In this document: in pieces, positions 1 to 64,000 of the stretch
How the letters are laid out: every line of letters begins with the position of its first letter
Position numbering within the stretch: position 1 is the first letter of the stretch
Assembly: GCA_000283635.1 (NCBI GenBank)
Contig: HE613569.1
Span: forward strand, 1,699,501-1,763,500
Reading direction: 5' to 3'
From: Streptococcus macedonicus ACA-DC 198
Lineage (GTDB): Bacteria; Bacillota; Bacilli; Lactobacillales; Streptococcaceae
DNA length: 64,000 nucleotides
Program-made: the position numbers and the translations under genes
The notes under the pieces: model-generated
Told to the model about the DNA's origin: nothing
Databases searched by the model: none
What the model saw: the letters and a program-made list of their open reading frames with translations, nothing else

Positions 1-739
1 TAATATAGATAATTGGCTGACCAATCCGCACATCAGCAAATGATTTTCCGTAAGTCACTTGATTTTGGTAAACCAACATATCGTTATTAAAAATGGTCAC
101 TTCAAAACGGTCACCAAATTCAGGCGACAACGTATAAAACTCTTCATGTTTAATTGACGTCCACAATGACCCAAAACGAACATCTAAAATATCAACTGCC
201 CCACGCACAGCATTCTCCAGAATTTCTGTCTCAACGACAGGCAATTCCAAAACGGCTTCAACAGGCAATTCTGGTCCCACTTCTTCAAATGAAATATGAC
301 CGCTGGCTAGTTTTGCTCCTGTATAAGCATAAACATCACGTCCGTGGAATGTATAAGAATACTCTGTATTCTTGCGTCTATTTTTAACCTCTGAAATTTC
401 TCGAACCGCCTTGATACCAACATGTGTTTTGATATAGGTTAAAGTGCCATTATCAGGTGTCACGATAAACTGGTTATTCTCTGTTAAAGCAACAACACTT
501 TTTCGCTTTGAACCAACTCCTGGATCAACTACAGAAACAAAAGTGGTGCCTTCTGGCCAATATTCTACCGTTTGAAAAAGGCGATAAGAAGCCTCAAAAA
601 TATTATAAGGAGTAATATCATGAGTTAAATTGTGAATTTTTAAAGTTGGCTCTTCCTGCAAGGCAACTCCAACCATGGCTGCAACTGCCCCGTCAACCAA
701 ACCAAAATCCGATTGTAAAACAATTAAATGATTACTCAA
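1..739 (-). CDS. SAM hydroxide adenosyltransferase (DUF62 family), 3' end cut by window edge
   Basis: The family hydrolyses S-adenosylmethionine to adenosine and methionine using hydroxide; it is related to SAM chlorinases and fluorinases. Seen here: an N-terminus MSNHLIVLQSDFGLVDG, then VSVVDPGVGS, a TPDNGTLT segment and FHGRDVYAY, all typical of the family. About 246 codons are present and the frame is still open at position 1, so only the last few dozen residues are missing. I chose a TTG start at 739-737 because GGAGG lies just upstream and no ATG fits. The gene has no close partner in view; sstT follows upstream on the same strand behind its own terminator. Family assignment is confident; the physiological role in streptococci is not established. 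Confidence 0.85.
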   Translation of the reverse strand, partial: MSNHLIVLQSDFGLVDGAVAAMVGVALQEEPTLKIHNLTHDITPYNIFEASYRLFQTVEYWPEGTTFVSVVDPGVGSKRKSVVALTENNQFIVTPDNGTLTYIKTHVGIKAVREISEVKNRRKNTEYSYTFHGRDVYAYTGAKLASGHISFEEVGPELPVEAVLELPVVETEILENAVRGAVDILDVRFGSLWTSIKHEEFYTLSPEFGDRFEVTIFNNDMLVYQNQVTYGKSFADVRIGQPIIYI

Positions 740-852
740 AATGAGAGTTCCTCCTTTTTGATGTTGGTTTATTTTATCATAAATAAGATTCAATTTAAAG
801 AAGCTTATTTCTTGAACTAGTTATAAATACAGGTTATAGCAAGGGGTTTAAT

Positions 853-882
853 ATAAAAAAAAGCTGAGCAATTTGCCCAGCT
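853..882 (-). terminator. Rho-independent terminator of sstT
   Basis: On the minus strand AGCTGGGCA pairs with TGCTCAGCT around a short loop and is followed by eight T. It lies just downstream of the sstT stop codon at 890. Confidence 0.85.
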
Positions 883-889
883 ACGGTGA

Positions 890-2116
890 TTAGCTATGTT
901 TTGCTTTTTTGTTTTTACCCCAGACAGATTTTTCAGCTACCGCTGTAAAAAGAACGTCCGTTGATGAGTTAAGCGCTGTTTCACAAGAATCTTGGACAAC
1001 ACCAACAATAAACCCAACACCAACAACTTGCATAGCAATCTCATTTGAAATGCCAAATAAACTACATGCAACTGGAATCAATAGGAGAGACCCCCCTGCC
1101 ACACCAGAAGCACCACAAGCAGATACCGCTGAAATCACACTCAATAAGAAAGCTGTTGGAAAATCAACACTAATTCCAAGAGTGTTAACCGCAGCAAGTG
1201 TTAGGACGTTAATCGTAATCGCTGCGCCAGCCATATTGATTGTCGCTCCGAGAGGAATAGATACCGAATAAGTGTCTTTATTCAAGCCTAAATCTTCACA
1301 AAGTTTCATATTGACAGGGATATTTGCCGCTGAACTACGCGTAAAGAAGGCTGTCAAACCAGATTCTTTCAAACAACGAAGAACAAGTGGGTAAGGATTT
1401 TGACGAATCATCACAAATGCAATTAATGGATTGACCACCAGAGCCACAAAAAGCATTGTTCCAACTAGAGTTACAATCAAGAAACCATAATTAGTCAGAA
1501 TACCAATACCATTATCAGAAATGGCGTTAAAGACCAAACCTAAAATACCAAATGGCGCTAAATTAATAATCCAACGCACAACCTGCGACGTTACTTCTGT
1601 CATGGTTTGTAGTAAGTCTTTCGTTTGTTGGCTAGCATTGCGCATTGCAAGCCCAAAGACAACCGCCCACGCTAGCACTCCGATATAGTTAGCAGATGCG
1701 ATAGCATTAACAGGGTTATCCACAACTTTGAGCAAGAGGTCTTTGAAAACTTCTGCTACCCCTTCTGGTGCTGATAAATCCGATTCTGCTACATTGTCTA
1801 ATGTCAATTTCAACGGGAAAATGTAGTTAACTAATATTGCCACTATCGCCGCAGCTAGTGTCCCAACAAGATAAAGGCCGACAACCGTTGACATATTGGT
1901 CTTTTGTCCTTTTTCATGTTGTGATAAAGCATTGGCAACCAAAACAAAAACCAATAATGGTGCTACAGCTTTAAGACCACCTACAAATAAATCTCCTAAA
2001 ATACCAATTCCTGATAATTTTGGAAAGGCTACTCCCAGAATTAAACCAAGGATAACTCCGATAATAATACGTTTGATTAGACTAGTCCTATTCCAAACGC
2101 TAATAAAATGTCTCAT
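890..2116 (-). CDS. sstT: Serine/threonine:Na+ symporter SstT
   Basis: A membrane carrier of the dicarboxylate/amino acid:cation symporter (DAACS) family that imports serine and threonine with sodium. The 408 residues show about eight hydrophobic segments, a [13 protein letters not shown] serine-rich re-entrant motif near residue 260, and the family signature [12 protein letters not shown] and [11 protein letters not shown] further on. Length and the start [12 protein letters not shown] match the family. A consensus promoter sits upstream and a strong terminator downstream, so it is probably monocistronic. It is divergent from brnQ, another amino-acid importer. Nothing unusual was seen. Confidence 0.93.
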
Positions 2117-2146
2117 AGTAACTCCTTATATCGTAATAACTTTTTT

Positions 2147-2175
2147 ATAATAATACAAAACTGCCACTTCGTCAA
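2147..2175 (-). promoter_or_regulatory. sstT promoter
   Basis: Minus strand TTGACG (2175-2170), a 17-bp spacer, and TATTAT (2152-2147), about 30 bp before the sstT start. A cre-like stretch with two mismatches (TGATAGCGCTTAAA, 2201-2214) lies just upstream; CcpA control is only a possibility. Confidence 0.75.
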
Positions 2176-2301
2176 ACATCCTCACACAAGATTTGTTAAA
2201 TGATAGCGCTTAAATACACTATTTTCCAAATTTTTTCACAATTTAAATTTTTTGATGATACTTTTTATGATATTATTTAGCGCATTTTATAGCTTTAGGA
2301 C

Positions 2302-2372
2302 ACAGCTTGTCAGTTTTTTATGAGAATTTGTTTATAATTTTTGAACCTTTCTTCTATTGACGACAGCTTGTC
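2302..2372 (+). repeat. Paired 10-bp direct repeat in front of brnQ
   Basis: ACAGCTTGTC occurs at 2302-2311 and again at 2363-2372. The second copy lies inside the spacer of the brnQ promoter, so a bound protein would cover the promoter. The sequence has an internal GAC/GTC dyad. Regulator unknown. Confidence 0.55.
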
Positions 2373-2385
2373 TGTTCGCTATAAT
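2357..2385 (+). promoter_or_regulatory. brnQ promoter
   Basis: TTGACG (2357-2362), 17-bp spacer, TATAAT (2380-2385). The transcript would start near 2392, which excludes the upstream in-frame ATG at 2388 as translation start. Confidence 0.85.
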
Positions 2386-2450
2386 AATTGTCATACAATT
2401 TTACTCAATTGAAAAGTAATTGTAAGCATTTTTCATTATTAGGAGGACAT

Positions 2451-3824
2451 ATGAAACCTTTTAAAAATATTTATGTCATTATCGGTTTCATGTTATTTGC
2501 TCTATTTTTTGGAGCGGGTAACCTTATTTACCCTGCCTTTTTAGGCATTTATTCTGGAAGTAACTTAGCATTGGCTATTCTTGGCTTCTGCTTGACAGGC
2601 GTCACCCTGCCATTGCTTGGAGTTGTTGCTGTTGCTTATTCTGGTGCCAGCGACGTCGAGGATTTTGCACGCCCTGTTTCGCGCCATTATGCCTTGTTAT
2701 TTTCAATTGCCCTCTATTTGTCAATTGGACCTTTCTTTGCGATTCCAAGGACAGGTGCTACGTCATTTTCGATTGGGATCCAACCAATTTTAGGTGATAG
2801 CATTAGCGTAAAAATTGCTTACGGTTTGTTCTTTTTTGGTCTTTCTTACATTTTAGCCATTAAACCAAGCAAAATTGCTGACCGCATTGGGAAATATTTG
2901 ACACCTGCGCTTCTTATCATTCTTGCAATCTTGGTGATTGCTTCCTTTATCAAACCAGCCGGTGATATTGGTACTGCTTATAACGCCGCTAATGATATTA
3001 GTAATGCCTTTAAAGATGTACCTTTTGTTGCGGGGCTCATTCAAGGATATGGTACAATGGACGCTCTTGCTTCCCTTGCTTTTGCCATTATTGTTATCGA
3101 TGCTAGTAAACAACACGGTGCCAAAAATCAGTCAGAAGTCGCTCTTTTGACCTTCAAATCTGGGATCATTGCAACCGTATTGCTTGCGCTTATTTACATT
3201 TTTGTGGCTCGTATCGGCGCAACATCACAAAGCTTATTTACATTTACTAACGGACAATTTACATTTAATGGCGCTGCTATCGATGGCGGAAATGTTCTGG
3301 GACAAGCAGCTTATTTCTATCTTGGAAGCATTGGACGAGCAGTTCTTGCGGCAGCGATTTTCCTTGCTTGTTTAACAACAGCAACAGGGCTAATCACAGC
3401 CTGCGCGGAATATTTCCACAAACTACAACCAAAATTGTCTCACGTTGCTTGGGCAAGTATCTTTACCTTGATTGCTTTATTCTTCTACTTTGGTAGTCTT
3501 TCTGAGTTGATTAAATGGTCACTGCCAGTTCTTTACCTTCTCTACCCACTTACAGTCGTGATTGTACTTTTGGTACTCCTTGCTAAATTCTTCAATAATA
3601 GTCCAATTGTTTATCGATTAACCATTGGTTTCACCGTTATTCCAGCACTTTATGATGCCTTTTCAACATTATCTACAATGACTGGATTATTCACACTTCC
3701 AACAAGTCTCGTTGAATTCTTCACAACAATTGTTCCATTCGGACAATTCTCAATGGGGTGGATTAGCTTTGCCCTCGTCGGCTTCATTCTTAGCATATTT
3801 ATCACAAAAGTCAAAAAAGCATAG
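2451..3824 (+). CDS. brnQ: Branched-chain amino acid carrier BrnQ (LIVCS family)
   Basis: A Na+ or H+ coupled importer of leucine, isoleucine and valine in the cytoplasmic membrane. The 457 residues begin MKPFKNIYVIIGFMLFALFFGAGNLIYP, the typical family N-terminus with the FGAGNLI motif, and contain about 12 hydrophobic segments. The start at 2451 has AGGAGG seven bases upstream and lies 59 bases after the predicted transcription start. An earlier in-frame ATG lies inside the promoter and is rejected. The upstream region is AT-rich with weak CodY-box-like stretches (for example AATTTTTTCACAATT, three mismatches at 2229-2243); CodY control would fit its function but is inferred. Confidence 0.95.
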   Translation: MKPFKNIYVIIGFMLFALFFGAGNLIYPAFLGIYSGSNLALAILGFCLTGVTLPLLGVVAVAYSGASDVEDFARPVSRHYALLFSIALYLSIGPFFAIPRTGATSFSIGIQPILGDSISVKIAYGLFFFGLSYILAIKPSKIADRIGKYLTPALLIILAILVIASFIKPAGDIGTAYNAANDISNAFKDVPFVAGLIQGYGTMDALASLAFAIIVIDASKQHGAKNQSEVALLTFKSGIIATVLLALIYIFVARIGATSQSLFTFTNGQFTFNGAAIDGGNVLGQAAYFYLGSIGRAVLAAAIFLACLTTATGLITACAEYFHKLQPKLSHVAWASIFTLIALFFYFGSLSELIKWSLPVLYLLYPLTVVIVLLVLLAKFFNNSPIVYRLTIGFTVIPALYDAFSTLSTMTGLFTLPTSLVEFFTTIVPFGQFSMGWISFALVGFILSIFITKVKKA

Positions 3825-3842
3825 ATAATATGATTGCTAACA

Positions 3843-3876
3843 AACCCCACCAAGCTCAAATGAGTTTGGTGGGGTT
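3843..3876. terminator. Bidirectional terminator between brnQ and the reductase gene
   Basis: AACCCCACCAA pairs with TTGGTGGGGTT around a 12-base inner part. It lies between two convergent genes and has T-rich sequence on the plus side. Confidence 0.75.
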
Positions 3877-3884
3877 ATTCTATC

Positions 3885-4514
3885 TTATTTTCCAAGTAAA
3901 CTGATGCGTTCTTTGATGTGTTTGCTATTTTCAATTTCATCAACAAAGCCAATAGCATAATCTGCGTAGCTGATAATACATTTACCCTTATCGTTTGTGG
4001 TTAATTCTTCACCAGCAAGAATATATTGCCCTGTACGGTTACCGTCAGCTTGGAAATCTGCTGCTGGGCTAACAAATGTCCATTTGACATCATTGCGTTC
4101 ACGAATTTCTGCCAATGATTGACGTTGCGCATTAGCCAATGGTTTGAAAACAGCAGGAAATTCTGGTGTGTCAACCAATTGTACGGTGTGTTCAGGATTG
4201 ACATAAAGACTTCCTGCACCACCAACAATCATCAAGCGTGTATCTGTTCCTGACAACAAATCTGCTAAATGCTTTTGTGACTCGCTGTGAAGATGAAGTT
4301 GGTCTTCTGTCCAAGCCCAAAAAGCATCCACAACCACATCAAAGCCAGCCAAATCTTCTTTTGTTAAGTCAAATAAGTCTTTTTCAATAACTTTCTGAGC
4401 TTTTGATTTATTAAAACTACGAACAACTGCCGTGACATCATGTCCGCGATTAAGCGCTTCTTCAACGATCAATTGACCTGCTTTACCATTTGCGGCAACT
4501 ACTGCAATTTTCAT
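3885..4514 (-). CDS. NAD(P)-binding reductase-like protein (YwnB-like)
   Basis: A 209-residue Rossmann-fold protein of the atypical SDR/NmrA-like group. The N-terminus MKIAVVAANGKAGQLIVEEAL carries the glycine-rich dinucleotide motif, followed by RGHDVTAVVR. The usual SDR YxxxK catalytic pair is not evident, so the reaction cannot be predicted; relatives are NAD(P)H-dependent flavin or quinone reductases. It is divergent from an Rrf2-type regulator and shares an intergenic region with paired operators, an arrangement like ywnB/ywnA of Bacillus. The link suggests induction by reactive electrophiles or quinones, which is an inference. Confidence 0.8.
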   Translation of the reverse strand: MKIAVVAANGKAGQLIVEEALNRGHDVTAVVRSFNKSKAQKVIEKDLFDLTKEDLAGFDVVVDAFWAWTEDQLHLHSESQKHLADLLSGTDTRLMIVGGAGSLYVNPEHTVQLVDTPEFPAVFKPLANAQRQSLAEIRERNDVKWTFVSPAADFQADGNRTGQYILAGEELTTNDKGKCIISYADYAIGFVDEIENSKHIKERISLLGK

Positions 4515-4546
4515 AATGATTCCTCCAAAATATAAATAATTTTTTT

Positions 4547-4569
4547 GTTGTAATATATTTTATTACAAC
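4547..4569. promoter_or_regulatory. Rrf2-type operator proximal to the reductase gene
   Basis: A perfect inverted repeat of GTTGTAATA and TATTACAAC separated by five bases, directly upstream of the reductase start region. The same half-site recurs in front of the regulator gene. Confidence 0.75.
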
Positions 4570-4609
4570 TACATCTATAGTATATTCTTCTTCAGATGTA
4601 ATGTCAATG

Positions 4610-4662
4610 ATTACAACTAAAAGGTTGTAATATTTTTAATTACAACAAAATTATGCTATAAT
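4610..4662. promoter_or_regulatory. Second Rrf2-type operator plus extended -10 promoter of the regulator gene
   Basis: Half-sites ATTACAAC (4610-4617), GTTGTAAT (4624-4631) and ATTACAAC (4639-4646) form two overlapping inverted repeats. They run into a TGCTATAAT extended -10 element (TATAAT 4657-4662) of the downstream regulator gene, so binding would repress the regulator's own promoter. Confidence 0.75.
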
Positions 4663-4697
4663 ACTCTTAACAAATTAGATTAGTATAAGGAGAAAAA

Positions 4698-5138
4698 ATG
4701 CCTTACTCTGCACGATTAGCGACTTCTGTCCATATCCTATTAGCTATTTATCATTTTGAAAATAAAGAAAAAGTGACATCTACCTTTCTCGCTAACAGTA
4801 TCCAAACCAATCCTGTGATTGTCCGAAATTTATTGGGTAAATTACAAAAAGCTGAACTCGTAAAGGTAGAAGCTGGTGTTGGCGGAGCGCATTTGACAAA
4901 AGCACCTCAAGAACTCACTTTTTGGGATATTTTTCAAGCAGTCGAAGATAAAAACAAGCCTATTTTTAAAGCTAATGATGATACCAACCCAAATTGTCCA
5001 GTTGGTCGCGTGGTGAACTCCGTTTTACAACCACGTATTGATGTGGTTCAAGAAAATTTTAAAGCTTCTCTCGAGAATATCACTCTTGCTAGTCTCATTA
5101 CAGACATGGACAATAAAATAGCACAAAACAATCATTAA
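4698..5138 (+). CDS. Rrf2 family transcriptional regulator (YwnA-like)
   Basis: A 146-residue DNA-binding repressor. It shows the Rrf2 winged helix: a TSTFLANSIQTNPVIVRNLL recognition region at residues 27-46, then LQKAELVKVEAGVGGAHL as the wing. It lacks the three-cysteine iron-sulfur cluster of IscR/NsrR and has a single cysteine at residue 100 (NPNCPVG), so thiol-based sensing like that of YwnA/CymR relatives is more likely. The start has AAGGAG upstream. It is divergent from the reductase gene and both promoters carry GTTGTAAT/ATTACAAC inverted repeats, which points to autorepression and control of the neighbour. Confidence 0.88.
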   Translation: MPYSARLATSVHILLAIYHFENKEKVTSTFLANSIQTNPVIVRNLLGKLQKAELVKVEAGVGGAHLTKAPQELTFWDIFQAVEDKNKPIFKANDDTNPNCPVGRVVNSVLQPRIDVVQENFKASLENITLASLITDMDNKIAQNNH

Positions 5139-5168
5139 GCACCTCTGTTTTCACAGAAGTGCTTTTTT
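5137..5168. terminator. Terminator between the Rrf2 gene and metI
   Basis: AAGCACCTCTG pairs with CAGAAGTGCTT (one mismatch) followed by T-rich sequence on the plus strand. It lies between two convergent genes and may serve both. Confidence 0.8.
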
Positions 5169-5861
5169 CTATTTATGACTTAGTTTTTTAGTGAGGAAGT
5201 CTCCGATAAATTGGATAATAAAGACTAGGATAAGGATACAGATTGTTGCAACGATAGTGACATCTGTTGCTGAGCGGTTATAACCGTAGTAAATGGCAAT
5301 ATAACCAAGACCACCTGCTCCAATCGCACCCGCCATAGCTGTTTCACCGATAAGTGAGATGAGCGTTACTGTTGAGACACGGATAAGCTCTGGCAAACAT
5401 TCGCTAAGGTAAATTTTGATAATATCCCAAAGGGTAGCTCCTGAAGCTTGTGCGGCTTCAATAACACCTCTATCCATTTCTGAAAAGACAACTTGAACCT
5501 GACGAGCATAGAAGGCAAATGTCGCTGCTGATAGCGGAATTAGCGCTGCTGTTCGACCTAGGTTGGTTCCAACGATAGCATAGGTAAAACCTTTCAAAAT
5601 AGCCAACAAAATGATGAAAGGAATGGCACGAACAATTGACGTGAAAATATCTAAAATTTTAAACCCAATACGATTGCTAAGCACACCATTTGGTCCAGTT
5701 AGAACTAAAAATAATCCCATTAAAAGCCCTAAAATACCACCAATCACAAATGACCAGCCAGTCATATAAAGCGTTGCTGAAAAGGCATCTGACCAAGAAT
5801 TCGTTCCTTCCCAACCAATGCGGTAAACATTTGGTAAATTTGTCTCAATCCATTCCATCAT
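5169..5861 (-). CDS. metI: Methionine ABC transporter permease MetI (MetP)
   Basis: Membrane subunit of the MetNIQ importer for methionine. The 230 residues have about five to six hydrophobic segments and the binding-protein-dependent permease motif near residues 135-175 (EAAQASGATLWDIIKIYLSECLPE is in the EAA loop that contacts MetN). It follows metN with no gap (5862), so the two are translationally linked. It is the last gene of the metQ-peptidase-metN-metI operon. Confident by family and context. Confidence 0.94.
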   Translation of the reverse strand: MMEWIETNLPNVYRIGWEGTNSWSDAFSATLYMTGWSFVIGGILGLLMGLFLVLTGPNGVLSNRIGFKILDIFTSIVRAIPFIILLAILKGFTYAIVGTNLGRTAALIPLSAATFAFYARQVQVVFSEMDRGVIEAAQASGATLWDIIKIYLSECLPELIRVSTVTLISLIGETAMAGAIGAGGLGYIAIYYGYNRSATDVTIVATICILILVFIIQFIGDFLTKKLSHK

Positions 5862-6926
5862 TTAGGCACCTCGTTTCAATACAGTTAATTCAATTCCAGC
5901 TTCAAGAATAGCTGTTTGGGCAGCAGCAAGCGCATCGGCTTCACCAGATAGGACAACAATCATTTCACCAACTGGTGTATCGTCTAGAATTTCAATATTT
6001 CCATAAAGGATATTCGCTGTTACTTCAAATTGTTTGTAAATCTGATTTAAAATAGGCTCGTCTGTTGATGTTCCTGCGTATTTCAATTGAACAAGCAAAT
6101 CGTCTTTTGGCAAATGTTGCACAAGAGCTTGTTTTTCAATTTTAACCAAGGCTTCATCAATACCAGTAGCTGTTTTGATAAATTCTTGCGTCAATGGTTC
6201 TTTTGGATTTGAGAAAATCTCCAATACAGAACCTTCTTCAATCAAGTGCCCATTTTGCATAACAGCAACACGGTGACAGATGTCTTTGACAATTTGCATT
6301 TCGTGCGTAATCATAACCACAGTCAAACCAAGTTTTTGATTCAAATCTTGCAATAAAGTCAAAATTTGTTTTGTTGTTTTAGGATCGAGGGCAGATGTTG
6401 ATTCATCAGAAATCAAGATTTCTGGGTCATTGGCAAGAGCACGTGCAATCGCAACACGTTGCTTTTGCCCACCTGATAATTGAGCAGGATAATTTTCAGC
6501 ACGATCTGACAAGCCTACTAATTCAAGTAAATCAGCGACTTTTTTGTCTTTTTCTTCTTTTGATAATTTTGAATGACGAAGCGCAAAAGCCACATTTTGG
6601 CGCGCTGTTTTTTGTGCCATTAAATTAAAATGTTGGAAAATCATCCCAATTTTTTGACGTTTTTGACGTAAAGCTGCACCTTTTAACTGCACTTTACCAT
6701 TGTCAAATATCACATCATCACCAATCGTAATTTTTCCAGAAGTTGGTGTCTGTAATAAGTTAATCGTACGAACTAAGGTTGATTTTCCTGCTCCAGAATA
6801 ACCAACGATTCCATAAATTTCACCTTTGTCAATCGTAATGGAAACGTCTTTTACCGCTTCTATCTCACGTTTTTTCTGATAAAACGTAATGGCAATATGT
6901 TCTAAATTAATAATCGGTTTTCTCAT
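5862..6926 (-). CDS. metN: Methionine ABC transporter ATP-binding protein MetN
   Basis: ATPase of the methionine importer. The 354 residues contain Walker [10 protein letters not shown] (near 42-50), the signature [15 protein letters not shown], Walker [13 protein letters not shown], and a C-terminal NIL domain from about residue 270 that binds methionine and inhibits transport in homologues. Its start overlaps the end of the upstream M20 peptidase gene by 20 bases, indicating coupled translation within one operon. Confidence 0.95.
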
Positions 6927-8289
6927 AACTCTTAATCAACTCCTCAATCATTTCAATGTGGGTGTAATAATCCGCCAAATTAACATTTTCATCTCCAGCA
7001 TGGTCACGGCTGTCTGGATTGCCAATACCAAAAGAAGCAATCGGAACTTCTAATACTTCAAAGAATTGGTGCATTGGTCCAGTACCAGCAGTCGTCGGCA
7101 AAACTGAAACACCATTTGGTGAAAATGTCTTTGCAATCTCAATCACATTGAGAATAGTCGGGGCAGACATATCACTACGATAAGCCTTTTCGCCCAATGT
7201 GTAAACCAACTCTACCTGTTCAAAGCCATGTTGTTGCAAATGTTGTTCAATCTTCTGAAGAACATCTTTTGGCTCAAGCCCAGGAACCAAACGAACTTCC
7301 ATTTTAGTCTGAGCTTTAGCTGGTAGAATCGTTTTGACACCTTGACCTTGATATCCTGTTGAAATTCCTTCAATCGTGATAGCTGGTTCAAAGAAAAGCG
7401 TTCGAACTAACTTTTCCTTATCCCTTGTCAACATTGGCAAATTCAAACCATATAGTGTTTTTAGGTTATCGGCATCAAGATTGGCATGCTCTAGGATAAG
7501 TGACAACTCACGCTCACTTGGCTCAATGACTTGGTCATAAATTCCGTCAACCAAAATGCGACCAGTTTCATCACGAAGGCTAGCAATTGCATTAAGCAAA
7601 TACCATGATGCTGACTCAATGACCGCACCAAATTTCGAATGAATATCAACCTTAGCAGAATCAACAATCATATCAAAGGTGACAATACCTTTTGTTCCAC
7701 CAGAAATTTCAATCTGACCTTTGGCATTTGAAATACCTTGCTCCCACACCAATAAATCCGCACCACGGAGCTCATCAGCGTATTTTTCAAGATAGGTTTC
7801 AAGACCCACAGAAGCTGATTCTTCCGAACCTTCCATAATAAATATAATGTTAACTGGAAAATCTCCAAACTCACGGCGATACTTCTGAACGGCTGTCAAG
7901 CGTGCTGTGATATGCCCTTTATCATCATCAACACCACGTCCATACATGTAGCCATCACGGACGGTTAATTCAAAAGGATTTGACGACCAAGGCTGGTCAT
8001 CATCAGCTGGCACAGTGTCATAATGGTTGTAAAAAATAATCGTCTGAGCATCAGGTCTATTGCTCTTAAAACGCGCCAAAACAAACGGCGCCGTACAAGT
8101 ATCGTCAATCGTTACCTCAGCACCAGCTTCAGTAAAAATATCGCCTAGATAATTTGCTACTTCTGCTAACCCAATCTGCTGTGCAAAAATCGATTTTTTA
8201 GCAATTAACTGACGTAAAATCTCAAAATAATATTGAGCAACGTCATCATTTTCAAACTTCTGCAACTGATTATTATCACTTACTACCAT
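6907..8289 (-). CDS. M20 family metallopeptidase encoded inside the methionine transporter operon
   Basis: A 460-residue zinc exopeptidase of the M20 (ArgE/DapE/CPG2/dipeptidase) group. Metal-site motifs visible are [22 protein letters not shown] and the catalytic MEGSEESAS, then a C-terminal histidine in [10 protein letters not shown]. It sits between metQ and metN, as in other streptococci, so it probably releases methionine or related residues from small peptides or N-acyl forms brought in by the cell; the substrate is inferred. It has no signal peptide and should be cytoplasmic. It overlaps metN by 20 bases. A possible extra promoter (TGGTAGAAT, near 8350) lies upstream. Confidence 0.88.
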
Positions 8290-8445
8290 TTTCTACCTCT
8301 CAAAATTCAAAACACATCGGTAGCACAGTTTTGAAAACTCTCCAAGTTACTATTCTACCATATTGCTAATTATTTTAAAATCCACTCCCAACAAAGAAGC
8401 AATTTAGAAGTTATTAACTCTCCATAAAATACGAAATAATGATTT

Positions 8446-8472
8446 AGAGACTGGGAAGTTATCCCAGCCTCT
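8446..8472. terminator. Hairpin between metQ and the peptidase gene (possible partial terminator)
   Basis: AGAGACTGGGA pairs with TCCCAGCCTCT (one mismatch). The minus-strand side has no T-run, so it is more likely a partial terminator or an mRNA-stabilising hairpin that lets metQ be made in excess over metN and metI. Confidence 0.5.
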
Positions 8473-8497
8473 AATTTTTCATTTTCAATAGGCTATA

Positions 8498-9403
8498 TTA
8501 ATCGTCATCAGAAGATGATGAAGATGTTGTTGCGCCATCCCATGCAGGAATATCAGCACCGCCTGAAGCTTCTTTGATGATTTTTCCGACTTCGTCTGTT
8601 TGGTAAACAGAAACTAAAGTCTTGATAGCATCAGCTTTATCTGATTTTTTCCAACCTTTTTGGGCTGCAATAACGTTAATCCATTGATTTGAGTTTTCAT
8701 CAACAGCTTCTTTGTAAAGTGTTGTGTCATAGTCAACATCAGCAGATTGAGCATAAGAGTTGTTAATAACTGCAGCATCAACTGATGTCAATGTAGAAGC
8801 AGTTTGAGCAGCATCAACTTCTTTAATATCTAAGTTTTTCGGATTTGATGAAATGTTTTTAATTGTAGCCAATTCATCACCAGAAACGTCTAATTCAATC
8901 AAACCTGCAGATTGAAGAAGGTAGAGGGCACGGCTTTCATTTGAAGCGTCATTAGGAATTGAAATAGTTCCTTTATCTGGAATATCACTAACGTCAGTGT
9001 ATTTTGCATCGCCGTCGCTGTCAGTTCCTGAGAAGAGACGAATTGGGCTAAGAAGCGTATCAGCAACTTCTACCAAAGTTCCATCATTTTCAGAATTCCA
9101 GTTTTTCAAGAAATATTTGTGTTGGAAAGCATTGACATCAATTTCGCCATTTTGAAGAGCTTCGTTTGGTTGATTGTAGTCTGTAAATTCAACAAGTTCA
9201 ATCTTAACGCCTTTGTCTTCTGCCAATTCTTTAACTTTGTCCCAAAGTGGTTCTGTTGCATCATCCAAAGTCATGATACCAACTTTAAGTGTTGTGTCAT
9301 CAGAAGATGATGAACTTGAAGAACCTCCACATGCTGCCAACAAGACGGTTGACGCAAAAGCTACGCTAGCTAATCCAAATAATTTTTTCAATTTCATAGA
9401 CAT
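8498..9403 (-). CDS. metQ: Methionine-binding lipoprotein MetQ
   Basis: The NlpA/MetQ family extracellular lipoprotein that delivers methionine to MetNI. With the start used here (MSMKLKKLFG) it has 301 residues; the lipobox LLAAC places the lipidated cysteine at residue 25. A serine-rich linker follows, and the C-terminus ends in an unusual SSSSDDD tail. I chose 9403 over an upstream in-frame ATG at 9424 because the predicted transcription start lies at about 9425 and AAAGAGA sits in front of 9403. First gene of the metQ-peptidase-metN-metI operon, with a MET-box upstream. Confidence 0.94.
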   Translation of the reverse strand: MSMKLKKLFGLASVAFASTVLLAACGGSSSSSSSDDTTLKVGIMTLDDATEPLWDKVKELAEDKGVKIELVEFTDYNQPNEALQNGEIDVNAFQHKYFLKNWNSENDGTLVEVADTLLSPIRLFSGTDSDGDAKYTDVSDIPDKGTISIPNDASNESRALYLLQSAGLIELDVSGDELATIKNISSNPKNLDIKEVDAAQTASTLTSVDAAVINNSYAQSADVDYDTTLYKEAVDENSNQWINVIAAQKGWKKSDKADAIKTLVSVYQTDEVGKIIKEASGGADIPAWDGATTSSSSSDDD

Positions 9404-9431
9404 GTTCTCTTTCGTTTTAATCATTGTTTTT

Positions 9432-9460
9432 ATTTTATCCTATTTGATTCTAGGTTTCAA
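9432..9460 (-). promoter_or_regulatory. metQ promoter
   Basis: Minus strand TTGAAA (9460-9455), 17-bp spacer, TAAAAT (9437-9432). It places the mRNA start near 9425 and fixes the metQ start codon at 9403. Confidence 0.7.
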
Positions 9461-9482
9461 ATTGTTATTAATAAGGTTTTCT

Positions 9483-9499
9483 TATAGTTTAAAACTATA
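9483..9499. promoter_or_regulatory. MET-box (MetR/MtaR operator)
   Basis: TATAGTTTAAAACTATA is a perfect 17-bp palindrome and matches the streptococcal MET-box TATAGTTnnnAACTATA bound by the LysR-type regulator MetR/MtaR. It lies 22 bp upstream of the metQ -35 element, the position expected for a LysR-type activator. Confidence 0.9.
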
Positions 9500-9510
9500 A
9501 CCCACACTTT

Positions 9511-10353
9511 TTAATCTGATGTTGGAACTTTCAAATCATCAGCAGAAGGCGTGTAATCTCCACCAAGGTATTTTTCAGAAAGTTCTGTCAATGTACCATT
9601 TTCTTGCAATTCTTTCAAACGTTTATTAACAAATTTTTGTAAATCTTCTTGGTCTTGTCCAAAGATGAAATAGATGTATGGTTGCTCTTCTGATTCCAAA
9701 TCAATGGTTTTCAAATTATCCAAACTTTGATTCTTAATGACAGAATTAACAGTTGGGGCATCAAAAATCTTGAAATCATATTTGCCATCATTTAGATTTG
9801 TCAAGATTTGAGTGATATTTTCATTTGTATAATTGATGTCAACAGTATTGTCTGCATTTTCTTCATTGTATTTTTCCAATTGAGCAGCGGTTGTCGTTCC
9901 TTGAACAACTTGTGTTGAATGACCACCGATATCATCGTAAGATGTTATATCGCTGTTATTTGGCACGACAAGTACTGACGGTGTTGAACCGATAGGATAT
10001 GAGAAAAGGTATTTTGCTGAACGTTCTTCAGTATAGCTGATGTTATTACCACCCATTTGATATTTTCCTGAATCAAGCCCAGTAAAGATTGAAGACCATT
10101 CTGTTTTTTTGAATGTTACTTCGTATTTATCTGAATCTTTAAAGACTGCTTTTGCGACTTCAATATCATAACCTGTCAATTCACCGTCTTTTTCATATGA
10201 AAATGGAGCCGTTGTTCCAACTGTTGCAAAGACAACTTCTTCCTTTCCTGAAGAACTAGATGATGAAGATGAGCTTGATGAACAAGCTGCTAAAAAGGTT
10301 GTAGAGGCTAGTGCAACACCTGTTACACCAAGAATTTTTTTCATTAATGTCAT
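9511..10353 (-). CDS. Polar amino-acid binding lipoprotein (SBP_bac_3), orphan
   Basis: A 280-residue extracellular solute-binding protein of the cystine/glutamine type. The signal peptide MTLMKKILGVTGVALASTTF ends in the lipobox LAAC with the lipid cysteine at residue 24, followed by a long serine linker. The ligand domain starts TVGTTAPFSYEKDGELTGYDIEVAKAV. AGGAG stands six bases before the ATG. No permease or ATPase of the matching polar amino-acid family is nearby, so it must use a transporter encoded elsewhere. It is the same class as the second binding protein at 11615-12412 but diverged. It sits beside metQ as in other streptococci, which suggests a sulfur amino-acid ligand; unproven. 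Confidence 0.88.
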   Translation of the reverse strand: MTLMKKILGVTGVALASTTFLAACSSSSSSSSSSSGKEEVVFATVGTTAPFSYEKDGELTGYDIEVAKAVFKDSDKYEVTFKKTEWSSIFTGLDSGKYQMGGNNISYTEERSAKYLFSYPIGSTPSVLVVPNNSDITSYDDIGGHSTQVVQGTTTAAQLEKYNEENADNTVDINYTNENITQILTNLNDGKYDFKIFDAPTVNSVIKNQSLDNLKTIDLESEEQPYIYFIFGQDQEDLQKFVNKRLKELQENGTLTELSEKYLGGDYTPSADDLKVPTSD

Positions 10354-10437
10354 AATTGTCTCCTATTTTTGAAACTCCCTTTCAAAGGTATACTTATATC
10401 TTAACATCACAAAGCTCACTTAACAAATACTTAAAAT

Positions 10438-10466
10438 CTATCACAGTGATAAACAAAACTTATCAC
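10438..10466. promoter_or_regulatory. TTATCAC/GTGATAA motif cluster upstream of the binding-protein gene
   Basis: CTATCAC (10438-10444), GTGATAA (10446-10452) and TTATCAC (10460-10466) form adjacent inverted half-sites. The same heptamer recurs three times upstream of the gene at 12473-13159, so the two transcription units may share a regulator. Regulator not identified. Confidence 0.5.
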
Positions 10467-10472
10467 ACACGG

Positions 10473-11618
10473 CTAATCATTTTTAGAACGGTAATAGTCT
10501 AGTAGATACTGAGCATTTTGTACATAATAATTAACAGCTGTTGGTAGGGCTTCATCTTTTACGGTAAAGGTATCATGGTGCAAATCTGCTGCATTGTCAT
10601 CACCGTTGCTGCCAATCAAGGCAAAAACGCCTGGAATATGTTCTTGATAGGTCGCAAAGTCTTCTCCTCCTGTTAATGGAGCAACTTCTAAAACTTCCGC
10701 AAACTGTTTTGAATACTCAAAAATAAGCGGTGTCAACGTCTCGTCGTTATAAGTCACTGTTGGTGTTTTTCCCCACTCGATAGTGACTTGTGCGCCAAAT
10801 TGCTCGGCTGTATTTTTCACAATTTTGGTAAATCGCTCGCGCAAATGCTGACGATTTTCTGGCGTAAATGATCGAATCGTTCCTTCAAAATAACCTGAGT
10901 CCGGCAAAACATTCCATGTCGTTCCAGCATCAATATGTGTCACCGATAGCACCGCCGCATCAAATGGCGAAACCGTTCGGCTGATAATCGCCTGCAAATT
11001 ATTTACAATGGTCGTAATAGTCAAAATCGTATCAATGCCAAAATCTGGACGCGCAGCATGACCGCTAACACCAGTTACCGTAACCTTAAATTTTTCAACC
11101 GCAGCCATAATCGCTTTAGAGCGCAAGCCAATTTGCCCTGGTTTAAGATGAGGGTTATTATGATAGCCGATAATTGCAGACACTCCTTCGATACCACCTG
11201 CTTCAATCACCGCATCAGCACCAGTCGCCACTTCTTCAGCTGGCTGGAAAATCAATCGAATGGTTCCCTTGATGTCGGCTTCTTTTGCCTTTAATAATTC
11301 GGCTGCTCCCAGTAAGCTCGTTTGGTGAAAATCGTGTCCACACGCATGCATTGCACCGTTTTTACTCGCATAATCAAACGTATTGGCTTCTCGAATCGGC
11401 AGAGCATCAATATCAGCTCGTAGCGCAATAATTGGCTCACCTTGTCCGATTTCAGCAATAAATCCCGTCTTTAAATGTGTTTCAACAATACGAATTCCAA
11501 GATTTGAAATATGATTTTTCAGGAACTCTGTCGTATTAAATTCACGTTCAGACACTTCTGGATGTTGATGAATATCACGACGAATTTTGGCTAATTTTTT
11601 ATAAAGTTCTGCTGTCAT
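10473..11618 (-). CDS. M20D amidohydrolase (N-acyl amino acid / hippurate hydrolase type)
   Basis: A 381-residue cytoplasmic metal-dependent hydrolase that removes acyl groups from amino acids or cleaves related amides. Visible are ALRADIDALPI, the metal motif HACGHDFH (near residue 92), PAEE with the catalytic glutamate, and the dimerisation insert typical of the M20D group. The start overlaps the stop of the binding-protein gene upstream by four bases (ATGA type), so the two are co-translated. The neighbours (binding protein, gamma-glutamyl hydrolase) suggest it processes an imported conjugated amino acid; exact substrate unknown. Confidence 0.88.
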   Translation of the reverse strand: MTAELYKKLAKIRRDIHQHPEVSEREFNTTEFLKNHISNLGIRIVETHLKTGFIAEIGQGEPIIALRADIDALPIREANTFDYASKNGAMHACGHDFHQTSLLGAAELLKAKEADIKGTIRLIFQPAEEVATGADAVIEAGGIEGVSAIIGYHNNPHLKPGQIGLRSKAIMAAVEKFKVTVTGVSGHAARPDFGIDTILTITTIVNNLQAIISRTVSPFDAAVLSVTHIDAGTTWNVLPDSGYFEGTIRSFTPENRQHLRERFTKIVKNTAEQFGAQVTIEWGKTPTVTYNDETLTPLIFEYSKQFAEVLEVAPLTGGEDFATYQEHIPGVFALIGSNGDDNAADLHHDTFTVKDEALPTAVNYYVQNAQYLLDYYRSKND

Positions 11619-12412
11619 TTGCTCACCTCTAATGCTGATGCTTCTGGTAAATAGCTACCACCTAAATATTTTTGGCTCAATTTTTCCAAAGTACCATTGT
11701 TATACAATTTCTTCACGGCTTTATTAAAATCTGTTTGTAACTGCTTGCTATCACTTGAAAAGATAATGTAGTTATTCGGATTATCATCTGTATTCAGCTC
11801 AATAACCGTCAAATCCAGATTCTTTTGTTTAATAATCGTTTCAACTGAGATTTTATCAAAAATCAAATAATCAAATTCCCCATCATCCAAATCCAACAAA
11901 CGTTTGGTAACATCTTCTCCAGAATAGTCAATCGTTGACGGGTTATCACTATGCTGACTATTCCAATCATCAACAAATTTAGCAGTTGATGTGCCTGTAT
12001 CATCTTGAGTCGTCTTACCGCCAATATCATTCAAAGAAGTGATTTTAGAGCCCTTTTTCACGACTAGAACCAACGGATTTTTAGCAATCGGCACCGAATA
12101 GAGGTATTTATTGGCACGTTCTTCCGTGTAGGATAGATTATTAGCCGCCACTTGGTAAATATCGCTATCCAAACCAACAAATATCGAATCCCAAGCCGTC
12201 TTTTTAAAACTAATCTTATAATCGTTGATATATTTGCTAGCCGCTTTTATCACCTGAATGTCATAGCCTGTTAACTGCCCTTTCTTATTCTGATAAGAAA
12301 AAGGCTTGATGTCACCAGCCGTTGCGACAACTGTTTTTTTATCAGCCGCTTCCACACGGACACTCAAGCTAGCACTCAATAAAACTGCCAATCCCAATAA
12401 AACTTTTTTCAT
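11615..12412 (-). CDS. Secreted amino-acid binding protein without lipobox (SBP_bac_3)
   Basis: A 265-residue solute-binding protein with a ligand domain beginning VVATAGDIKPFSYQNKKG, clearly related to the lipoprotein at 9511-10353. The N-terminus MKKVLLGLAVLLSASLSVRVEA is a signal peptide with a likely signal peptidase I site (VEA-AD). No cysteine follows, so unlike most Gram-positive binding proteins it has no lipid anchor in view. I placed the start at 12412 because AGGGAG lies seven bases upstream; two in-frame ATGs further upstream would overlap this ribosome site. It lies between the gamma-glutamyl hydrolase and the amidohydrolase genes and is probably in one operon with them. Confidence 0.82.
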   Translation of the reverse strand: MKKVLLGLAVLLSASLSVRVEAADKKTVVATAGDIKPFSYQNKKGQLTGYDIQVIKAASKYINDYKISFKKTAWDSIFVGLDSDIYQVAANNLSYTEERANKYLYSVPIAKNPLVLVVKKGSKITSLNDIGGKTTQDDTGTSTAKFVDDWNSQHSDNPSTIDYSGEDVTKRLLDLDDGEFDYLIFDKISVETIIKQKNLDLTVIELNTDDNPNNYIIFSSDSKQLQTDFNKAVKKLYNNGTLEKLSQKYLGGSYLPEASALEVSK

Positions 12413-12472
12413 TTTCATTCTCCCTAAATATCTAGATATCAAAAAAACTGACTGACATCAGCTTTATCTATC

Positions 12473-13159
12473 TTATAGTGTTTTTACCAAATAATTGAAC
12501 AACAAACGACTTTCACTTTTTTCTAAAAGAAGTTCTGGGTGCCATTGAATTCCCAAAATCGGCTCACCGTGTTTGCTTTCATAGGCTTCGATTGTCCCGT
12601 CACGAACATCACGCGCTGTCGCAATCAAATTAGGTGCCAAATCTTTGATACTTTGATGATGAAATGAATTAATCCATGAACCTGATTTTACCAAATGGCT
12701 GACACGACTATTCGGCAAAATTTCCACTTCATGAGATGTTCCTGAAATATCATCTTGCCAATGATTATCAACCTTTTGATTGAGAGTGCCACCCAAAGCA
12801 ACATTAAGTAGTTGCATACCACGGCAAACTGCAAAAATCGGTTTATTTTGACGAATGGCTTCTTTCACCAAAGCAAATTCAAATTCATCACGTTCTAAGC
12901 TGTAATCGTCACTATCAACTTCTTTTTCTTCACCGTAAAATTCTGGCGTAACATTTTGTCCACCTGATAAAACTAATTTATCAATCATACTAATATAGGT
13001 TTTAGCAAGCTCTGGTGTTCCCACAGGAATGATGATTGGAGCTCCTCCAGCTACCTTAATACCATCTGATAAATAACGAGAAACCGCATCAAAATGCAAT
13101 CCTGACATAGCTGGCATTTCTTTGATATTTCCTGTAATCCCAACAATGACTTGTTTCAT
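12473..13159 (-). CDS. Gamma-glutamyl hydrolase family protein (class I glutamine amidotransferase-like, PuuD type)
   Basis: A 228-residue peptidase C26 family enzyme that cleaves gamma-glutamyl bonds. The nucleophile is C112 in FAVCRGMQLLN and the His/Glu pair is H207/E209 in GIQWHPE. The family hydrolyses gamma-glutamyl-GABA or other gamma-glutamyl amides. It is the first gene of a three-gene run with a binding protein and an M20D amidohydrolase, about 60 bp from the next gene. The upstream region has GTGATAA-type motifs shared with the binding-protein gene at 9511-10353. No polyamine-degradation genes are near, so a role in recycling gamma-glutamyl peptides or amides is more plausible than putrescine use; inferred. 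Confidence 0.87.
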   Translation of the reverse strand: MKQVIVGITGNIKEMPAMSGLHFDAVSRYLSDGIKVAGGAPIIIPVGTPELAKTYISMIDKLVLSGGQNVTPEFYGEEKEVDSDDYSLERDEFEFALVKEAIRQNKPIFAVCRGMQLLNVALGGTLNQKVDNHWQDDISGTSHEVEILPNSRVSHLVKSGSWINSFHHQSIKDLAPNLIATARDVRDGTIEAYESKHGEPILGIQWHPELLLEKSESRLLFNYLVKTL

Positions 13160-13199
13160 TTGATGTCCTCACTTTCATTAGTTTAAAAGTTATCTTACT

Positions 13200-13279
13200 G
13201 TGATAAGATTATTCTATCCTAGATTCGCACCAATTGCCAATAGATTTTTTTTATCACCAAGTTAGCCTTAGCTTATCAC
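13200..13279. promoter_or_regulatory. Promoter region of the gamma-glutamyl hydrolase operon with three GTGATAA motifs
   Basis: GTGATAA (13200-13206) and its complement TTATCAC (13251-13257 and 13273-13279) flank a minus-strand promoter with TTGGCA, an 18-bp spacer and TAGAAT near 13214-13243. The first copy lies downstream of the -10 element, suited to repression, and the other two upstream of the -35. Confidence 0.5.
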
Positions 13280-13283
13280 CAAA

Positions 13284-13320
13284 AATAAAAAGGATATTCA
13301 GCCTTTTGAACTGAATATCC
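13284..13320 (-). terminator. Terminator of yebC
   Basis: GGATATTCAG pairs perfectly with CTGAATATCC around a nine-base loop. On the minus strand it is followed by TTTTTATTTTT. Confidence 0.88.
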
Positions 13321-13346
13321 TATCATTTTATCAATGATGTCTGATA

Positions 13347-14063
13347 TTAGAAATCTGATACGTTATGGTAAACTTTTTGAACGTCTTCGTCATCTTCAAG
13401 AACGTCAACAAGTTTTTCAAAGACTTCAAGATCTTCACCTTCAAGTGTCACTTCTGATTGAGGAATCATTTCAAGTTCAGTTACTTTGAATTCTTCAATA
13501 CCGTTAGCACGCAAAGCTTCGATACCTTTGTGAAGATCAGTTGGCGCTGTGTAAACAGTAACAACACCATCTTCTGCTTCAACGTCTTCAACATCAACAT
13601 CAGCTTCTAGCAATTGTTCAAAAACACTATCTGCGTCATCACCATCAAAGACAATAACACCCTTTTTATCGAACATGTAGGATACAGAACCAGATGCTCC
13701 CATGTTACCACCGTTTTTACCAAATGCAGTACGCAAGTTAGCGGCAGTACGATTAACATTACTTGTCAAAGTATCAACGATAATCATTGAACCATTTGGT
13801 CCAAATCCTTCGTAACGACCTTCAACGAAAGTTTCGTCTGTACTACCTTTTGCTTTATCGATTGCGCGGTCGATAATGTGTTTTGGTACTTGCGCTTGTT
13901 TTGCACGTTCAAGTACAAATTTCAAAGCTGAGTTTGATTCTGGATCTGGTTCACCTTTTTTAGCAGCAACATAGATTTCAACACCAAATTTCGCATAAAC
14001 TTTAGAGTTAGCACCATCTTTGGCAGTTTTTTTGGCAACAATATTGGCCCACTTACGTCCCAT
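13347..14063 (-). CDS. yebC: YebC/PmpR family protein (TACO1 family)
   Basis: A 238-residue cytoplasmic protein of the YebC family, known as a DNA-binding regulator and, in recent work, as a factor that eases ribosome stalling on proline-rich sequences. The N-terminus [27 protein letters not shown] and the middle motif [22 protein letters not shown] are diagnostic. The acidic C-terminus ([14 protein letters not shown]) is also typical. GGAG precedes the ATG, and the gene ends in a strong terminator. It appears to be transcribed alone. Its length is normal. Confidence 0.93.
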
Positions 14064-14299
14064 GGGTAGTCTCCTTTGTAAAGATTATTTTTATTTTAGC
14101 ATGATTAATTGATTTGGACACCCTAAAGCCCCAAATCATTGAACTACTGAACTAGCAAAGCTAAATTCGTAATCTTTAATATTATAGCACTTTGACGGGG
14201 CTGTGTAAAATGGGGGACGGTGTTTAAATCCCTTACAATCGACTAAACGACCATTTTTTAGAAAAAGAAGCCCTTTTACAGTACATAAATGATTAAAAA

Positions 14300-15140
14300 T
14301 CAGCTCAAATCTCGTAAATACTCTGCCAATGACGTTGGTGCCTTTCCTAGCACACACTCAATATCATCTGATAAGCCTACTTGTTCCCCTTTAGCGATTG
14401 CAGTATAATTTGACACCCAAGAATCGTATTCCTATTGCTCGGCTTGCCAAATTTTGCGAGAGTCATAAGCTTCCTCAACAGTTTCTTCAACGTACGTCAC
14501 CGTTTTTCCAAGAGAATGACTGATTTGCTCTGCCATTTCCGATAATGTCAATTCTTCTGGTCCTGTCATATTTAAGGTTTGATTTGCCCACTTTTCAGGA
14601 TTTTTAAGAATTTCTACCGCTACATCGGTAACATCCGAACGCACAACAGCAGAAACTTTTCCATTACCTGATGGACCTTTGATTTCACCGTATTGGCGTG
14701 CCATATCAACAAAAAAATCAATATAAAAATTATTACGCAAAAAAAGTGTATGCCAATCCTTTTTCCTTAATGTATTGCTCCGTTACCGCATGGTCACGCG
14801 CCAAAGTAAATGTTGAACTTGGACTAGCATTGTAAAACGAAGTGTAAACAATATGCTTAACACCAGCCACTTTAACAGCATCAATAAAAGCCCTGTGTTG
14901 TCGCAAACGTTCAGGATTCTCCTTGGCTGAAATCATAAAAAGTACATCAATTCCTGAAAGAGCCGCGATAACTTCATCAGAATACTCATAACTGCATTTT
15001 TTCACAGTTGCCCCTGCCAGTTTGGGAGCACGTTCTGGCGAACGCGCCAAGTGACGTGCCGCAACACCTGCTTCTGATAATTCCTTAGCGACAAAACCAC
15101 CCGAATGCCCCGTAACACCAGTAATCGCTAATGTCGTCAT
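14300..15140 (-). pseudogene. NmrA-like NAD(P)-dependent reductase, broken by a frameshift and a stop codon
   Basis: The start is ATG at 15140 behind GGAGG. The first part reads MTTLAITGVTGHSGGFVAKEL with the dinucleotide motif and runs to GLAYTFF. The frame then breaks in a run of seven T on the minus strand (14739-14745). With one T less it would read TFLRNNFYIDFF and continue without a gap to KIWQAEQ. There a TAG stop (probably from TGG) interrupts, and the frame continues EYDSWVSNYTAIAKGEQ to LAEYLRDLS and a natural TGA at 14300. The total span is 3 x 280 + 1 bases, which fits one inserted base. The relatives are azoreductase or quinone reductase-like proteins. It lies downstream of the MerR regulator gene and was probably its target. 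Confidence 0.85.
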
Positions 15141-15256
15141 GTTTTTTCCTCCGTTAGCTTTAATAACCTTCATTTTAACATGAGCTCACAAAAACTGCTG
15201 ACGTTTGGTTTGAAAATGAAAAGCCAAACTTTTTAAAAGCTTGGGCTACTTATAAA

Positions 15257-15979
15257 TTATCCGTTATTTTTAACATATTCTGCAATAACTGAACTGACAA
15301 AACTAGCTGTCCCTTGACCTGCCGCTTTATCGATAAAAGCTGTGAAACGATTATCCGTAATATACATTTGCCCCAGACCTGACAAAATCTCCACATCACA
15401 TTGGTAAAAATGCTCACTAATATAGCTTTGTAAAGTTTCAACTTGTTTTTGAACCTTGCTATCAGAAAGAGAATGCTCTTTTAGCTTTGCAAAGTCTCTC
15501 ATTATCGCTGCCATTTCTTCCGTAATGACCGAAAAATCAGTCTGTGGATTTTTTTCAAATGCTTGATAAGCTTCCGTCGTTCCCCAACGTTCTTTAGCTT
15601 CTCTTTGAAAAGCTTCCAACTCTGACTTGTCGTAAGCCGTAAATGTCATCATGTTTCCTCCATTTTCCTGCAAGGACTTGGCATGAAAAATAACTTTTTC
15701 CAAATGCTCTTTTTTCAATTCGAGCCATTTTATCTGCTCGCATAAAGCTTCTTCTTTGTCATAGCTTGGGTCCGACAGGATTTCCTTTATTTTTTTAAGA
15801 GGAAATTCTAGCTCACGAAACAGAAGAATTTCTTGCAAGCGTTCAAATGCGTCCATATCATAAAATCGATAGCCATTTTCCCCAATAAAGGAGGGAGTTA
15901 AAAGACCAATCTGGTCATAATAATGCAACGTTCGCACGCTAATGCCTGATATCTGACTCATCTCTTTTACTGTTTTCAT
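15257..15979 (-). CDS. MerR family regulator with TipAS-type effector domain
   Basis: A 240-residue transcription activator. Residues 1-70 form the MerR winged helix (EMSQISGISVRTLHYYDQIGLL), residues about 75-105 a coiled-coil dimerisation helix, and the rest a TipAS antibiotic-recognition domain as in Mta and TipAL, with FEKNPQTDFSVITEEMAAIM. Such proteins respond to hydrophobic drugs. The promoter has the 19-bp spacer and dyad expected for MerR self-activation. The gene immediately downstream on the same strand is the broken NmrA-like reductase, so the regulator may now mainly control itself or a distant target. Confidence 0.9.
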   Translation of the reverse strand: MKTVKEMSQISGISVRTLHYYDQIGLLTPSFIGENGYRFYDMDAFERLQEILLFRELEFPLKKIKEILSDPSYDKEEALCEQIKWLELKKEHLEKVIFHAKSLQENGGNMMTFTAYDKSELEAFQREAKERWGTTEAYQAFEKNPQTDFSVITEEMAAIMRDFAKLKEHSLSDSKVQKQVETLQSYISEHFYQCDVEILSGLGQMYITDNRFTAFIDKAAGQGTASFVSSVIAEYVKNNG

Positions 15980-16001
15980 GTACTAGCTCCTCTCGATGAT
16001 A

Positions 16002-16032
16002 AGTATAGGCTATAACGTTACGTTAGAGTCAA
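16002..16032 (-). promoter_or_regulatory. MerR-type promoter with 19-bp spacer and operator dyad
   Basis: Minus strand TTGACT (16032-16027), a spacer of exactly 19 bp, and TATACT (16007-16002). The near-palindrome CTATAACGTTACGTTAGAG (16010-16028) lies between them. Overlong spacing with a dyad in the spacer is the hallmark of promoters that MerR proteins untwist. Confidence 0.85.
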
Positions 16033-16064
16033 GAGAAAAAATAAAGTTTTTTACTTGTAACCGC

Positions 16065-17159
16065 TCACTTCTTTATTATCACTGGAACTTTTCCCCAGTT
16101 TTGCTCTTGAATGTGTGGATTTCCTAGCGCATAAACTTGATCGGCTTGTTGCGTTCCCACATCCCACGGTTTTGCACCGATTCGAGCCACGATATCCACA
16201 GATTTTTTCACCGTTTTGAGGTGTTCCTGCCCTTTTGGCGTAAATCCCAGCACATGAACAGCTTCTGGCAAGGGCTTTTCCACAGCTCCCACCAAAATAT
16301 AAGCCAAAATACGGCGCACACGCGCCTTTGTGTAGCGTTTCGTGGCAACTTTATCCACTAACTCGTCCACAGTCGCTACGCTCCTAACAGCAGAGCGAAT
16401 ACGGCTAGCTAGTTCTTCATTAACTTGGAAAATCCCCGTCAAATCAGCATTTGTTAGGATTTGATATTTAAGCAAAGGGAGATAATCATCCCAAGTCACC
16501 TGAGAGGCGTTGAGGAAAAGATCCGCATTTGGCATGAATTTATCCACAAAAGCTTTGTCTTTTCTGTGGACACGCAAATTTGTCGCGGACGCAAAAGGTG
16601 TTTCTGTCTCAAGCGAGTGATAACCTGCTCCTTGACGCATGATTGGAGTCAGCTGAATAGCTTTTCCAGCGCAAGCTTTGGCATAAGAAAGCCCTAAAAT
16701 ATGATTTGGGGTATTTCCAGTAAAGTTCACACCAGCAAAAGTCTCCCACATTTTCTGCGTTTTCTGTGGATAAGACAAATTATCTGGCAAACTTTGCAAG
16801 TAATCCACCATTTTCTGTTGATTATCCCCATAAATCTGTGAAAAGTGTTGATAATCCAGATTTTCTTCAGTGCCAAATACCAACTTATCCACACCTAAAC
16901 GCTCTAAAATGTCCACCGCACCTTGTGCAAAGTAATCCGCTGACTGAACAGCCACCAAAAATGGCAATTCAACCACCAAATCAGCGCCATTTCGCAGCGC
17001 CATTTCCGCGCGTGTCCACTTATCCACAATCGCAGGCTCGCCACGTTGGACAAAATTTCCCGACATGGCAACAATCTTGATCCCCTCAGCCTGCGACAAC
17101 AAATACTTATGCCCATTATGAAAAGGATTAAATTCAGCAATAATACCAGTAACAGTCAT
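16065..17159 (-). CDS. tmcAL: tRNA(Met) cytidine acetate ligase TmcAL
   Basis: The family makes N4-acetylcytidine at the wobble position of elongator tRNA-Met using acetate and ATP. The 364-residue length and the N-terminal nucleotidyltransferase motif [18 protein letters not shown] (with HNGH) are diagnostic, as is [14 protein letters not shown] RNA-binding sequence in the middle. The end carries [15 protein letters not shown]. It normally follows the methyltransferase gene of the yqeG-to-rsfS string; here a reverse transcriptase gene lies between. The gene has a good ribosome site (AAAAGGAG). Confidence 0.92.
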
Positions 17160-17215
17160 GGAGTGCTCCTTTTAATTCTAATTCAATCAACTTTTATCAC
17201 ACAGTAACTATGAGT

Positions 17216-17848
17216 TTACATTTCTGAATAATCAATTAAAGTCATTTTGTTATAGCTAATTTTATCTGGCAAATTCTCAATCTCACTGATATCGATAAAA
17301 TCCTCACAGTCAATTTTAAAATCATCTAACAGCCACTCTTCTTCAAAAATACCCTCTGAAATCTCTTTAGTAGTAACAATATCATTTGCGATATTAACAA
17401 GCTTATTATTATTTGATGACAAATAATCTTCAAATAGATTATTATCCTTGCTTTTATAGATTATTTGAACAATGAGTCTATTTAACCATATGTCTAAATA
17501 TTCATTTTCACCAAATTTCTCTAACTTCTTGCGTATTTTCTTTATTGTTTCAAATTTCTTGTAAATATTTGTGCTATCTTGGATATTGAATTTCGATAAT
17601 AAGATAGATAATAATTGAATTCCAATACTAGTTATTTTAGGATTTTTTAAAATAATATCTACTAAGATAGAAATTAAAGTATCAATATCAGTCCCATTAT
17701 GTATAAAATCTTCTTCAAAAGAATTTATACGATTTTTAAACTCATTAAGTACCTTCACAAGTTGCCCACTATTTGGATATCTATCAGCAAAATCTTTGAC
17801 AATGAACAGGTGCTTTTTGTACAGTTGCACTATATATTCGATTATCAA
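17216..17848 (-). CDS. C-terminal helical part of the split reverse transcriptase
   Basis: A 210-codon frame continuing the reverse transcriptase in the next reading frame. Composition predicts an all-helical, lysine- and isoleucine-rich domain (for example IQLLSILLSKFN, FETIKKIRKKLEKFG) and an acidic C-terminus. Helical repeats after the polymerase core are known for Abi and DRT reverse transcriptases. I see no RxxxxH (HEPN) motif. The frame has only a TTG at 17848 with no ribosome site, so it is unlikely to be an independent gene. It overlaps the upstream frame by 65 bases, and one surplus base near 17847-17858 would explain the split. The intact product would have about 581 residues. Confidence 0.7.
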   Translation of the reverse strand: MIIEYIVQLYKKHLFIVKDFADRYPNSGQLVKVLNEFKNRINSFEEDFIHNGTDIDTLISILVDIILKNPKITSIGIQLLSILLSKFNIQDSTNIYKKFETIKKIRKKLEKFGENEYLDIWLNRLIVQIIYKSKDNNLFEDYLSSNNNKLVNIANDIVTTKEISEGIFEEEWLLDDFKIDCEDFIDISEIENLPDKISYNKMTLIDYSEM

Positions 17849-18962
17849 AATAATTTTTAAATCTTTTCTTAGAAAGATTTTTCTTTTTTGTGAACCCTAC
17901 GTAACTTAAAAAATCTGAAAAGAATTCTTCTGGTTTCTTATAAAATTTATCACCACTTAATTTCACAACAGGATCATGTTTCAACCAGTATAACTTATCT
18001 TCTTTTATCGAATCCTTGACAACATTATCAGATAATTTTGTCTTTGAGTCACCTAACGATAGTTTATATCGCTGTAAAATTACAGATAGTATCTTTTTGA
18101 TTTTATGCAATTCATCTATACTATTCGTAAAAATTCGATAATCATCCCTGTATCTTAAAATATGATATCCGCTGATTTTTGAGATTTCGAGCTCATTAAC
18201 TAATTTAACATCAATATAGGCAAGATAGGCAAGCAATAGTTCGGCAAAAAAATCTGAAACTACATTTCCCTGTGGAATACCAACCGTCTCTCGATAATTC
18301 ATCCACTGAAATCTTTTATCTATACCACTTCCAAAACTATTATGTTCTTCTTTTGCATTTTCTTCTCCTATAATAGCCCAATGCAGACTGTGAGTATAGA
18401 TACTTCCATAAAAATTACTAATATCTAATTTTAACATGTAGGAATATTCTACACTAAACCTAATACTTTCTTGTTCTATCTTTTTCCAAAAATGAAGTGC
18501 CAACTCTTTTTTATAATCTGTAGCTAATTGACTCTCAACTTCAAACGGAATACTAAAACATTCAATCTGATTTTTTACTTTGCTCCTTAGCTCATTAAAT
18601 CTTGTTACTAAATTTCTCCAACTATCAGATTTTGTAATGGCATTTACCAAATCTACGTATAAGTAAGGATGGATTAAAGTAATTGGGCGATATGAGTTAG
18701 AAGTCTTATTTAGTTGCATGCAAAAATTAATATTTGGATAATCTGAATACTTTACTTGATTCTTCACAATATTTATTTCAGTATCAGAGTTATTCTTATT
18801 GGAAAGAATTTTATCTTCCATCTTATCAATTGCTTGATTAAGAATAGAATCAATGTTGAAATAAGAAGGGAGATTTAATGTAAAATAGCTTTCTGATTTT
18901 AATAAAAAATTTCTTGCTTCTTCATGGGACATTTCTAAAATAGATCTTTTCTGATATGACAT
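17784..18962 (-). CDS. Reverse transcriptase of the Abi/DRT phage-defence type (polymerase part, frameshifted)
   Basis: A 392-codon frame with a clear RNA-directed DNA polymerase core. Motif A is LDISNFYGSIYTH (D180), motif B GIPQGNVVSD (228-237), and motif C YRDD (271-274) in ILRYRDDYRIF, followed by LSLGDSKTK. The YRDD variant, the roughly 170-residue N-terminal helical extension and the absence of a maturase domain argue against a group II intron and for the unknown-group/Abi/DRT families used in phage defence; the exact subclass is not determined. After about residue 374 the reading leaves the natural frame. No msr/msd-like RNA was found. It has its own promoter and lies inside the otherwise conserved yqe-tmcAL gene string, and it is visibly more AT-rich than its neighbours. 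Confidence 0.85.
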   Translation of the reverse strand: MSYQKRSILEMSHEEARNFLLKSESYFTLNLPSYFNIDSILNQAIDKMEDKILSNKNNSDTEINIVKNQVKYSDYPNINFCMQLNKTSNSYRPITLIHPYLYVDLVNAITKSDSWRNLVTRFNELRSKVKNQIECFSIPFEVESQLATDYKKELALHFWKKIEQESIRFSVEYSYMLKLDISNFYGSIYTHSLHWAIIGEENAKEEHNSFGSGIDKRFQWMNYRETVGIPQGNVVSDFFAELLLAYLAYIDVKLVNELEISKISGYHILRYRDDYRIFTNSIDELHKIKKILSVILQRYKLSLGDSKTKLSDNVVKDSIKEDKLYWLKHDPVVKLSGDKFYKKPEEFFSDFLSYVGFTKKKNLSKKRFKNYFDNRIYSATVQKAPVHCQRFC

Positions 18963-18986
18963 ACAGATCTCTTTTATGTAATAAGA

Positions 18987-19014
18987 ATTATCAGCTTAAC
19001 TAATAAATTGACAA
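18987..19014 (-). promoter_or_regulatory. Promoter of the reverse transcriptase gene
   Basis: Minus strand TTGTCA (19014-19009), 16-bp spacer, GATAAT (18992-18987). A leader of about 20 bases precedes the AAGAGA ribosome site. It gives the inserted gene its own transcription. Confidence 0.55.
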
Positions 19015-19021
19015 ACTCCCC

Positions 19022-19759
19022 CTACTTCTGGCACACAAAGAACCAGCGGTTTGATTTTTTGCGTGGCTTTTTGTCCTCAAAGTCGGCGTATAGTTTGAAT
19101 GATTTGAAGCCTGCTTGTTCCAAGAGGATATCGTAAGTTAGAACTTCATAAGTGCGTTCTTCATGAACTTCGTCATAACGTGTGAAGCGTCCATCCTCGT
19201 CCTGCAGGAAGAAAGTCAATTCATGCACAACAGAATGTGGTGCCTCATCAGCATAGGTGTCCCAAACCATGGCAAATTCTTCTGCATTTTCATGGTAAGA
19301 ATAACCAGGAAAAACGGTATCAGTTTGGTAAGTCGAGTGCACGTCAAAGATGAATACTCCGTCCTCATTCAAACAGTCATAAACTTGTTTAAAGACATCG
19401 CCAACCTCAACTTCATCAGCCATATAACAGATAGAATCTGAATAACAGGTCACCAAATCGTAATTTCCTGCTTGCGACAAATCGAGCATATTACCTTGTT
19501 TGAACTCTATAGCTTCGCCAGCTGCTTTTGCACGTTTTCTTGCGATTTCAAGCATATCCTCACTCAAATCAAGCCCTGTCACGTCAAAGCCAGCTTTGGC
19601 AAAACGTACTGACTGAATCCCAGTTCCACAGGCTAATTCCAAGAGTTTTTTCTTATTTTTTGGAAAATGGCGGAGCGAAAAGTCAGTCCATTTATCATAA
19701 AGGGAGTCATCCATGATAGCATCATAAACCGATGCAAATTTTTCGTAGTTTTTGTTCAT
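19022..19759 (-). CDS. Class I SAM-dependent methyltransferase
   Basis: A 245-residue methyltransferase of the YqeM type. The SAM-binding motif I is LLELACGTGIQSVRFAKAGF, motif II VTGLDLSEDML, and motif III/IV QGNMLDL...YDLVTCYSDSICY. The start MNKNYEKFASVYDAIMDD is the usual one for this family. The substrate is not known. It belongs to the rsfS/yqeK/nadD string and in most streptococci is followed directly by tmcAL; here a reverse transcriptase gene separates them. Confidence 0.88.
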   Translation of the reverse strand: MNKNYEKFASVYDAIMDDSLYDKWTDFSLRHFPKNKKKLLELACGTGIQSVRFAKAGFDVTGLDLSEDMLEIARKRAKAAGEAIEFKQGNMLDLSQAGNYDLVTCYSDSICYMADEVEVGDVFKQVYDCLNEDGVFIFDVHSTYQTDTVFPGYSYHENAEEFAMVWDTYADEAPHSVVHELTFFLQDEDGRFTRYDEVHEERTYEVLTYDILLEQAGFKSFKLYADFEDKKPRKKSNRWFFVCQK

Positions 19760-19844
19760 TGTTTTGTCCTATCAAAATTCTATCATTCTTAGAATGAAAT
19801 AATCTGAGACAAGTGCCCCAGATTATAAGAATAATGTTGCAAAA

Positions 19845-20198
19845 TTAAGCAAGGTATTCTGATACGTCAACCATTGATGCTTCGTGCCAAAGTTTTTCAA
19901 TGTTGTAGTGTTCACGTTCGTCTTCTGAGAAGATATGGACAACAACATCATTAAGGTCAAGAAGTACCCAACCTGTACGACTATCACCTTCAGCATGACT
20001 GGCATCACGACCAGCTTTTTTAACTTTTTCACGAATATTTTCTGCAATAGCGTCCAGTTGACGTGTGTTCATAGCGCTAACCACTACAAAATAATCTGTC
20101 ACACTAGTCAATCCATAAAGGTCTAAGACAACCATGTCTTCTGCACGTTTTTCATCAGCTGCCTTGACAACAACAGCTAAAAGTTCTTCTTTAGTCAA
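19845..20198 (-). CDS. rsfS: Ribosomal silencing factor RsfS
   Basis: A 117-residue DUF143 protein that binds ribosomal protein uL14 on the 50S subunit and blocks joining to 30S under nutrient stress. The motifs [21 protein letters not shown] and [21 protein letters not shown] are diagnostic. It sits downstream of yqeK with a 31-base gap, as part of the yqeG-tmcAL gene string. Length is normal. Confidence 0.94.
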
Positions 20199-20229
20199 TA
20201 TAAATCCTCTTTCAATTCTATAAATCTAT

Positions 20230-20823
20230 CTAGTCTTTTAAATAATGAACATACGCATTATAAGTCTCAATGGTTTGTGGGAAGATAGGAAAGGCTTGGT
20301 GCGCTAGATGTTCTACGGTATGAACAGTTTCGTAGGCAACCGCCTTATCTAACGATTCTTTAGCAATCACGCGCGCTTCTTCCACCAAGGGAAAACGGCG
20401 ATTTGGCTCGATATAGTCTGCCACATAAACAATCTTATCTAGCAAGGACATATCACTTGAACCAACTGTATGAGTCTCAATACTGCGCAAGATTTCCTTG
20501 TCCGTCACGCCCAAATCTTCTTGAATCTTATAAATACCGACTATGCCATGCCAAACATTATTGCCCCATTTTTTTAGTTCTGGGTCAAGCTGATACTTAT
20601 CAATCAAATTTAAAAATTCTTGGTCTGAAATCTCTTTGGCATAATCGTGGATTAATCCAGCCAGTCCAGCTTTTTCCGTATCATAACCATAACGCTCTGC
20701 TAATTCAATAGCAGTTTTTTCCACGCCAAGGACATGGTTAAAACGTTTTTCACTCATAACTGATGCAACTTTGCCTAAAAGCTCAGCACGTTCAATTCCC
20801 ACGGTATAAGCCTCATAAGTCAT
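20230..20823 (-). CDS. yqeK: Diadenosine tetraphosphate hydrolase YqeK (HD domain)
   Basis: An HD-superfamily enzyme that cleaves Ap4A symmetrically to ADP. The metal-binding pattern is visible: H in [11 protein letters not shown] in [10 protein letters not shown], then H in ETHTVGS and D in [12 protein letters not shown] place the start at 20823 (MTYEAYTVG), with GAAGGA seven bases upstream, instead of an upstream in-frame ATG that lies inside nadD. It overlaps the end of nadD by 11 bases and is translationally coupled. The product has 197 residues. Confidence 0.92.
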
Positions 20824-21451
20824 GATAAAGTCCTTCTTTCTCAATGTAGTCAATAACTGCCTGTGGCATTAGGAAATTAGGACGGCAACCAATTTCAAAA
20901 TGACGACGAATCATACTAGATGAAATATCCATCAGCGGCACATCAACCCAAATCACTGGATAAGACGTTCCAGCTTTGTATTTAGGACGTTGAACACCGA
21001 CAAATTGCACCATTTTAATCAATTCATCAATTTTATACCATTTTGGCAAATAATCCACCATGTCTGCGCCAATGATGAAATAGTAATCAACATCAGGATT
21101 TTTTTCAATCAAAAGCTTCATTGTATCGTAAGTATAGCTAATGCCTTTACGTTCCAACTCAATGGTTTCAATCCCCAAACCATCAACACTTTCAATGGCT
21201 AATTCAAGCATTTTCAAGCGATGTTTTTCATCGATTGTATTTTTCTTATCAACGTGTGGTGGCTCGTATTCGGGCATAAGAAAAACCTTATCCAAACACA
21301 ATTGTTGGCGAACTTGGTCTGCAACGACGAGATGTGCATTATGAACAGGATTGAAATTACCTCCTAAAATTCCAATCTGCTTACGATTTTTATCTTTTTC
21401 TTTCTTCTCCAATTCAACTTTGGTGAATGGAGTTAACAATTCTAATGCCAT
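20813..21451 (-). CDS. nadD: Nicotinate-nucleotide adenylyltransferase NadD
   Basis: Joins nicotinate mononucleotide and ATP to deamido-NAD, a step in NAD synthesis. Visible are the nucleotidyltransferase motif [16 protein letters not shown] and the C-terminal [13 protein letters not shown], which contacts ATP. The start at 21451 ([13 protein letters not shown]) has GGAGG eight bases upstream; the longer in-frame start is not supported. The product has 212 residues. It overlaps yqeK downstream and shares the string with yhbY. Confidence 0.94.
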
Positions 21452-21527
21452 ATTGACTACCTCCAAGCCAGGCGACTTCTTAAACGACTAACTCTTTAAA
21501 CGACATTATCAATTCGTAAACTTGACT

Positions 21528-21842
21528 TTATCGATTCAATTCTTTTACTTTTGGTGAGATTTTACGGTTTTGTTTTTTAGACGATTCTTTATAAAGAATA
21601 AGGATACGTCCGATTTTCAAAACAGTATCGCAACCAATTTGATCTTCTAAGATTTCAGCAACTTCGTGAATATCTTCATCAGTATTTTGAAGAAGCGTTA
21701 CCTTAATCAATTCGCGCGCATCCAAAGCAATTCGGACACTTGTTTTAATTTGGTCATTAAGACCATTTTTCCCAATTTGCACAATTGGTTTCATTGAGTG
21801 TGCTTGTGATTTCAAAAAAGCACGTTGTTTTGATGTTAACAT
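21528..21842 (-). CDS. yhbY: Ribosome assembly RNA-binding protein YhbY
   Basis: A CRM-domain protein that associates with pre-50S ribosomes. The start MLTSKQRAFLKSQAHSMKPIVQIGKNGLND is the family norm, giving 104 residues. Longer in-frame starts exist but add non-conserved residues. No strong ribosome site is visible in front of the ATG, so translation may depend on upstream coupling to yqeH. The lysine-rich tail (SSKKQNRKISPKVKELNR) is typical. Confidence 0.92.
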   Translation of the reverse strand: MLTSKQRAFLKSQAHSMKPIVQIGKNGLNDQIKTSVRIALDARELIKVTLLQNTDEDIHEVAEILEDQIGCDTVLKIGRILILYKESSKKQNRKISPKVKELNR

Positions 21843-21982
21843 AATTATCATATCAGGCATGAAAATCCGCTGAAAACACACTCAACAAAAAATCTTAATT
21901 TGTTCAGTCGGCTTTTCAGTAAATTTTCCGCCTCTGTTCAAGTCACTCAAAACTGACCTGAACTTCCTTTCTTTTTATTCTT

Positions 21983-23101
21983 TTAAATCAATGCCTTGCG
22001 AAGCAATACTGCCACACCTTCTGGCGCCCAAGCAGCAATTTTAACAGGGCTATCTTGCGAAGCTTTAATGCGAATCCAACCCAACCCAGAATAAACCACA
22101 TCCATTTTAGCTTTAATGGTAAATTCATGACGGACTAATTTTGGAAAATCAACTAATTCCTTGTCTGTCGGTGGTGTCAAAAGACTGCCGACATGTTTGT
22201 CATAGAAAGCATCAGCACCAGCTAACTTGGTACGGTGCAATTTCAAATTATTGTCAAAATAAGCTGTAAAACCTTGCTTGTCTCCTGAGATAAAATCAAA
22301 ACGTCCCAAACCAGCCAAGAACAGCGTTTGTTCAGGGTTGAGCTGATAAGTTTTCGGTTTAATTTCTTTCTTAGGACTGATATATTTCAAATTTTTATCC
22401 CCAAGATAATGTGCCATTTGGTGACGGTGAATAATCCCTGGTGTATCAAAAATATAACTACCGTCGTCCAATGGAATTTCGATTTTATCAAGGGTTGTTC
22501 CAGGGAAGCGAGATGTCGTAATAATATCTTTTTCCCCTGTTATTTCTTTGATAATAGCATTGATAAGGGTTGATTTACCAACGTTTGTAACACCCACGAC
22601 GTAAACATCACGCCCACGACGTAATTTTTCAATCTTTTCAATCAAGTCCTTGATAGCTTGGTGATTTTGGGCGCTCGTCAAAACAACATCAACTGGACGA
22701 ATCCCTTCTTCGTGCGCACGTTCTGTTAGCCATTGTGTCACTTTGCTATCCTTAACTGATTTTGGCAAAATATCCTTTTTATTTCCGACAAGTAGGACGT
22801 CATTGTCAGAAACAAAACGTGGCAAGCCAGGGATAACTGAACCATTGAAATCAAAGATATCCACAACATTAACCACAAGGGCGTCACTATCACCAACTTC
22901 GTGTAGAAGTTTCAAAAATTCATCATCAGTAATGTGCACATCGGTGATTTCATTGTAATGACGTAATCTAAAACATCTTTGGCAATACAATTTGCCACTT
23001 TCTAAACCTTTTTCAAGAGCAGCTTTTGGGGTATATCCTGCCTTTTCCTTATCTTCTATTTGAATTTTGGCTCCACAGCCAATACATAATAATTCTTCCA
23101 T
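21983..23101 (-). CDS. yqeH: Ribosome biogenesis GTPase YqeH
   Basis: A circularly permuted GTPase needed for 30S assembly. The N-terminal zinc finger (CIGCG near residue 6, CQRCF near 38) precedes the G4 motif NKKD, then G1 GVTNVGKSTLINAI, and G3 DTPGI, in the permuted order. It has 372 residues, normal for the family. Its start overlaps the stop of yqeG by one base (23101), so the two are coupled. Confidence 0.95.
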   Translation of the reverse strand: MEELLCIGCGAKIQIEDKEKAGYTPKAALEKGLESGKLYCQRCFRLRHYNEITDVHITDDEFLKLLHEVGDSDALVVNVVDIFDFNGSVIPGLPRFVSDNDVLLVGNKKDILPKSVKDSKVTQWLTERAHEEGIRPVDVVLTSAQNHQAIKDLIEKIEKLRRGRDVYVVGVTNVGKSTLINAIIKEITGEKDIITTSRFPGTTLDKIEIPLDDGSYIFDTPGIIHRHQMAHYLGDKNLKYISPKKEIKPKTYQLNPEQTLFLAGLGRFDFISGDKQGFTAYFDNNLKLHRTKLAGADAFYDKHVGSLLTPPTDKELVDFPKLVRHEFTIKAKMDVVYSGLGWIRIKASQDSPVKIAAWAPEGVAVLLRKALI

Positions 23102-23628
23102 TAAATTCCTTTTTGATATTGAATTTTTCCGTATTTTTCTTCAAGTTTAGCCCAAACACGGCGTTCGCGCCAACGATTAATCTTTGTATTCCAAGCATCA
23201 GAAGTCACTAACGGTCTGACCAAAACGGACTGAATATCAGAACGGTGTGCCGCACGAATGTCCGTCATCAACTGATCACCAACCATGATAACCTCATCAC
23301 GATCAAAACCATAACGTTTGATTGCCATATTGATACCGCGTGTGAAAGGTTTCATGGCACGGCTAACAAAGTCCACACCAAATCGTGAAACCGCACGATT
23401 CACACGAGAATGCTTGTTATTTGATACGACAACAACTGAAATATCCGCCATAGTCATCTCATCTAACCATGCACGTACTTCAGGCGTTCCATCAGGATTA
23501 TTCCATGCGATTAAGGTATTATCTAAATCCACTAACACGGCATGAATCCCACGTCGTAATAAATCATCTGCTCTTAAATCATAAACTGCTTCAACCACGA
23601 AGGTCGGCCTATAATCGTCTATACTCAA
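23101..23628 (-). CDS. yqeG: YqeG family HAD IIIA-type phosphatase
   Basis: A small haloacid dehalogenase-like phosphatase (phosphatidylglycerophosphatase GEP4-like group) with motif I LVDLDNTLIAW and motif IV GDQLMTDIRAA. I use a TTG start at 23628 (reading SIDDYRPTFVVEAVYDL next), because GGAGAAGAAT precedes it and homologues start there; the longer frame would run into AT-rich non-coding sequence. It heads the yqeG-yqeH-yhbY-nadD-yqeK-rsfS string. Natural substrate in Streptococcus unknown. Confidence 0.88.
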   Translation of the reverse strand: MSIDDYRPTFVVEAVYDLRADDLLRRGIHAVLVDLDNTLIAWNNPDGTPEVRAWLDEMTMADISVVVVSNNKHSRVNRAVSRFGVDFVSRAMKPFTRGINMAIKRYGFDRDEVIMVGDQLMTDIRAAHRSDIQSVLVRPLVTSDAWNTKINRWRERRVWAKLEEKYGKIQYQKGI

Positions 23629-23721
23629 ATTCTTCTCCAAAAAATATATTTTACTATTCATTTTAACATATTTGCCAAAATATGGCGAATTGAAAACCAT
23701 TCCCACATAAAGAAATTTAAT

Positions 23722-23746
23722 AAAAAAAAGAGTGGCAAGCCACTCT
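23722..23746 (-). terminator. Terminator of the MFS efflux gene
   Basis: AGAGTGGC pairs with GCCACTCT around AA, and on the minus strand eight T follow. It lies just after the MFS stop codon at 23756. Confidence 0.9.
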
Positions 23747-23755
23747 CTCTATAAT

Positions 23756-25144
23756 TTATTTTTCTTTTCCGTCTACAACTCGTAGTAAGATGACAAGTTC
23801 GATAGCTGCTAGAATTAGCAAGACGATAAAGGCATTGCGTGAGCCTTGGGCCGTTGCTGCAGAGTAACTAAGGCTGCTGTTTGTTTGGGTTAGGGCTACA
23901 ATCAATGAAGCGATTGTTGTTCCAACGGCGCCAGCAAATTGTTGTAGTGTATTAAAAATTGCGTTAGCATCTGCACGCTCCTTATGTGCTACTTGTTTTT
24001 GACCACTTGTCATGACATTACCAAACGCAATTCCAGTTCCACCCATTGATAAGATGTAGAAAATTGCCAACCAAGTATTTGATAAATGCAAGCCAAAAAT
24101 ACTATAAAGACAAAGAGCAAAGACAAGCATGCTTACCCCAAAGATAATTGGCTTTTTAGCTCCCAAACGGTCCAAGATGCTTCCACTAAATGGAGCAAAG
24201 CAAGCACCAATAAACGCTCCTGGAAAAACCAAAAGACCTGCTAACGTTGAGGTTGAATGATTAACCAATTGAACATAGTTTGGAATCAAGAATGATAATC
24301 CCAAGTTAACAATTTGGAAAAGGAAAAATGCCACAACGTGTCCTGCAAATTTTCCATTTTTCAAAACGGATAACTCAACGATCGGCACAGTCAATTGAGC
24401 TGAACGTTTCACAAGCACGACAAGCCCTGCAATACCAACAAATAGGCTACCTAAAACAGGCAAGCTAAGGAAATCGGAATCAGCAAGGTTATTAATTCCT
24501 AAAATCAGACCAATAAAGGCACAAAGAATCGCAATCACGCTAAGAATATCCAATTTTTCACGCGCCACTTCATATTTTTGTTCAATAGATGTCACACCTA
24601 ATACTAAAGAAACTAATAACAACGGAATCAACAGAACAAAAATAAAACGCCAACCTAAGTTTGAAGCGACCAAACCACCAAATGTTGGTCCAACCGCTGG
24701 AGCGACCGCTGTAATCAACGTTCCCACTCCCATCATTGCACCGATTTTATTCATTGGCACTTGGTCCAAAATGATATTAAACATCAAAGGAAGGGCAATT
24801 CCGACACCAATCCCTTGGACCACACGACCAAATAAAAGAATGGCAAAACTTGGCGCAATAGCATCGATTAGAACACCCAAAATAAACAACAAGTTGGCTA
24901 CTAAAAAGACAGATTTTGTCCTAAATGAACGTTTTAAGTAAGCTGACAAGGGCACAACTGACGCAACAACCAAAAGATAAATCGTTGTCATCCATTGAAC
25001 CGTTGAGGTATTAATTCCAAATTCTGTCATCAAGGTTGGAAATGTGATATTCATAGCTGTTTCGACAACCACACCACAAAATGATAACATTCCCACACCA
25101 ACAATGGCTCTAATGACTTTAGGTGAAATTTTTTCTTCTGACAT
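23756..25144 (-). CDS. MFS multidrug efflux transporter (DHA2, EmrB/QacA type)
   Basis: A 462-residue membrane transporter that exports drugs using the proton gradient. About 14 hydrophobic segments are seen, with the motif near residue 98 LLFGRVVQGIGVGIALPL (motif A/B region) and APAVGPTFGG (motif C, typical of antiporters). The gene follows a MarR regulator gene by eight bases, and the pair forms a likely autoregulated drug-response operon. The substrate cannot be predicted. Confidence 0.88.
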   Translation of the reverse strand: MSEEKISPKVIRAIVGVGMLSFCGVVVETAMNITFPTLMTEFGINTSTVQWMTTIYLLVVASVVPLSAYLKRSFRTKSVFLVANLLFILGVLIDAIAPSFAILLFGRVVQGIGVGIALPLMFNIILDQVPMNKIGAMMGVGTLITAVAPAVGPTFGGLVASNLGWRFIFVLLIPLLLVSLVLGVTSIEQKYEVAREKLDILSVIAILCAFIGLILGINNLADSDFLSLPVLGSLFVGIAGLVVLVKRSAQLTVPIVELSVLKNGKFAGHVVAFFLFQIVNLGLSFLIPNYVQLVNHSTSTLAGLLVFPGAFIGACFAPFSGSILDRLGAKKPIIFGVSMLVFALCLYSIFGLHLSNTWLAIFYILSMGGTGIAFGNVMTSGQKQVAHKERADANAIFNTLQQFAGAVGTTIASLIVALTQTNSSLSYSAATAQGSRNAFIVLLILAAIELVILLRVVDGKEK

Positions 25145-25152
25145 GAGTCCTC

Positions 25153-25569
25153 CTATTTTTCTTTCATATAATACTCTAAAATTTTCTCAAAAATGGCAAT
25201 ATCCTCTTCTGAAAAGTTTTTTTCCAACTCTTTTTCTTGGTTTCTGAAGTAAGAGCGACATTCTTCCACTAAACCTTGAGCTTTCTCCGTTAAATGAACG
25301 GATTTTTGTCTGGCATCCTGTTGTGATATTTGACGATAAATCAGTGCCTTTTTCTCCATTCGTTGCAAAAGTACCGTCGTTGTTGAACGCTGAATGTTAA
25401 ATTCTTTTTCAATGTCTTGTTGGAAATATTCTTCCTTTACACCTTGACTTAAAAAATCAATGATAGACATCTGCATACCAGTCAAATCAAAAGTTTTTGC
25501 GAATTGGTCAAACTCTCGTCCCAATTGATTACTTGCCTTTTTGACCAAACGTCCGATATTTTTTTCCAT
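25153..25569 (-). CDS. MarR family transcriptional regulator
   Basis: A 138-residue winged-helix repressor. The recognition region reads EEYFQQDIEKEFNIQRSTTTVLLQRMEKKALIYR, followed by the wing SQQDARQKSVHLTEKAQ, which holds the conserved DxR motif. It is the first gene of an operon with the MFS exporter. Inverted repeats of TTGTTAG/CTAACAA overlap its own promoter region, consistent with autorepression that is lifted by a drug or phenolic ligand (family knowledge). Confidence 0.9.
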   Translation of the reverse strand: MEKNIGRLVKKASNQLGREFDQFAKTFDLTGMQMSIIDFLSQGVKEEYFQQDIEKEFNIQRSTTTVLLQRMEKKALIYRQISQQDARQKSVHLTEKAQGLVEECRSYFRNQEKELEKNFSEEDIAIFEKILEYYMKEK

Positions 25570-25585
25570 AACGTTTCCTCATTTT

Positions 25586-25617
25586 TGTTAGTTGGCTAAT
25601 TGTTAGAAAGCTAACAA
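25586..25617. promoter_or_regulatory. MarR operator region
   Basis: A perfect inverted repeat TTGTTAG-aaag-CTAACAA (25600-25617) lies next to a second, shorter one (TTAG-TTGG-CTAA). They occupy the space just downstream of a TATAAT (minus strand, near 25619-25624) of the MarR-MFS operon, so binding would block transcription. Confidence 0.75.
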
Positions 25618-25661
25618 ATTATAGTTTGAGCTTCTTTTACAAGAATGTCAAGGGGCAAAAC

Positions 25662-25699
25662 AAAAAAAGTTATAGCAAGCAAATCTGCTCAACTATAAC
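25662..25699 (-). terminator. Terminator of the EamA transporter gene
   Basis: Minus strand GTTATAGTTGAGC pairs with GCTTGCTATAAC (two mismatches) and is followed by seven T. Confidence 0.85.
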
Positions 25700-25714
25700 C
25701 CTTTAATATTATGA

Positions 25715-26623
25715 CTAATGCAATTGTTTACGCACAGCGATTAAGTCACGAAGAGAAACCGTTAAAACGGCTACAATAATGAAAATCATTCCCACAAAAT
25801 CCATTGGGTAGAAAATTTCATGCATAATGGTTACCGAGAAAAAAACTGATGAGACTGGTTCTATCGCTGCAAGCAAGCTCCCTTTCACAGCCCCAATAAT
25901 CGTAGTCCCTTTTAAGAAGAAAGTGTAAGCAAAGGCAGTTCCGATAATGATAATCCCAAATAAAGCTAACCAATTCCCTGTTGTTAACACTAGAGGATAC
26001 TGCCATGAGCGTGTCACGATTGGAAAAACAACGCCCCCCATAAGCATGCCAAGTCCAATCACCGTAAAACTGCCAAATTCACGAATTAATTTAGCAGGCA
26101 AAACAATGTAAAAAGAATAAGTTACTGCTGAAAATAGCCCCCAGAAAAAGCCTTTCGGAGTCATTACCAAACCGTCAAGATGACCATGCGTTGCAATGAT
26201 AAAGGTACCTAAAATCGAAAAGAGAATCGCAAAGAATTCTGACAATGTCGGCACCTGCTTATTTTTCAACGACATATAAGCCAAAATAATAATCGGTGCC
26301 ACATACTGTAAAACCGTCGCCGTACCAGCATTCGTGTAGTGAATTGCCATCAAATACGCATATTGATTCATCAAAAGCCCAATAATAGCAAACACAGCGA
26401 TACCACCAAGAACTTTCGGCTGTTTTACCGCACGAAAAAAATGCTGTGGCTGCGAAATTACCGCCATTGCAGTCAACAAAAGCCCTGAGACAATCAATCT
26501 CACGCTTGTCAGCAAGTTAATGTTCATCCCATGTGCCATAAGATATTGCCCTGAGATGCCAGAAATCCCCCAAGCAATACCTGCCATAAGAACCATAATT
26601 GTTCCCTTTAAATTCTTATTCAT
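25715..26623 (-). CDS. EamA/DMT family transporter
   Basis: A 302-residue membrane protein with ten predicted hydrophobic segments in two EamA repeats, the usual plan of the drug/metabolite transporter superfamily (RhaT/RarD-like exporters). The start at 26623 (MNKNLKGTIMVLMAGIAWGISG) has GGAG five bases upstream; a longer frame lacks support. The gene stands alone between its own terminator and the gatB terminator. Substrate unknown. Confidence 0.88.
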   Translation of the reverse strand: MNKNLKGTIMVLMAGIAWGISGISGQYLMAHGMNINLLTSVRLIVSGLLLTAMAVISQPQHFFRAVKQPKVLGGIAVFAIIGLLMNQYAYLMAIHYTNAGTATVLQYVAPIIILAYMSLKNKQVPTLSEFFAILFSILGTFIIATHGHLDGLVMTPKGFFWGLFSAVTYSFYIVLPAKLIREFGSFTVIGLGMLMGGVVFPIVTRSWQYPLVLTTGNWLALFGIIIIGTAFAYTFFLKGTTIIGAVKGSLLAAIEPVSSVFFSVTIMHEIFYPMDFVGMIFIIVAVLTVSLRDLIAVRKQLH

Positions 26624-26750
26624 CTTAACTCCATTCAACACATCAAAAATAAATTCAGCCATCAGTATAACATATTTGAATTAAAGAAAACACACCACTT
26701 CTGACACCTTTTGTAAAATAATCTTTCTAAAAATTCTGTCATGCTGGTAC

Positions 26751-26776
26751 AAAAAATCACCCCGAAGGATGATTTT
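26751..26776 (-). terminator. Terminator of the gatCAB operon
   Basis: Minus strand AAAATCATCC-TTCG-GGGTGATTTTTT, with one G.T pair and a stable UUCG loop, seven bases after the gatB stop. Confidence 0.85.
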
Positions 26777-26782
26777 AATTTA

Positions 26783-28225
26783 TTAGTCTTCTTTTAATTT
26801 TGCCAACTCTTGTGCCAACAATTTAAGGGCAACTTGTGGGTTTGCTTTACCTTTTGTGGCTTTCATCAAGAATCCAGTGAAGGCTTTATCGGCATTACGT
26901 TTACCAGACTTGAAGTCAGCAACAGCAGCTTCATTGTCCTCAAAGACTTGGTGGATAATCGGAATAAGCACAGCAGGGTCAGAAATTTGAACCAAACCAG
27001 ATTTTTCAACGTATTCACGCGCAGAACCACCATTTTTAGCCAAATGAACAAAAACTTTCTTGGCAATTTTAGATGAAATAGTGCCGTCCGCAATCAAACC
27101 AATCATTTCCACCAAGTTTTCTGGTGTCAAGCCAATTTGCTCGATAGTCTTAGATTCACTGTTCAAGAATTGAGCAACTTCACCCTGTAACCAGTTAGAA
27201 ACTTGTTTAGCATCACCACCAAGCGCAACTGCACTTTCAAAGAAATCAGATGTTGCTTTCGTTGCTGTCAATTGCGCAGCATCGTAATCAGACAAGCCAA
27301 ATTGTGACACGTATTTAGCACGGCGTTCTTTTGGAAACTCAGGAAGGGTTGCACGCATTTCGTCAATCCATTCATCAGACACTTCAAAGAGTGGTAGGTC
27401 TGGTTCTGGGAAGTAACGGTAGTCAGCAGCACCTTCTTTGACACGCATAAGAATTGTGCCTTTGTTAGCTTCATCGTAACGACGTGTTTCTTGACGGATT
27501 TGACCACCAGCGCGCAAGATTTTCGCTTGACGTTCTTGTTCAAATTCAAGACCTTTACGCACATTGCTAAATGAGTTCAAGTTTTTCAACTCAGTCTTCA
27601 CACCAAATTCTTCTTGACCGTAAGGGCGAAGCGAAATGTTGGCATCCACACGCATTGACCCTTCTTCCATCTTAACGTCAGAAATACCTGTGTATTGGAT
27701 GATTTCTTTAAGGGCAGTCAAGTAAGCATAAGCTTCTTCTGGTGAACGCATGTCAGCTTCAGACACGATTTCGATCAATGGCACACCTTGGCGGTTAAGG
27801 TCAACGTATGAATAACCATCTGTACCGTGGGTATTTTTACCAGCATCTTCTTCCAAGTGGGCACGTTCAATGCGGATTTTCTTAGTTGAACCGTCTTCTA
27901 ATTCGACTTCAATCCAGCCGTTGTAACCGATTGGCTCATCAAATTGTGAGATTTGGTAGGCTTTTGGATTATCAGGGTAGAAATAGTTTTTACGGTCAAA
28001 GTGCATGTGCTGGTGAATGTCCATGTTCAAAGCTAGCGCAGCCTTGATACCAGCATCAATAACACCCTTGTTCATGACTGGAAGCACACCAGGGAATGAC
28101 CAGTCAACCACGTTGGTGTTGGTATTTGGGTCTTCACTAAAGTGGGCTGGTGTTGGTGAGAAGATTTTGGAATTGGTATTCAATTCAACGTGGACTTCAA
28201 GTCCAATGACTGTTTCAAAGTTCAT
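26783..28225 (-). CDS. gatB: Aspartyl/glutamyl-tRNA amidotransferase subunit B
   Basis: The kinase and tRNA-binding subunit of GatCAB, which converts Glu-tRNA(Gln) and, where needed, Asp-tRNA(Asn) to the amide. The start [24 protein letters not shown], the zinc/ATP region [20 protein letters not shown] and the C-terminal YqeY-like tail ([14 protein letters not shown]) are typical; length is 480 residues. Start and stop codons overlap with gatA in a TAATG arrangement, so translation is coupled. Confidence 0.97.
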
Positions 28226-29691
28226 TAGTTCTCACCTCCGAAAATGATAGGTTGTTGTTTATGGTAATCAGTGCTTGCTTCAAAGGCTGCTGCAGCTTGG
28301 TAGATAGTTTCTTCACTGTATTTTGGACCAATCAATTGCATACCAACTGGGAGACCTTGATCAAATCCAGCAGGAATTGAAATTCCTGGAAGCCCAGCCA
28401 AATTGACAGGAATTGTCAAAATATCTGCCAAATACATAGCAATAGGGTCATGATTAAGCGAATCCAAATCATAAGCAACACTTGGAGCAGTTGGACCTAA
28501 AATCAAATCATAATCCGCAAAGATTTTTTCAAAATCACGAATAATCAATGTACGAACTTGACCAGCTTTTTTGAAGTAAGCATCGTAATAACCTGATGAC
28601 AAGCTAAATGTACCAAGCATAATACGACGTTTCACTTCATCACCGAAACCTTCACTACGTGTATTAACGTAAATATCTTCAAGATTGTTGTAGTTTTCAG
28701 TGCGGTAACCGTAACGAATACCGTCAAAACGTTGCAAGTTTGAAGAAGCTTCTGATGAGGCAATGATATAGTAAACCGCTACGCCATATTTACTGTGTGG
28801 AAGGCTAACTTCCTCAACCGTTGCACCAAGTTTTTCAAAGTGTTTAGCCGCTTTAAGAATTGTTTCTTTCACTTCTGGGTCGATACCTTCACCAAGATAT
28901 TCTTTTGGCAAAGCAATTGTCATGCCTTTAATATCTTGACCAATTTTAGCTGTGAAATCAGCCACTTCGCGGTCAGAAGATGTTGCATCTTTAGTATCAT
29001 GACCAGCAATCACATTCAACAATTGCGCATTTTCTTTAACCGTTTGAGAAAATGGACCGATTTGGTCAAGTGAGCTACCAAATGCAATCAAACCAAAACG
29101 TGATACACGTCCGTAAGTTGGTTTCAAACCAACAACACCATTAAAGGCTGCCGGTTGGCGGATTGAACCACCAGTATCAGAACCTAGTGCCAAACGAACT
29201 TGACCTGAGGCAACAGCTGCCGCAGAACCACCAGATGATCCACCAGGAACTTTGCTATGATCCCAAGCATTTTTTGTTTTCTTAAAGTATGATGTTTCAG
29301 TTGAACCACCCATGGCAAATTCGTCCATGTTTGTTTTACCAACAACAATCATATCCTTACCGTAAAGTTTTTCAACCGCAGTTGCATCAAAAATGGGTTC
29401 ATAGTTGTAAAGCATTTTAGAGGCTGCTGTTGTTAAAATACCACGTGTTGAAATATTATCTTTGACAGCCAAAGGAATCCCTGACATCACATTATTAGCA
29501 TCAATTCCTTTCTCATCAATGGCTGATGCTTGTGCAAGAGCTGCTTCTTCAGAAACAGTGATGAAAGAATCAACAACTACTTCACGTTCTTTAATATCTT
29601 CAAGTGTTGCTTTGGTTAATTCAACCGCTGAGATTTCTTTATTGACAAGAAGATTATGCAACTCATCAATTGATTTTGTATTAAATGACAT
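28225..29691 (-). CDS. gatA: Aspartyl/glutamyl-tRNA amidotransferase subunit A
   Basis: The glutaminase subunit of GatCAB. It is an amidase-signature protein: the catalytic Ser-cisSer-Lys triad lies in KDNIS (K near 77) and [34 protein letters not shown] (nucleophile serine in DTGGSIRQP). Length 488 residues, normal. It is coupled to gatC upstream and gatB downstream by TAATG overlaps. Confidence 0.97.
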
Positions 29692-29993
29692 TAGGCATCT
29701 CCTCCGTCCTCTAAGATAGCAGGAACTTTAATATAGTAATTTTCAGATTCAGGCACATTTTTAAAGAGCTCATCACGGTCATCACCAGCTACTGCCACAT
29801 CTTCACGCATAACAGTCTTACGATCTGCCATTGTTGTCGTTACAGGGACGCCCTCTGTATCAACTTCATTCAAGAGTTCTACCATATCTACAATTTTAGA
29901 CAAAGTTGTCGCAAATTCTGCTGTTTCTTCTTCAGAAAAGGACAATTTTGACAAATCAGCCACATGACGAACTTCTTCTTCAGAAATTTTCAT
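29691..29993 (-). CDS. gatC: Aspartyl/glutamyl-tRNA amidotransferase subunit C
   Basis: A 100-residue scaffold subunit that stabilises GatA. The N-terminus [23 protein letters not shown] is the standard family start. It is the first gene of gatCAB, with GGAGAGATAG upstream and its own extended -10 promoter. The codY-pncA unit lies upstream, now separated by an IS element. Confidence 0.96.
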
Positions 29994-30050
29994 CTCTATC
30001 TCTCCTTGATTAAATTAAATCGTAACCTAAATTACAATACAGTCCTTAAA

Positions 30051-30056
30051 ATTATA
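30051..30056 (-). promoter_or_regulatory. gatCAB promoter (extended -10)
   Basis: Minus strand TGGTATAAT about 60 bases before the gatC start; -35 is weak (TGTTAA at a 17-bp spacing). It shows that gatCAB does not depend on read-through from pncA. Confidence 0.65.
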
Positions 30057-30081
30057 CCATATTTTAAGCCTCTTTAACATG

Positions 30082-30106
30082 AAAAAAAGAAGTGGTCTAC
30101 CACTTC
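30082..30106 (-). terminator. Terminator of the codY-pncA unit, cut off from pncA by the IS
   Basis: GAAGTGGT pairs with ACCACTTC around CT and minus-strand T7 follows. In the uninterrupted locus it would stand about 12 bases after the pncA stop codon. The IS at 30118-31532 now separates them by 1.4 kb. Confidence 0.85.
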
Positions 30107-30117
30107 TTCCAAACTTT

Positions 30118-31532
30118 GGCTCTATAATTTCTGTAGTGGGTAAATCCACTGTAGAGATTATGGAGCCTTTTTTAGTGTAGAAAAAAAGTCCCATATGACC
30201 TATAATGAAAAGCGACTAAACTCATATTAGAAAGGGTTCATATGGAACAACTAAATCTTATCACAAATTTTCTCAGAATTAAAGACAAAAATATCACTAT
30301 CACTGATGAATATAATATGGGGACTCACTTAGAACTCCACGGTCACTTGGACTACACAGCCCCTAAATGCCCAAAATGCAAGGGACAAATGGCTAAGTAC
30401 GACTACCAGAAAACTTCTAAAATCCCCTACCTAGAAACTGCTGGCTACCCTTTGCTTATCCGTCTTCGAAAGCGTCGTTTCAAGTGTAAAGATTGCGGAA
30501 AAATGGCGGTAGCTGAAACTCCTCTTGTCAAGAAAAACCACCAAATCTCTGTCGCTGTTAACCAGAAGATCGCTCAATTACTCATCGAAAATCAAGCAAT
30601 GCAACAGATTGCACACAGGCTATCTATCTCAACATCGTCAGTTATGAGAAAGCTCAATGAGTTCAAGTTTGAAACGGATTGGAATACCCTACCCGAGGTG
30701 ATGAGCTGGGACGAGTATGCCTTCAAGAAGGGGAAAATGAGCTTCATCGCTCAAGATTTCGACTCCCTAAATGTCATCGCCATTCTCGACGGAAGAACCC
30801 AAGCAACCATCCGAAACCACTTTCTACGCTATCCTAGAAAGGTTAGAAATCGGGTCAAAGTGATTACCATGGATATGTTTAGTCCCTATTATCAACTTGC
30901 TAAACAGCTTTTTCCGAATGCAAAAATTGTACTCGATCGCTTTCATATCGTGCAACACCTTAGTCGTGCTATGAACCGTGTCCGTATTCAAATTATGAAT
31001 CAATTCGACAGAAAATCCCAGGAATACCGAGCCTTGAAACGTTACTGGAAATTGATACAACAAGATAGCCGTAAACTCAGCGATAAACGATTTTATCGTC
31101 CTATGTTTCGAATGCATTTGACTAACAAGGAAATCCTAGAAAAACTCCTATCCTACTCAGATGAACTACGACAGCACTATGAACTCTATCAGCTTCTCTT
31201 ATATCATTTCCAAGAGAAAAACTCAGATCATTTCTTTGACCTCATCGAACAGGAAATAGCCACTGTTAATCCTATTTTCCAGACGGTATTTAAGACATTT
31301 TTAAAGGATAAGGACAAGGTTTTAAACGCCATGGAATTGCCTTATTCCAACGCCAAACTGGAAGCTACCAATAATCTCATCAAAGTCATTAAGAGAAATG
31401 CCTTTGGTTTCAGGAACTTTGAAAACTTTAAAAAACGGATTTTGATTGCTTTGAACATAAAGAAAGAGAGAGCGAAGTTCGTCCTCTCTAGGTGTTAGCT
31501 TTTCATCTACCCACTACAGTTGACAAAGAGCC
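30118..31532 (+). mobile_element. ISL3-family insertion sequence, complete, with 8-bp target duplication
   Basis: The element is 1415 bp. Its ends are inverted repeats: both start GGCTCT and share CTGTAGTGGGTA about 13 bases in. The direct repeat CAAACTTT flanks it at 30110-30117 and 31533-31540; 8 bp is the ISL3 norm. One intact transposase gene fills it. The perfect target duplication and intact gene point to a recent insertion. Relationship to IS1167/IS1193-like elements is likely but not proven here. Confidence 0.93.
30242..31498 (+). CDS. ISL3 family transposase
   Basis: A 418-residue transposase. It has the N-terminal zinc ribbon (CPKCKGQ near residue 42, CKDCGK near 90), a helix-turn-helix (IAHRLSISTSSVMRKLNEF), and the DDE domain with D in SWDEYAFKKG, D in ITMDMFSPYYQ with DRFHIVQHLSRAMNRVR next to it, and E in SNAKLEATNNLIKVIKR. 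The frame is intact. It lies in the element's centre, on the strand opposite to the pncA/codY unit, and its start is preceded by AGAAAGGG. Confidence 0.95.
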   Translation: MEQLNLITNFLRIKDKNITITDEYNMGTHLELHGHLDYTAPKCPKCKGQMAKYDYQKTSKIPYLETAGYPLLIRLRKRRFKCKDCGKMAVAETPLVKKNHQISVAVNQKIAQLLIENQAMQQIAHRLSISTSSVMRKLNEFKFETDWNTLPEVMSWDEYAFKKGKMSFIAQDFDSLNVIAILDGRTQATIRNHFLRYPRKVRNRVKVITMDMFSPYYQLAKQLFPNAKIVLDRFHIVQHLSRAMNRVRIQIMNQFDRKSQEYRALKRYWKLIQQDSRKLSDKRFYRPMFRMHLTNKEILEKLLSYSDELRQHYELYQLLLYHFQEKNSDHFFDLIEQEIATVNPIFQTVFKTFLKDKDKVLNAMELPYSNAKLEATNNLIKVIKRNAFGFRNFENFKKRILIALNIKKERAKFVLSRC

Positions 31533-31539
31533 CAAACTT

Positions 31540-32088
31540 TTAAACAATCCTTGCACCTAAGACATTTTTTAAATGATTTAGTGCAAACTGATGATTTTCC
31601 TCTGTTAAGCTCGCGACTGCTTCCGCAGGAATTTCAACATCATATCCTAAATTGTAAGCATCGATAGCTGTATGAAGGACACAAATATCCGTCAAAACGC
31701 CTGTCAATACAACAGTTGTCACACGACGTTCACGCAATCGAATATCCAAATCCGTCCCTGAAAAGGCTGAATAATGACGTTTATCCAACCAAAAGACTTT
31801 GCTATCTTCCTTGATTTCTGTATATAAATCAGCTAACTGACCATATAAATCACGACCACTTGTTCCCTTGATATTATGAGGTGGGAACAATTTTGTCTCT
31901 GGATGAAAATCATCCCCCTCATCATGACCGTCAATAGCAAAGAAGATATAATTCCCCGCTTCATAGGCTTCTTTGGTGACACGCGTAATAGCTTCTTCAA
32001 TAGCTTGTGCTGACTTTCCAGCCGTTAACTTACCATCATCTGCTACAAAATCATAGGTATAGTCAATTGAAATAAGAGCTTTTTTCAT
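31540..32088 (-). CDS. pncA: Nicotinamidase / isochorismatase family cysteine hydrolase (PncA)
   Basis: A 182-residue hydrolase that deamidates nicotinamide to nicotinate for NAD salvage. The triad is D9 (ALISIDYTYDF), K103 (LDKRHYSAF) and C136 (GVLTDICVLHT), and the metal-binding DGHDEGDDFHPE follows the family. It starts just after codY. A 25-base tandem duplication at this junction carries codY's stop and a second, out-of-frame ATG; I place the pncA start at 32088, with AAAGG upstream in the duplicated codY tail. An IS inserted directly at its stop codon, with the first base of the target copy being part of it. Nicotinamidase is the best guess; other isochorismatase-like amidases are possible. 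Confidence 0.88.
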   Translation of the reverse strand: MKKALISIDYTYDFVADDGKLTAGKSAQAIEEAITRVTKEAYEAGNYIFFAIDGHDEGDDFHPETKLFPPHNIKGTSGRDLYGQLADLYTEIKEDSKVFWLDKRHYSAFSGTDLDIRLRERRVTTVVLTGVLTDICVLHTAIDAYNLGYDVEIPAEAVASLTEENHQFALNHLKNVLGARIV

Positions 32089-32128
32089 TAATCATATGCC
32101 TTTCTTTTTTCATTAATCATATGCCTTT
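32080..32128 (-). repeat. 25-bp tandem duplication across the codY/pncA junction
   Basis: A 24-base sequence (starting TTTTTTCATTAATC on the plus strand) occurs at 32080-32103 and 32105-32128, one base apart. It includes the codY stop and the pncA start codon, so both are duplicated. The earlier copy's ATG is out of frame with pncA. Confidence 0.9.
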
Positions 32129-32898
32129 AATTTATCGAAGATACCTTCATTGATGACTTTAAGGTAAGTTCCTTTCATACCCAATGAACGACTTTCGATA
32201 ATCCCCGCAGATTCCAATTTACGTAGGGCATTAACAATAACTGAACGTGTGATACCAATGCGGTCAGCAATAACTGATGCAGTTAAGCGACCTTCTGTAC
32301 CGTCTAATTCACCCAAAATAGCTGATACAGCTTTCATTTCTGAGTAAGATAGCGTGTTAATAGCCATATTAACAGCTGTTTGTTTACGAATGGTTTCTTC
32401 AAGATTTTCAGTTTGAAGATTAAGTAATTGGATACCAACTACTGTTGAGGCAATTTCAACAAGAATCAAATCATCTTCTAAAAACTCTTTATCATTACGC
32501 CAAATGATAAGAGAACCTAGACGCATACCTCCACCATAAATTGGTGCAATAGTTGTCAAGCCATCAGGATAGATGTCTTTTGATTCTACTGGGAAAATAG
32601 TCAATTCATTATCCACAGACAAGTTTGCCTCTGTGTCGTAAACACGACTAGCCGCTTTAACGTAGCTTTCCGGAAATTGTTTGGCATCAAAGAATTCCTC
32701 TACGCGGTCAGTATTTGTTTTATACTTCATTGCATAACCAAGAAGGTTACCTCCTCCGTTGATGATGCAAACGTTACAATCAATGATATCAGCTAATTGA
32801 TCAGCCATTGTATTATATGGCAATTCAGTGTCTAAGCTGTCAACAGAGCGTTGCAAAATTGATGTAATCTTTCGTGTTTTTTCTAATAAATTCGACAT
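32113..32898 (-). CDS. codY: GTP- and branched-chain amino acid-sensing global repressor CodY
   Basis: A 261-residue global regulator that represses amino-acid uptake and biosynthesis when isoleucine, leucine and valine (and in Bacillus GTP) are abundant. The N-terminal GAF ligand domain spans residues 1-155, and the C-terminal winged helix reads [42 protein letters not shown]. It starts [18 protein letters not shown], with AAAGGAAG upstream; that ribosome site abuts the last copy of a 9-base repeat array that fills the leader. A CodY box overlaps its promoter, consistent with autorepression. Confidence 0.97.
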
Positions 32899-32909
32899 TT
32901 TCTACTTCC

Positions 32910-33080
32910 TTTGCGTTATTTGCGTTATTTGCATTATTTGCATTATTTGCATTATTTGCGTTATTTGCGTTATTTGCGTTATTTGCGTTATTTGCGTTAT
33001 TTGCGTTATTTGCGTTATTTGCGTTATTTGCGTTATTTGCGTTATTTGCGTTATTTGCGTTATTTGCGTTATTTGCGTTA
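32910..33080 (-). repeat. 19-copy 9-bp tandem repeat in the codY leader
   Basis: Exactly 171 bases of TTTGCGTTA on the plus strand (TAACGCAAA in mRNA sense), 19 units without a gap. Units 3, 4 and 5 (32928-32954) read TTTGCATTA; all others are identical. The array begins five bases after the -10 element of codY and ends against the ribosome site, so most of the 5' leader of codY is made of it. Because the unit is a multiple of three, two of three frames on each strand stay open, giving artificial ORFs. Confidence 0.97.
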
Positions 33081-33082
33081 CA

Positions 33083-33111
33083 ATTATATCAAAGGAATCC
33101 TTATTTTGCAA
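33083..33111 (-). promoter_or_regulatory. codY promoter
   Basis: Minus strand TTGCAA (33111-33106), 17-bp spacer, TATAAT (33088-33083). Transcription would start about seven bases on, at the edge of the repeat array. Confidence 0.8.
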
Positions 33112-33113
33112 AC

Positions 33114-33128
33114 AATTATCTGAAAATT
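33114..33128. promoter_or_regulatory. CodY box upstream of codY
   Basis: Minus strand AATTTTCAGATAATT matches the CodY consensus AATTTTCWGAAAATT with one mismatch. It lies directly upstream of the -35 element of codY. Confidence 0.82.
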
Positions 33129-33181
33129 ACTTTATTTTATGACATTTTTGTAAACGCATTCTTTTTAAGCAAATTTTAACC

Positions 33182-33214
33182 AAAAAAAGCATCAAAATGT
33201 TCGGATTTTGCGCT
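33182..33214 (-). terminator. Terminator of the aminotransferase gene
   Basis: Minus strand AGC-g-CAAAAT pairs with ATTTTG-at-GCT and is followed by seven T. It lies 50 bp after the aminotransferase stop at 33264 and so separates that gene from codY. Confidence 0.75.
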
Positions 33215-33263
33215 TGATTTTTTAATCAAACTGTAAATTTCCAACATTTTAATAGCTTTTTCT

Positions 33264-34478
33264 TTAGCGTCGATATTGATTTAATACTCGTGTTAATTTT
33301 TCTTGAACTTTTGCCAATTCTTCCACGCGTGGTAGATAAACGATACGGAAGTGGTCTGGCTCATTCCAGTTGAATCCTTTACCCGGAACCAACATGACTT
33401 TTTCTTGTTTCAATAATTCCAAACAGAATTGTTCGTCATCATCAATCCGATACATTTCACGGTCGATTTTAGGGAAAATGTAAAGTCCTGCGTCTGGTTT
33501 CACAGCTGAAAGCCCTGGAACTTCATTGATAGCTTTATAGATAAAGTTACGTTGTTCATAGATTCGACCACCAGGAATTAACAATTCATCAACTGATTGG
33601 TAGCCACCAAGTGATGTTTGAACAACATGTTGACCTAAAACATTGGCGCAAAGACGCATGTTTGCCAACATATTAAGTCCTTCAATGTAGCCTTTAACAT
33701 TATTTTTAGGACCTGATAAGACCATCCAACCAACACGGAAACCGCAGATTCGGTGAGATTTTGATAAACCATTCATTGACACACAGAAAACATCTGGTGC
33801 TAAGCTAGCAATTGCTGTATGTTTTTTACCGTCCATTACCAAGCGATCATAGATTTCATCAGCAAAGATAATCAAATCATTTTGACGAGCAATTTCAACA
33901 ATTTCTTTAAGAAGCTCATCAGGGTATAAAGCGCCTGTTGGGTTATTAGGGTTAATCACAACAATCGCTTTTGTGTTAGAAGTGATTTTTGATTTGATAT
34001 CATCAATATCAGGATACCAGTTAGCTTTTTCATCACAAAAATAATGAACAGCATTACCGCCCGCCAAGCTAACACAAGCTGTCCACAATGGATAATCAGG
34101 CATTGGCACCAAGACTTCATCGCCATCATCAAGAAGCGCCTGAAGAGACATTGAAATCAATTCAGATACACCATTTCCTAGATAAATATCATCAATATCT
34201 ATATGTGGGAACCCTTTTAGCTGACAATATTGCATAATTGCCTTACGCGCAGAAAAAATCCCTTTACTATCTGAATAAGCTTCACTATTGCGGGCATTAG
34301 CAATCAAGTCTCGAATGACTTCGTCTGGTGCTGTAAAGCCGAATTCAGCTGGGTTACCAGTATTAAGACGCAAGATTTTTTCACCGTTGGCAATCATACG
34401 ATTGGCTTCGTCAAGAATGGGACCACGGATATCGTAAGCAACGTGTTCCAGCTTTGAAGATTTATCAAATGTTTTCAT
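33264..34478 (-). CDS. Pyridoxal-phosphate aminotransferase, class I/II (alanine/aspartate type)
   Basis: A 404-residue enzyme that moves amino groups between an amino acid and a keto acid. The PLP-binding features are visible: NPNNPTGALYPDEL, FADEIYDRL, and the Schiff-base lysine in NGLSKSHRICGFRVGW. The start at 34478 (MKTFDKSSKLEHVAYDIRGP) has GAGG upstream. The AlaT/YugH-like type beside codY is a streptococcal pattern; alanine transaminase is plausible but not shown. Confidence 0.88.
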   Translation of the reverse strand: MKTFDKSSKLEHVAYDIRGPILDEANRMIANGEKILRLNTGNPAEFGFTAPDEVIRDLIANARNSEAYSDSKGIFSARKAIMQYCQLKGFPHIDIDDIYLGNGVSELISMSLQALLDDGDEVLVPMPDYPLWTACVSLAGGNAVHYFCDEKANWYPDIDDIKSKITSNTKAIVVINPNNPTGALYPDELLKEIVEIARQNDLIIFADEIYDRLVMDGKKHTAIASLAPDVFCVSMNGLSKSHRICGFRVGWMVLSGPKNNVKGYIEGLNMLANMRLCANVLGQHVVQTSLGGYQSVDELLIPGGRIYEQRNFIYKAINEVPGLSAVKPDAGLYIFPKIDREMYRIDDDEQFCLELLKQEKVMLVPGKGFNWNEPDHFRIVYLPRVEELAKVQEKLTRVLNQYRR

Positions 34479-34514
34479 AGATTTCACCTCGTTTTAGATA
34501 TTATAAACTTTCCC

Positions 34515-36281
34515 TTACAAATTTTCAATCCAAGAAAGGTTAGTTAGACGCAAAAAATAGTCAAGATAGCTATTATCATTTGCTAAATACTCCTCAATAT
34601 CACTCACTAGGTCTGGATAATCGGTAATAATCCCATCTGTACTGGTTTTGACGTACTTTTCAATATCATCAGTTGAATTAATCGTCCAAACGTAAATTTT
34701 CTTACCATTTTTATGTGCTGTACGTGCTAAGAGCTCATTATATGAGAAGTCCTCAATCGCATAAAAATCCACTTTCTGACTGGTAAAATTTCCAATTTGC
34801 AAAGAAATGGTATAACCTGTCTTGATTGTTGGGTCAAGTTTTTCAACCGTTTCAATTGTCTTTAGGTCCGCAGACATGATCATATAAGATTTCTCAACAC
34901 CCAGCTCTTTCATTTTATCAACAAACAATTGTTCATAATTTGCAGGCTCATTGCCTGTTGGTTTTAACTCGACTAACAATTTAATACCGAGTTGCTTTGC
35001 CTTAGCGACGTAATCCTTAAAAGAAACAATTTGTGATTGATGACCATTTTGACTTGTTTTCAAACCAACAACGTCTTTGGCGTTAGATTGCGAAATCATG
35101 ATATCCTTACCTGTTAAGCGTTTGAGATTATTATCATGGCTAACGATAAATTGCTGGTCTTTTGATAAAATAATATCCATTTCAGCATAGTCAGCGCCAG
35201 CATTTGCCGCACCTTCCAAAGCTTCCAGAGAATTTTCAACCCCTTGCGAAACCATTCCCCTATGTGCAATCACTTCTAAGTGCTCCACAGGTTCGCCAGA
35301 CACTTTCAAAACATTGTATATATAATTAATACCACCAATGACCAAAATAAGTCCAGTCAAAGCTAACAAACGATGACGTCTTTTTCCTTGATTATCAGGT
35401 GCTAAAGTGGTACTGCTATTTTCTGTCACTTGTAATAAGTAGGAAATCGATGCTAATTTGAACAGCAGTCGCCCTGCAAACAATACTCCCCAAACAAAGG
35501 ATAAGAATAAAGTTTCAACCCAAAACGATTTATCTGCGCCATCAACCAAAGCCGCTAAACTGATGCCAAGAAAACTAAACGCAGCAACAACAGCTATAAC
35601 ACTAATCAGAACAATAGCAAGCCCAAATAATTTTAAAATTTTCTTACCACGTGTTAGTTGCCAAGATGTTGCCATATTACGCCCAAAACGTTCACCTTTT
35701 CCAGTCACCGTCAAGGGCAAGGTGTATAAAAATCGAAGATTTAGGTAGCCTAAAACAAGGTAAAGCACATAATAGAGTAGTTTTCCATTCGTCGTTTTCA
35801 AAAGCTCACCTGAGATAAATTTCGGAATATAGAGATTTTCTAACAAAGCTGATGAAAACATCACATTCAAAAACGGAATTGTCAAAACAAGATAAACCAA
35901 AAAGGCTAAGAAATGCCAACCTGAAATGGCTTTAAAAAAGTAAATTTTATCTTCTTTTAACCGCGTCCAAGTTAACCGTAGTTTTGCTTCCTTATGCCGA
36001 ATAATTTCAACGAGAAGCGAAAATTCTAGGTAAACTAAAAAAGCTAGCAAAAAAAGATAAATCACCAAAACACTTAATGTTAACGGATTGGTCAAAAATG
36101 AAAAGATATTGTCGATTGTCATTCCTGGAATATCAGAACCAACCAAAACAAGCCTAATTAACAGTGACAAGACATAAGCCCCAACTATCGTGATTAGGAG
36201 TTGTAAAATCGTTGCTCGTAAAATGTATGTGTATTTATGACGATACAAATCTTTTAAAACAGCTACCATATCTTTTCTCAT
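34515..36281 (-). CDS. Membrane-anchored glycerophosphoryl diester phosphodiesterase
   Basis: A 588-residue two-part protein. The first 320 residues form a membrane domain with seven to eight hydrophobic segments (GDPD-associated membrane domain). From about residue 333 a GDPD domain follows, with the catalytic HRG in EVIAHRGMVSQGVENSLEAL and YAEMDIILSKDQQFIVSHDNNL (metal-binding E/D and catalytic H). It cleaves glycerophosphodiesters to glycerol-3-phosphate and an alcohol, probably outside the membrane and perhaps from lipoteichoic acid or phospholipid fragments. It lies 27 bases downstream of the next gene's region with no obvious operon partner. Confidence 0.9.
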   Translation of the reverse strand: MRKDMVAVLKDLYRHKYTYILRATILQLLITIVGAYVLSLLIRLVLVGSDIPGMTIDNIFSFLTNPLTLSVLVIYLFLLAFLVYLEFSLLVEIIRHKEAKLRLTWTRLKEDKIYFFKAISGWHFLAFLVYLVLTIPFLNVMFSSALLENLYIPKFISGELLKTTNGKLLYYVLYLVLGYLNLRFLYTLPLTVTGKGERFGRNMATSWQLTRGKKILKLFGLAIVLISVIAVVAAFSFLGISLAALVDGADKSFWVETLFLSFVWGVLFAGRLLFKLASISYLLQVTENSSTTLAPDNQGKRRHRLLALTGLILVIGGINYIYNVLKVSGEPVEHLEVIAHRGMVSQGVENSLEALEGAANAGADYAEMDIILSKDQQFIVSHDNNLKRLTGKDIMISQSNAKDVVGLKTSQNGHQSQIVSFKDYVAKAKQLGIKLLVELKPTGNEPANYEQLFVDKMKELGVEKSYMIMSADLKTIETVEKLDPTIKTGYTISLQIGNFTSQKVDFYAIEDFSYNELLARTAHKNGKKIYVWTINSTDDIEKYVKTSTDGIITDYPDLVSDIEEYLANDNSYLDYFLRLTNLSWIENL

Positions 36282-36332
36282 TACTTTTTCCCTCGCTTTT
36301 TCTATTATAGTAAAAAATATTCAAAAAAATAC

Positions 36333-36370
36333 TTCAAACGCTTTCATTTTTTGTATAAACAGAGTATAAT
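36333..36370 (+). promoter_or_regulatory. Probable uspA promoter with overlapping cre site
   Basis: TATAAT at 36365-36370. A cre-like sequence lies at 36333-36346; read on the minus strand it is TGAAAGCGTTTGAA, one mismatch from TGWAANCGNTWNCA. It covers the -35 region, which would suit CcpA repression. The resulting leader is about 230 bases. Confidence 0.55.
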
Positions 36371-36598
36371 AGCGTTAGGGATGTTTTAATATTAATTATA
36401 AGCGGTTAACGATTTATCTCATCCCTCTTAGCTTATTAAAATTATTGATATGGGCTGAAATTTTGGAACGCGAGATGCTGTTTTTTGAGCAAGACAGCAT
36501 ACGGATAACTAACCTTAGGTCACTAAAGCCAAGATTTCTTATTAATCCTATTTTTTCGGTCACTTCACGCTTTTACTAGCATAATTAAGGAGGCAGTT
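36371..36598 (+). other. Long untranslated leader of uspA
   Basis: No ORF was found in this stretch. Paired segments include AGGGATG (near 36377) with CATCCCT (near 36420) and GCTGT (near 36478) with ACAGC (near 36495). No known riboswitch class was recognised. The segment ends with AAGGAGG six bases before the uspA start. Confidence 0.4.
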
Positions 36599-37051
36599 AT
36601 GTCACATCATTATGAACGAATCTTAATTGCGATTGATGGTTCTCATGAATCAGAATTGGCTTTTAAAAAAGGAGTAAACATTGCACTGCGCAATAATGCT
36701 GAGTTGCTACTAACACACGTTATTGATACACGCGCACTTCAAAGTGTTGCTACTTTCGATACTAACATTTATGAAAATCTCGAACAGGAAGCAAAAGATG
36801 TATTGAACGATTATGAGCAACAAGCACGCGAAAAAGGATTAACGAAAGTCAAACAAGTTATCGAATTTGGTAATCCTAAAACTCTCCTAGCACGAGATAT
36901 TCCTGACAAAGAAAAAGTTGACTTGATTATGGTTGGGGCAACTGGTCTCAACACCTTTGAACGACTTCTTATCGGTTCTTCATCAGAATATATCATGCGT
37001 CATGCAAAAGTCGATTTGTTAGTTGTTCGTGATAGCGAAAAGACTTTCTAA
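36599..37051 (+). CDS. Universal stress protein UspA family
   Basis: A 150-residue cytoplasmic protein. The ATP-binding UspA features are visible: ERILIAIDGSHESELAFKKG at the N-terminus and the C-terminal GATGLNTFERLLIGSSSEYIMRHAKVDLLVV with the G-x2-G-x9-G(S/T) pattern. Such proteins help survive stationary phase, acid or oxidative stress. The strong ribosome site AAGGAGG precedes it. A long leader and a cre-like site suggest growth-phase or sugar control. Confidence 0.93.
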   Translation: MSHHYERILIAIDGSHESELAFKKGVNIALRNNAELLLTHVIDTRALQSVATFDTNIYENLEQEAKDVLNDYEQQAREKGLTKVKQVIEFGNPKTLLARDIPDKEKVDLIMVGATGLNTFERLLIGSSSEYIMRHAKVDLLVVRDSEKTF

Positions 37052-37110
37052 GTCTTGAGCCATATCGATACTCTTTAATAATAATTTTTAATCAATCTTC
37101 TATAATTACA

Positions 37111-37152
37111 AAAAAGCCAAGTTAGTTAATGACTAGCTTGGTTTCTTTTTTT
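37111..37152. terminator. Bidirectional terminator between uspA and the HAD gene
   Basis: AAGCCAAG-TTAGT pairs with ACTAG-CTTGGTTT with T-runs on both strands, and lies between convergent genes. It overlaps the last codons of the HAD-family gene. Confidence 0.85.
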
Positions 37153-38529
37153 ACGATTTAATGATTTTTGAATTTGGCGGTCAAGTTCACGTTTGATAGC
37201 AGGTTCAGGCGCAAACTGCTCTTCCCAATTATCTGGTTTCAAAATTTTATGTGTTACAGAGTCAAAATGTGCTTTCCCGTCAGGAAAGATTTTTCCCATA
37301 TTGGCTTCATGAACCGTATCAAAAAATGGTTTTGGGTCAATTCCCATCAAAACAAATGAACCATAGGTCAAATATAACAAGTCCGTCAAAGCATCTACCT
37401 GACCAACCAGCGGTGTTTCTGGATGTTCTTTACTTCGTACTTTATTTACTGCTTTATCAATGGCAGCATGCAAATCTGATATCGATTTTTCAAACGCTTC
37501 TGGATTCCCCTTACTTGCCGCATGTAAAAATTCGACAATTTCTTCCACTTTAAAATCAGAACGATGTGTTGCCTCTTCACTGCCGTACAATCGTGGTGTT
37601 TCGCAAGTCTCACCGTCCATAAGATGATGAAAATCCTTAACTTTATTGAAATTCTCGTCTTGACTTTCAAAACTTTCTTCAACTTCAAAATGAATTAAGC
37701 CGTAATGAGCCAAGGCCTTTGAAATGCCATCATTGTTATTGCTATCAGTTGTATAGTGAGCGAGTTCTTTGACCGAGCTCTTGGCATTTCCCATAGCCAC
37801 ACCAATACCGACACCTGATAACATCTCAATATCATTATCAGAATCACCAAATGCCATGACTTCAGTTAATTCAAAACCAAACATCTCACCCAAACGCTCA
37901 ATCCCTTTTATCTTTGATTGTTCTTTTGAGATTAAGTCCGCAGAATAAGGGCTACTACGTGTGATTTTGATATAAGGAAAAGCTTCCTGAATCTCATCAG
38001 TCTCACCTTCAGTTGCAATAAGAACGATTTGGTAAATTGGCTGGCGCATAATGGTTAACAGATTGTTCAAATTTTGCGGTTTGAAACGACGAATCAGATG
38101 TTTAAAACTACGCTCCACCGCTTTTGCCCAACGTTTTGGGACAATCGTGCTAACCACTTGTCCAAAACGACTAGTTCCCATATCAATAATACGTGAGCCA
38201 ACTAAACCAGATGCCGTTCCCAGAGAAATTTCACGGCGTCTATCACTCGCATAACGAATAATACGATAAATGGTTGAAACAGGCAATTGATTATGATAAA
38301 GCACTTGATCACGTGTAAAAATATATTGCCCGTTATAGGTTACCGCAAAATCCAAGCCAAGATTTTCAAGATACGGTTGTACAAAACTTGGTCCGCGCCC
38401 TGTCGCCAGACCAACAAAAATTCCTTGTTTTTTCAAACTTTTAATGGCTTTTTGTGTTGATTGTTGCACATTTTTTCGGTCATTTAAAAGAGTTCCATCA
38501 ATATCAAAAAAGACTGCTTTTATCGCCAA
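37126..38529 (-). CDS. HAD-IIB phosphatase fused to a MazG/PRA-PH-like domain
   Basis: A 467-residue protein. Residues 1-265 are a Cof-type HAD phosphatase (motif I FFDIDGTLL with D9, motif IV GDSDNDIEML). From about residue 285 an all-helical domain resembling all-alpha NTP pyrophosphohydrolases follows (FNKVKDFHHLMDGE, EEIVEFLHAAS, DALTDLLYLTYGSFVLMGID). A sugar-phosphate or nucleotide cleanup role is plausible, the specific reaction unknown. I use a TTG start at 38529 because AAGGA lies six bases upstream and no ATG fits. It is convergent with uspA and divergent from the asparaginase gene. Confidence 0.85.
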   Translation of the reverse strand: MAIKAVFFDIDGTLLNDRKNVQQSTQKAIKSLKKQGIFVGLATGRGPSFVQPYLENLGLDFAVTYNGQYIFTRDQVLYHNQLPVSTIYRIIRYASDRRREISLGTASGLVGSRIIDMGTSRFGQVVSTIVPKRWAKAVERSFKHLIRRFKPQNLNNLLTIMRQPIYQIVLIATEGETDEIQEAFPYIKITRSSPYSADLISKEQSKIKGIERLGEMFGFELTEVMAFGDSDNDIEMLSGVGIGVAMGNAKSSVKELAHYTTDSNNNDGISKALAHYGLIHFEVEESFESQDENFNKVKDFHHLMDGETCETPRLYGSEEATHRSDFKVEEIVEFLHAASKGNPEAFEKSISDLHAAIDKAVNKVRSKEHPETPLVGQVDALTDLLYLTYGSFVLMGIDPKPFFDTVHEANMGKIFPDGKAHFDSVTHKILKPDNWEEQFAPEPAIKRELDRQIQKSLNRKKRNQASH

Positions 38530-38599
38530 ATCGGTTCCTTGCCCTCCATCTTTATGTTAAAATAGATTATAACATATTTTTAAAGGAAGTTTTATAATA

Positions 38600-39562
38600 A
38601 TGAAAAAAATCCTTGTTCTGCATACTGGTGGTACCATTTCTATGCACGCTGATGAAGCAGGCAATGTCCGCCCAGATACTGATAATCCAATGAATCATGT
38701 TGGGGTTAATCTTGAAAACATTCAAGTGACGGCAGTTGATTTTTTTAATGTTCCAAGCCCGCACATTACACCTAAACATATGCTAAAACTCTACCAAGAG
38801 ATTAAAAAAAACGCTGATAACTATGACGGCATTGTCATCACTCATGGCACAGATACCCTAGAGGAAACGGCTTATTTTCTTGATACAATGGAAATTCCCA
38901 ATATTCCTATTGTCCTAACGGGTGCTATGCGCTCATCAAATGAGCTTGGTAGTGACGGTGTTTATAATTATCTTAGTGCCCTTCGTGTGGCTAGTCATGA
39001 CCAAGCTATCGGAAAAGGTGTTCTCGTTGTCATGAACGATGAGATTCACGCAGCCAAATACGTCACAAAAACGCATACTACTAACGTTTCAACCTTTCAA
39101 ACACCAATCCACGGTCCACTTGGTCTGATTACAAAACATGACATTCTTTTCTTTAGAACGACCGACCCACGTGTCCGTTTTGATTTGCAGGATATTTCAG
39201 GGACGGTTCCTATTGTAAAAGCTTACGCTGGTATGGGAGGAGACGGCATTATCAGTTTCCTAAATCCTAGCAATGTCTGTGGTGTTGTTGTCGAAGCCCT
39301 TGGTGCTGGAAATGTGCCACCACGCGCAGCTCAAGAAATCGTTGATTTAATCAAACAAGGTGTACCTGTTGCTCTCGTTTCACGTTGTTTCAACGGAATC
39401 ACCGAGCCAGTTTATGCTTATGAAGGTGGCGGTGTTCAACTCGCCAAAGCTGGTGTCATGTTTGTCAAAGAACTCAACGCCCAAAAAGCACGCTTGAAAT
39501 TGCTCATTGCCTTAAATGCTGGCTTAAAAGGACAAGCCCTCAAAGAATACATTGAAGGTTAA
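38600..39562 (+). CDS. ansA: Type I L-asparaginase
   Basis: A 320-residue cytoplasmic enzyme that hydrolyses asparagine to aspartate and ammonia. The first threonine motif is LVLHTGGTIS (T near residue 12), the second IVITHGTDTLEETAYFLD (T near 86), and VLTGAMRSSNELGSDG is the family signature. No signal peptide, consistent with type I. AAAGGAAG precedes the start. It is divergent from the HAD gene and ends in a bidirectional terminator. Confidence 0.93.
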   Translation: MKKILVLHTGGTISMHADEAGNVRPDTDNPMNHVGVNLENIQVTAVDFFNVPSPHITPKHMLKLYQEIKKNADNYDGIVITHGTDTLEETAYFLDTMEIPNIPIVLTGAMRSSNELGSDGVYNYLSALRVASHDQAIGKGVLVVMNDEIHAAKYVTKTHTTNVSTFQTPIHGPLGLITKHDILFFRTTDPRVRFDLQDISGTVPIVKAYAGMGGDGIISFLNPSNVCGVVVEALGAGNVPPRAAQEIVDLIKQGVPVALVSRCFNGITEPVYAYEGGGVQLAKAGVMFVKELNAQKARLKLLIALNAGLKGQALKEYIEG

Positions 39563-39570
39563 TTAATATA

Positions 39571-39626
39571 AAAAAATCTGAAACATTGATTCTGCCAAAC
39601 TGACAGACAGTGTCTCAGATTTTTTA
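39571..39626. terminator. Bidirectional terminator after ansA
   Basis: AAAAAATCTGAAACA pairs with TGTCTCAGATTTTTT (one bulge), between the convergent ansA and HTH genes. It has U-tracts on both strands. Confidence 0.85.
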
Positions 39627-39830
39627 TTAATCAGGAATACATTCTAAAACATCCTCAGGCTGACAACCCAATTCACGGCAAATAGCATTTAAAGTCGTTA
39701 ACCGAACAGCTTTAGCCTTTCCTGTTTTAAGAATAGAGAGATTAGCATTCGTAATCCAAATACGTTCCGCCAATTCCTTAGATTTCATTTTTCGCTTTGC
39801 CAGCTCAACATCAAGATTAATTCGAATCAT
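39627..39830 (-). CDS. Small Cro/CI-type HTH regulator (YozG-like)
   Basis: A 67-residue single-domain DNA-binding protein: RKMKSKELAERIWITNANLSILKTGKAKAVRLTTLNAICRELGCQPEDVLE is the Xre/YozG fold. It lies 12 bases after a DUF2975 membrane protein gene, a frequent pairing in Firmicutes in which the regulator controls the pair. Probable targets are its own operon, where repeated TTTTCGATAT sequences occur upstream. Confidence 0.88.
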   Translation of the reverse strand: MIRINLDVELAKRKMKSKELAERIWITNANLSILKTGKAKAVRLTTLNAICRELGCQPEDVLECIPD

Positions 39831-39842
39831 ATGCTTCCTCCG

Positions 39843-40346
39843 TTAAATCGTAAATTCGTTTTCTTCAGCGATGATACTTGCTTCTTTTAAAATCATTGAG
39901 AATACCCAGACTACAAAAGCAGCCACCAAGTATGCTACATTAACAAGGTTAAGCACCTCCGAACCAGAACATAAACTTTGAAACCAGCTATCTAAAAATG
40001 CCAAAGCGATAAAATTATATTCAACATAACGCGCTAGTTTAACATTATCTTGAGTAAAAATGCGATTATCAATAATATTTTGAAAGAACATTTTAACCCA
40101 AACAAGCAAAGCAATCCAAAGAGCAGAAACAATAACAGTCAAGCCAATAAAAGCTGGCGAATGTACCAGTTTTTCTGGAATGTTAATATCAAATACAATG
40201 CTATTGCCTACTTGATTAGTCAAAGCTAAATGTGATTGAGTCACCGAAAGTCCAATAGCGATTATCGTTGATATGACAATAACAGCAATCACAATATTGA
40301 TAAAAATATTAGCAATTTTCAAGGCTTTATAGTTTGTTTTTTTCAT
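39843..40346 (-). CDS. DUF2975 membrane protein
   Basis: A 167-residue protein with four hydrophobic segments, matching the plan of the DUF2975 family. Function is unknown. It lies between a truncated relative upstream (40374-40825) and a YozG-like regulator gene downstream, all on the same strand and closely spaced, so they form one operon. GGAG is upstream of the start. Confidence 0.82.
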   Translation of the reverse strand: MKKTNYKALKIANIFINIVIAVIVISTIIAIGLSVTQSHLALTNQVGNSIVFDINIPEKLVHSPAFIGLTVIVSALWIALLVWVKMFFQNIIDNRIFTQDNVKLARYVEYNFIALAFLDSWFQSLCSGSEVLNLVNVAYLVAAFVVWVFSMILKEASIIAEENEFTI

Positions 40347-40373
40347 GGTGTTCTCCTTAAATCGTATCCTTTT

Positions 40374-40825
40374 TTATTGAGCTAAGCGACGTGTGCGGAA
40401 GTATTTAACTGCCAAAGTAGCTAGTAGGATGTAGCCACAGATTGAAAAGTCAAAGATAATGTTTGCTTGGTTGAGAGATGTTGCCAAGGTATTTTGAAGC
40501 AATGAGACAACAAATGTGTAGATAGTAGCACATTTCAAGAAAAGATATGTTTTATAAGTTAAAACTTCTTTGATAGTAAATTCTGAAATAAATGCTTTTA
40601 ATTTTGCAAGACCATAGATGATAGTGCTGTTTGTTAGAATGTTTAAAGCAGTCAACAACCATGTGTTCGTTTCCTTACCGATTGACCAATCAATGACACC
40701 ATAATGACCAACGTGGACAGTATCATAACCGTAAATATGTGAAACCAAAGCAGAAGGATAGTTGCAAGATTGATAGCGACTTTAGCGACTGTTTTTGTAA
40801 TGTTTTCGATAGTTTTTGTGTTCAT
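40374..40825 (-). pseudogene. Four-helix membrane protein gene, frameshifted near its 5' end
   Basis: The intact gene would start ATG at 40825 (MNTKTIENITKTVAKVAINLATILLL) behind AGGA. The frame breaks in a short T-run near 40747-40751. With one more T it reads LLLLVSHIYGYDTVHVGHYGVIDWS and runs to KYFRTRRLAQ and the stop at 40374. The span of 452 bases is 3 x 151 - 1, as expected for one lost base. The product of about 150 residues has four hydrophobic segments and resembles the DUF2975 neighbour. The remaining downstream frame could only be translated from a late TTG with no ribosome site. A sequencing error in the T-run cannot be excluded. Confidence 0.75.
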
Positions 40826-40906
40826 GATAAATATCCTAAAAAATATTTTTCTTGGATTTGTTGTGAGCTCAGTTTTTAAATCCGTTTTACAATATGTAAT
40901 TATTCT

Positions 40907-40994
40907 TTTTCGAAAATATTTTATCGTTTTTCGATATGTTTAGTAAATCACAATTTTTATGTTTTGCAACACTTTTTTTATTGATTTTCGATAT
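40907..40994. promoter_or_regulatory. Repeated TTTTCGATAT sites upstream of the DUF2975 operon
   Basis: TTTTCGATAT occurs at 40928-40937 and 40985-40994, and a related TTTTCGAAAAT at 40907-40917. They lie in the AT-rich region before the operon's start. They are good candidates for the binding site of the small HTH regulator. Confidence 0.5.
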
Positions 40995-41052
40995 TTTTGT
41001 ATTTTTTTGCAGCATTCTGACGTTTTGACCTAAAAATTAACTTTAAAAGCAC

Positions 41053-41082
41053 CAAAAAAGCCCAGCCACCGTCAGCTGAGCT
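41053..41082 (-). terminator. Terminator on the left edge of the second IS
   Basis: Minus strand AGCTCAGC pairs with GCTGGGCT (one G.T pair) followed by six T. It lies two bases beyond the IS flank, so before the insertion it stood about 80 bases downstream of the small gene at 42590-42661. Confidence 0.8.
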
Positions 41083-41091
41083 CGATATTTT

Positions 41092-42502
41092 AGCTCTATA
41101 ATTTCTGTAGTGGGTAACTCCACTGTGGAATTATAGGGCTTTTTGAATATACACAAAAAGTCCCATATGACTTATAATGAAAAGCGACCAAACTCACATT
41201 AGAAAGCATCATATGGAACAACTCTATCATACTACACAATTGATTGGAATTAAAGACAAAAATATCACGTTGAACAAAGTTTTGAAACATAAGACACACA
41301 TTGAGATGATAGCTACACTGGACTACGCTCCTGGAAACTGTAATCACTGTCAGGGAAAACAGATAAAATATGACTTCCAAAAGCCATCGAAAATACCATT
41401 TCTTGAGGTGGCTGGCTTCCCCAGTCTTATTAGGCTCAAGAAACGGCGTTTTCAATGCAAGAATTGTCGTAAGGTAACCGTCTCTGAAACCAGCTTGGTA
41501 CAGAAAAACTGTCAAATCTCTGAACCTCTCAGACAGAAGGTCGCGCAAGCCTTGGTCAATCGTCAAGCCTTAACACACATTGCTCAGGATTTAGCGATTT
41601 CAACCTCTACCGTACACCGAAAACTCAGGGAATTCACTTTCAAAGAGGACTTCTCTCGTCTGCCTGAAATCCTCTCCATCGATGAGTTTTCGTATCAAAA
41701 AGGAAAGCTTGCCTTCATTGCACAGGATTTTGAGACCAAGAAAATCATCACCATCCTTGAGAATCGGACACAAACAACCATTCGCAATCATTTCTTCAGG
41801 TATTCTAAAGAGGCTAGGAACAGCGTGAAAGTCGTTACCGTTGATATGTCTGGCAGCTACATCCCGATGATTCCTAAGCTCTTTCCCAAAGCTAAGATTG
41901 TTATTGACCGTTTCCACATTGTTCAACACATGAGCCGTGCTCTTAATCACACACGTATTCAACTTATGAAACAGTTCGACAAGAAATCTTTAGAATATCG
42001 TGCCCTCAAATACTACTGGAAATCCGTGCTGAAAGACAGTCGTAAACTCTCTCTAAACAGCTTTCGTTCAAGGACTTTTGGAGAAACGCTCACACCAAAA
42101 GAATGTTTGACCGAGATATTCCACCTTGTCCCTGAGTTGAAAGGGTATTATGACCTCTACCAGCTCCTACTGTTCCACCTGCAAGAGAAAAACGCTGACT
42201 ACTTCTTTGACTTGATTGAAGAAGCCTTACCACATCTCAATCAAACCTTTAAAACAGCTCTGAGAACTATCCTTCACCACAAGCAACACGTCATAAACGC
42301 TATTGAGCTTCCTTATTCTAACGCCAAACTGGAGGCAACCAACAAACTCATCAAAGACATCAAGCGTAATGCCTTTGGATTCAGGAACTTTGACAACTTT
42401 AAAAAACGTATCTTTATCGCTTTAAACATGCAAAAAGAGAAGACGCATTTCGTCTCCTCTCGTGTTTAGCTATAAGTCACCCACTACAGTTGACAATGAG
42501 TC
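41092..42502 (+). mobile_element. Second ISL3-family insertion sequence, diverged from the first
   Basis: About 1411 bp. Both ends carry CTGTAGTGGGT 13 bases in, with outer ends AGCTCTATAATTT and GACTCATTGTCAA that match imperfectly. ATATTTT flanks it at 41085-41091 and 42503-42509, a 7-bp match; an 8th base may have mutated, as ISL3 elements usually make 8-bp duplications. The imperfect ends and flank suggest an older insertion than the first copy. The transposase is intact. Confidence 0.88.
41213..42469 (+). CDS. ISL3 family transposase
   Basis: The product has 418 residues from the ATG at 41213 (MEQLYHTTQLIGIKDKNITL); a longer in-frame start exists but homology to the other copy supports this one. 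It has the zinc ribbon CNHCQGK and CKNCRK, the HTH IAQDLAISTSTVHRKLREF, and DDE residues in SIDEFSYQKG, TVDMSGSYIP/DRFHIVQHMSRALNHTR and SNAKLEATNKLIKDIKR. It is the same family and length as the transposase at 30242-31498 but differs at many positions, so the two belong to different IS subtypes rather than being recent copies. Confidence 0.94.
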   Translation: MEQLYHTTQLIGIKDKNITLNKVLKHKTHIEMIATLDYAPGNCNHCQGKQIKYDFQKPSKIPFLEVAGFPSLIRLKKRRFQCKNCRKVTVSETSLVQKNCQISEPLRQKVAQALVNRQALTHIAQDLAISTSTVHRKLREFTFKEDFSRLPEILSIDEFSYQKGKLAFIAQDFETKKIITILENRTQTTIRNHFFRYSKEARNSVKVVTVDMSGSYIPMIPKLFPKAKIVIDRFHIVQHMSRALNHTRIQLMKQFDKKSLEYRALKYYWKSVLKDSRKLSLNSFRSRTFGETLTPKECLTEIFHLVPELKGYYDLYQLLLFHLQEKNADYFFDLIEEALPHLNQTFKTALRTILHHKQHVINAIELPYSNAKLEATNKLIKDIKRNAFGFRNFDNFKKRIFIALNMQKEKTHFVSSRV

Positions 42503-42565
42503 ATATTTTCTATGGTCTTATGTGTCTTATCATGGGATTTTACCCTACTGCCATAGCGTTTTGTC

Positions 42566-42606
42566 AAAAAAGAGTACTCTTTTTTCAGCTTACTTTCCGT
42601 AAGCTG
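42566..42606 (-). terminator. Tandem hairpins at the end of the 23-residue gene
   Basis: CAGCTTAC pairs perfectly with GTAAGCTG (42586-42606) and includes the stop codon. The 20-base perfect palindrome AAAAAAGAGTACTCTTTTTT (42566-42585) follows on the minus strand and ends in six T. Together they may stop transcription. Confidence 0.55.
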
Positions 42607-42661
42607 GTTTCACATGAATTTTTTTGGCAAAATACTTTTTGTAGGTTACTTTTACTGTCAT
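42590..42661 (-). CDS. Probable 23-residue basic protein, unidentified
   Basis: The frame begins MTVKVTYKKYF and ends HVKPAYGK; it is strongly basic (seven lysines), without a hydrophobic segment. It has the parts of a real gene: TATAAT at 42699-42694, a ribosome site GAGAGG eight bases before the ATG, and paired hairpins right after the stop. It lies between recG and the second IS. I recognise no family. It could be a small protein, a regulatory peptide, or the coding part of a longer structured RNA. Confidence 0.5.
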   Translation of the reverse strand: MTVKVTYKKYFAKKIHVKPAYGK

Positions 42662-42693
42662 AAGCTTTGCCTCTCATTTCATTTGATAGGGTC

Positions 42694-42699
42694 ATTATA
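42694..42699 (-). promoter_or_regulatory. Possible -10 element of the 23-residue gene
   Basis: Minus strand TATAAT, 33 bases before the ATG and 45 bases after the recG stop codon; no good -35 element was found. Confidence 0.45.
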
Positions 42700-42743
42700 A
42701 GAAGCAAAGCTTAACCTATCCTTGCAGAAAACTTTCATAAACC

Positions 42744-44759
42744 TTAATCGAAAGTTCCTTTGTCTTTGAGATTTTGGCTAACAATTTGCCATTGTGGATT
42801 ATTTTGCCAATCTTTTTCGGAAACAATCTGACTTGCAACGCGTCTAGCTTCCTCGAGAATATTGTAATCTTCGACAATATCTGCCACTTGGAATTCTGGA
42901 ATTCCTGATTGGCGTGTACCGAAAATCTCACCTGAACCACGCATTTTAAGGTCGGCTTCTGCTAAAACAAAACCATCCGTTGTTTCTGTCATAATTTTCA
43001 TGCGCTCTTTTCCTGTTTGTGTTTTGGGATTGGCAACTAAAATAGCATAAGATTGTTTATCTCCACGCCCAACTCGTCCACGAAGCTGATGCAACTGGCT
43101 AAGTCCAAAACGGTCAGCATCCATGATAATCATAATGGTCGCATTTAGGACATTAACACCAACTTCAATGACGGTTGTCGATACCAAAACCTGACTTTTT
43201 TGTGACTTAAAATCTTGCATGATAGCTTCTTTTTCGTCATTTTTCATGCGACCATGCATGAGCGCTACGGTTGCACTATTCGCAAAATAGGCTGATAATT
43301 CCTCGTGCAAGGCAACAGCATTTTTCAAATCAAGTGATTCAGATTCTTCAATTAAAGGTGAAATCACATAGGCTTGTGCTCCTTTTTGCAATTCTTTTTT
43401 GACCCAATCAAGCACAACTTCCAACTGTTCATGTTTAACCCAACGCGTGATAATCGGTTTGCGTCCTGCAGGCAATTCATCAATAATCGAAACGTCCATT
43501 TCACCAAATGCCGTAATAGCAAGTGTCCGTGGAATTGGTGTCGCAGTCATCATGAGCACATCTGGATTTTCGCCCTTTTCACGGAAAACACGACGTTGAT
43601 TGACACCAAAACGGTGTTGTTCATCAGTAATGGCAAGCCCCAAGCGGTGGTAAGTTACCGCATCTTGAATCAGCGCATGCGTACCAACAATCATATCTAC
43701 CGAACCATCCGCAATCGCCAAAAGTGCCGCTTGTTTGGCTGCTGTTTTCATCCCTGATGTTAAAATTGCAATAGACAAATTTGGAAAAAGCTGGGTCAAA
43801 CTTTCAAAATGCTGCTCCGCTAAAATTTCCGTTGGTACCATCAAAGCTGATTGAAAACCTGCCGTATAAGCAGCATACATAGCAAGACTAGCCACAACCG
43901 TCTTACCAGAACCAACATCCCCTTGCAGGAGACGATTCATATGACCACCAGAACGCATATCCACCAAAATATCATCAAGACTGCGTCTTTGCCCACCCGT
44001 CAAGGTGAATGGCAGAGCTGCAATCTTATCAGCAACTTTTTGCTCATCATAAGCAATCGCCAAACCGTTAGCTTCTGATTTATTCTCTGCCTTTAAAGTT
44101 TGCAAATTCATTTGGAAATAGAACAGTTCTTCAAATTTAATCCGACGAAGTGCTTGTTTATACTCAGCTAAATCTTTTGGAAAGTGCATAGCAGCCGTTG
44201 CTTGAGCACGCCCTAGCAAACGATACTTGTCCAAAAGCACCTGCGGTAAATTTTCAGGCAACCAATTCTGAGCACCAATTTCAAAAGCTGATTTGATAGC
44301 TTTGACCAGTGCATTTTGTGAAATACCTTGAGCAACACGGTAAACTGGCTGCATATCATCTTCAACTTGCGCTAAAATTTTCATACCAGTCACCGCTGAT
44401 TTTAGGGCATCCCATTTTCCAAAAATCGCGATATCGCTGCCAAGCTCGACTTTATCTGCTAAATAAGGCTGGTTAAAAAAAGAAATCGCAATAACCGCTT
44501 CGCCCTGCTTGATTTTAAACGACAGACGATTACGCTTATAACCATAATATTGCACATTGGCAGGTGTCACAACCGTTCCCGTAATGACAGCTTTTTCCCC
44601 ATCAGTAAGCTCTGAAACACGCTTGCTCTTAAAATCTTCATATCGAAAAGGATAGTACAGCAGTAAATCTTCAATGGTATAAATATCTAACTTATAAAAT
44701 TTTTCCGCTGACTTAGCCCCCACTCCTTTTAATTCCACAATTGATGATTGTAAATTCAT
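42744..44759 (-). CDS. recG: ATP-dependent DNA helicase RecG
   Basis: A 671-residue helicase that remodels stalled replication forks and Holliday junctions. The N-terminal wedge (OB-fold) domain is followed by Walker A LLQGDVGSGKTVVASLAMY, DEQHRFG (DExH box), TATPIPRTLAI, and the C-terminal QLRGRVGRGDKQSYAIL with the TRG motif region. The start MNLQSSIVELKGVGAKSAEKF is the usual one. It is the last gene of the secA/aroF/acpS/alr/recG string. Confidence 0.96.
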   Translation of the reverse strand: MNLQSSIVELKGVGAKSAEKFYKLDIYTIEDLLLYYPFRYEDFKSKRVSELTDGEKAVITGTVVTPANVQYYGYKRNRLSFKIKQGEAVIAISFFNQPYLADKVELGSDIAIFGKWDALKSAVTGMKILAQVEDDMQPVYRVAQGISQNALVKAIKSAFEIGAQNWLPENLPQVLLDKYRLLGRAQATAAMHFPKDLAEYKQALRRIKFEELFYFQMNLQTLKAENKSEANGLAIAYDEQKVADKIAALPFTLTGGQRRSLDDILVDMRSGGHMNRLLQGDVGSGKTVVASLAMYAAYTAGFQSALMVPTEILAEQHFESLTQLFPNLSIAILTSGMKTAAKQAALLAIADGSVDMIVGTHALIQDAVTYHRLGLAITDEQHRFGVNQRRVFREKGENPDVLMMTATPIPRTLAITAFGEMDVSIIDELPAGRKPIITRWVKHEQLEVVLDWVKKELQKGAQAYVISPLIEESESLDLKNAVALHEELSAYFANSATVALMHGRMKNDEKEAIMQDFKSQKSQVLVSTTVIEVGVNVLNATIMIIMDADRFGLSQLHQLRGRVGRGDKQSYAILVANPKTQTGKERMKIMTETTDGFVLAEADLKMRGSGEIFGTRQSGIPEFQVADIVEDYNILEEARRVASQIVSEKDWQNNPQWQIVSQNLKDKGTFD

Positions 44760-44845
44760 ATGACCTCACTTTGCTACTATTATAACAAAAAATAGATTCT
44801 AAATCGCCGCAAGTTTCTTACAGCAAGATAGAATCTTTTTATCAT

Positions 44846-45952
44846 TTATTTTGAATAAACACGTGGAATACGGTCACTCAATAGACAAAGAACTTCATAA
44901 TTGATTGTGCCACGTTTTTGAGCCAAATCTGTCGCTGAAATAACCTTATCGCCCTCTTGACCAATCAAAGTAACTTTCGTTCCGATTGTAAGTTTTTCTG
45001 GCAAGCGAATGGTAATTTGATCCATTGACACGCGTCCAACGATTTCACAAAATTCACCATTCACAAGCACTGAAAAACCTTGTAAATCACGTGTCCAACC
45101 GTCTGCGTAACCGATTGGAACAGTCGCGATATATTCCTCTTTTTGAGCAGTATAGGTCGCACCGTAGCCAACCGTTGCACCAGCAGGAATCATCTTAACA
45201 TGAACCAATGATGATTCCAAACTAAGCGCTGGTTTAAGCGGATAAGGCAAATCAAGCTCTGTTCCACTTGGATTCAATCCATACATGACAATTCCAAGTC
45301 GAACAAGGTTAAAAATAGTTTCACTATGCCAAATACTTGTTGCTGAATTACTAGCATGGACAATGCCAGGCTTGTCGCTCAAATTGTTAACCAAATTCGT
45401 AAAGAATTCCAACTGTTCATTGAATTTCGTATCGTCAGCTTCGTCTGCTGTTGCAAAATGCGTAAAGATACCTTCAACGTTAGCCCCAGCTTTTTTCAAA
45501 TTCGCAATCACATTTTCTGCTTCATCAAGACTGCGCACACCGATTCGCCCCATACCAGAATCCACTTTCAAGTGAACGTCCAAACCAGCTAAGCTAATAC
45601 CTTGTTCATTTGCCAAATCAAGCCATTCTTGACTAGCAACTGTCAAAGTAACATGGTAATCACGCGCCAAAGCCACCTCATCAGGCATAATAACACCTAA
45701 AATAAGGATTGTTTCCTCAATACCTGCTTCACGTAATTCCAAAGCTTCATCAATATTTGACACACAGAATCCATCCACAAGATGATGAATAGCTTGCGCT
45801 ACGTTTGTGGCACCGTGTCCATAAGCATTGGCTTTAACAACTGCAAAAGCTTTTTTATCTTGTGGTATATTGGCTTTAACCGCATCAATATTTTGACAAA
45901 TAGCATCTAAATCAATGACAGCCTTTGTTGGTCTGTGTAAACTTGAAATCAT
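44846..45952 (-). CDS. alr: Alanine racemase
   Basis: A 368-residue PLP enzyme that makes D-alanine for peptidoglycan and lipoteichoic acid. The PLP lysine is K40 in [13 protein letters not shown], and the tyrosine base lies in the [10 protein letters not shown] region. Length and the C-terminal DRIPRVYSK are normal. It lies between acpS and recG, the usual streptococcal order. Confidence 0.96.
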
Positions 45953-46012
45953 TTTATCTCCTCCAAAGCTAGAAATTTTTTTGAATGTTTTTGTTTCAAT
46001 TTCATTGTTCAG

Positions 46013-46372
46013 CTATTTATTATCTTCTAAAATAACACTGGCTTGAACAAGGTTTCCTGTATGAGAAAGTGAAATAAAGCACTTCCCTGAGAAAGGTGAC
46101 CGGGTAATCACAGGAGCACCTAATTGGTTGTTTAAAATTTCAATATCCTTAAAACTAAGTGTTCCAATCCCAGTTCCCATTGCCTTTGCAAAGGCTTCTT
46201 TTGCCGCCCAGCGTCCCGCCAAAAACTCCATCTGTCGTTTCGTGCTTTTTTGCTCCAAAAAACATTGGAATTCTTTGTCTGTCAACACTCGCTTAGCAAA
46301 TCTGTTATTTCTCTCATAGGCTCGCTTGATTGCATCAATTTCCTGCAAATCAATACCGTGACCAATAATCAT
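46013..46372 (-). CDS. acpS: Holo-[acyl-carrier-protein] synthase
   Basis: A 119-residue enzyme that transfers phosphopantetheine from CoA to the acyl carrier protein. The motifs [13 protein letters not shown] and [21 protein letters not shown] hold the metal-binding D8 and the E of WAAKEAF. Length is normal for the bacterial trimeric AcpS type. It precedes alr by 60 bases and is probably in one operon with it. Confidence 0.96.
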
Positions 46373-46451
46373 ACGTCTCCTTTATGAAAAACGATTTTTT
46401 ACCAATTCAAACGTTTTATCAGCTTAACCGCTTAATGATTTCCAAAACTAA

Positions 46452-46476
46452 GGAGCTGAGAAAATTCCCCAGCCCC
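46452..46476 (-). terminator. Weak hairpin between the DAHP synthase and acpS genes
   Basis: GGAGCTGAG pairs with CCCCAGCCCC imperfectly around AAAATT. There is no clear T-run on the minus strand, so it is probably an attenuating or processing hairpin. Confidence 0.4.
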
Positions 46477-46492
46477 ATAGGTTATTCAATTA

Positions 46493-47548
46493 TTAGAATA
46501 GCAATTCTTCAAAAGAATCATGACTTAGTGTGGCATGAATTTCACGGATAAGTTGTTCTGTTTTTTCCCAGCCAAGACATGGGTCTGTAATAGATTTTCC
46601 AAATACCTCTGGTGCATCTTGACGACCATCTTCTAAGTAAGATTCAATCATGAAACCACGAACGTACTTATTAATCTTATCATTCCAATCACGATTAATC
46701 AATGTTTGACGAACGATACGAATTTGTTCAAGGTAATTTTTCCCTGAATTATCATGATTTGTATCAACAACGATAAATGGATTTTCTAAGCCCATTTTCT
46801 CATAAAGCTCAATAGCTTTCAACAAATCATCGTAGTAATAATTTGGTTCATTTTCGCCATGTTCATTCGTTGCTCCACGAAGAATCACGTGTGCCAATGG
46901 ATTTCCGTCAGTATCAACCTCAGCGTTATGATAAATAAAGTTTTGTTTATTTTGTGCGGCATAAATACCGTTAAACATAACGTTCAAGTTACCTGATGTC
47001 GGATTTTTCATACCTGTCGGAACATCAATACCTGATGCCACAAAACGATGTTCTTGATCCTCAACAGAACGTGCACCAATAGCATGATAAGAGACCAAGT
47101 CATCTACCAATGGAAGATTTGCTGGATAAAGCATCTCATCTGCTGTTGTTAAGCCAGTTTCTGTGATAACACGATAGTGAAGATGACGAACCGCAGCAAT
47201 ACCATTGATAAGGTCAGGCAATTTTGAGGTATCAGGTTGATGCATCAATCCTTTGTAACCATCACCATTTGTACGTGGTTTCGCTGTATAAACACGCATA
47301 ACGATAAAGATTTTGTCTTTAACTTCCTCTTGAAGTTTCGCTAAGCGGTTAGCGTATTCAAGAACAGCCTCTTCATTATCAGATGAACAAGGACCGATAA
47401 CCAAAAGGATACGATTGTCCTCACCGGTGATGATTTTTGCCAATTCTGCATCACGCACAGCTTTCTTAGCAAGAAAATCACCTTCTAATTTTGAAAGTTC
47501 TTTTACTTGTGCAATATCAATTTTTGCACTTTTTTGATGTATTCCCAT
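46493..47548 (-). CDS. 3-deoxy-7-phosphoheptulonate synthase (DAHP synthase), second copy
   Basis: A 351-residue type I DAHP synthase that starts the shikimate pathway from phosphoenolpyruvate and erythrose-4-phosphate. Visible are LLVIGPCSSDNEEAVLEYA, RVYTAKPRTNGDGYKGLMHQPD, GARSVEDQEHRFVASGIDVPTGMKNPTSG, and VDTNHDNSGK with the metal-binding residues. It is a close relative of the copy immediately upstream, with three bases between the two genes. Paralogues usually differ in feedback inhibition by phenylalanine or tyrosine; which is which cannot be told here. Confidence 0.94.
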   Translation of the reverse strand: MGIHQKSAKIDIAQVKELSKLEGDFLAKKAVRDAELAKIITGEDNRILLVIGPCSSDNEEAVLEYANRLAKLQEEVKDKIFIVMRVYTAKPRTNGDGYKGLMHQPDTSKLPDLINGIAAVRHLHYRVITETGLTTADEMLYPANLPLVDDLVSYHAIGARSVEDQEHRFVASGIDVPTGMKNPTSGNLNVMFNGIYAAQNKQNFIYHNAEVDTDGNPLAHVILRGATNEHGENEPNYYYDDLLKAIELYEKMGLENPFIVVDTNHDNSGKNYLEQIRIVRQTLINRDWNDKINKYVRGFMIESYLEDGRQDAPEVFGKSITDPCLGWEKTEQLIREIHATLSHDSFEELLF

Positions 47549-47551
47549 AGA

Positions 47552-48583
47552 TTATTTACCTAATGTGTCATAAATTTCGTGAACAAGTTGTGCTGTATTT
47601 TCCCAACCAAGACATGGGTCAGTAATAGATTTACCAAATACTTCTGGCGTATCTTGACGACCATCCTCTAAGTAAGATTCAATCATGAAACCACGAACAT
47701 ATTTGTTAATTTTTTCATTCCAATCGCGGTTAATCAATGTTTGACGGACGATACGAACTTGTTCTAAATATTGTTTACCTGAATTATCATGGTTTGTATC
47801 AATAACGATAAATGGATTTTCTAAGCCCATTTTTTCATATTGCTCAATCGTATCAATAACATTGTCATAATAATAATTTGGTACATTTTTACCATACTCA
47901 TTAGTTGCACCACGAAGGATTGCGTGTGCTAATGGGTTACCTGACGTTTCAACTTCTTCGCCGTTAAATAGGAAAGATTGCTTGTTTTGCGCAGCATAAA
48001 TACCATTAAACATAACATTCAAGTTACCTGATGTTGGATTTTTCATTCCCGTTGGAACGCTGATACCTGATGCCACAAAACGGTGCTGTTGGTCCTCAAC
48101 AGAACGCGCACCAATAGCAATATAAGAAACTAAGTCATCAACCAATGGAAGATTTTCAGGATAAAGCATTTCGTCTGCTGTTGTCAATCCTGTCTCTGAA
48201 ATAACGCGATAATGAAGGTTACGTACAGCCTTGATACCATTAATCAAGCTTGGTGCTTCTGACGTGTCAGGTTGGTGCATCAAGCCTTTGTAGCCATCAC
48301 CATTTGTACGTGGTTTTGCTGTATAGACACGCATAACCATAAAGACACGATCTTTAACTTCTTCTTGAAGTTTTTCCAAACGGTGTGCATATTCAAGAAC
48401 AGCCTCTTCATTATCAGATGAGCAAGGACCGATGACCAAAATAACACGGTCATCTTCACCCTTAATAATAGCTTCTAGTTCACGATCACGTGCTTCTTTT
48501 TTAGCTAAAACGTCACCTGTTAAGGCAGATTCTTCCTTGAGAGCATCGAAATTAATCTTTTTACTTGTTGCTTTAAATGACAT
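47552..48583 (-). CDS. 3-deoxy-7-phosphoheptulonate synthase (DAHP synthase), first copy
   Basis: A 343-residue type I DAHP synthase with the same motifs as its neighbour (VILVIGPCSSDNEEAVLEYA, RVYTAKPRTNGDGYKGLMHQPD, IDTNHDNSGKQYLEQ). The two proteins agree over most of their length but differ at the N-terminus and in several stretches, so this is an established tandem duplication and not an assembly error. AGGAGAGG precedes the start. It lies about 97 bases downstream of secA. Confidence 0.94.
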   Translation of the reverse strand: MSFKATSKKINFDALKEESALTGDVLAKKEARDRELEAIIKGEDDRVILVIGPCSSDNEEAVLEYAHRLEKLQEEVKDRVFMVMRVYTAKPRTNGDGYKGLMHQPDTSEAPSLINGIKAVRNLHYRVISETGLTTADEMLYPENLPLVDDLVSYIAIGARSVEDQQHRFVASGISVPTGMKNPTSGNLNVMFNGIYAAQNKQSFLFNGEEVETSGNPLAHAILRGATNEYGKNVPNYYYDNVIDTIEQYEKMGLENPFIVIDTNHDNSGKQYLEQVRIVRQTLINRDWNEKINKYVRGFMIESYLEDGRQDTPEVFGKSITDPCLGWENTAQLVHEIYDTLGK

Positions 48584-48679
48584 GAATTTTCCTCTCCTGG
48601 ATAGAAACTTTAGATTTTTTCTATTATACCATTTTCAGGCGGGTTTTCAATTGATTTTTCAGAATTTTCTATCGACTTT

Positions 48680-51208
48680 TTAAAATTGTTTACGACCATG
48701 GCAATTTTTGAATTTTTTACCAGAGCCACAAGGGCACAAGTCATTGCGTTTAACTTTAGAAAAATCAATATCGCTGTCAGCTTGAGCACGAACAGTTTGC
48801 GCAGCAATATTCTTTTCTGCCATTGTTGTTGCACGTTGTGATGAATGTTCACGTTCTTTTTGGTGAATTTGAGCTTTCATCATTGTACGTGTGACATCAA
48901 ATTCAATCGCTCCAATCATTGCTTGGAACATACGGAAGCCTTCAGCTTGGTATTCAACAACAGGGTTATTTTGGGCATAACCACGCAAACCAACTGATTG
49001 ACGCAATTGATCAAGAGCATCGATATGGTCAGTCCACTTGTTGTCAACAACCATCAAAATCAAAACTTTTTGGAATTCGATGACAGCTTCTTGGTTTTGT
49101 AATTTGGCAATTTGTGCATCGTAAACTTTCAAAGCACGTTCGTACAAGTTTTCTTTGATTGCTTCAAAGTCTAAATCTTCTAAATCAGACAAGCTAATTG
49201 AATCTTCAGCAACCAAGTTTGCTTTGGCGAAGTTCAAGATTGCCTGGATACCTTCTTCGCGGTCTGAACGACTGTGAGCATCAACGGCACGATTGATTGT
49301 GCGTTTAATCATGGCTTTGATTTCAGGAGATAAGTCACGATCTGCTGTGATAACATCACGACGTTCTGCGTAGATAATTTCACGTTGTTCACGCATCACG
49401 TCATCATATTGCAAGACTTGTTTACGAATATCGTAGTTATTACCTTCAACACGTTTTTGAGCTGATTCAACTTGACGTGTCAACATTTTAGATTTAATGA
49501 CAGCTTCTTCTTCCTCAAGATTCATACGGTCAAGAAATGCCTTGATACGGTCTGAACCAAAACGACGCATCAAATCGTCTTCAAGTGAAAGGTAAAATTG
49601 TGATTCACCTGGGTCACCTTGACGACCTGAACGACCACGAAGCTGATTATCAATACGACGGCTTTCGTGACGTTCTGTACCAATGACACAAAGCCCACCA
49701 AGTTCACGAACACCTTCACCAAGTTTAATATCGGTACCACGACCAGCCATGTTTGTCGCAATCGTAACAGCGCCACGTTGACCAGCATTCATGATAATTT
49801 GTGCTTCTTTGAAGTGATTTTTCGCATTTAAAACTTCGTGAGGCACGCCAGCTTCAACCAATTTCTTAGAAATAAGGTCTGATGTTTCCACCGAAACAGT
49901 ACCAACCAAGACTGGTTGACCTTTTTCATGACGAGCCTTAACATCTGCAACAACAGCTCTAAATTTAGAGTCAAGTGTTGGATATAGAAGGTCTGAATGG
50001 TCAATACGTGCCACAGGTTTGTTTGTTGGGATTGGAATGACGCGCATATTGTAAACTTCGCGGAATTCATCCTCTTCTGTTTTTGCAGTACCTGTCATAC
50101 CAGCCAATTTTTTATACATACGGAACATATTTTGATAAGTAATTGAGGCACTTGTTTTAGATTCTTCTTGGATAGGCACGCCTTCTTTGGCTTCAATAGC
50201 TTGGTGCAAACCATCAGAGAAACGGCGTCCTTCCATTGTACGACCTGTAAATTGGTCAACAATCAAGATTTCTCCCATTTGACTAACCACATAATCAATA
50301 TCTAAAAGCATGATGTAGTTAGCACGAAGGGCATTATCAATGTAGTGCGTTAGAGCAACATTTTCCAAGTCATAAAGATTTTCCACGTGGAAGTATTCTT
50401 CTGCTTTATCAATACCATAATCAGTCAAACTGATTGTTTTTGTAGGTACATCAATAGTGTAATCAACACTTGTCAATGTTTTTACAAAACGATCCGCACG
50501 AATATAAAGTTGGCTTGTTTCTGAACTTACTTGACCTGAAACAATCAATGGCGTTCTTGCTTCATCAATCAAGACAGAGTCAACTTCATCGATCAATGCA
50601 AAGTTTAATGGACGTTGTACCATGTCTTCTTGACGAACAACCATATTGTCACGAAGATAGTCAAAGCCAACTTCTGAGTTTGTTGAATAGGTTATGTCAC
50701 AATTGTATGCTTCGCGTTTTTCATATGCTGATTTAGCTGCCAAATTGATACCAACAGACAATCCAAGCCAGCTGTAAACTTCACCCATTTCAGTAGCGTC
50801 ACGTGTTGCGAGGTATTCGTTAACTGTGATAACGTGTACACCTTCGCCAGCAAGGGCGTTAAGGTAAACAGGCATTGTCGCTGTCAATGTTTTACCTTCA
50901 CCAGTACGCATTTCAGGAATGTCACCATTGTGCATAACAATACCACCCATGATTTGAACACGGTATGGATAAAGTCCTAACACACGTTTTGCTGCTTCGC
51001 GGACAACCGCAAAGGCTTCTGGTAACAATTGATCTAATGTTTCACCATTTTGGTATCTTTTTTTAAATTCTGGTGTTTTTGCTTGCAGTTCTTCATCAGA
51101 CAAAGCTGCCATAGCGTCAGCATATGACTCAACTTTCTTTGCAATTTTTTCTAATTTTCTTAATTCACCTTTATCGTTTTCGATAACAGTCCGTAGAATA
51201 TTTGCCAT
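48680..51208 (-). CDS. secA: Protein translocase ATPase SecA
   Basis: The motor that pushes secretory proteins through SecYEG. Seen: Walker [21 protein letters not shown], Walker [48 protein letters not shown], and the C-terminal zinc motif [14 protein letters not shown] start it at 51208 ([14 protein letters not shown]), with AAGGA seven bases upstream; the longer frame is unsupported. It has 842 residues. It is the first gene of the gene string leading to recG, transcribed from a promoter near 51363-51391. Confidence 0.97.
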
Positions 51209-51362
51209 CCTAATTCCTTTCGATAAACTTATCATCACATTCTAACACAAAAAGCGCTCTAATTCAAGAATTCACCGTTGAAGCGATGAGCTCGCAAGAT
51301 TAAAATGAGTAATTCTTATCTAAATTTAATGATTCCTATTTTCAGAGTTTTAATCCGCTACG

Positions 51363-51391
51363 ATTATACCCTTTTTTTGCCCTAACAACAA
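51363..51391 (-). promoter_or_regulatory. secA promoter
   Basis: Minus strand TTGTTG (51391-51386), 17-bp spacer, TATAAT (51368-51363). It yields a leader of about 150 bases without an ORF. Confidence 0.7.
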
Positions 51392-51426
51392 GAAAACACC
51401 TTAAATCAACGTCGCAAGATTTCAGA

Positions 51427-51468
51427 TAAAAAAAGATTGAAGAAAGCCCTACTGGATTTCCCCAATCT
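51427..51468 (-). terminator. Terminator of scrK
   Basis: Minus strand AGATTG-GGGAAA pairs with TTTCTT-CAATCT and is followed by seven T. Confidence 0.75.
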
Positions 51469-51493
51469 AAATGGTTTATTATGACATTAATAA

Positions 51494-52375
51494 TTAGCGT
51501 TCTGATACTTTTTTAGCTAAAGCAAAGTTACCAAGAGTAGCAGAACCATTTTCGGCAACACCAGGTGTTACGATATATTCTGTTACATCTGGAACTGGTA
51601 CATAACCGTTCAACAAAGCAGTAAATTTATCACGAACGCGTTTCAACATGTGTTCTTGAGCCATAACACCACCACCAAAGACAATAACTTGTGGGCGGTA
51701 AAGAAGAGTGGCTTGAACGACAGCTTGTGCGATATAGTAAGCTTGAACGTCCCAAACTTCTGAGTTCAACTCAATCAATTCACCACGAATACCTGTACGA
51801 CCTTCTAGTGATGGTCCTGCTGCCATACCTTCTAGACAACCTTTGTGGAAAGGACAGAAACCAGTGTAGTTGTTTGCAACGTCTTGTGGGTGCGGAGCCA
51901 CATAAACGTGACCAGCTTCTGTATGACCGATACCACCGATAAATTCACCATTTTGAATTGCACCAGCACCGATACCTGTACCGATTGTGTAATAAACAAG
52001 GTTCTTAACATCTTTACGAACAATTGTTTCCCCATAAGCAGAGCTGTTAACATCTGTTGTGAAATAAATTGGCACTTTAAAGTGTTTTGAGATCAATCCA
52101 ACCAAGTCAACGTTCGCCCAATGTGGTTTTGGAGTTGTTGTGATATACCCATAAGTTTCTGAATTTTCATCAATATCGATTGGACCAAAAGAACCAATAG
52201 CAATCCCTGCCAAATCAGCTTCGAAACGTTTAAAGAATGCTACTGTTTTGTCAATTGTTTCATAAGGTGTTGTTGTTGGAAATTGCACTTTTTCAACAAC
52301 TTGGAAATTCTCATCTCCAACTGCACAAACAAATTTTGTACCACCTGCTTCTACACTACCGTATAATTTAGTCAT
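51494..52375 (-). CDS. scrK: Fructokinase ScrK (ROK family)
   Basis: Phosphorylates the fructose set free when ScrB cleaves sucrose-6-phosphate. The ROK features are visible: GSVEAGGTKFVCAVG (phosphate loop), the catalytic D in YFTTDVNSSAYGE, and the zinc motif GHVYVAPHPQDVANNYTGFCPFHKGCLEGMAAGPS. I start it at 52375 (MTKLYGSVE) with GGGAG upstream; the longer frame extends into promoter sequence. It has 293 residues. It lies downstream of scrA on the same strand but has its own promoter. Confidence 0.94.
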   Translation of the reverse strand: MTKLYGSVEAGGTKFVCAVGDENFQVVEKVQFPTTTPYETIDKTVAFFKRFEADLAGIAIGSFGPIDIDENSETYGYITTTPKPHWANVDLVGLISKHFKVPIYFTTDVNSSAYGETIVRKDVKNLVYYTIGTGIGAGAIQNGEFIGGIGHTEAGHVYVAPHPQDVANNYTGFCPFHKGCLEGMAAGPSLEGRTGIRGELIELNSEVWDVQAYYIAQAVVQATLLYRPQVIVFGGGVMAQEHMLKRVRDKFTALLNGYVPVPDVTEYIVTPGVAENGSATLGNFALAKKVSER

Positions 52376-52409
52376 TTTTTCTCCCTCAATTGCTAATTTT
52401 ATACTAAAT

Positions 52410-52438
52410 ATTATACACAAAAGAAAGCGATAACGCAA
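52410..52438 (-). promoter_or_regulatory. scrK promoter with cre-like element in the spacer
   Basis: Minus strand TTGCGT (52438-52433), 17-bp spacer, TATAAT (52415-52410). GCGTTATCGCTTTC in and around the spacer resembles cre with two mismatches. Confidence 0.75.
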
Positions 52439-52485
52439 GAGCAAAAATAGCTCAAAACCTTGTAAAATCAAGCTTTATCCTATAT

Positions 52486-52510
52486 AAAAAAGAGGTGAAC
52501 ATTCACCTCT
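52486..52510 (-). terminator. Terminator of scrA
   Basis: AGAGGTGAA pairs perfectly with TTCACCTCT around CA, followed by T6 on the minus strand. Confidence 0.9.
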
Positions 52511-52528
52511 TAAAATATACATGTATAT

Positions 52529-54424
52529 TTATTTAAGTTCAAGTAAATCTGTACCTACTGCAACTGTACCTTCTGCAACTGGAGTTACTTCTGAATAGTC
52601 GGCAGTATTTGTCACAATAATCATTGTTGTATCATCAAGACCTGCCGCTGCAATAGCTGCAGTATCAAATGTTCCAAGAACATCGCCTTTTTTAACTTTT
52701 TGATTAGCAGTAACTTTTTGTGCAAATCCTTCACCATTCATTGATACTGTGTCGATACCAATGTGGATAAGAACTTCAGCACCATTGTCAGATTTAAGAC
52801 CATAAGCATGACCAGTTTCAAAAGCGATTTGAACTGTACCGTCAACTGGAGAATAAACTGTATTTCCGCTTGGTTTTATAGCGATACCTTTACCCATAGC
52901 TTCTGATGAGAATACTGGGTCATTTACTGATGTAAGAGCAACTGTTTCACCAGCAAGTGGGCTAACAATTATTTCAGCAGAGACACCAGTTTGAGCTGGT
53001 TCAGCAACAACTTCTGCTTCTTTAGCAGCTGGAGTAACTTCTTCTTCGTCTTCATAACCAAACATGTAAGTCAAGACAAATGCAAGAGCAGTTGTAGCAA
53101 GAACCATAATGATGTATTTAAGAACTTGACCATTGAGGTAAAGAAGTGTACCTGGAATAATTGTGATACCGAAACCTGTACCAGCAAGGTTAAAGATTGA
53201 AGCTAACCAACCACCAGCAGCACCAGCGACAAGACCTAAGATAAATGGTTTACCAAAACGAAGGTTTACCCCGAAGATAGCAGGTTCAGTAATACCAAGT
53301 CCTGCAGAAAGAGCAGCTGGGAATGCCAAAGCTTTAAGTTTAGCAGATTTTGTTTTAACACCAACAGCAAGAGTTGCACCAGCTTGGGCAGTCATAGCGG
53401 CAGTGATAATTGCGTTGAATGGATCTTTACCGTCAGCAGCAATCAATTGTGATTCAAGCAAGTTAAAGATGTGATGAACACCTGTAACCACGACAAGTTG
53501 ATGAAGTCCACCAATGATAAGACCAGAAAGTCCAAATGGTAAGTTAAGCAAGAATTTAGTACCAGCAAGAACGTAATTTTCAACGCTGTGGAATACTGGA
53601 CCAATGACAAAGAGTGCCAAGACTGACATTACTAAGAAAGTCAAGAATGGAACAACCAAAAGGTCAAGAACATCTGGAACTTTTTTGTGCAACCATTTTT
53701 CTAACTTAGCACCAATCAAACCAACAAAGAATGCTGGAAGCACTGAGTTTTGGTAACCAACAACTGGAATGAAACCAAAGAAGTAAAGAGGTGAATCAGT
53801 TCCAGAAGCAACATTCCAAGCATTTGGAAGTGACGTATTAACCATCATAAGACCTAGAACAAGACCTACGATTGGACTTCCACCAAATACATTAAAGGCT
53901 GACCAACAAATCAACGCTGGGAAGAAAGCGAATGCTGTATCTGTCAATACAACAGTGTAAGTGTAAAAGTTTGAAGATGAGAAAGCTTCTGATGTTGTTC
54001 CAAAGAGTCCTAGAATTGTATCATTATTGATTGCTCCACGGATACCCATGAACAAACCAGTTGCTACGATAGCTGGAAGCAACGGTACAAAAACGTCACC
54101 GAATGAACGAATAGCACGTTGGAACCAGTTTCCTTGTTTAGCTACTTCTGCTTTTTGTTCATCTTTTGATGCAGTTGGCAAGCCAAGAGCAACAACTTCG
54201 TCATACATCTTGTTAACAAGACCTGTACCAAAAATAATTTGATATTGACCTGAGTTGAAGAAAGCTCCTTGAACTTTATCTAGATTTTCAATTTTGTTTT
54301 TGTCGATTTTTTCTTCATCAACAACCATAACACGTAAACGCGTTGCACAGTGTGCGACACTACGCACGTTTTCGCGCCCACCTAAAGCAGCGACAACTTC
54401 TTTTGCAATCTGTGCGTTATCCAT
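52529..54424 (-). CDS. scrA: Sucrose-specific PTS enzyme IIBCA ScrA
   Basis: Imports sucrose and phosphorylates it to sucrose-6-phosphate. Domain order is IIB (residues 1-90, phosphocysteine in AHCATRLRV), IIC (about 105-455, with the multi-segment membrane domain) and IIA (about 490-631, phosphohistidine in VLIHIGIDTV). Length 631 residues is normal for streptococcal ScrA. It is divergent from scrB; the intergenic region carries the ScrR operators. TTGACA-16-TAGAAT is its promoter. Confidence 0.96.
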   Translation of the reverse strand: MDNAQIAKEVVAALGGRENVRSVAHCATRLRVMVVDEEKIDKNKIENLDKVQGAFFNSGQYQIIFGTGLVNKMYDEVVALGLPTASKDEQKAEVAKQGNWFQRAIRSFGDVFVPLLPAIVATGLFMGIRGAINNDTILGLFGTTSEAFSSSNFYTYTVVLTDTAFAFFPALICWSAFNVFGGSPIVGLVLGLMMVNTSLPNAWNVASGTDSPLYFFGFIPVVGYQNSVLPAFFVGLIGAKLEKWLHKKVPDVLDLLVVPFLTFLVMSVLALFVIGPVFHSVENYVLAGTKFLLNLPFGLSGLIIGGLHQLVVVTGVHHIFNLLESQLIAADGKDPFNAIITAAMTAQAGATLAVGVKTKSAKLKALAFPAALSAGLGITEPAIFGVNLRFGKPFILGLVAGAAGGWLASIFNLAGTGFGITIIPGTLLYLNGQVLKYIIMVLATTALAFVLTYMFGYEDEEEVTPAAKEAEVVAEPAQTGVSAEIIVSPLAGETVALTSVNDPVFSSEAMGKGIAIKPSGNTVYSPVDGTVQIAFETGHAYGLKSDNGAEVLIHIGIDTVSMNGEGFAQKVTANQKVKKGDVLGTFDTAAIAAAGLDDTTMIIVTNTADYSEVTPVAEGTVAVGTDLLELK

Positions 54425-54464
54425 TACAAAAACTCCTTTTATAATTTTCTTTAGTAAATCTTTT

Positions 54465-54585
54465 GTGAAAGCGTTTCACTTGACTACTTTTACATTCTAA
54501 CATATTTCAAGAATATGTCAAGCGTTTATCATATTTTTTTGTTTTTTGCGGAAAATAATTGATTTTTAGGCAGAAAACGTTTACT
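54465..54585. promoter_or_regulatory. scrA-scrB divergent control region with three ScrR/cre-type operators
   Basis: Operators: GTGAAAGCGTTTCAC (54465-54479, perfect palindrome), GTCAAGCGTTTATC (54517-54530) and AGAAAACGTTTACT (54572-54585). The scrA promoter (minus strand) is TTGACA (54521-54516), 16-bp spacer, TAGAAT (54499-54494); the first operator lies just downstream and the second overlaps its -35. The third overlaps the scrB promoter (TATATT near 54585-54590). LacI-family ScrR and CcpA could both bind. Confidence 0.85.
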
Positions 54586-54622
54586 ATATTAGTTGTAGAT
54601 AGATTAACAAAAGGAGAAAAAT

Positions 54623-56062
54623 ATGAATCTACCTCAAGAAGTGCGATACCGTGCTTATGCTGATTGGAGCAAAGACGAGATTGCAAAAATCAACGACAAT
54701 GTCAAACAATCCCCTTGGCATGCCAGCTATCATATTGAGCCAAAAACTGGGTTGTTGAACGACCCTAATGGTTTTTCTTTTTTTAATGGAAAATACACAC
54801 TCTTCTATCAAAACTGGCCATTCGGAGCTGCTCATGGTTTGAAAAAATGGGTTCATACCGAATCAGATGACTTGGTTCATTTCTATGAAACTGGGGCTGA
54901 GCTTCGTCCTGATACAAAACACGATAGCCACGGGGCTTATTCTGGTTCTGCCTATGAAATTGATGGCAAACTTTTCTTATTGTATACAGGAAATGTTCGT
55001 GATGAAAACTGGGTACGTTACCCGGTTCAAATTGGGGCTTGGATGGATAAAGATTATAACATTACAAAATGTGAAAATGTTCTTATTCATCAGCCTAGCG
55101 ATGTTACTGATCACTTCCGTGACCCACAAATTTTTAATTACAAAGGGCAATTCTACACAATTATCGGTGCTCAAAGTCTTGATAAATCAGGCATTATTAA
55201 GCTTTATAAAGCTGTTGATAACAATGTTGAAAACTGGGAAGAAGTTGGCAATCTTGACTTTGGCGGTACTGGTTCAGAGTACATGATTGAGTGTCCAAAC
55301 CTTGTTTTTGTAGATAAAAAACCTGTGCTACTTTACTGCCCGCAAGGTCTTGATAAATCAGAACTAAATTACGGCAACAATTACCCAAATACTTATAAAG
55401 TATGTCAAGCGTTTGACACAGCAAATGCAAAATTGGTTGGAACTTCAGAAATTCAAAACCTTGATTATGGATTTGAAGCCTATGCCACTCAAGGATTTAA
55501 CGCTCCTGATGGACGTACTTTAATTGTCAGTTGGATTGGACTCCCTGACGTTGACTACCCAACGGATAAATACGATTATCAAGGTGCAATGAGCCTTGTC
55601 AAAGAACTTTCTATCAGAGATGGGAAACTCTATCAATACCCAGTTGAAGCTATCACGTCACTTCGTGCTGAATCTGAGAATTTTGCAGCAAAAACTGAAA
55701 CAAACAATACTTACGAGCTTGAATTACAATTCCCAGCTAACCAAAAATCTGAAATTCTTCTTTTCGCTGACGACAAAGGCAACGGACTCAGCTTGACTGT
55801 CAATACTAAAGACGGTAAAATTATCCTTGACCGCAGTAAAGCCGGTGTTCAATACGCTACGGAATTTGGCACAACTCGCGAATGTTCAATTGACCCTAAA
55901 GAAACAAGTGCCAATATTTTTGTAGATAATTCGATCATTGAAATCTTTATTAATAAAGGAGAAAAAGTATTTACCAGCCGTGTGTTCCCTGAAGAAGGAC
56001 AAAATGGTATTCAAATCAAATCAGGTGTGCCAACTGGAACATACTTTGAATTAAAATACTAA
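54623..56062 (+). CDS. scrB: Sucrose-6-phosphate hydrolase ScrB (GH32)
   Basis: Splits sucrose-6-phosphate to glucose-6-phosphate and fructose in the cytoplasm. The GH32 nucleophile is D47 in LLNDPNGF, the transition-state residue lies in HFRDPQIF, and the acid/base E in IECPNLVF; a C-terminal beta-sandwich follows. Length 479 residues is normal. No signal peptide. AAAGGAG precedes the start, and the LacI-type scrR follows after one base. Confidence 0.96.
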   Translation: MNLPQEVRYRAYADWSKDEIAKINDNVKQSPWHASYHIEPKTGLLNDPNGFSFFNGKYTLFYQNWPFGAAHGLKKWVHTESDDLVHFYETGAELRPDTKHDSHGAYSGSAYEIDGKLFLLYTGNVRDENWVRYPVQIGAWMDKDYNITKCENVLIHQPSDVTDHFRDPQIFNYKGQFYTIIGAQSLDKSGIIKLYKAVDNNVENWEEVGNLDFGGTGSEYMIECPNLVFVDKKPVLLYCPQGLDKSELNYGNNYPNTYKVCQAFDTANAKLVGTSEIQNLDYGFEAYATQGFNAPDGRTLIVSWIGLPDVDYPTDKYDYQGAMSLVKELSIRDGKLYQYPVEAITSLRAESENFAAKTETNNTYELELQFPANQKSEILLFADDKGNGLSLTVNTKDGKIILDRSKAGVQYATEFGTTRECSIDPKETSANIFVDNSIIEIFINKGEKVFTSRVFPEEGQNGIQIKSGVPTGTYFELKY

Positions 56063-56063
56063 T

Positions 56064-57026
56064 ATGGTAGCAAAACTAACAGATGTCGCTGAATTAGCTG
56101 GTGTTAGCCCAACAACCGTTTCACGCGTTATTAATAATAAAGGCTATTTGTCAGAAAAGACAAAACAAAAAGTCCAAGAGGCTATGAAAACGCTAGGTTA
56201 TAAACCTAACAATCTGGCTCGTGGACTTCAAGGAAAATCTGCTCAGCTTATTGGACTTATTTTCCCAAATATTAGCAATATCTTCTATTCTGAACTTATC
56301 GAATATCTTGAAATCGAATTATTCAAGCATGGTTACAAAGCTATCATTTGCAACAATCAAAACGACCCTGCCAAGGAACGTGAATACCTTGAAATGCTCG
56401 AAGCTAACCAAGTTGACGGTATCATCTCTTCTAGCCATAACCTCGGTATTGATGATTATGAACACGTTGGTGCACCCATTATCACTTTTGATAGAAATTT
56501 AGCTCCTAATGCCCCAATTATTTCTTCTGATAACTTCGAAGGTGGAAAATTAGCTGCTAGAACACTCCAGAAAAATGGCTGTGAAAACATCATCATGATT
56601 ACAGGGAATGACAACACCGATTCGCCGACGGGCCTACGTGCACTTGGTTTTTCTTTCCAAATTCCAGACGGCAAGATTTTCAAAGTTCCTAATAACTTAT
56701 CGACAATTCGCCGTGAAATGGAAATCAAGTCAATCATCGCAAGCAATAAACCTGACGGCATCTTTGTTTCAGATGACTTAACAGCTATTCTTACGATGAA
56801 AATCGCGCACCAGCTTGAGTTAAATATTCCTGAAGATTTGAAGATTATCGGTTATGATGGGACATCATTTATTGAGAATTTCTTCCCACAATTGACAACC
56901 ATTCGACAACCAATTGATGAAATCGCAAGCCTAATCGTGGATGTTCTGTTAAAGAAAATCAAAGGCGAAAAGACAAGCAAAGATTACATTTTACCAATAT
57001 CACTTCTACCTGGCGGAAGTATTTAA
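56064..57026 (+). CDS. scrR: Sucrose operon repressor ScrR (LacI family)
   Basis: A 320-residue LacI-type repressor. The N-terminal HTH reads KLTDVAELAGVSPTTVSRVINNKGYLS, followed by hinge KPNNLARGLQ and a periplasmic-binding-protein-like sensor domain. It is cotranscribed with scrB (one base apart) and ends in a strong terminator. The three operators in the scrA-scrB region are its expected targets; it would repress both promoters until sucrose enters. Confidence 0.95.
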   Translation: MVAKLTDVAELAGVSPTTVSRVINNKGYLSEKTKQKVQEAMKTLGYKPNNLARGLQGKSAQLIGLIFPNISNIFYSELIEYLEIELFKHGYKAIICNNQNDPAKEREYLEMLEANQVDGIISSSHNLGIDDYEHVGAPIITFDRNLAPNAPIISSDNFEGGKLAARTLQKNGCENIIMITGNDNTDSPTGLRALGFSFQIPDGKIFKVPNNLSTIRREMEIKSIIASNKPDGIFVSDDLTAILTMKIAHQLELNIPEDLKIIGYDGTSFIENFFPQLTTIRQPIDEIASLIVDVLLKKIKGEKTSKDYILPISLLPGGSI

Positions 57027-57035
57027 AGATAAAAG

Positions 57036-57067
57036 CACCAACTATCACAAAAATAGTTGGTGTTTTT
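57036..57067 (+). terminator. Terminator of scrBR
   Basis: CACCAACTAT pairs perfectly with ATAGTTGGTG around seven bases and is followed by T5. Confidence 0.9.
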
Positions 57068-57095
57068 CTATTTAGATAACCGACTGTTGCTACTT

Positions 57096-57131
57096 AAAAA
57101 GAGTGAAAGCTTATAACTTTCGCTCTTTTTA
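57096..57131. terminator. Terminator of the nusB operon
   Basis: GAGTGAAAG pairs with CTTTCGCTC (one G.T pair), flanked by A5 and T5, directly after the nusB stop codon on the minus strand. Confidence 0.85.
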
Positions 57132-57560
57132 TTATTCTACGACAAATTGGCTCAACAAGCCATTGACAAATTTTGCTGAAGTGTCATCTGAATACTTTTT
57201 AGCAATTTCGATGATTTCATTTACCGCTACACGTCCTGGAGTTTCTTCGAAATATTTGATTTCGTAAAGCCCCAAGCGAAGCAAGGTTCTGTCAGTTAGT
57301 GTCAAACGTTCTAATAACCAGCCTGACTTCAAATGTGTTTCAATTTGTTGGTCGATTTCAGATTGGAAATCTTGTACGCCTTTAACAAGATTTAAAAGAA
57401 AGACAGGAACATCAATAGTATCGTCTTCTTCGATTGTCTTGTCATAAGTGTAAGCAAATTGTACGGCTGCTAAATATTCTCCACCAAATTCTAGGCTAAA
57501 GAGCGCTTGGAAAGCACGTTCACGAAGGTCTCGTCTCGAATTTGTAAAATTATTAGTCAT
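57132..57560 (-). CDS. nusB: Transcription antitermination factor NusB
   Basis: Binds boxA of rRNA leaders with NusE to prevent early termination. The N-terminus [18 protein letters not shown] and the C-terminal [31 protein letters not shown] are the family patterns. I start it at 57560 ([10 protein letters not shown]), with GAGGA upstream; it overlaps the Asp23 gene end by 8 bases. It has 142 residues. It is the last gene of the efp-asp23-nusB run. Confidence 0.95.
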
Positions 57561-57942
57561 CCAAGAAATCCTCATCAAACAATGCTTTCAAATCTGGTTT
57601 TGGTGTTTTTTCAGGAACGATACCTTCAACGTGAATATTAACAGATGAAATCGTTACTTCTGCCATATCGTAAACAGCTGCTTTAACAGCTTGTTGGATT
57701 GCGATTGAGACAGCAGGAACATTAACACCGTATTGAAGATAAACGTAAATATCTGCATTAACTGTACCGTCTTCTTCTGTTTGAAGGTAAACACCTTTAC
57801 CTAAAACTGTTTTGCTGAAACTGTCTGTCATAGCTTTATTACGAAGTGAATGAACGCCATCGACTTTTGTTGCAGCAATACCTGTGATAACTTCTAGTAC
57901 TCGTGGTGAAATAACAATATCACCGATATTTTCAGTTGTCAT
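57553..57942 (-). CDS. Asp23/Gls24 family envelope stress protein
   Basis: A 129-residue cytoplasmic protein of the Asp23 family, related to YqhY of Bacillus, which is tied to fatty-acid synthesis control. The signature [25 protein letters not shown] is clear. I start it at 57942 (MTTENIGD), with AAAGGA upstream. It overlaps nusB by 8 bases and lies between efp and nusB, the usual position. Confidence 0.92.
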
Positions 57943-57984
57943 AAGCATTCCTTTCTAACTTAAAATATAAGGATAAAAGCAAAG

Positions 57985-58010
57985 AGAGCGGTCCCCTCTC
58001 TACCCGCTCT
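57985..58010 (-). terminator. Hairpin between efp and asp23
   Basis: AGAGCGG pairs with CCGCTCT around 12 bases. The T-run on the minus strand is weak, so it is perhaps only a partial terminator. Confidence 0.4.
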
Positions 58011-58020
58011 ACTAGCAAAC

Positions 58021-58581
58021 TTAGGCACGTGATAGGTAAGTACCTTCTTGCGTATTAATCACCAATTTTTGACCGATTTCGATGAAGTCTGGTACGTTGA
58101 CAACAAGACCTGTTTCAAGAGTTGCAGGTTTACCTGAACCAGTAACAGTAGCCCCTTTGATTGATGGTTGAGTGTCAGTAACTGTCAATTCAACTGTTGT
58201 AGGAACAGTCACACCGATAACTTCTGTACCGTAGAATTGGATTTTAACTTCAGAGTTTTCAAGGATGTAAAGCAATTCTTGTTCTATGTTAACAACTGGA
58301 ATTTCATATTGTTCGTAGCTTTCAGTATCCATGAAGTATGCTGTGTCATCCATTTTGTAAAGGTATTGTGCAGCACGTGTTTCGATGATTGCTTGTTCAA
58401 ATTTTTCTTCTGGACGATAAGTAGTGTCAAAAGTTGAACCAGTACGTACATCACGAAGTTTCATACGCATAACAGTGTTACCTTTACCTGGTTTGTGGTG
58501 ACTTGCTTCGAGAACTTTGATGAGTTTTCCATCAGATGTTACGAAAGTCATACCTGCCCTAAGTTTACTTGCTTCAATCAT
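58021..58581 (-). CDS. efp: Elongation factor P
   Basis: Relieves ribosome stalling at polyproline stretches. The 186 residues start [13 protein letters not shown] and carry the tip loop [22 protein letters not shown], with the conserved lysine K33 in PGKG; in some bacteria this residue is modified. The C-terminal OB domains are complete. It lies between the dCMP deaminase gene and asp23. Confidence 0.97.
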
Positions 58582-58666
58582 TTATTAATTACCTCTTATA
58601 AATTATTTATCACTTCATTCTACCATAAAATACGCTATGGCTCAAATCTTTTATGATCTCATTATC

Positions 58667-58702
58667 GAATAAGACAGTGTTAGCGCTGTCTAAATCTTAT
58701 TC
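58667..58702 (-). terminator. Hairpin after the dCMP deaminase gene
   Basis: GAATAAG pairs with CTTATTC, with an inner GACAG/CTGTC stem. No T-run follows on the minus strand; a processing or partial-termination role is more likely than a full stop. Confidence 0.4.
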
Positions 58703-58705
58703 TGC

Positions 58706-59161
58706 TTAGTCAGCCATACCAAGCCTTACTTCTGGAACGTCATGTTGAACATATTCAACACCTTTTTGTTCCATTAATTCGATAGCAAATGGATGCATTC
58801 GATAAGCAGTCTTATAAGTAATTTTTTTTATTCCTGCTTGAAGCAGCGCCTTGGTACAGTTGATACATGGAAAATGTGTGACGTAAATTTTTATACCTTT
58901 GGTTGAAATGCCTTCCTTAGCACACTGAATGAGTGCGTTCATTTCAGCATGAACGGTGCGGATACAATGTCCGTCCTCCATTTTATGCCCAACTTCATTA
59001 CAATTGTCAGTTTCTGACACACCACCGTTGTAACCAGTTGCGATAATGCGATTATCTTTCACCAAAACAGCACCAACAAAAGCACGATCACAAGTCGAAC
59101 GCTTAGAAATCAGCTCCGCATTTGCCATAAAATAATCTTCCCAAGAAAGTCTATCAGTCAT
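58706..59161 (-). CDS. dCMP deaminase family protein (ComEB type)
   Basis: A 151-residue zinc deaminase that converts dCMP to dUMP for thymidylate synthesis. The zinc motif is VHAEMNAL with the catalytic glutamate, and [13 protein letters not shown] supplies the two cysteines. It resembles ComEB of Bacillus. AGGAGG precedes its start, and it follows the M24 aminopeptidase gene. Confidence 0.93.
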
Positions 59162-59182
59162 CGTTTTCCTCCTTATCTAACT

Positions 59183-60244
59183 CTACAACACAATCAATTC
59201 TTTTGGTGCTAAGGTTAAGACTTCGCAGCCATTTTCTGTCACAACCAAGTCATCTTCGATACGGACACCGTATTTGTTATCAAGGTAAATTCCTGGTTCA
59301 TCCGTAATCGTCATACCAACTTCAACCAACTCATCTGAATTGCCAAAGAACGGAATTTCATGAATATCAAGCCCAATACCGTGTCCAATACCGTGCGTGA
59401 ATTGCTCAGCATATCCCGCTTTTGCAATCACATCACGCGCCAATTTATCGTAATCACGGCGTGTCATTCCTGCTTTGACCGAATCAATCACCGCTTGATT
59501 AGCACGTAAAACTACGTCATAAATTTCACGCTCCTCATCAGTCGTCTCACCGATATGAATAGTACGTGTCATATCGCTGACGTAATGGTTGTAGTAGCAA
59601 CCAAAATCAAGTGTCAAAGTTTCACCAGATTGGATGACTTTCTCACTGGCTACGCCGTGAGGCATGGCAGAGCGGTAACCAGAAGCTGCAATGGTTTCAA
59701 AAGACACACCAGAGGCGCCATATTCTCGCATACGAAAATCAAGAAAATTAGCCACTTGCAGTTCAGTCGTCTGACCAGCTTTGATGAAATCAAGCACATC
59801 TGTAAATGCGCGGTCAGAAATCGAACAAGCCTTACGAATCGTCGCAATTTCAGAAGCATCTTTAATCATGCGCAATTTTTCCATAAAATTCGTCATAGCT
59901 ACCAAATCATAACCTGCAAACACCCCCTGCAAAGTCTGATAATAAGCAAAAGATACTTGGCTATCAAAACCAATTTTCTTTAGATTATCCGCCTGAATCA
60001 CCTTAACAATTTCTTGGAGAGCATCTCTACTTTCAATGATGTCAAATCCTTGAACAGACTGTTTAGCAATCAAGGTATAACGAGCATCCGTCACAAACAA
60101 CCGACGACTTTTAGAAATAAAAACAGTTGCTGACGTTCCCCAGAACCCTGTCAAATAATAAATATTATTTTGACCAGTCACCAAAAACGCATCAACCTCT
60201 GATTGATTCAACTTAGCCTCAAATCTCTCAATCCTCGCTAACAT
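59183..60244 (-). CDS. M24 family Xaa-Pro aminopeptidase (PepP/YqhT type)
   Basis: Removes the first residue from peptides with proline in position two. The five metal ligands lie in TLDFGCYYNHYVSDMTRT (two Asp), GHGIGLDIHE (His), ITDEPGIYL (Glu) and RIEDDLVV (Glu). I start it at 60244 (MLARIERFEAKL), with AAGGAG six bases upstream; it has 353 residues. Its position between uvrA and efp is conserved in streptococci. Confidence 0.92.
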   Translation of the reverse strand: MLARIERFEAKLNQSEVDAFLVTGQNNIYYLTGFWGTSATVFISKSRRLFVTDARYTLIAKQSVQGFDIIESRDALQEIVKVIQADNLKKIGFDSQVSFAYYQTLQGVFAGYDLVAMTNFMEKLRMIKDASEIATIRKACSISDRAFTDVLDFIKAGQTTELQVANFLDFRMREYGASGVSFETIAASGYRSAMPHGVASEKVIQSGETLTLDFGCYYNHYVSDMTRTIHIGETTDEEREIYDVVLRANQAVIDSVKAGMTRRDYDKLARDVIAKAGYAEQFTHGIGHGIGLDIHEIPFFGNSDELVEVGMTITDEPGIYLDNKYGVRIEDDLVVTENGCEVLTLAPKELIVL

Positions 60245-60354
60245 ACAACTCTCCTTAGTAGGTATTTTAAATTTATTATACCAAAAAAACACCAACACAA
60301 TTGTATTCTACCGACTTTTTCCAAAAAAGCTTAAGTCATGAAGGAAAGTTGATG

Positions 60355-60398
60355 AAAAACACCCCGAAAACCAGATTTCAACTAGCTTTCGGAGTGTA
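60355..60398. terminator. Terminator of uvrA
   Basis: ACACCCCGAAA pairs with TTTCGGAGTGT (one G.T pair) around a 17-base loop segment, with T-runs on both strands. It lies just after the uvrA stop at 60403. Confidence 0.8.
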
Positions 60399-60402
60399 TT
60401 TT

Positions 60403-63228
60403 TTATTTCAATTTGTCTTTTAAATATTGTCCTGTGAAGGATTCTTTGACTTTGGCGACCTCTTCTGGTGTGCCTGTGGCAACGATTTGTCCACCACCGA
60501 CACCGCCTTCTGGTCCAAGGTCGATAATGTGGTCAGCTGTCTTAATCACATCAAGATTGTGTTCAATGACAAGCACGGTGTTTCCATCGTCCACGAAGCG
60601 TTGAAGGACTTTAAGCAGACGAGCAATGTCATCTGTGTGAAGTCCTGTCGTTGGTTCATCAAGGATATAAAGGCTCTTACCGGTTGAGCGTTTGTGAAGT
60701 TCACTCGCCAATTTCATACGCTGTGCTTCACCACCAGACAGCGTTGTGGCTGGTTGTCCAAGAGTGACATAACCAAGTCCAACGTCTTTGATAGTTTGCA
60801 ATTTGCGTGCGATTTTAGGGATTGGTGCAAAGAATTCAACTGCATCATTGACTGTCATATCAAGAATTTCAGCGATATTTTTGTCTTTGTAATGAACTTC
60901 AAGCGTTTCACTGTTATAACGTGTGCCATGACAAACCTCACAAGGTACGTAAACATCTGGCAAGAAGTGCATTTCAATCTTGATAATTCCGTCACCAGAG
61001 CAAGCCTCGCAACGTCCACCTTTGACGTTAAATGAGAAACGTCCTTTTTTGTATCCACGAATCTTAGCTTCATTGGTCTTAGCAAAAAGGTCACGAATAT
61101 CATCAAAAACACCTGTGTAAGTTGCAGGATTTGAACGCGGCGTACGACCAATTGGGCTTTGGTCAATGTCAATCAAGCGTTCAATGTTTTCAATGCCCTC
61201 AAGTGCCTTGTGTTTACCAGGTTTGGCAGAATTGCGATTCAATTTTTGAGCAACAGCTTTTTTCAAAATACTGTTAACCAAGGTTGATTTTCCAGAACCC
61301 GAAACACCTGTCACCGCAATGAATTTACCAAGTGGGAAAGTCACATCAATATTTTGCAGGTTATTTTCAGAAGCACCTTTGACACCAAGCACGCGCCCAT
61401 TTCCTTTACGACGTTCTAGTGGCACAGGAATTTCTTTTGCTCCAGACAAATACTGCCCTGTAATTGATTTTTTATTTTTGGCAACATCTTCTGGCGTTCC
61501 AGAGGCAACAATTTGCCCACCAAAATCACCTGCACCTGGTCCGACATCAATGAGCCAATCAGCTTGGCGCATGGTATCTTCATCGTGTTCAACGACAATC
61601 AAGGTGTTGCCCAAATCACGCATTTTTTTCAAGCTGGAAATCAACCGGTCATTGTCACGTTGATGAAGCCCAATCGAAGGTTCATCCAAAATATAAAGGA
61701 CACCTGATAGGTTTGAACCAATTTGCGTTGCCAAGCGAATACGCTGACTTTCACCACCAGATAAAGTCCCCGCAGAACGCGACAAGGTCAAATAATTCAA
61801 GCCAACATTATTTAAGAAGGTCAGACGGTCTTTGATTTCCTTAACAATCGGCGTTGCAATCGTCTTTTCATTTTCAGAGAGTTCGAGGTGAGTTAAAAGT
61901 TCCAAGTGGTCAGCAACTGACAAATCAGACACTTGCCCAATATTTAAGCCATTTTCGCCACCAACACGAACACAAAGTGCTTGATTATTTAAACGATAAC
62001 CATGACAAGTTGCACATGGCAATTCATTCATGTAACCACGCATAACATTACGTGTAAAGTCACTATTTGTTTCATGATAACGACGGTCAATATTATTGAC
62101 GACTCCCTCAAACGGAAGGTCGATATTACGTTCACCACCAAAGTCATTGATATAGTGGAAATGGAATTCACGCTCGCCTGAGCCATACAAGACCAAGTTT
62201 TGTTCTTCTTCTGTCAAATTTTCAAATGGTGTATCCATATCAATACCAAAAGAAGTCATGGCTTGTTCTAGCATGGCTGGGTAATAGTTAGATGAGATTG
62301 GATTCCACGGTGCTAAAGCCCCTTCACGAAGAGTTTTACTACGATCAGGAATCACCAAATCCAAATCGACTTCCAATTTGCTTCCCAAGCCATCACAGGT
62401 TGGGCATGAACCAAACGGTGCATTAAATGAAAAAAGACGTGGTTCCAATTCGGGAACGGTAAAACCACAAACAGGACATGAATAATGCTCTGAAAAGAGC
62501 AATTCAATACCATCCATAGTATCAATAATCACATAACCATCAGCCAATCGAAGCGCAGCTTCCACTGAATCAAACAAGCGCGAACGGATACCGTCTTTAT
62601 TAATCAAACGGTCAACAACGATTTCGATATTGTGCATTTTGCTCTTAGATAACTCAGGAACTTCTGAAATGTCGAAAATCTCGCCATCCACGCGTACACG
62701 CACATAACCATCTTTTTGAATACGGTCAAAAATCGTCTTGTGTTGTCCTTTTTTACGACGCACAACTGGTGCTAAAATCTGCATTCGCGTCCGTTCTGGC
62801 AATTCCAAAACTTGGTCAACAATTTGCTCAACAGACGATGCCGTAATGGCACCATGCCCATTGATACAGTATGGCGTACCCACACGAGCATACAAAAGGC
62901 GCAGATAATCATTGATTTCTGTCGTTGTCCCTACAGTAGAGCGAGGGTTTTTACTAGTTGTTTTTTGGTCAATGGAAATCGCTGGACTAAGACCCTCAAT
63001 CGAATCCACATCAGGTTTTTCCATATTTCCAAGAAACATGCGGGCATAAGCTGACAAGCTTTCTACATAACGACGTTGCCCTTCTGCATAAATCGTATCA
63101 AATGCTAAACTTGACTTTCCCGAACCAGACAAACCAGTCACAACAACTAACTTATCCCGCGGAATTTCAACATTGACATTTTTTAAATTGTGGGCACGTG
63201 CCCCACGAATAATTAATTTATCTTGCAT
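60403..63228 (-). CDS. uvrA: Excinuclease ABC subunit UvrA
   Basis: The damage-recognition ATPase of nucleotide excision repair. Two ABC cassettes are visible: Walker [13 protein letters not shown] near residue 32 and [12 protein letters not shown] near 640, with signature sequences [12 protein letters not shown] and [12 protein letters not shown] and a zinc-finger region ([30 protein letters not shown]). Length 941 residues is normal. It is divergent from the corA-like gene. No LexA or HdiR box was recognised. The ribosome site is weak (TGATGAATAGATT precedes ATG). Confidence 0.97.
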
Positions 63229-63342
63229 AATCTATTCATCAGCAAAATGAATAACCTATCTTGATGATCCTTCATCCGATAGATTCACTTTTTACCAATG
63301 TCCTAGTCCTTTCTTCATAGCTACTTCTAAGATTCTTACCTT

Positions 63343-63348
63343 ATTATA
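63343..63348 (-). promoter_or_regulatory. uvrA promoter, extended -10
   Basis: Minus strand TGTTATAAT about 115 bases before the uvrA start. The -35 is weak. The intervening leader (63229-63342) holds no evident ORF or terminator. Confidence 0.55.
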
Positions 63349-63393
63349 ACAAATTTTCTACTATTATTTATCCCAAAAAACTGCTAATTGTAG

Positions 63394-63399
63394 TATAAT
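63394..63399 (+). promoter_or_regulatory. -10 element of the corA-like gene
   Basis: TATAAT at 63394-63399, about 150 bases before the start codon. No good -35 was found. Confidence 0.5.
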
Positions 63400-63413
63400 A
63401 GATTGGTATGTAA

Positions 63414-63518
63414 GATTTTGTCCTCTTGAAAATATCAAACTAAGGATTTTAATATGACATACAGCAAAAATGAATAGAACAAAATCCAATGTTCTACGCT
63501 AAACTAACTAGATTTTGT
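63414..63518 (+). promoter_or_regulatory. Leader of the corA-like gene with mutually exclusive pairings
   Basis: GATTTTGT occurs at 63414-63421 and at 63511-63518. ACAAAATC at 63479-63486 can pair perfectly (8 bp) with either copy but not both. A seven-residue ORF lies in between. This is the plan of a regulatory switch, but no ligand or terminator hairpin is proven. Confidence 0.45.
63454..63477 (+). CDS. Possible seven-residue leader peptide (MTYSKNE)
   Basis: ATG with AAGGAT seven bases upstream, seven codons, then TAG. It lies in the predicted 5' leader of the corA-like gene, and its stop codon is two bases before the ACAAAATC switch segment, so ribosomes at its end would cover that segment. 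Too short to support by sequence alone. Confidence 0.3.
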   Translation: MTYSKNE

Positions 63519-63546
63519 ATCTTAGAGTAAAAGGAGGGTTGTTTTT

Positions 63547-64000
63547 ATGGAACAAATGTTTCTATCAACAGCGTTAGAATTTAAAGAAATCAATACATTC
63601 CAGCCCGGCGCTTGGATTAATTTGGTCAACCCCTCCCAGGAAGAAATTGTCAAATTATCTGAGCAATTCAATATTGATATTACAGACCTTCGTGCACCAC
63701 TCGACCTTGAAGAAACATCACGTATTGCTGTTGAAGATGATTATACATTGATTATCGTCGATGTGCCAACCTATGAAGAACGTAATAACAAAAGTTACTA
63801 TGTCACTATTCCGCTCGGTATTATCGTGACAGATAACGCTGTTATCACAACGTGTTTGCAAGAATTGACGCTTTTTGATAACTTTTTCAATCGTCGTGTG
63901 AAAAACTTTTACACATTCATGAAAACACGTTTTGTATTCCAATTGCTTTATCGTAATGCAGAGCTATTCCTAACAGCCCTTCGTTCTATCGACCGTCAAA
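63547..64000 (+). CDS. corA: CorA family magnesium transporter, 5' part (cut by window edge)
   Basis: The first 151 codons of a CorA-type divalent-cation channel. The start at 63547 has AAGGAGGG eight bases upstream. The visible N-terminal cytoplasmic domain (FNIDITDLRAPLDLEETSRIAVEDDYTLIIVDVP) is typical of CorA-like proteins in Gram-positives; the membrane part with the GMN motif lies beyond the window. Mg2+ as substrate is family knowledge. It is divergent from uvrA. Confidence 0.88.
   Translation, partial: MEQMFLSTALEFKEINTFQPGAWINLVNPSQEEIVKLSEQFNIDITDLRAPLDLEETSRIAVEDDYTLIIVDVPTYEERNNKSYYVTIPLGIIVTDNAVITTCLQELTLFDNFFNRRVKNFYTFMKTRFVFQLLYRNAELFLTALRSIDRQ

Follow-up and report, generated by a model that had tools for sequence, protein, structure and literature searches.

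Among bacterial genes controlled by repeats, those for surface structures are typical and DNA methyltransferases were added later, as stated in parts of a review (PMC3899988). In the hmw1A gene of Haemophilus influenzae, 7-bp repeats extend from the −10 into the 5′ UTR and higher copy numbers give less mRNA and less protein, the mechanism being left open by the authors in the sections on this effect (PMC8262952). In Streptococcus gallolyticus, the pil1/pil3 pili phase-vary by attenuation through GCAGA repeats in the pil1 leader peptide; the 5-nt unit lies in the leader-peptide gene, and frame shift together with attenuation at a terminator switches expression between high and low (PMC3894217). 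Copy-number change of tandem repeats in gene control regions is also described in Mycobacterium tuberculosis, where the units are 54–58 bp long and hold promoter sequence (PMC12817950).

Streptococcus macedonicus ACA-DC 198, isolated from Kasseri cheese (PMC4293149), carries an array of 9-bp repeats in the predicted 5′ UTR of codY, the gene of a nutrient-sensing global regulator. It was analysed within a window, the whole stretch of 64,000 nucleotides taken from this genome. The layout is like that of hmw1A/hmw2A, where the repeats begin at the −10 and are placed within the 5′ UTR of the P2 transcript, with the unit outside the coding frame (PMC8262952). The hmw unit, however, has 7 bp and an unrelated sequence, its target is an adhesin gene, and its graded effect and variation have been demonstrated, whereas the codY array has a 9-bp unit, targets a global regulator and is known here from sequence alone. 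With pil1/pil3 (PMC3894217) it shares tandem repeats in a transcribed leader (predicted for codY), a probable slippage origin and a sister species as host. A 14-copy GCAGA array is also present in ACA-DC 198, just after an ATG (L153:1501-1570; G000:C1:1879337-1879406; 11 overlapping four-copy matches); it adjoins a reading frame that is signal-peptidase-like by eye and resembles the S. gallolyticus pilus leader arrays. Unlike the M. tuberculosis loci (PMC12817950), codY has a single promoter and only the leader is repeated. No repeat array in a codY leader was reported among the open-licence literature matches listed, and the word codY is absent from the main text of the genome paper (PMC4051162). 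The early remark that no such case had been described can thus be kept for codY leaders among those matches, but not for the architecture, which is known from other genes (hmw1A, pil1/pil3). It is the target, a global regulator, that is unusual.

Results

Structure of the array

The array occupies positions 32910..33080 on the minus strand of the window, where Tandem Repeats Finder gave a period of 9, 19.0 copies, 98% matches and a score of 321. Read copy by copy in the mRNA sense, 16 of the 19 copies are TAACGCAAA, and the adjoining copies 15–17 (32928..32954, minus strand) are the variant TAATGCAAA with one common C-to-T change, each creating an ATG. The 19 head-to-tail copies and the three adjacent copies with a shared change had been correctly noticed in the initial annotation, while its description of all copies as identical does not hold. 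The first base lies 2 nt past the −10, with TG in between, and not five bases past it as had been stated. The 3′ end is flush with the ribosome-site segment GGAAGTAGAAA (32899..32909, minus strand) and lies 11 nt before the codY ATG, which agrees with the earlier placement of this end at the ribosome site.

A chance origin of the array is excluded: the probability of its 160 of 162 period-9 matches is approximately 10^-83 by a rough independent-base estimate with 64,000 places allowed for, and that of a flawless array at one place is 10^-93. The copy number is the highest in the 464 kb of the genome that were sampled (the window and 20 stretches of 20 kb), the next short-period arrays having 10 imperfect copies (72% matches) and 5.3 copies; the 14-copy GCAGA array is located beyond the sampled stretches. 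The two-copy pattern TTTGCGTTATTTGCGTTA gave 14 overlapping matches in the genome, all within the codY array, and the same array was found neither in the rest of the genome nor in IMG/VR contigs. As in variable-number tandem repeats (simple-sequence contingency loci), short units are arranged purely head to tail (19 × 9 bp, 98% matches), and the copy number differs among related genomes, here between species only (two copies in eight genomes versus 19).

Promoter and leader of codY

The order on the minus strand is a predicted CodY box, the −35 box TTGCAA, 17 nt, the TG-extended −10 box TATAAT, TG, the 19 copies of TAACGCAAA or TAATGCAAA, GGAAGTAGAAA and the codY ATG. The −35 box (33106..33111) with its 17-nt spacer and the −10 box (33083..33088), with TG one base upstream, were identified by a simple scan; the latter box is present in the eight two-copy genomes described below, where it was part of the search pattern. 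The gene codY (32113..32898, minus strand) encodes 261 aa and is intact. With the start of transcription assumed to lie 5–7 nt downstream of the −10, the predicted leader is about 178 nt long here and about 25 nt with two copies, and since the array begins 2 nt past the −10, nearly the whole transcribed leader would be array. As in hmw-type 5′ UTR repeats, the array lies between the −10 and the start codon and outside any required frame, if the start site is placed in this way. An Rfam scan of positions 31000–34500 at gathering scores gave no family, and no promoter-like or terminator-like sites were found within the array by simple scan.

The predicted CodY box AATTTTCAGATAATT (33114..33128, minus strand) was found by motif match and has one mismatch to AATTTTCWGAAAATT, which is taken here to be the consensus. 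As there are four matches with at most two mismatches in the window and about two are expected by chance, this call is carried by position and not by score. Of 74 named loci, 72 have a match with at most three mismatches in the 150 nt preceding codY, a raw count without chance control, the two remaining loci being those of S. sobrinus (L105) and S. agalactiae (L110). Autoregulation of codY through the upstream box is likely; the passages of PMC9096947 on CodY in S. agalactiae include none on codY autoregulation.

Two-copy leaders in related streptococci

At least three tandem copies of the unit (TAAYGCAAA, exact) occur in only one of 284 Streptococcus genomes, ACA-DC 198 itself. A 40-nt promoter and leader, spanning −10 to ATG and holding exactly two copies, was found in eight of the 284 genomes with 0 mismatches (3 allowed), and these include S. 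vicugnae, three S. equinus strains and S. gallolyticus BI02 (five of the eight, recognised by coinciding identity figures). The 34 nt from −10 to ATG show no differences among the eight while their codY coding sequences differ by 8.0% on average. This suggests constraint on the leader, although the invariance is partly built in because the genomes were chosen by the leader pattern itself. Farther relatives, such as S. agalactiae and S. alactolyticus, have a similar short leader with a second unit of different sequence; in S. alactolyticus CodY is 94% identical, yet the leader departs from the two-copy pattern. The −10 and the ATG are 182 nt apart here and 19–42 nt apart in 81 of 84 distinct relatives, namely those with a −10 found by simple search, the other three having 70–85 nt. 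The highest copy number given by Tandem Repeats Finder upstream of codY in other loci was 3.9 (85 distinct upstream stretches from 111 loci). In the nearest relative, G096, codY is identical at 776 of 786 positions and the upstream stretch at 295 of 308, and two copies are present.

Since the relatives carry two copies, the array must have arisen from that state by slippage or tandem duplication, and growth was stepwise, some of it after the point mutation, since three adjoining units inherited a single change. Both observations, with the place of the array in the predicted codY 5′ UTR, support part of the interpretation in the initial annotation. A lineage-specific slippage expansion, from the two-copy leader of relatives in the Streptococcus bovis/equinus complex to 19 copies, is close to certain from the sequence comparisons, and two copies are most simply read as the ancestral state, with the expansion placed later than the divergence from the closest relatives compared. 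The purity and length of the array make it likely that the copy number is still unstable today. An age estimate from substitutions within the array was discarded, as the rough Poisson value of 0.07 had used an assumed neutral rate and the lower synonymous distance of codY, 0.028, removes its force.

Coding sequence of codY and neighbouring genes

Between codY of ACA-DC 198 and that of G096 there are five amino-acid changes and five synonymous differences. The amino-acid changes looked striking at first, and a decay specific to CodY was considered and rejected, the omega of 0.29 being on the high side but within the range of the flanking genes; this value leaves room for altered selection on CodY. 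In S. vicugnae (L160/L132) the synonymous distance of codY to window positions 32113–32898 is 0.125 versus 0.3–0.7 in the flanking genes scored, which suggests an interspecies exchange of codY itself. At the codY/pncA junction a perfect 25-bp tandem duplication (32079..32128, minus strand) was found by Tandem Repeats Finder and by comparison with relatives, being absent from all 17 relative loci (12 genomes) compared. Seven of the 12 genomes have a single TAATG stop/start overlap at this junction, and the duplication therefore moves the pncA start away from the codY stop.

Two further observations concern the neighbourhood. In gatB (26783–28225) about 43% of synonymous sites differ from G096, versus 0–11% in the neighbouring genes scored, and gatB is about as far from S. 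vicugnae as from G096; its replacement by recombination is probable. A transposase-like reading frame (30242–31498), ISL3-type by eye, lies between gatC and pncA, and no match to it was found in 40-kb stretches of G096 and S. vicugnae.

Predicted effect of copy number on codY expression

A TAG stop separates the frame of the array from the codY start, and because of this stop and of the position of the 9-nt unit outside the coding region, copy number can neither shift nor extend codY. Because the unit repeats, copy number does not alter the sequence next to either the start site or the ribosome site. In folding predictions the unpairedness of the ribosome site was 0.32–0.34 from 1 to 30 copies, flat and rather low throughout. 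The array was predicted to be 64–79% unpaired from two copies up (61–76% with the variant copies, from five copies up), and in the single-copy leader the residual array was paired, with 6% unpaired. A local structure switch, or structural switch of translation, is unsupported by these predictions, in which ribosome-site accessibility is independent of copy number. The initial annotation had suggested a possible effect of leader length on translation, which finds no counterpart in the predicted accessibility from 1 to 30 copies, and phase or dose variation of CodY. An on/off form is unlikely since nine bases outside the coding region shift no frame; the sequence is compatible with a graded effect on dose or with no effect.

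Discussion

The reading proposed here, which could fall either way, is that a two-copy leader was expanded to 19 copies, that the array is still unstable and that it is a graded setting on CodY output, probably with less CodY at more copies. On this reading, a 9-bp direct repeat making up most of the predicted two-copy leader expanded by slippage from 2 to 19. The added copies keep both ends of the leader, and what rises is its length alone, by prediction from 25 to 178 nt, most of it unpaired. A long uniform array would keep gaining and losing copies, and it would most likely act as a graded setting and not as an on/off switch. The favoured direction is that more copies lower CodY through transcript yield or decay, because leader length is all that remains to vary and because hmw1A, with the same array position, shows less mRNA and protein. 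For decay a route may be conjectured in which each unit adds a G within a mostly unpaired stretch, giving candidate RNase Y sites; in S. pyogenes a G lies upstream of 87.4% of the 5′ ends attributed to RNase Y (PMC7101322, in part). Higher expression, or no effect at all, would be equally conceivable for an unstructured leader. We infer transcription from the predicted start, present-day instability and an effect on CodY in the direction given, and that the array changes the CodY level at all is an even bet. A more far-reaching version, tentative and rather unlikely, is that a hypermutable, frame-neutral leader repeat sets the CodY dose so that cells vary gradedly across the CodY regulon, with autoregulation through the CodY box buffering or amplifying the differences.

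Alternatively, a slippage product may have drifted up in the dairy lineage under relaxed selection with no material effect on CodY, which is quite possible though somewhat short of probable. It is in line with the two unchanged leader ends and the flat predicted accessibility of the ribosome site, and amino-acid changes in the window lineage exceed those in G096 in 22 of the 23 flanking genes that could be scored against S. vicugnae, so that selection looks generally relaxed. Because of this apparent general relaxation the neutral reading is nearly as good as one in which CodY is changed. Leader length nevertheless appears constrained elsewhere, since −10 and ATG lie at most 85 nt apart in all 84 relatives scored and at most 42 nt apart in 81 of them, and the leader is invariant in eight genomes (chosen by that pattern) despite 8% divergence of codY. 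It is improbable that the long leader is instead an allele that is stable today, selected a single time for resetting the CodY dose in milk, where the proteolytic system is under CodY control. The strain is a cheese isolate (PMC4293149), and in Lactococcus lactis both codY and the proteolytic system are regulated by CodY (review passages, PMC4155825). The junction of codY and pncA carries a second tandem change, the five amino-acid changes affect a CodY protein in which G096 and S. vicugnae do not differ, and the codY omega against G096 is exceeded by only three of 24 flanking genes (median 0.14). That omega is however based on 10 differences and lies within the neighbours' range of 0.02–0.39, stability is unexpected for a pure 19-copy array, and the comparison covers one S. 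macedonicus genome. No report of codY mutations in milk evolution was found among the literature matches listed, a review and an unrelated paper.

Control by a leader peptide is highly improbable. The ATGs of the variant copies open a 16-codon reading frame, MQIMQIMQITQITQRK, which stops just before the codY start (TAG, then AAA-ATG) and could couple to codY, and steps of 9 nt would keep its register. A ribosome site upstream of these ATGs was however not found by eye, the leader has no terminator-like stem, and the frame relies on a substitution in three of the 19 copies. These two absences and the 9-nt unit also set the codY leader apart from leader-peptide attenuators of the pil type. An assembly error in the copy number is the least probable of the alternatives, as the 171 bp of the array fit within the length of 454 Titanium reads, and the internal variant copies anchor reads. 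The genome dates from the time of 454 GS-FLX plus Illumina sequencing (PMC4051162, PMC4293149), but according to parts of the genome paper the hybrid assembly was validated against an optical map (PMC4051162), and such errors are expected to collapse repeats and not to expand them (PMC12817950, in part).

Should the array prove to have no effect on CodY, the locus would still demonstrate a sevenfold growth of a leader that almost all relatives keep short, made possible by a repeat unit that preserves both leader ends. If it is true that copy number sets the dose of CodY, a single unstable locus would alter amino-acid supply and proteolysis along with much else, it would offer a direct test of the tuning of a master regulator by leader length in bacteria, and it would have a bearing on the stability of strains in dairy cultures.
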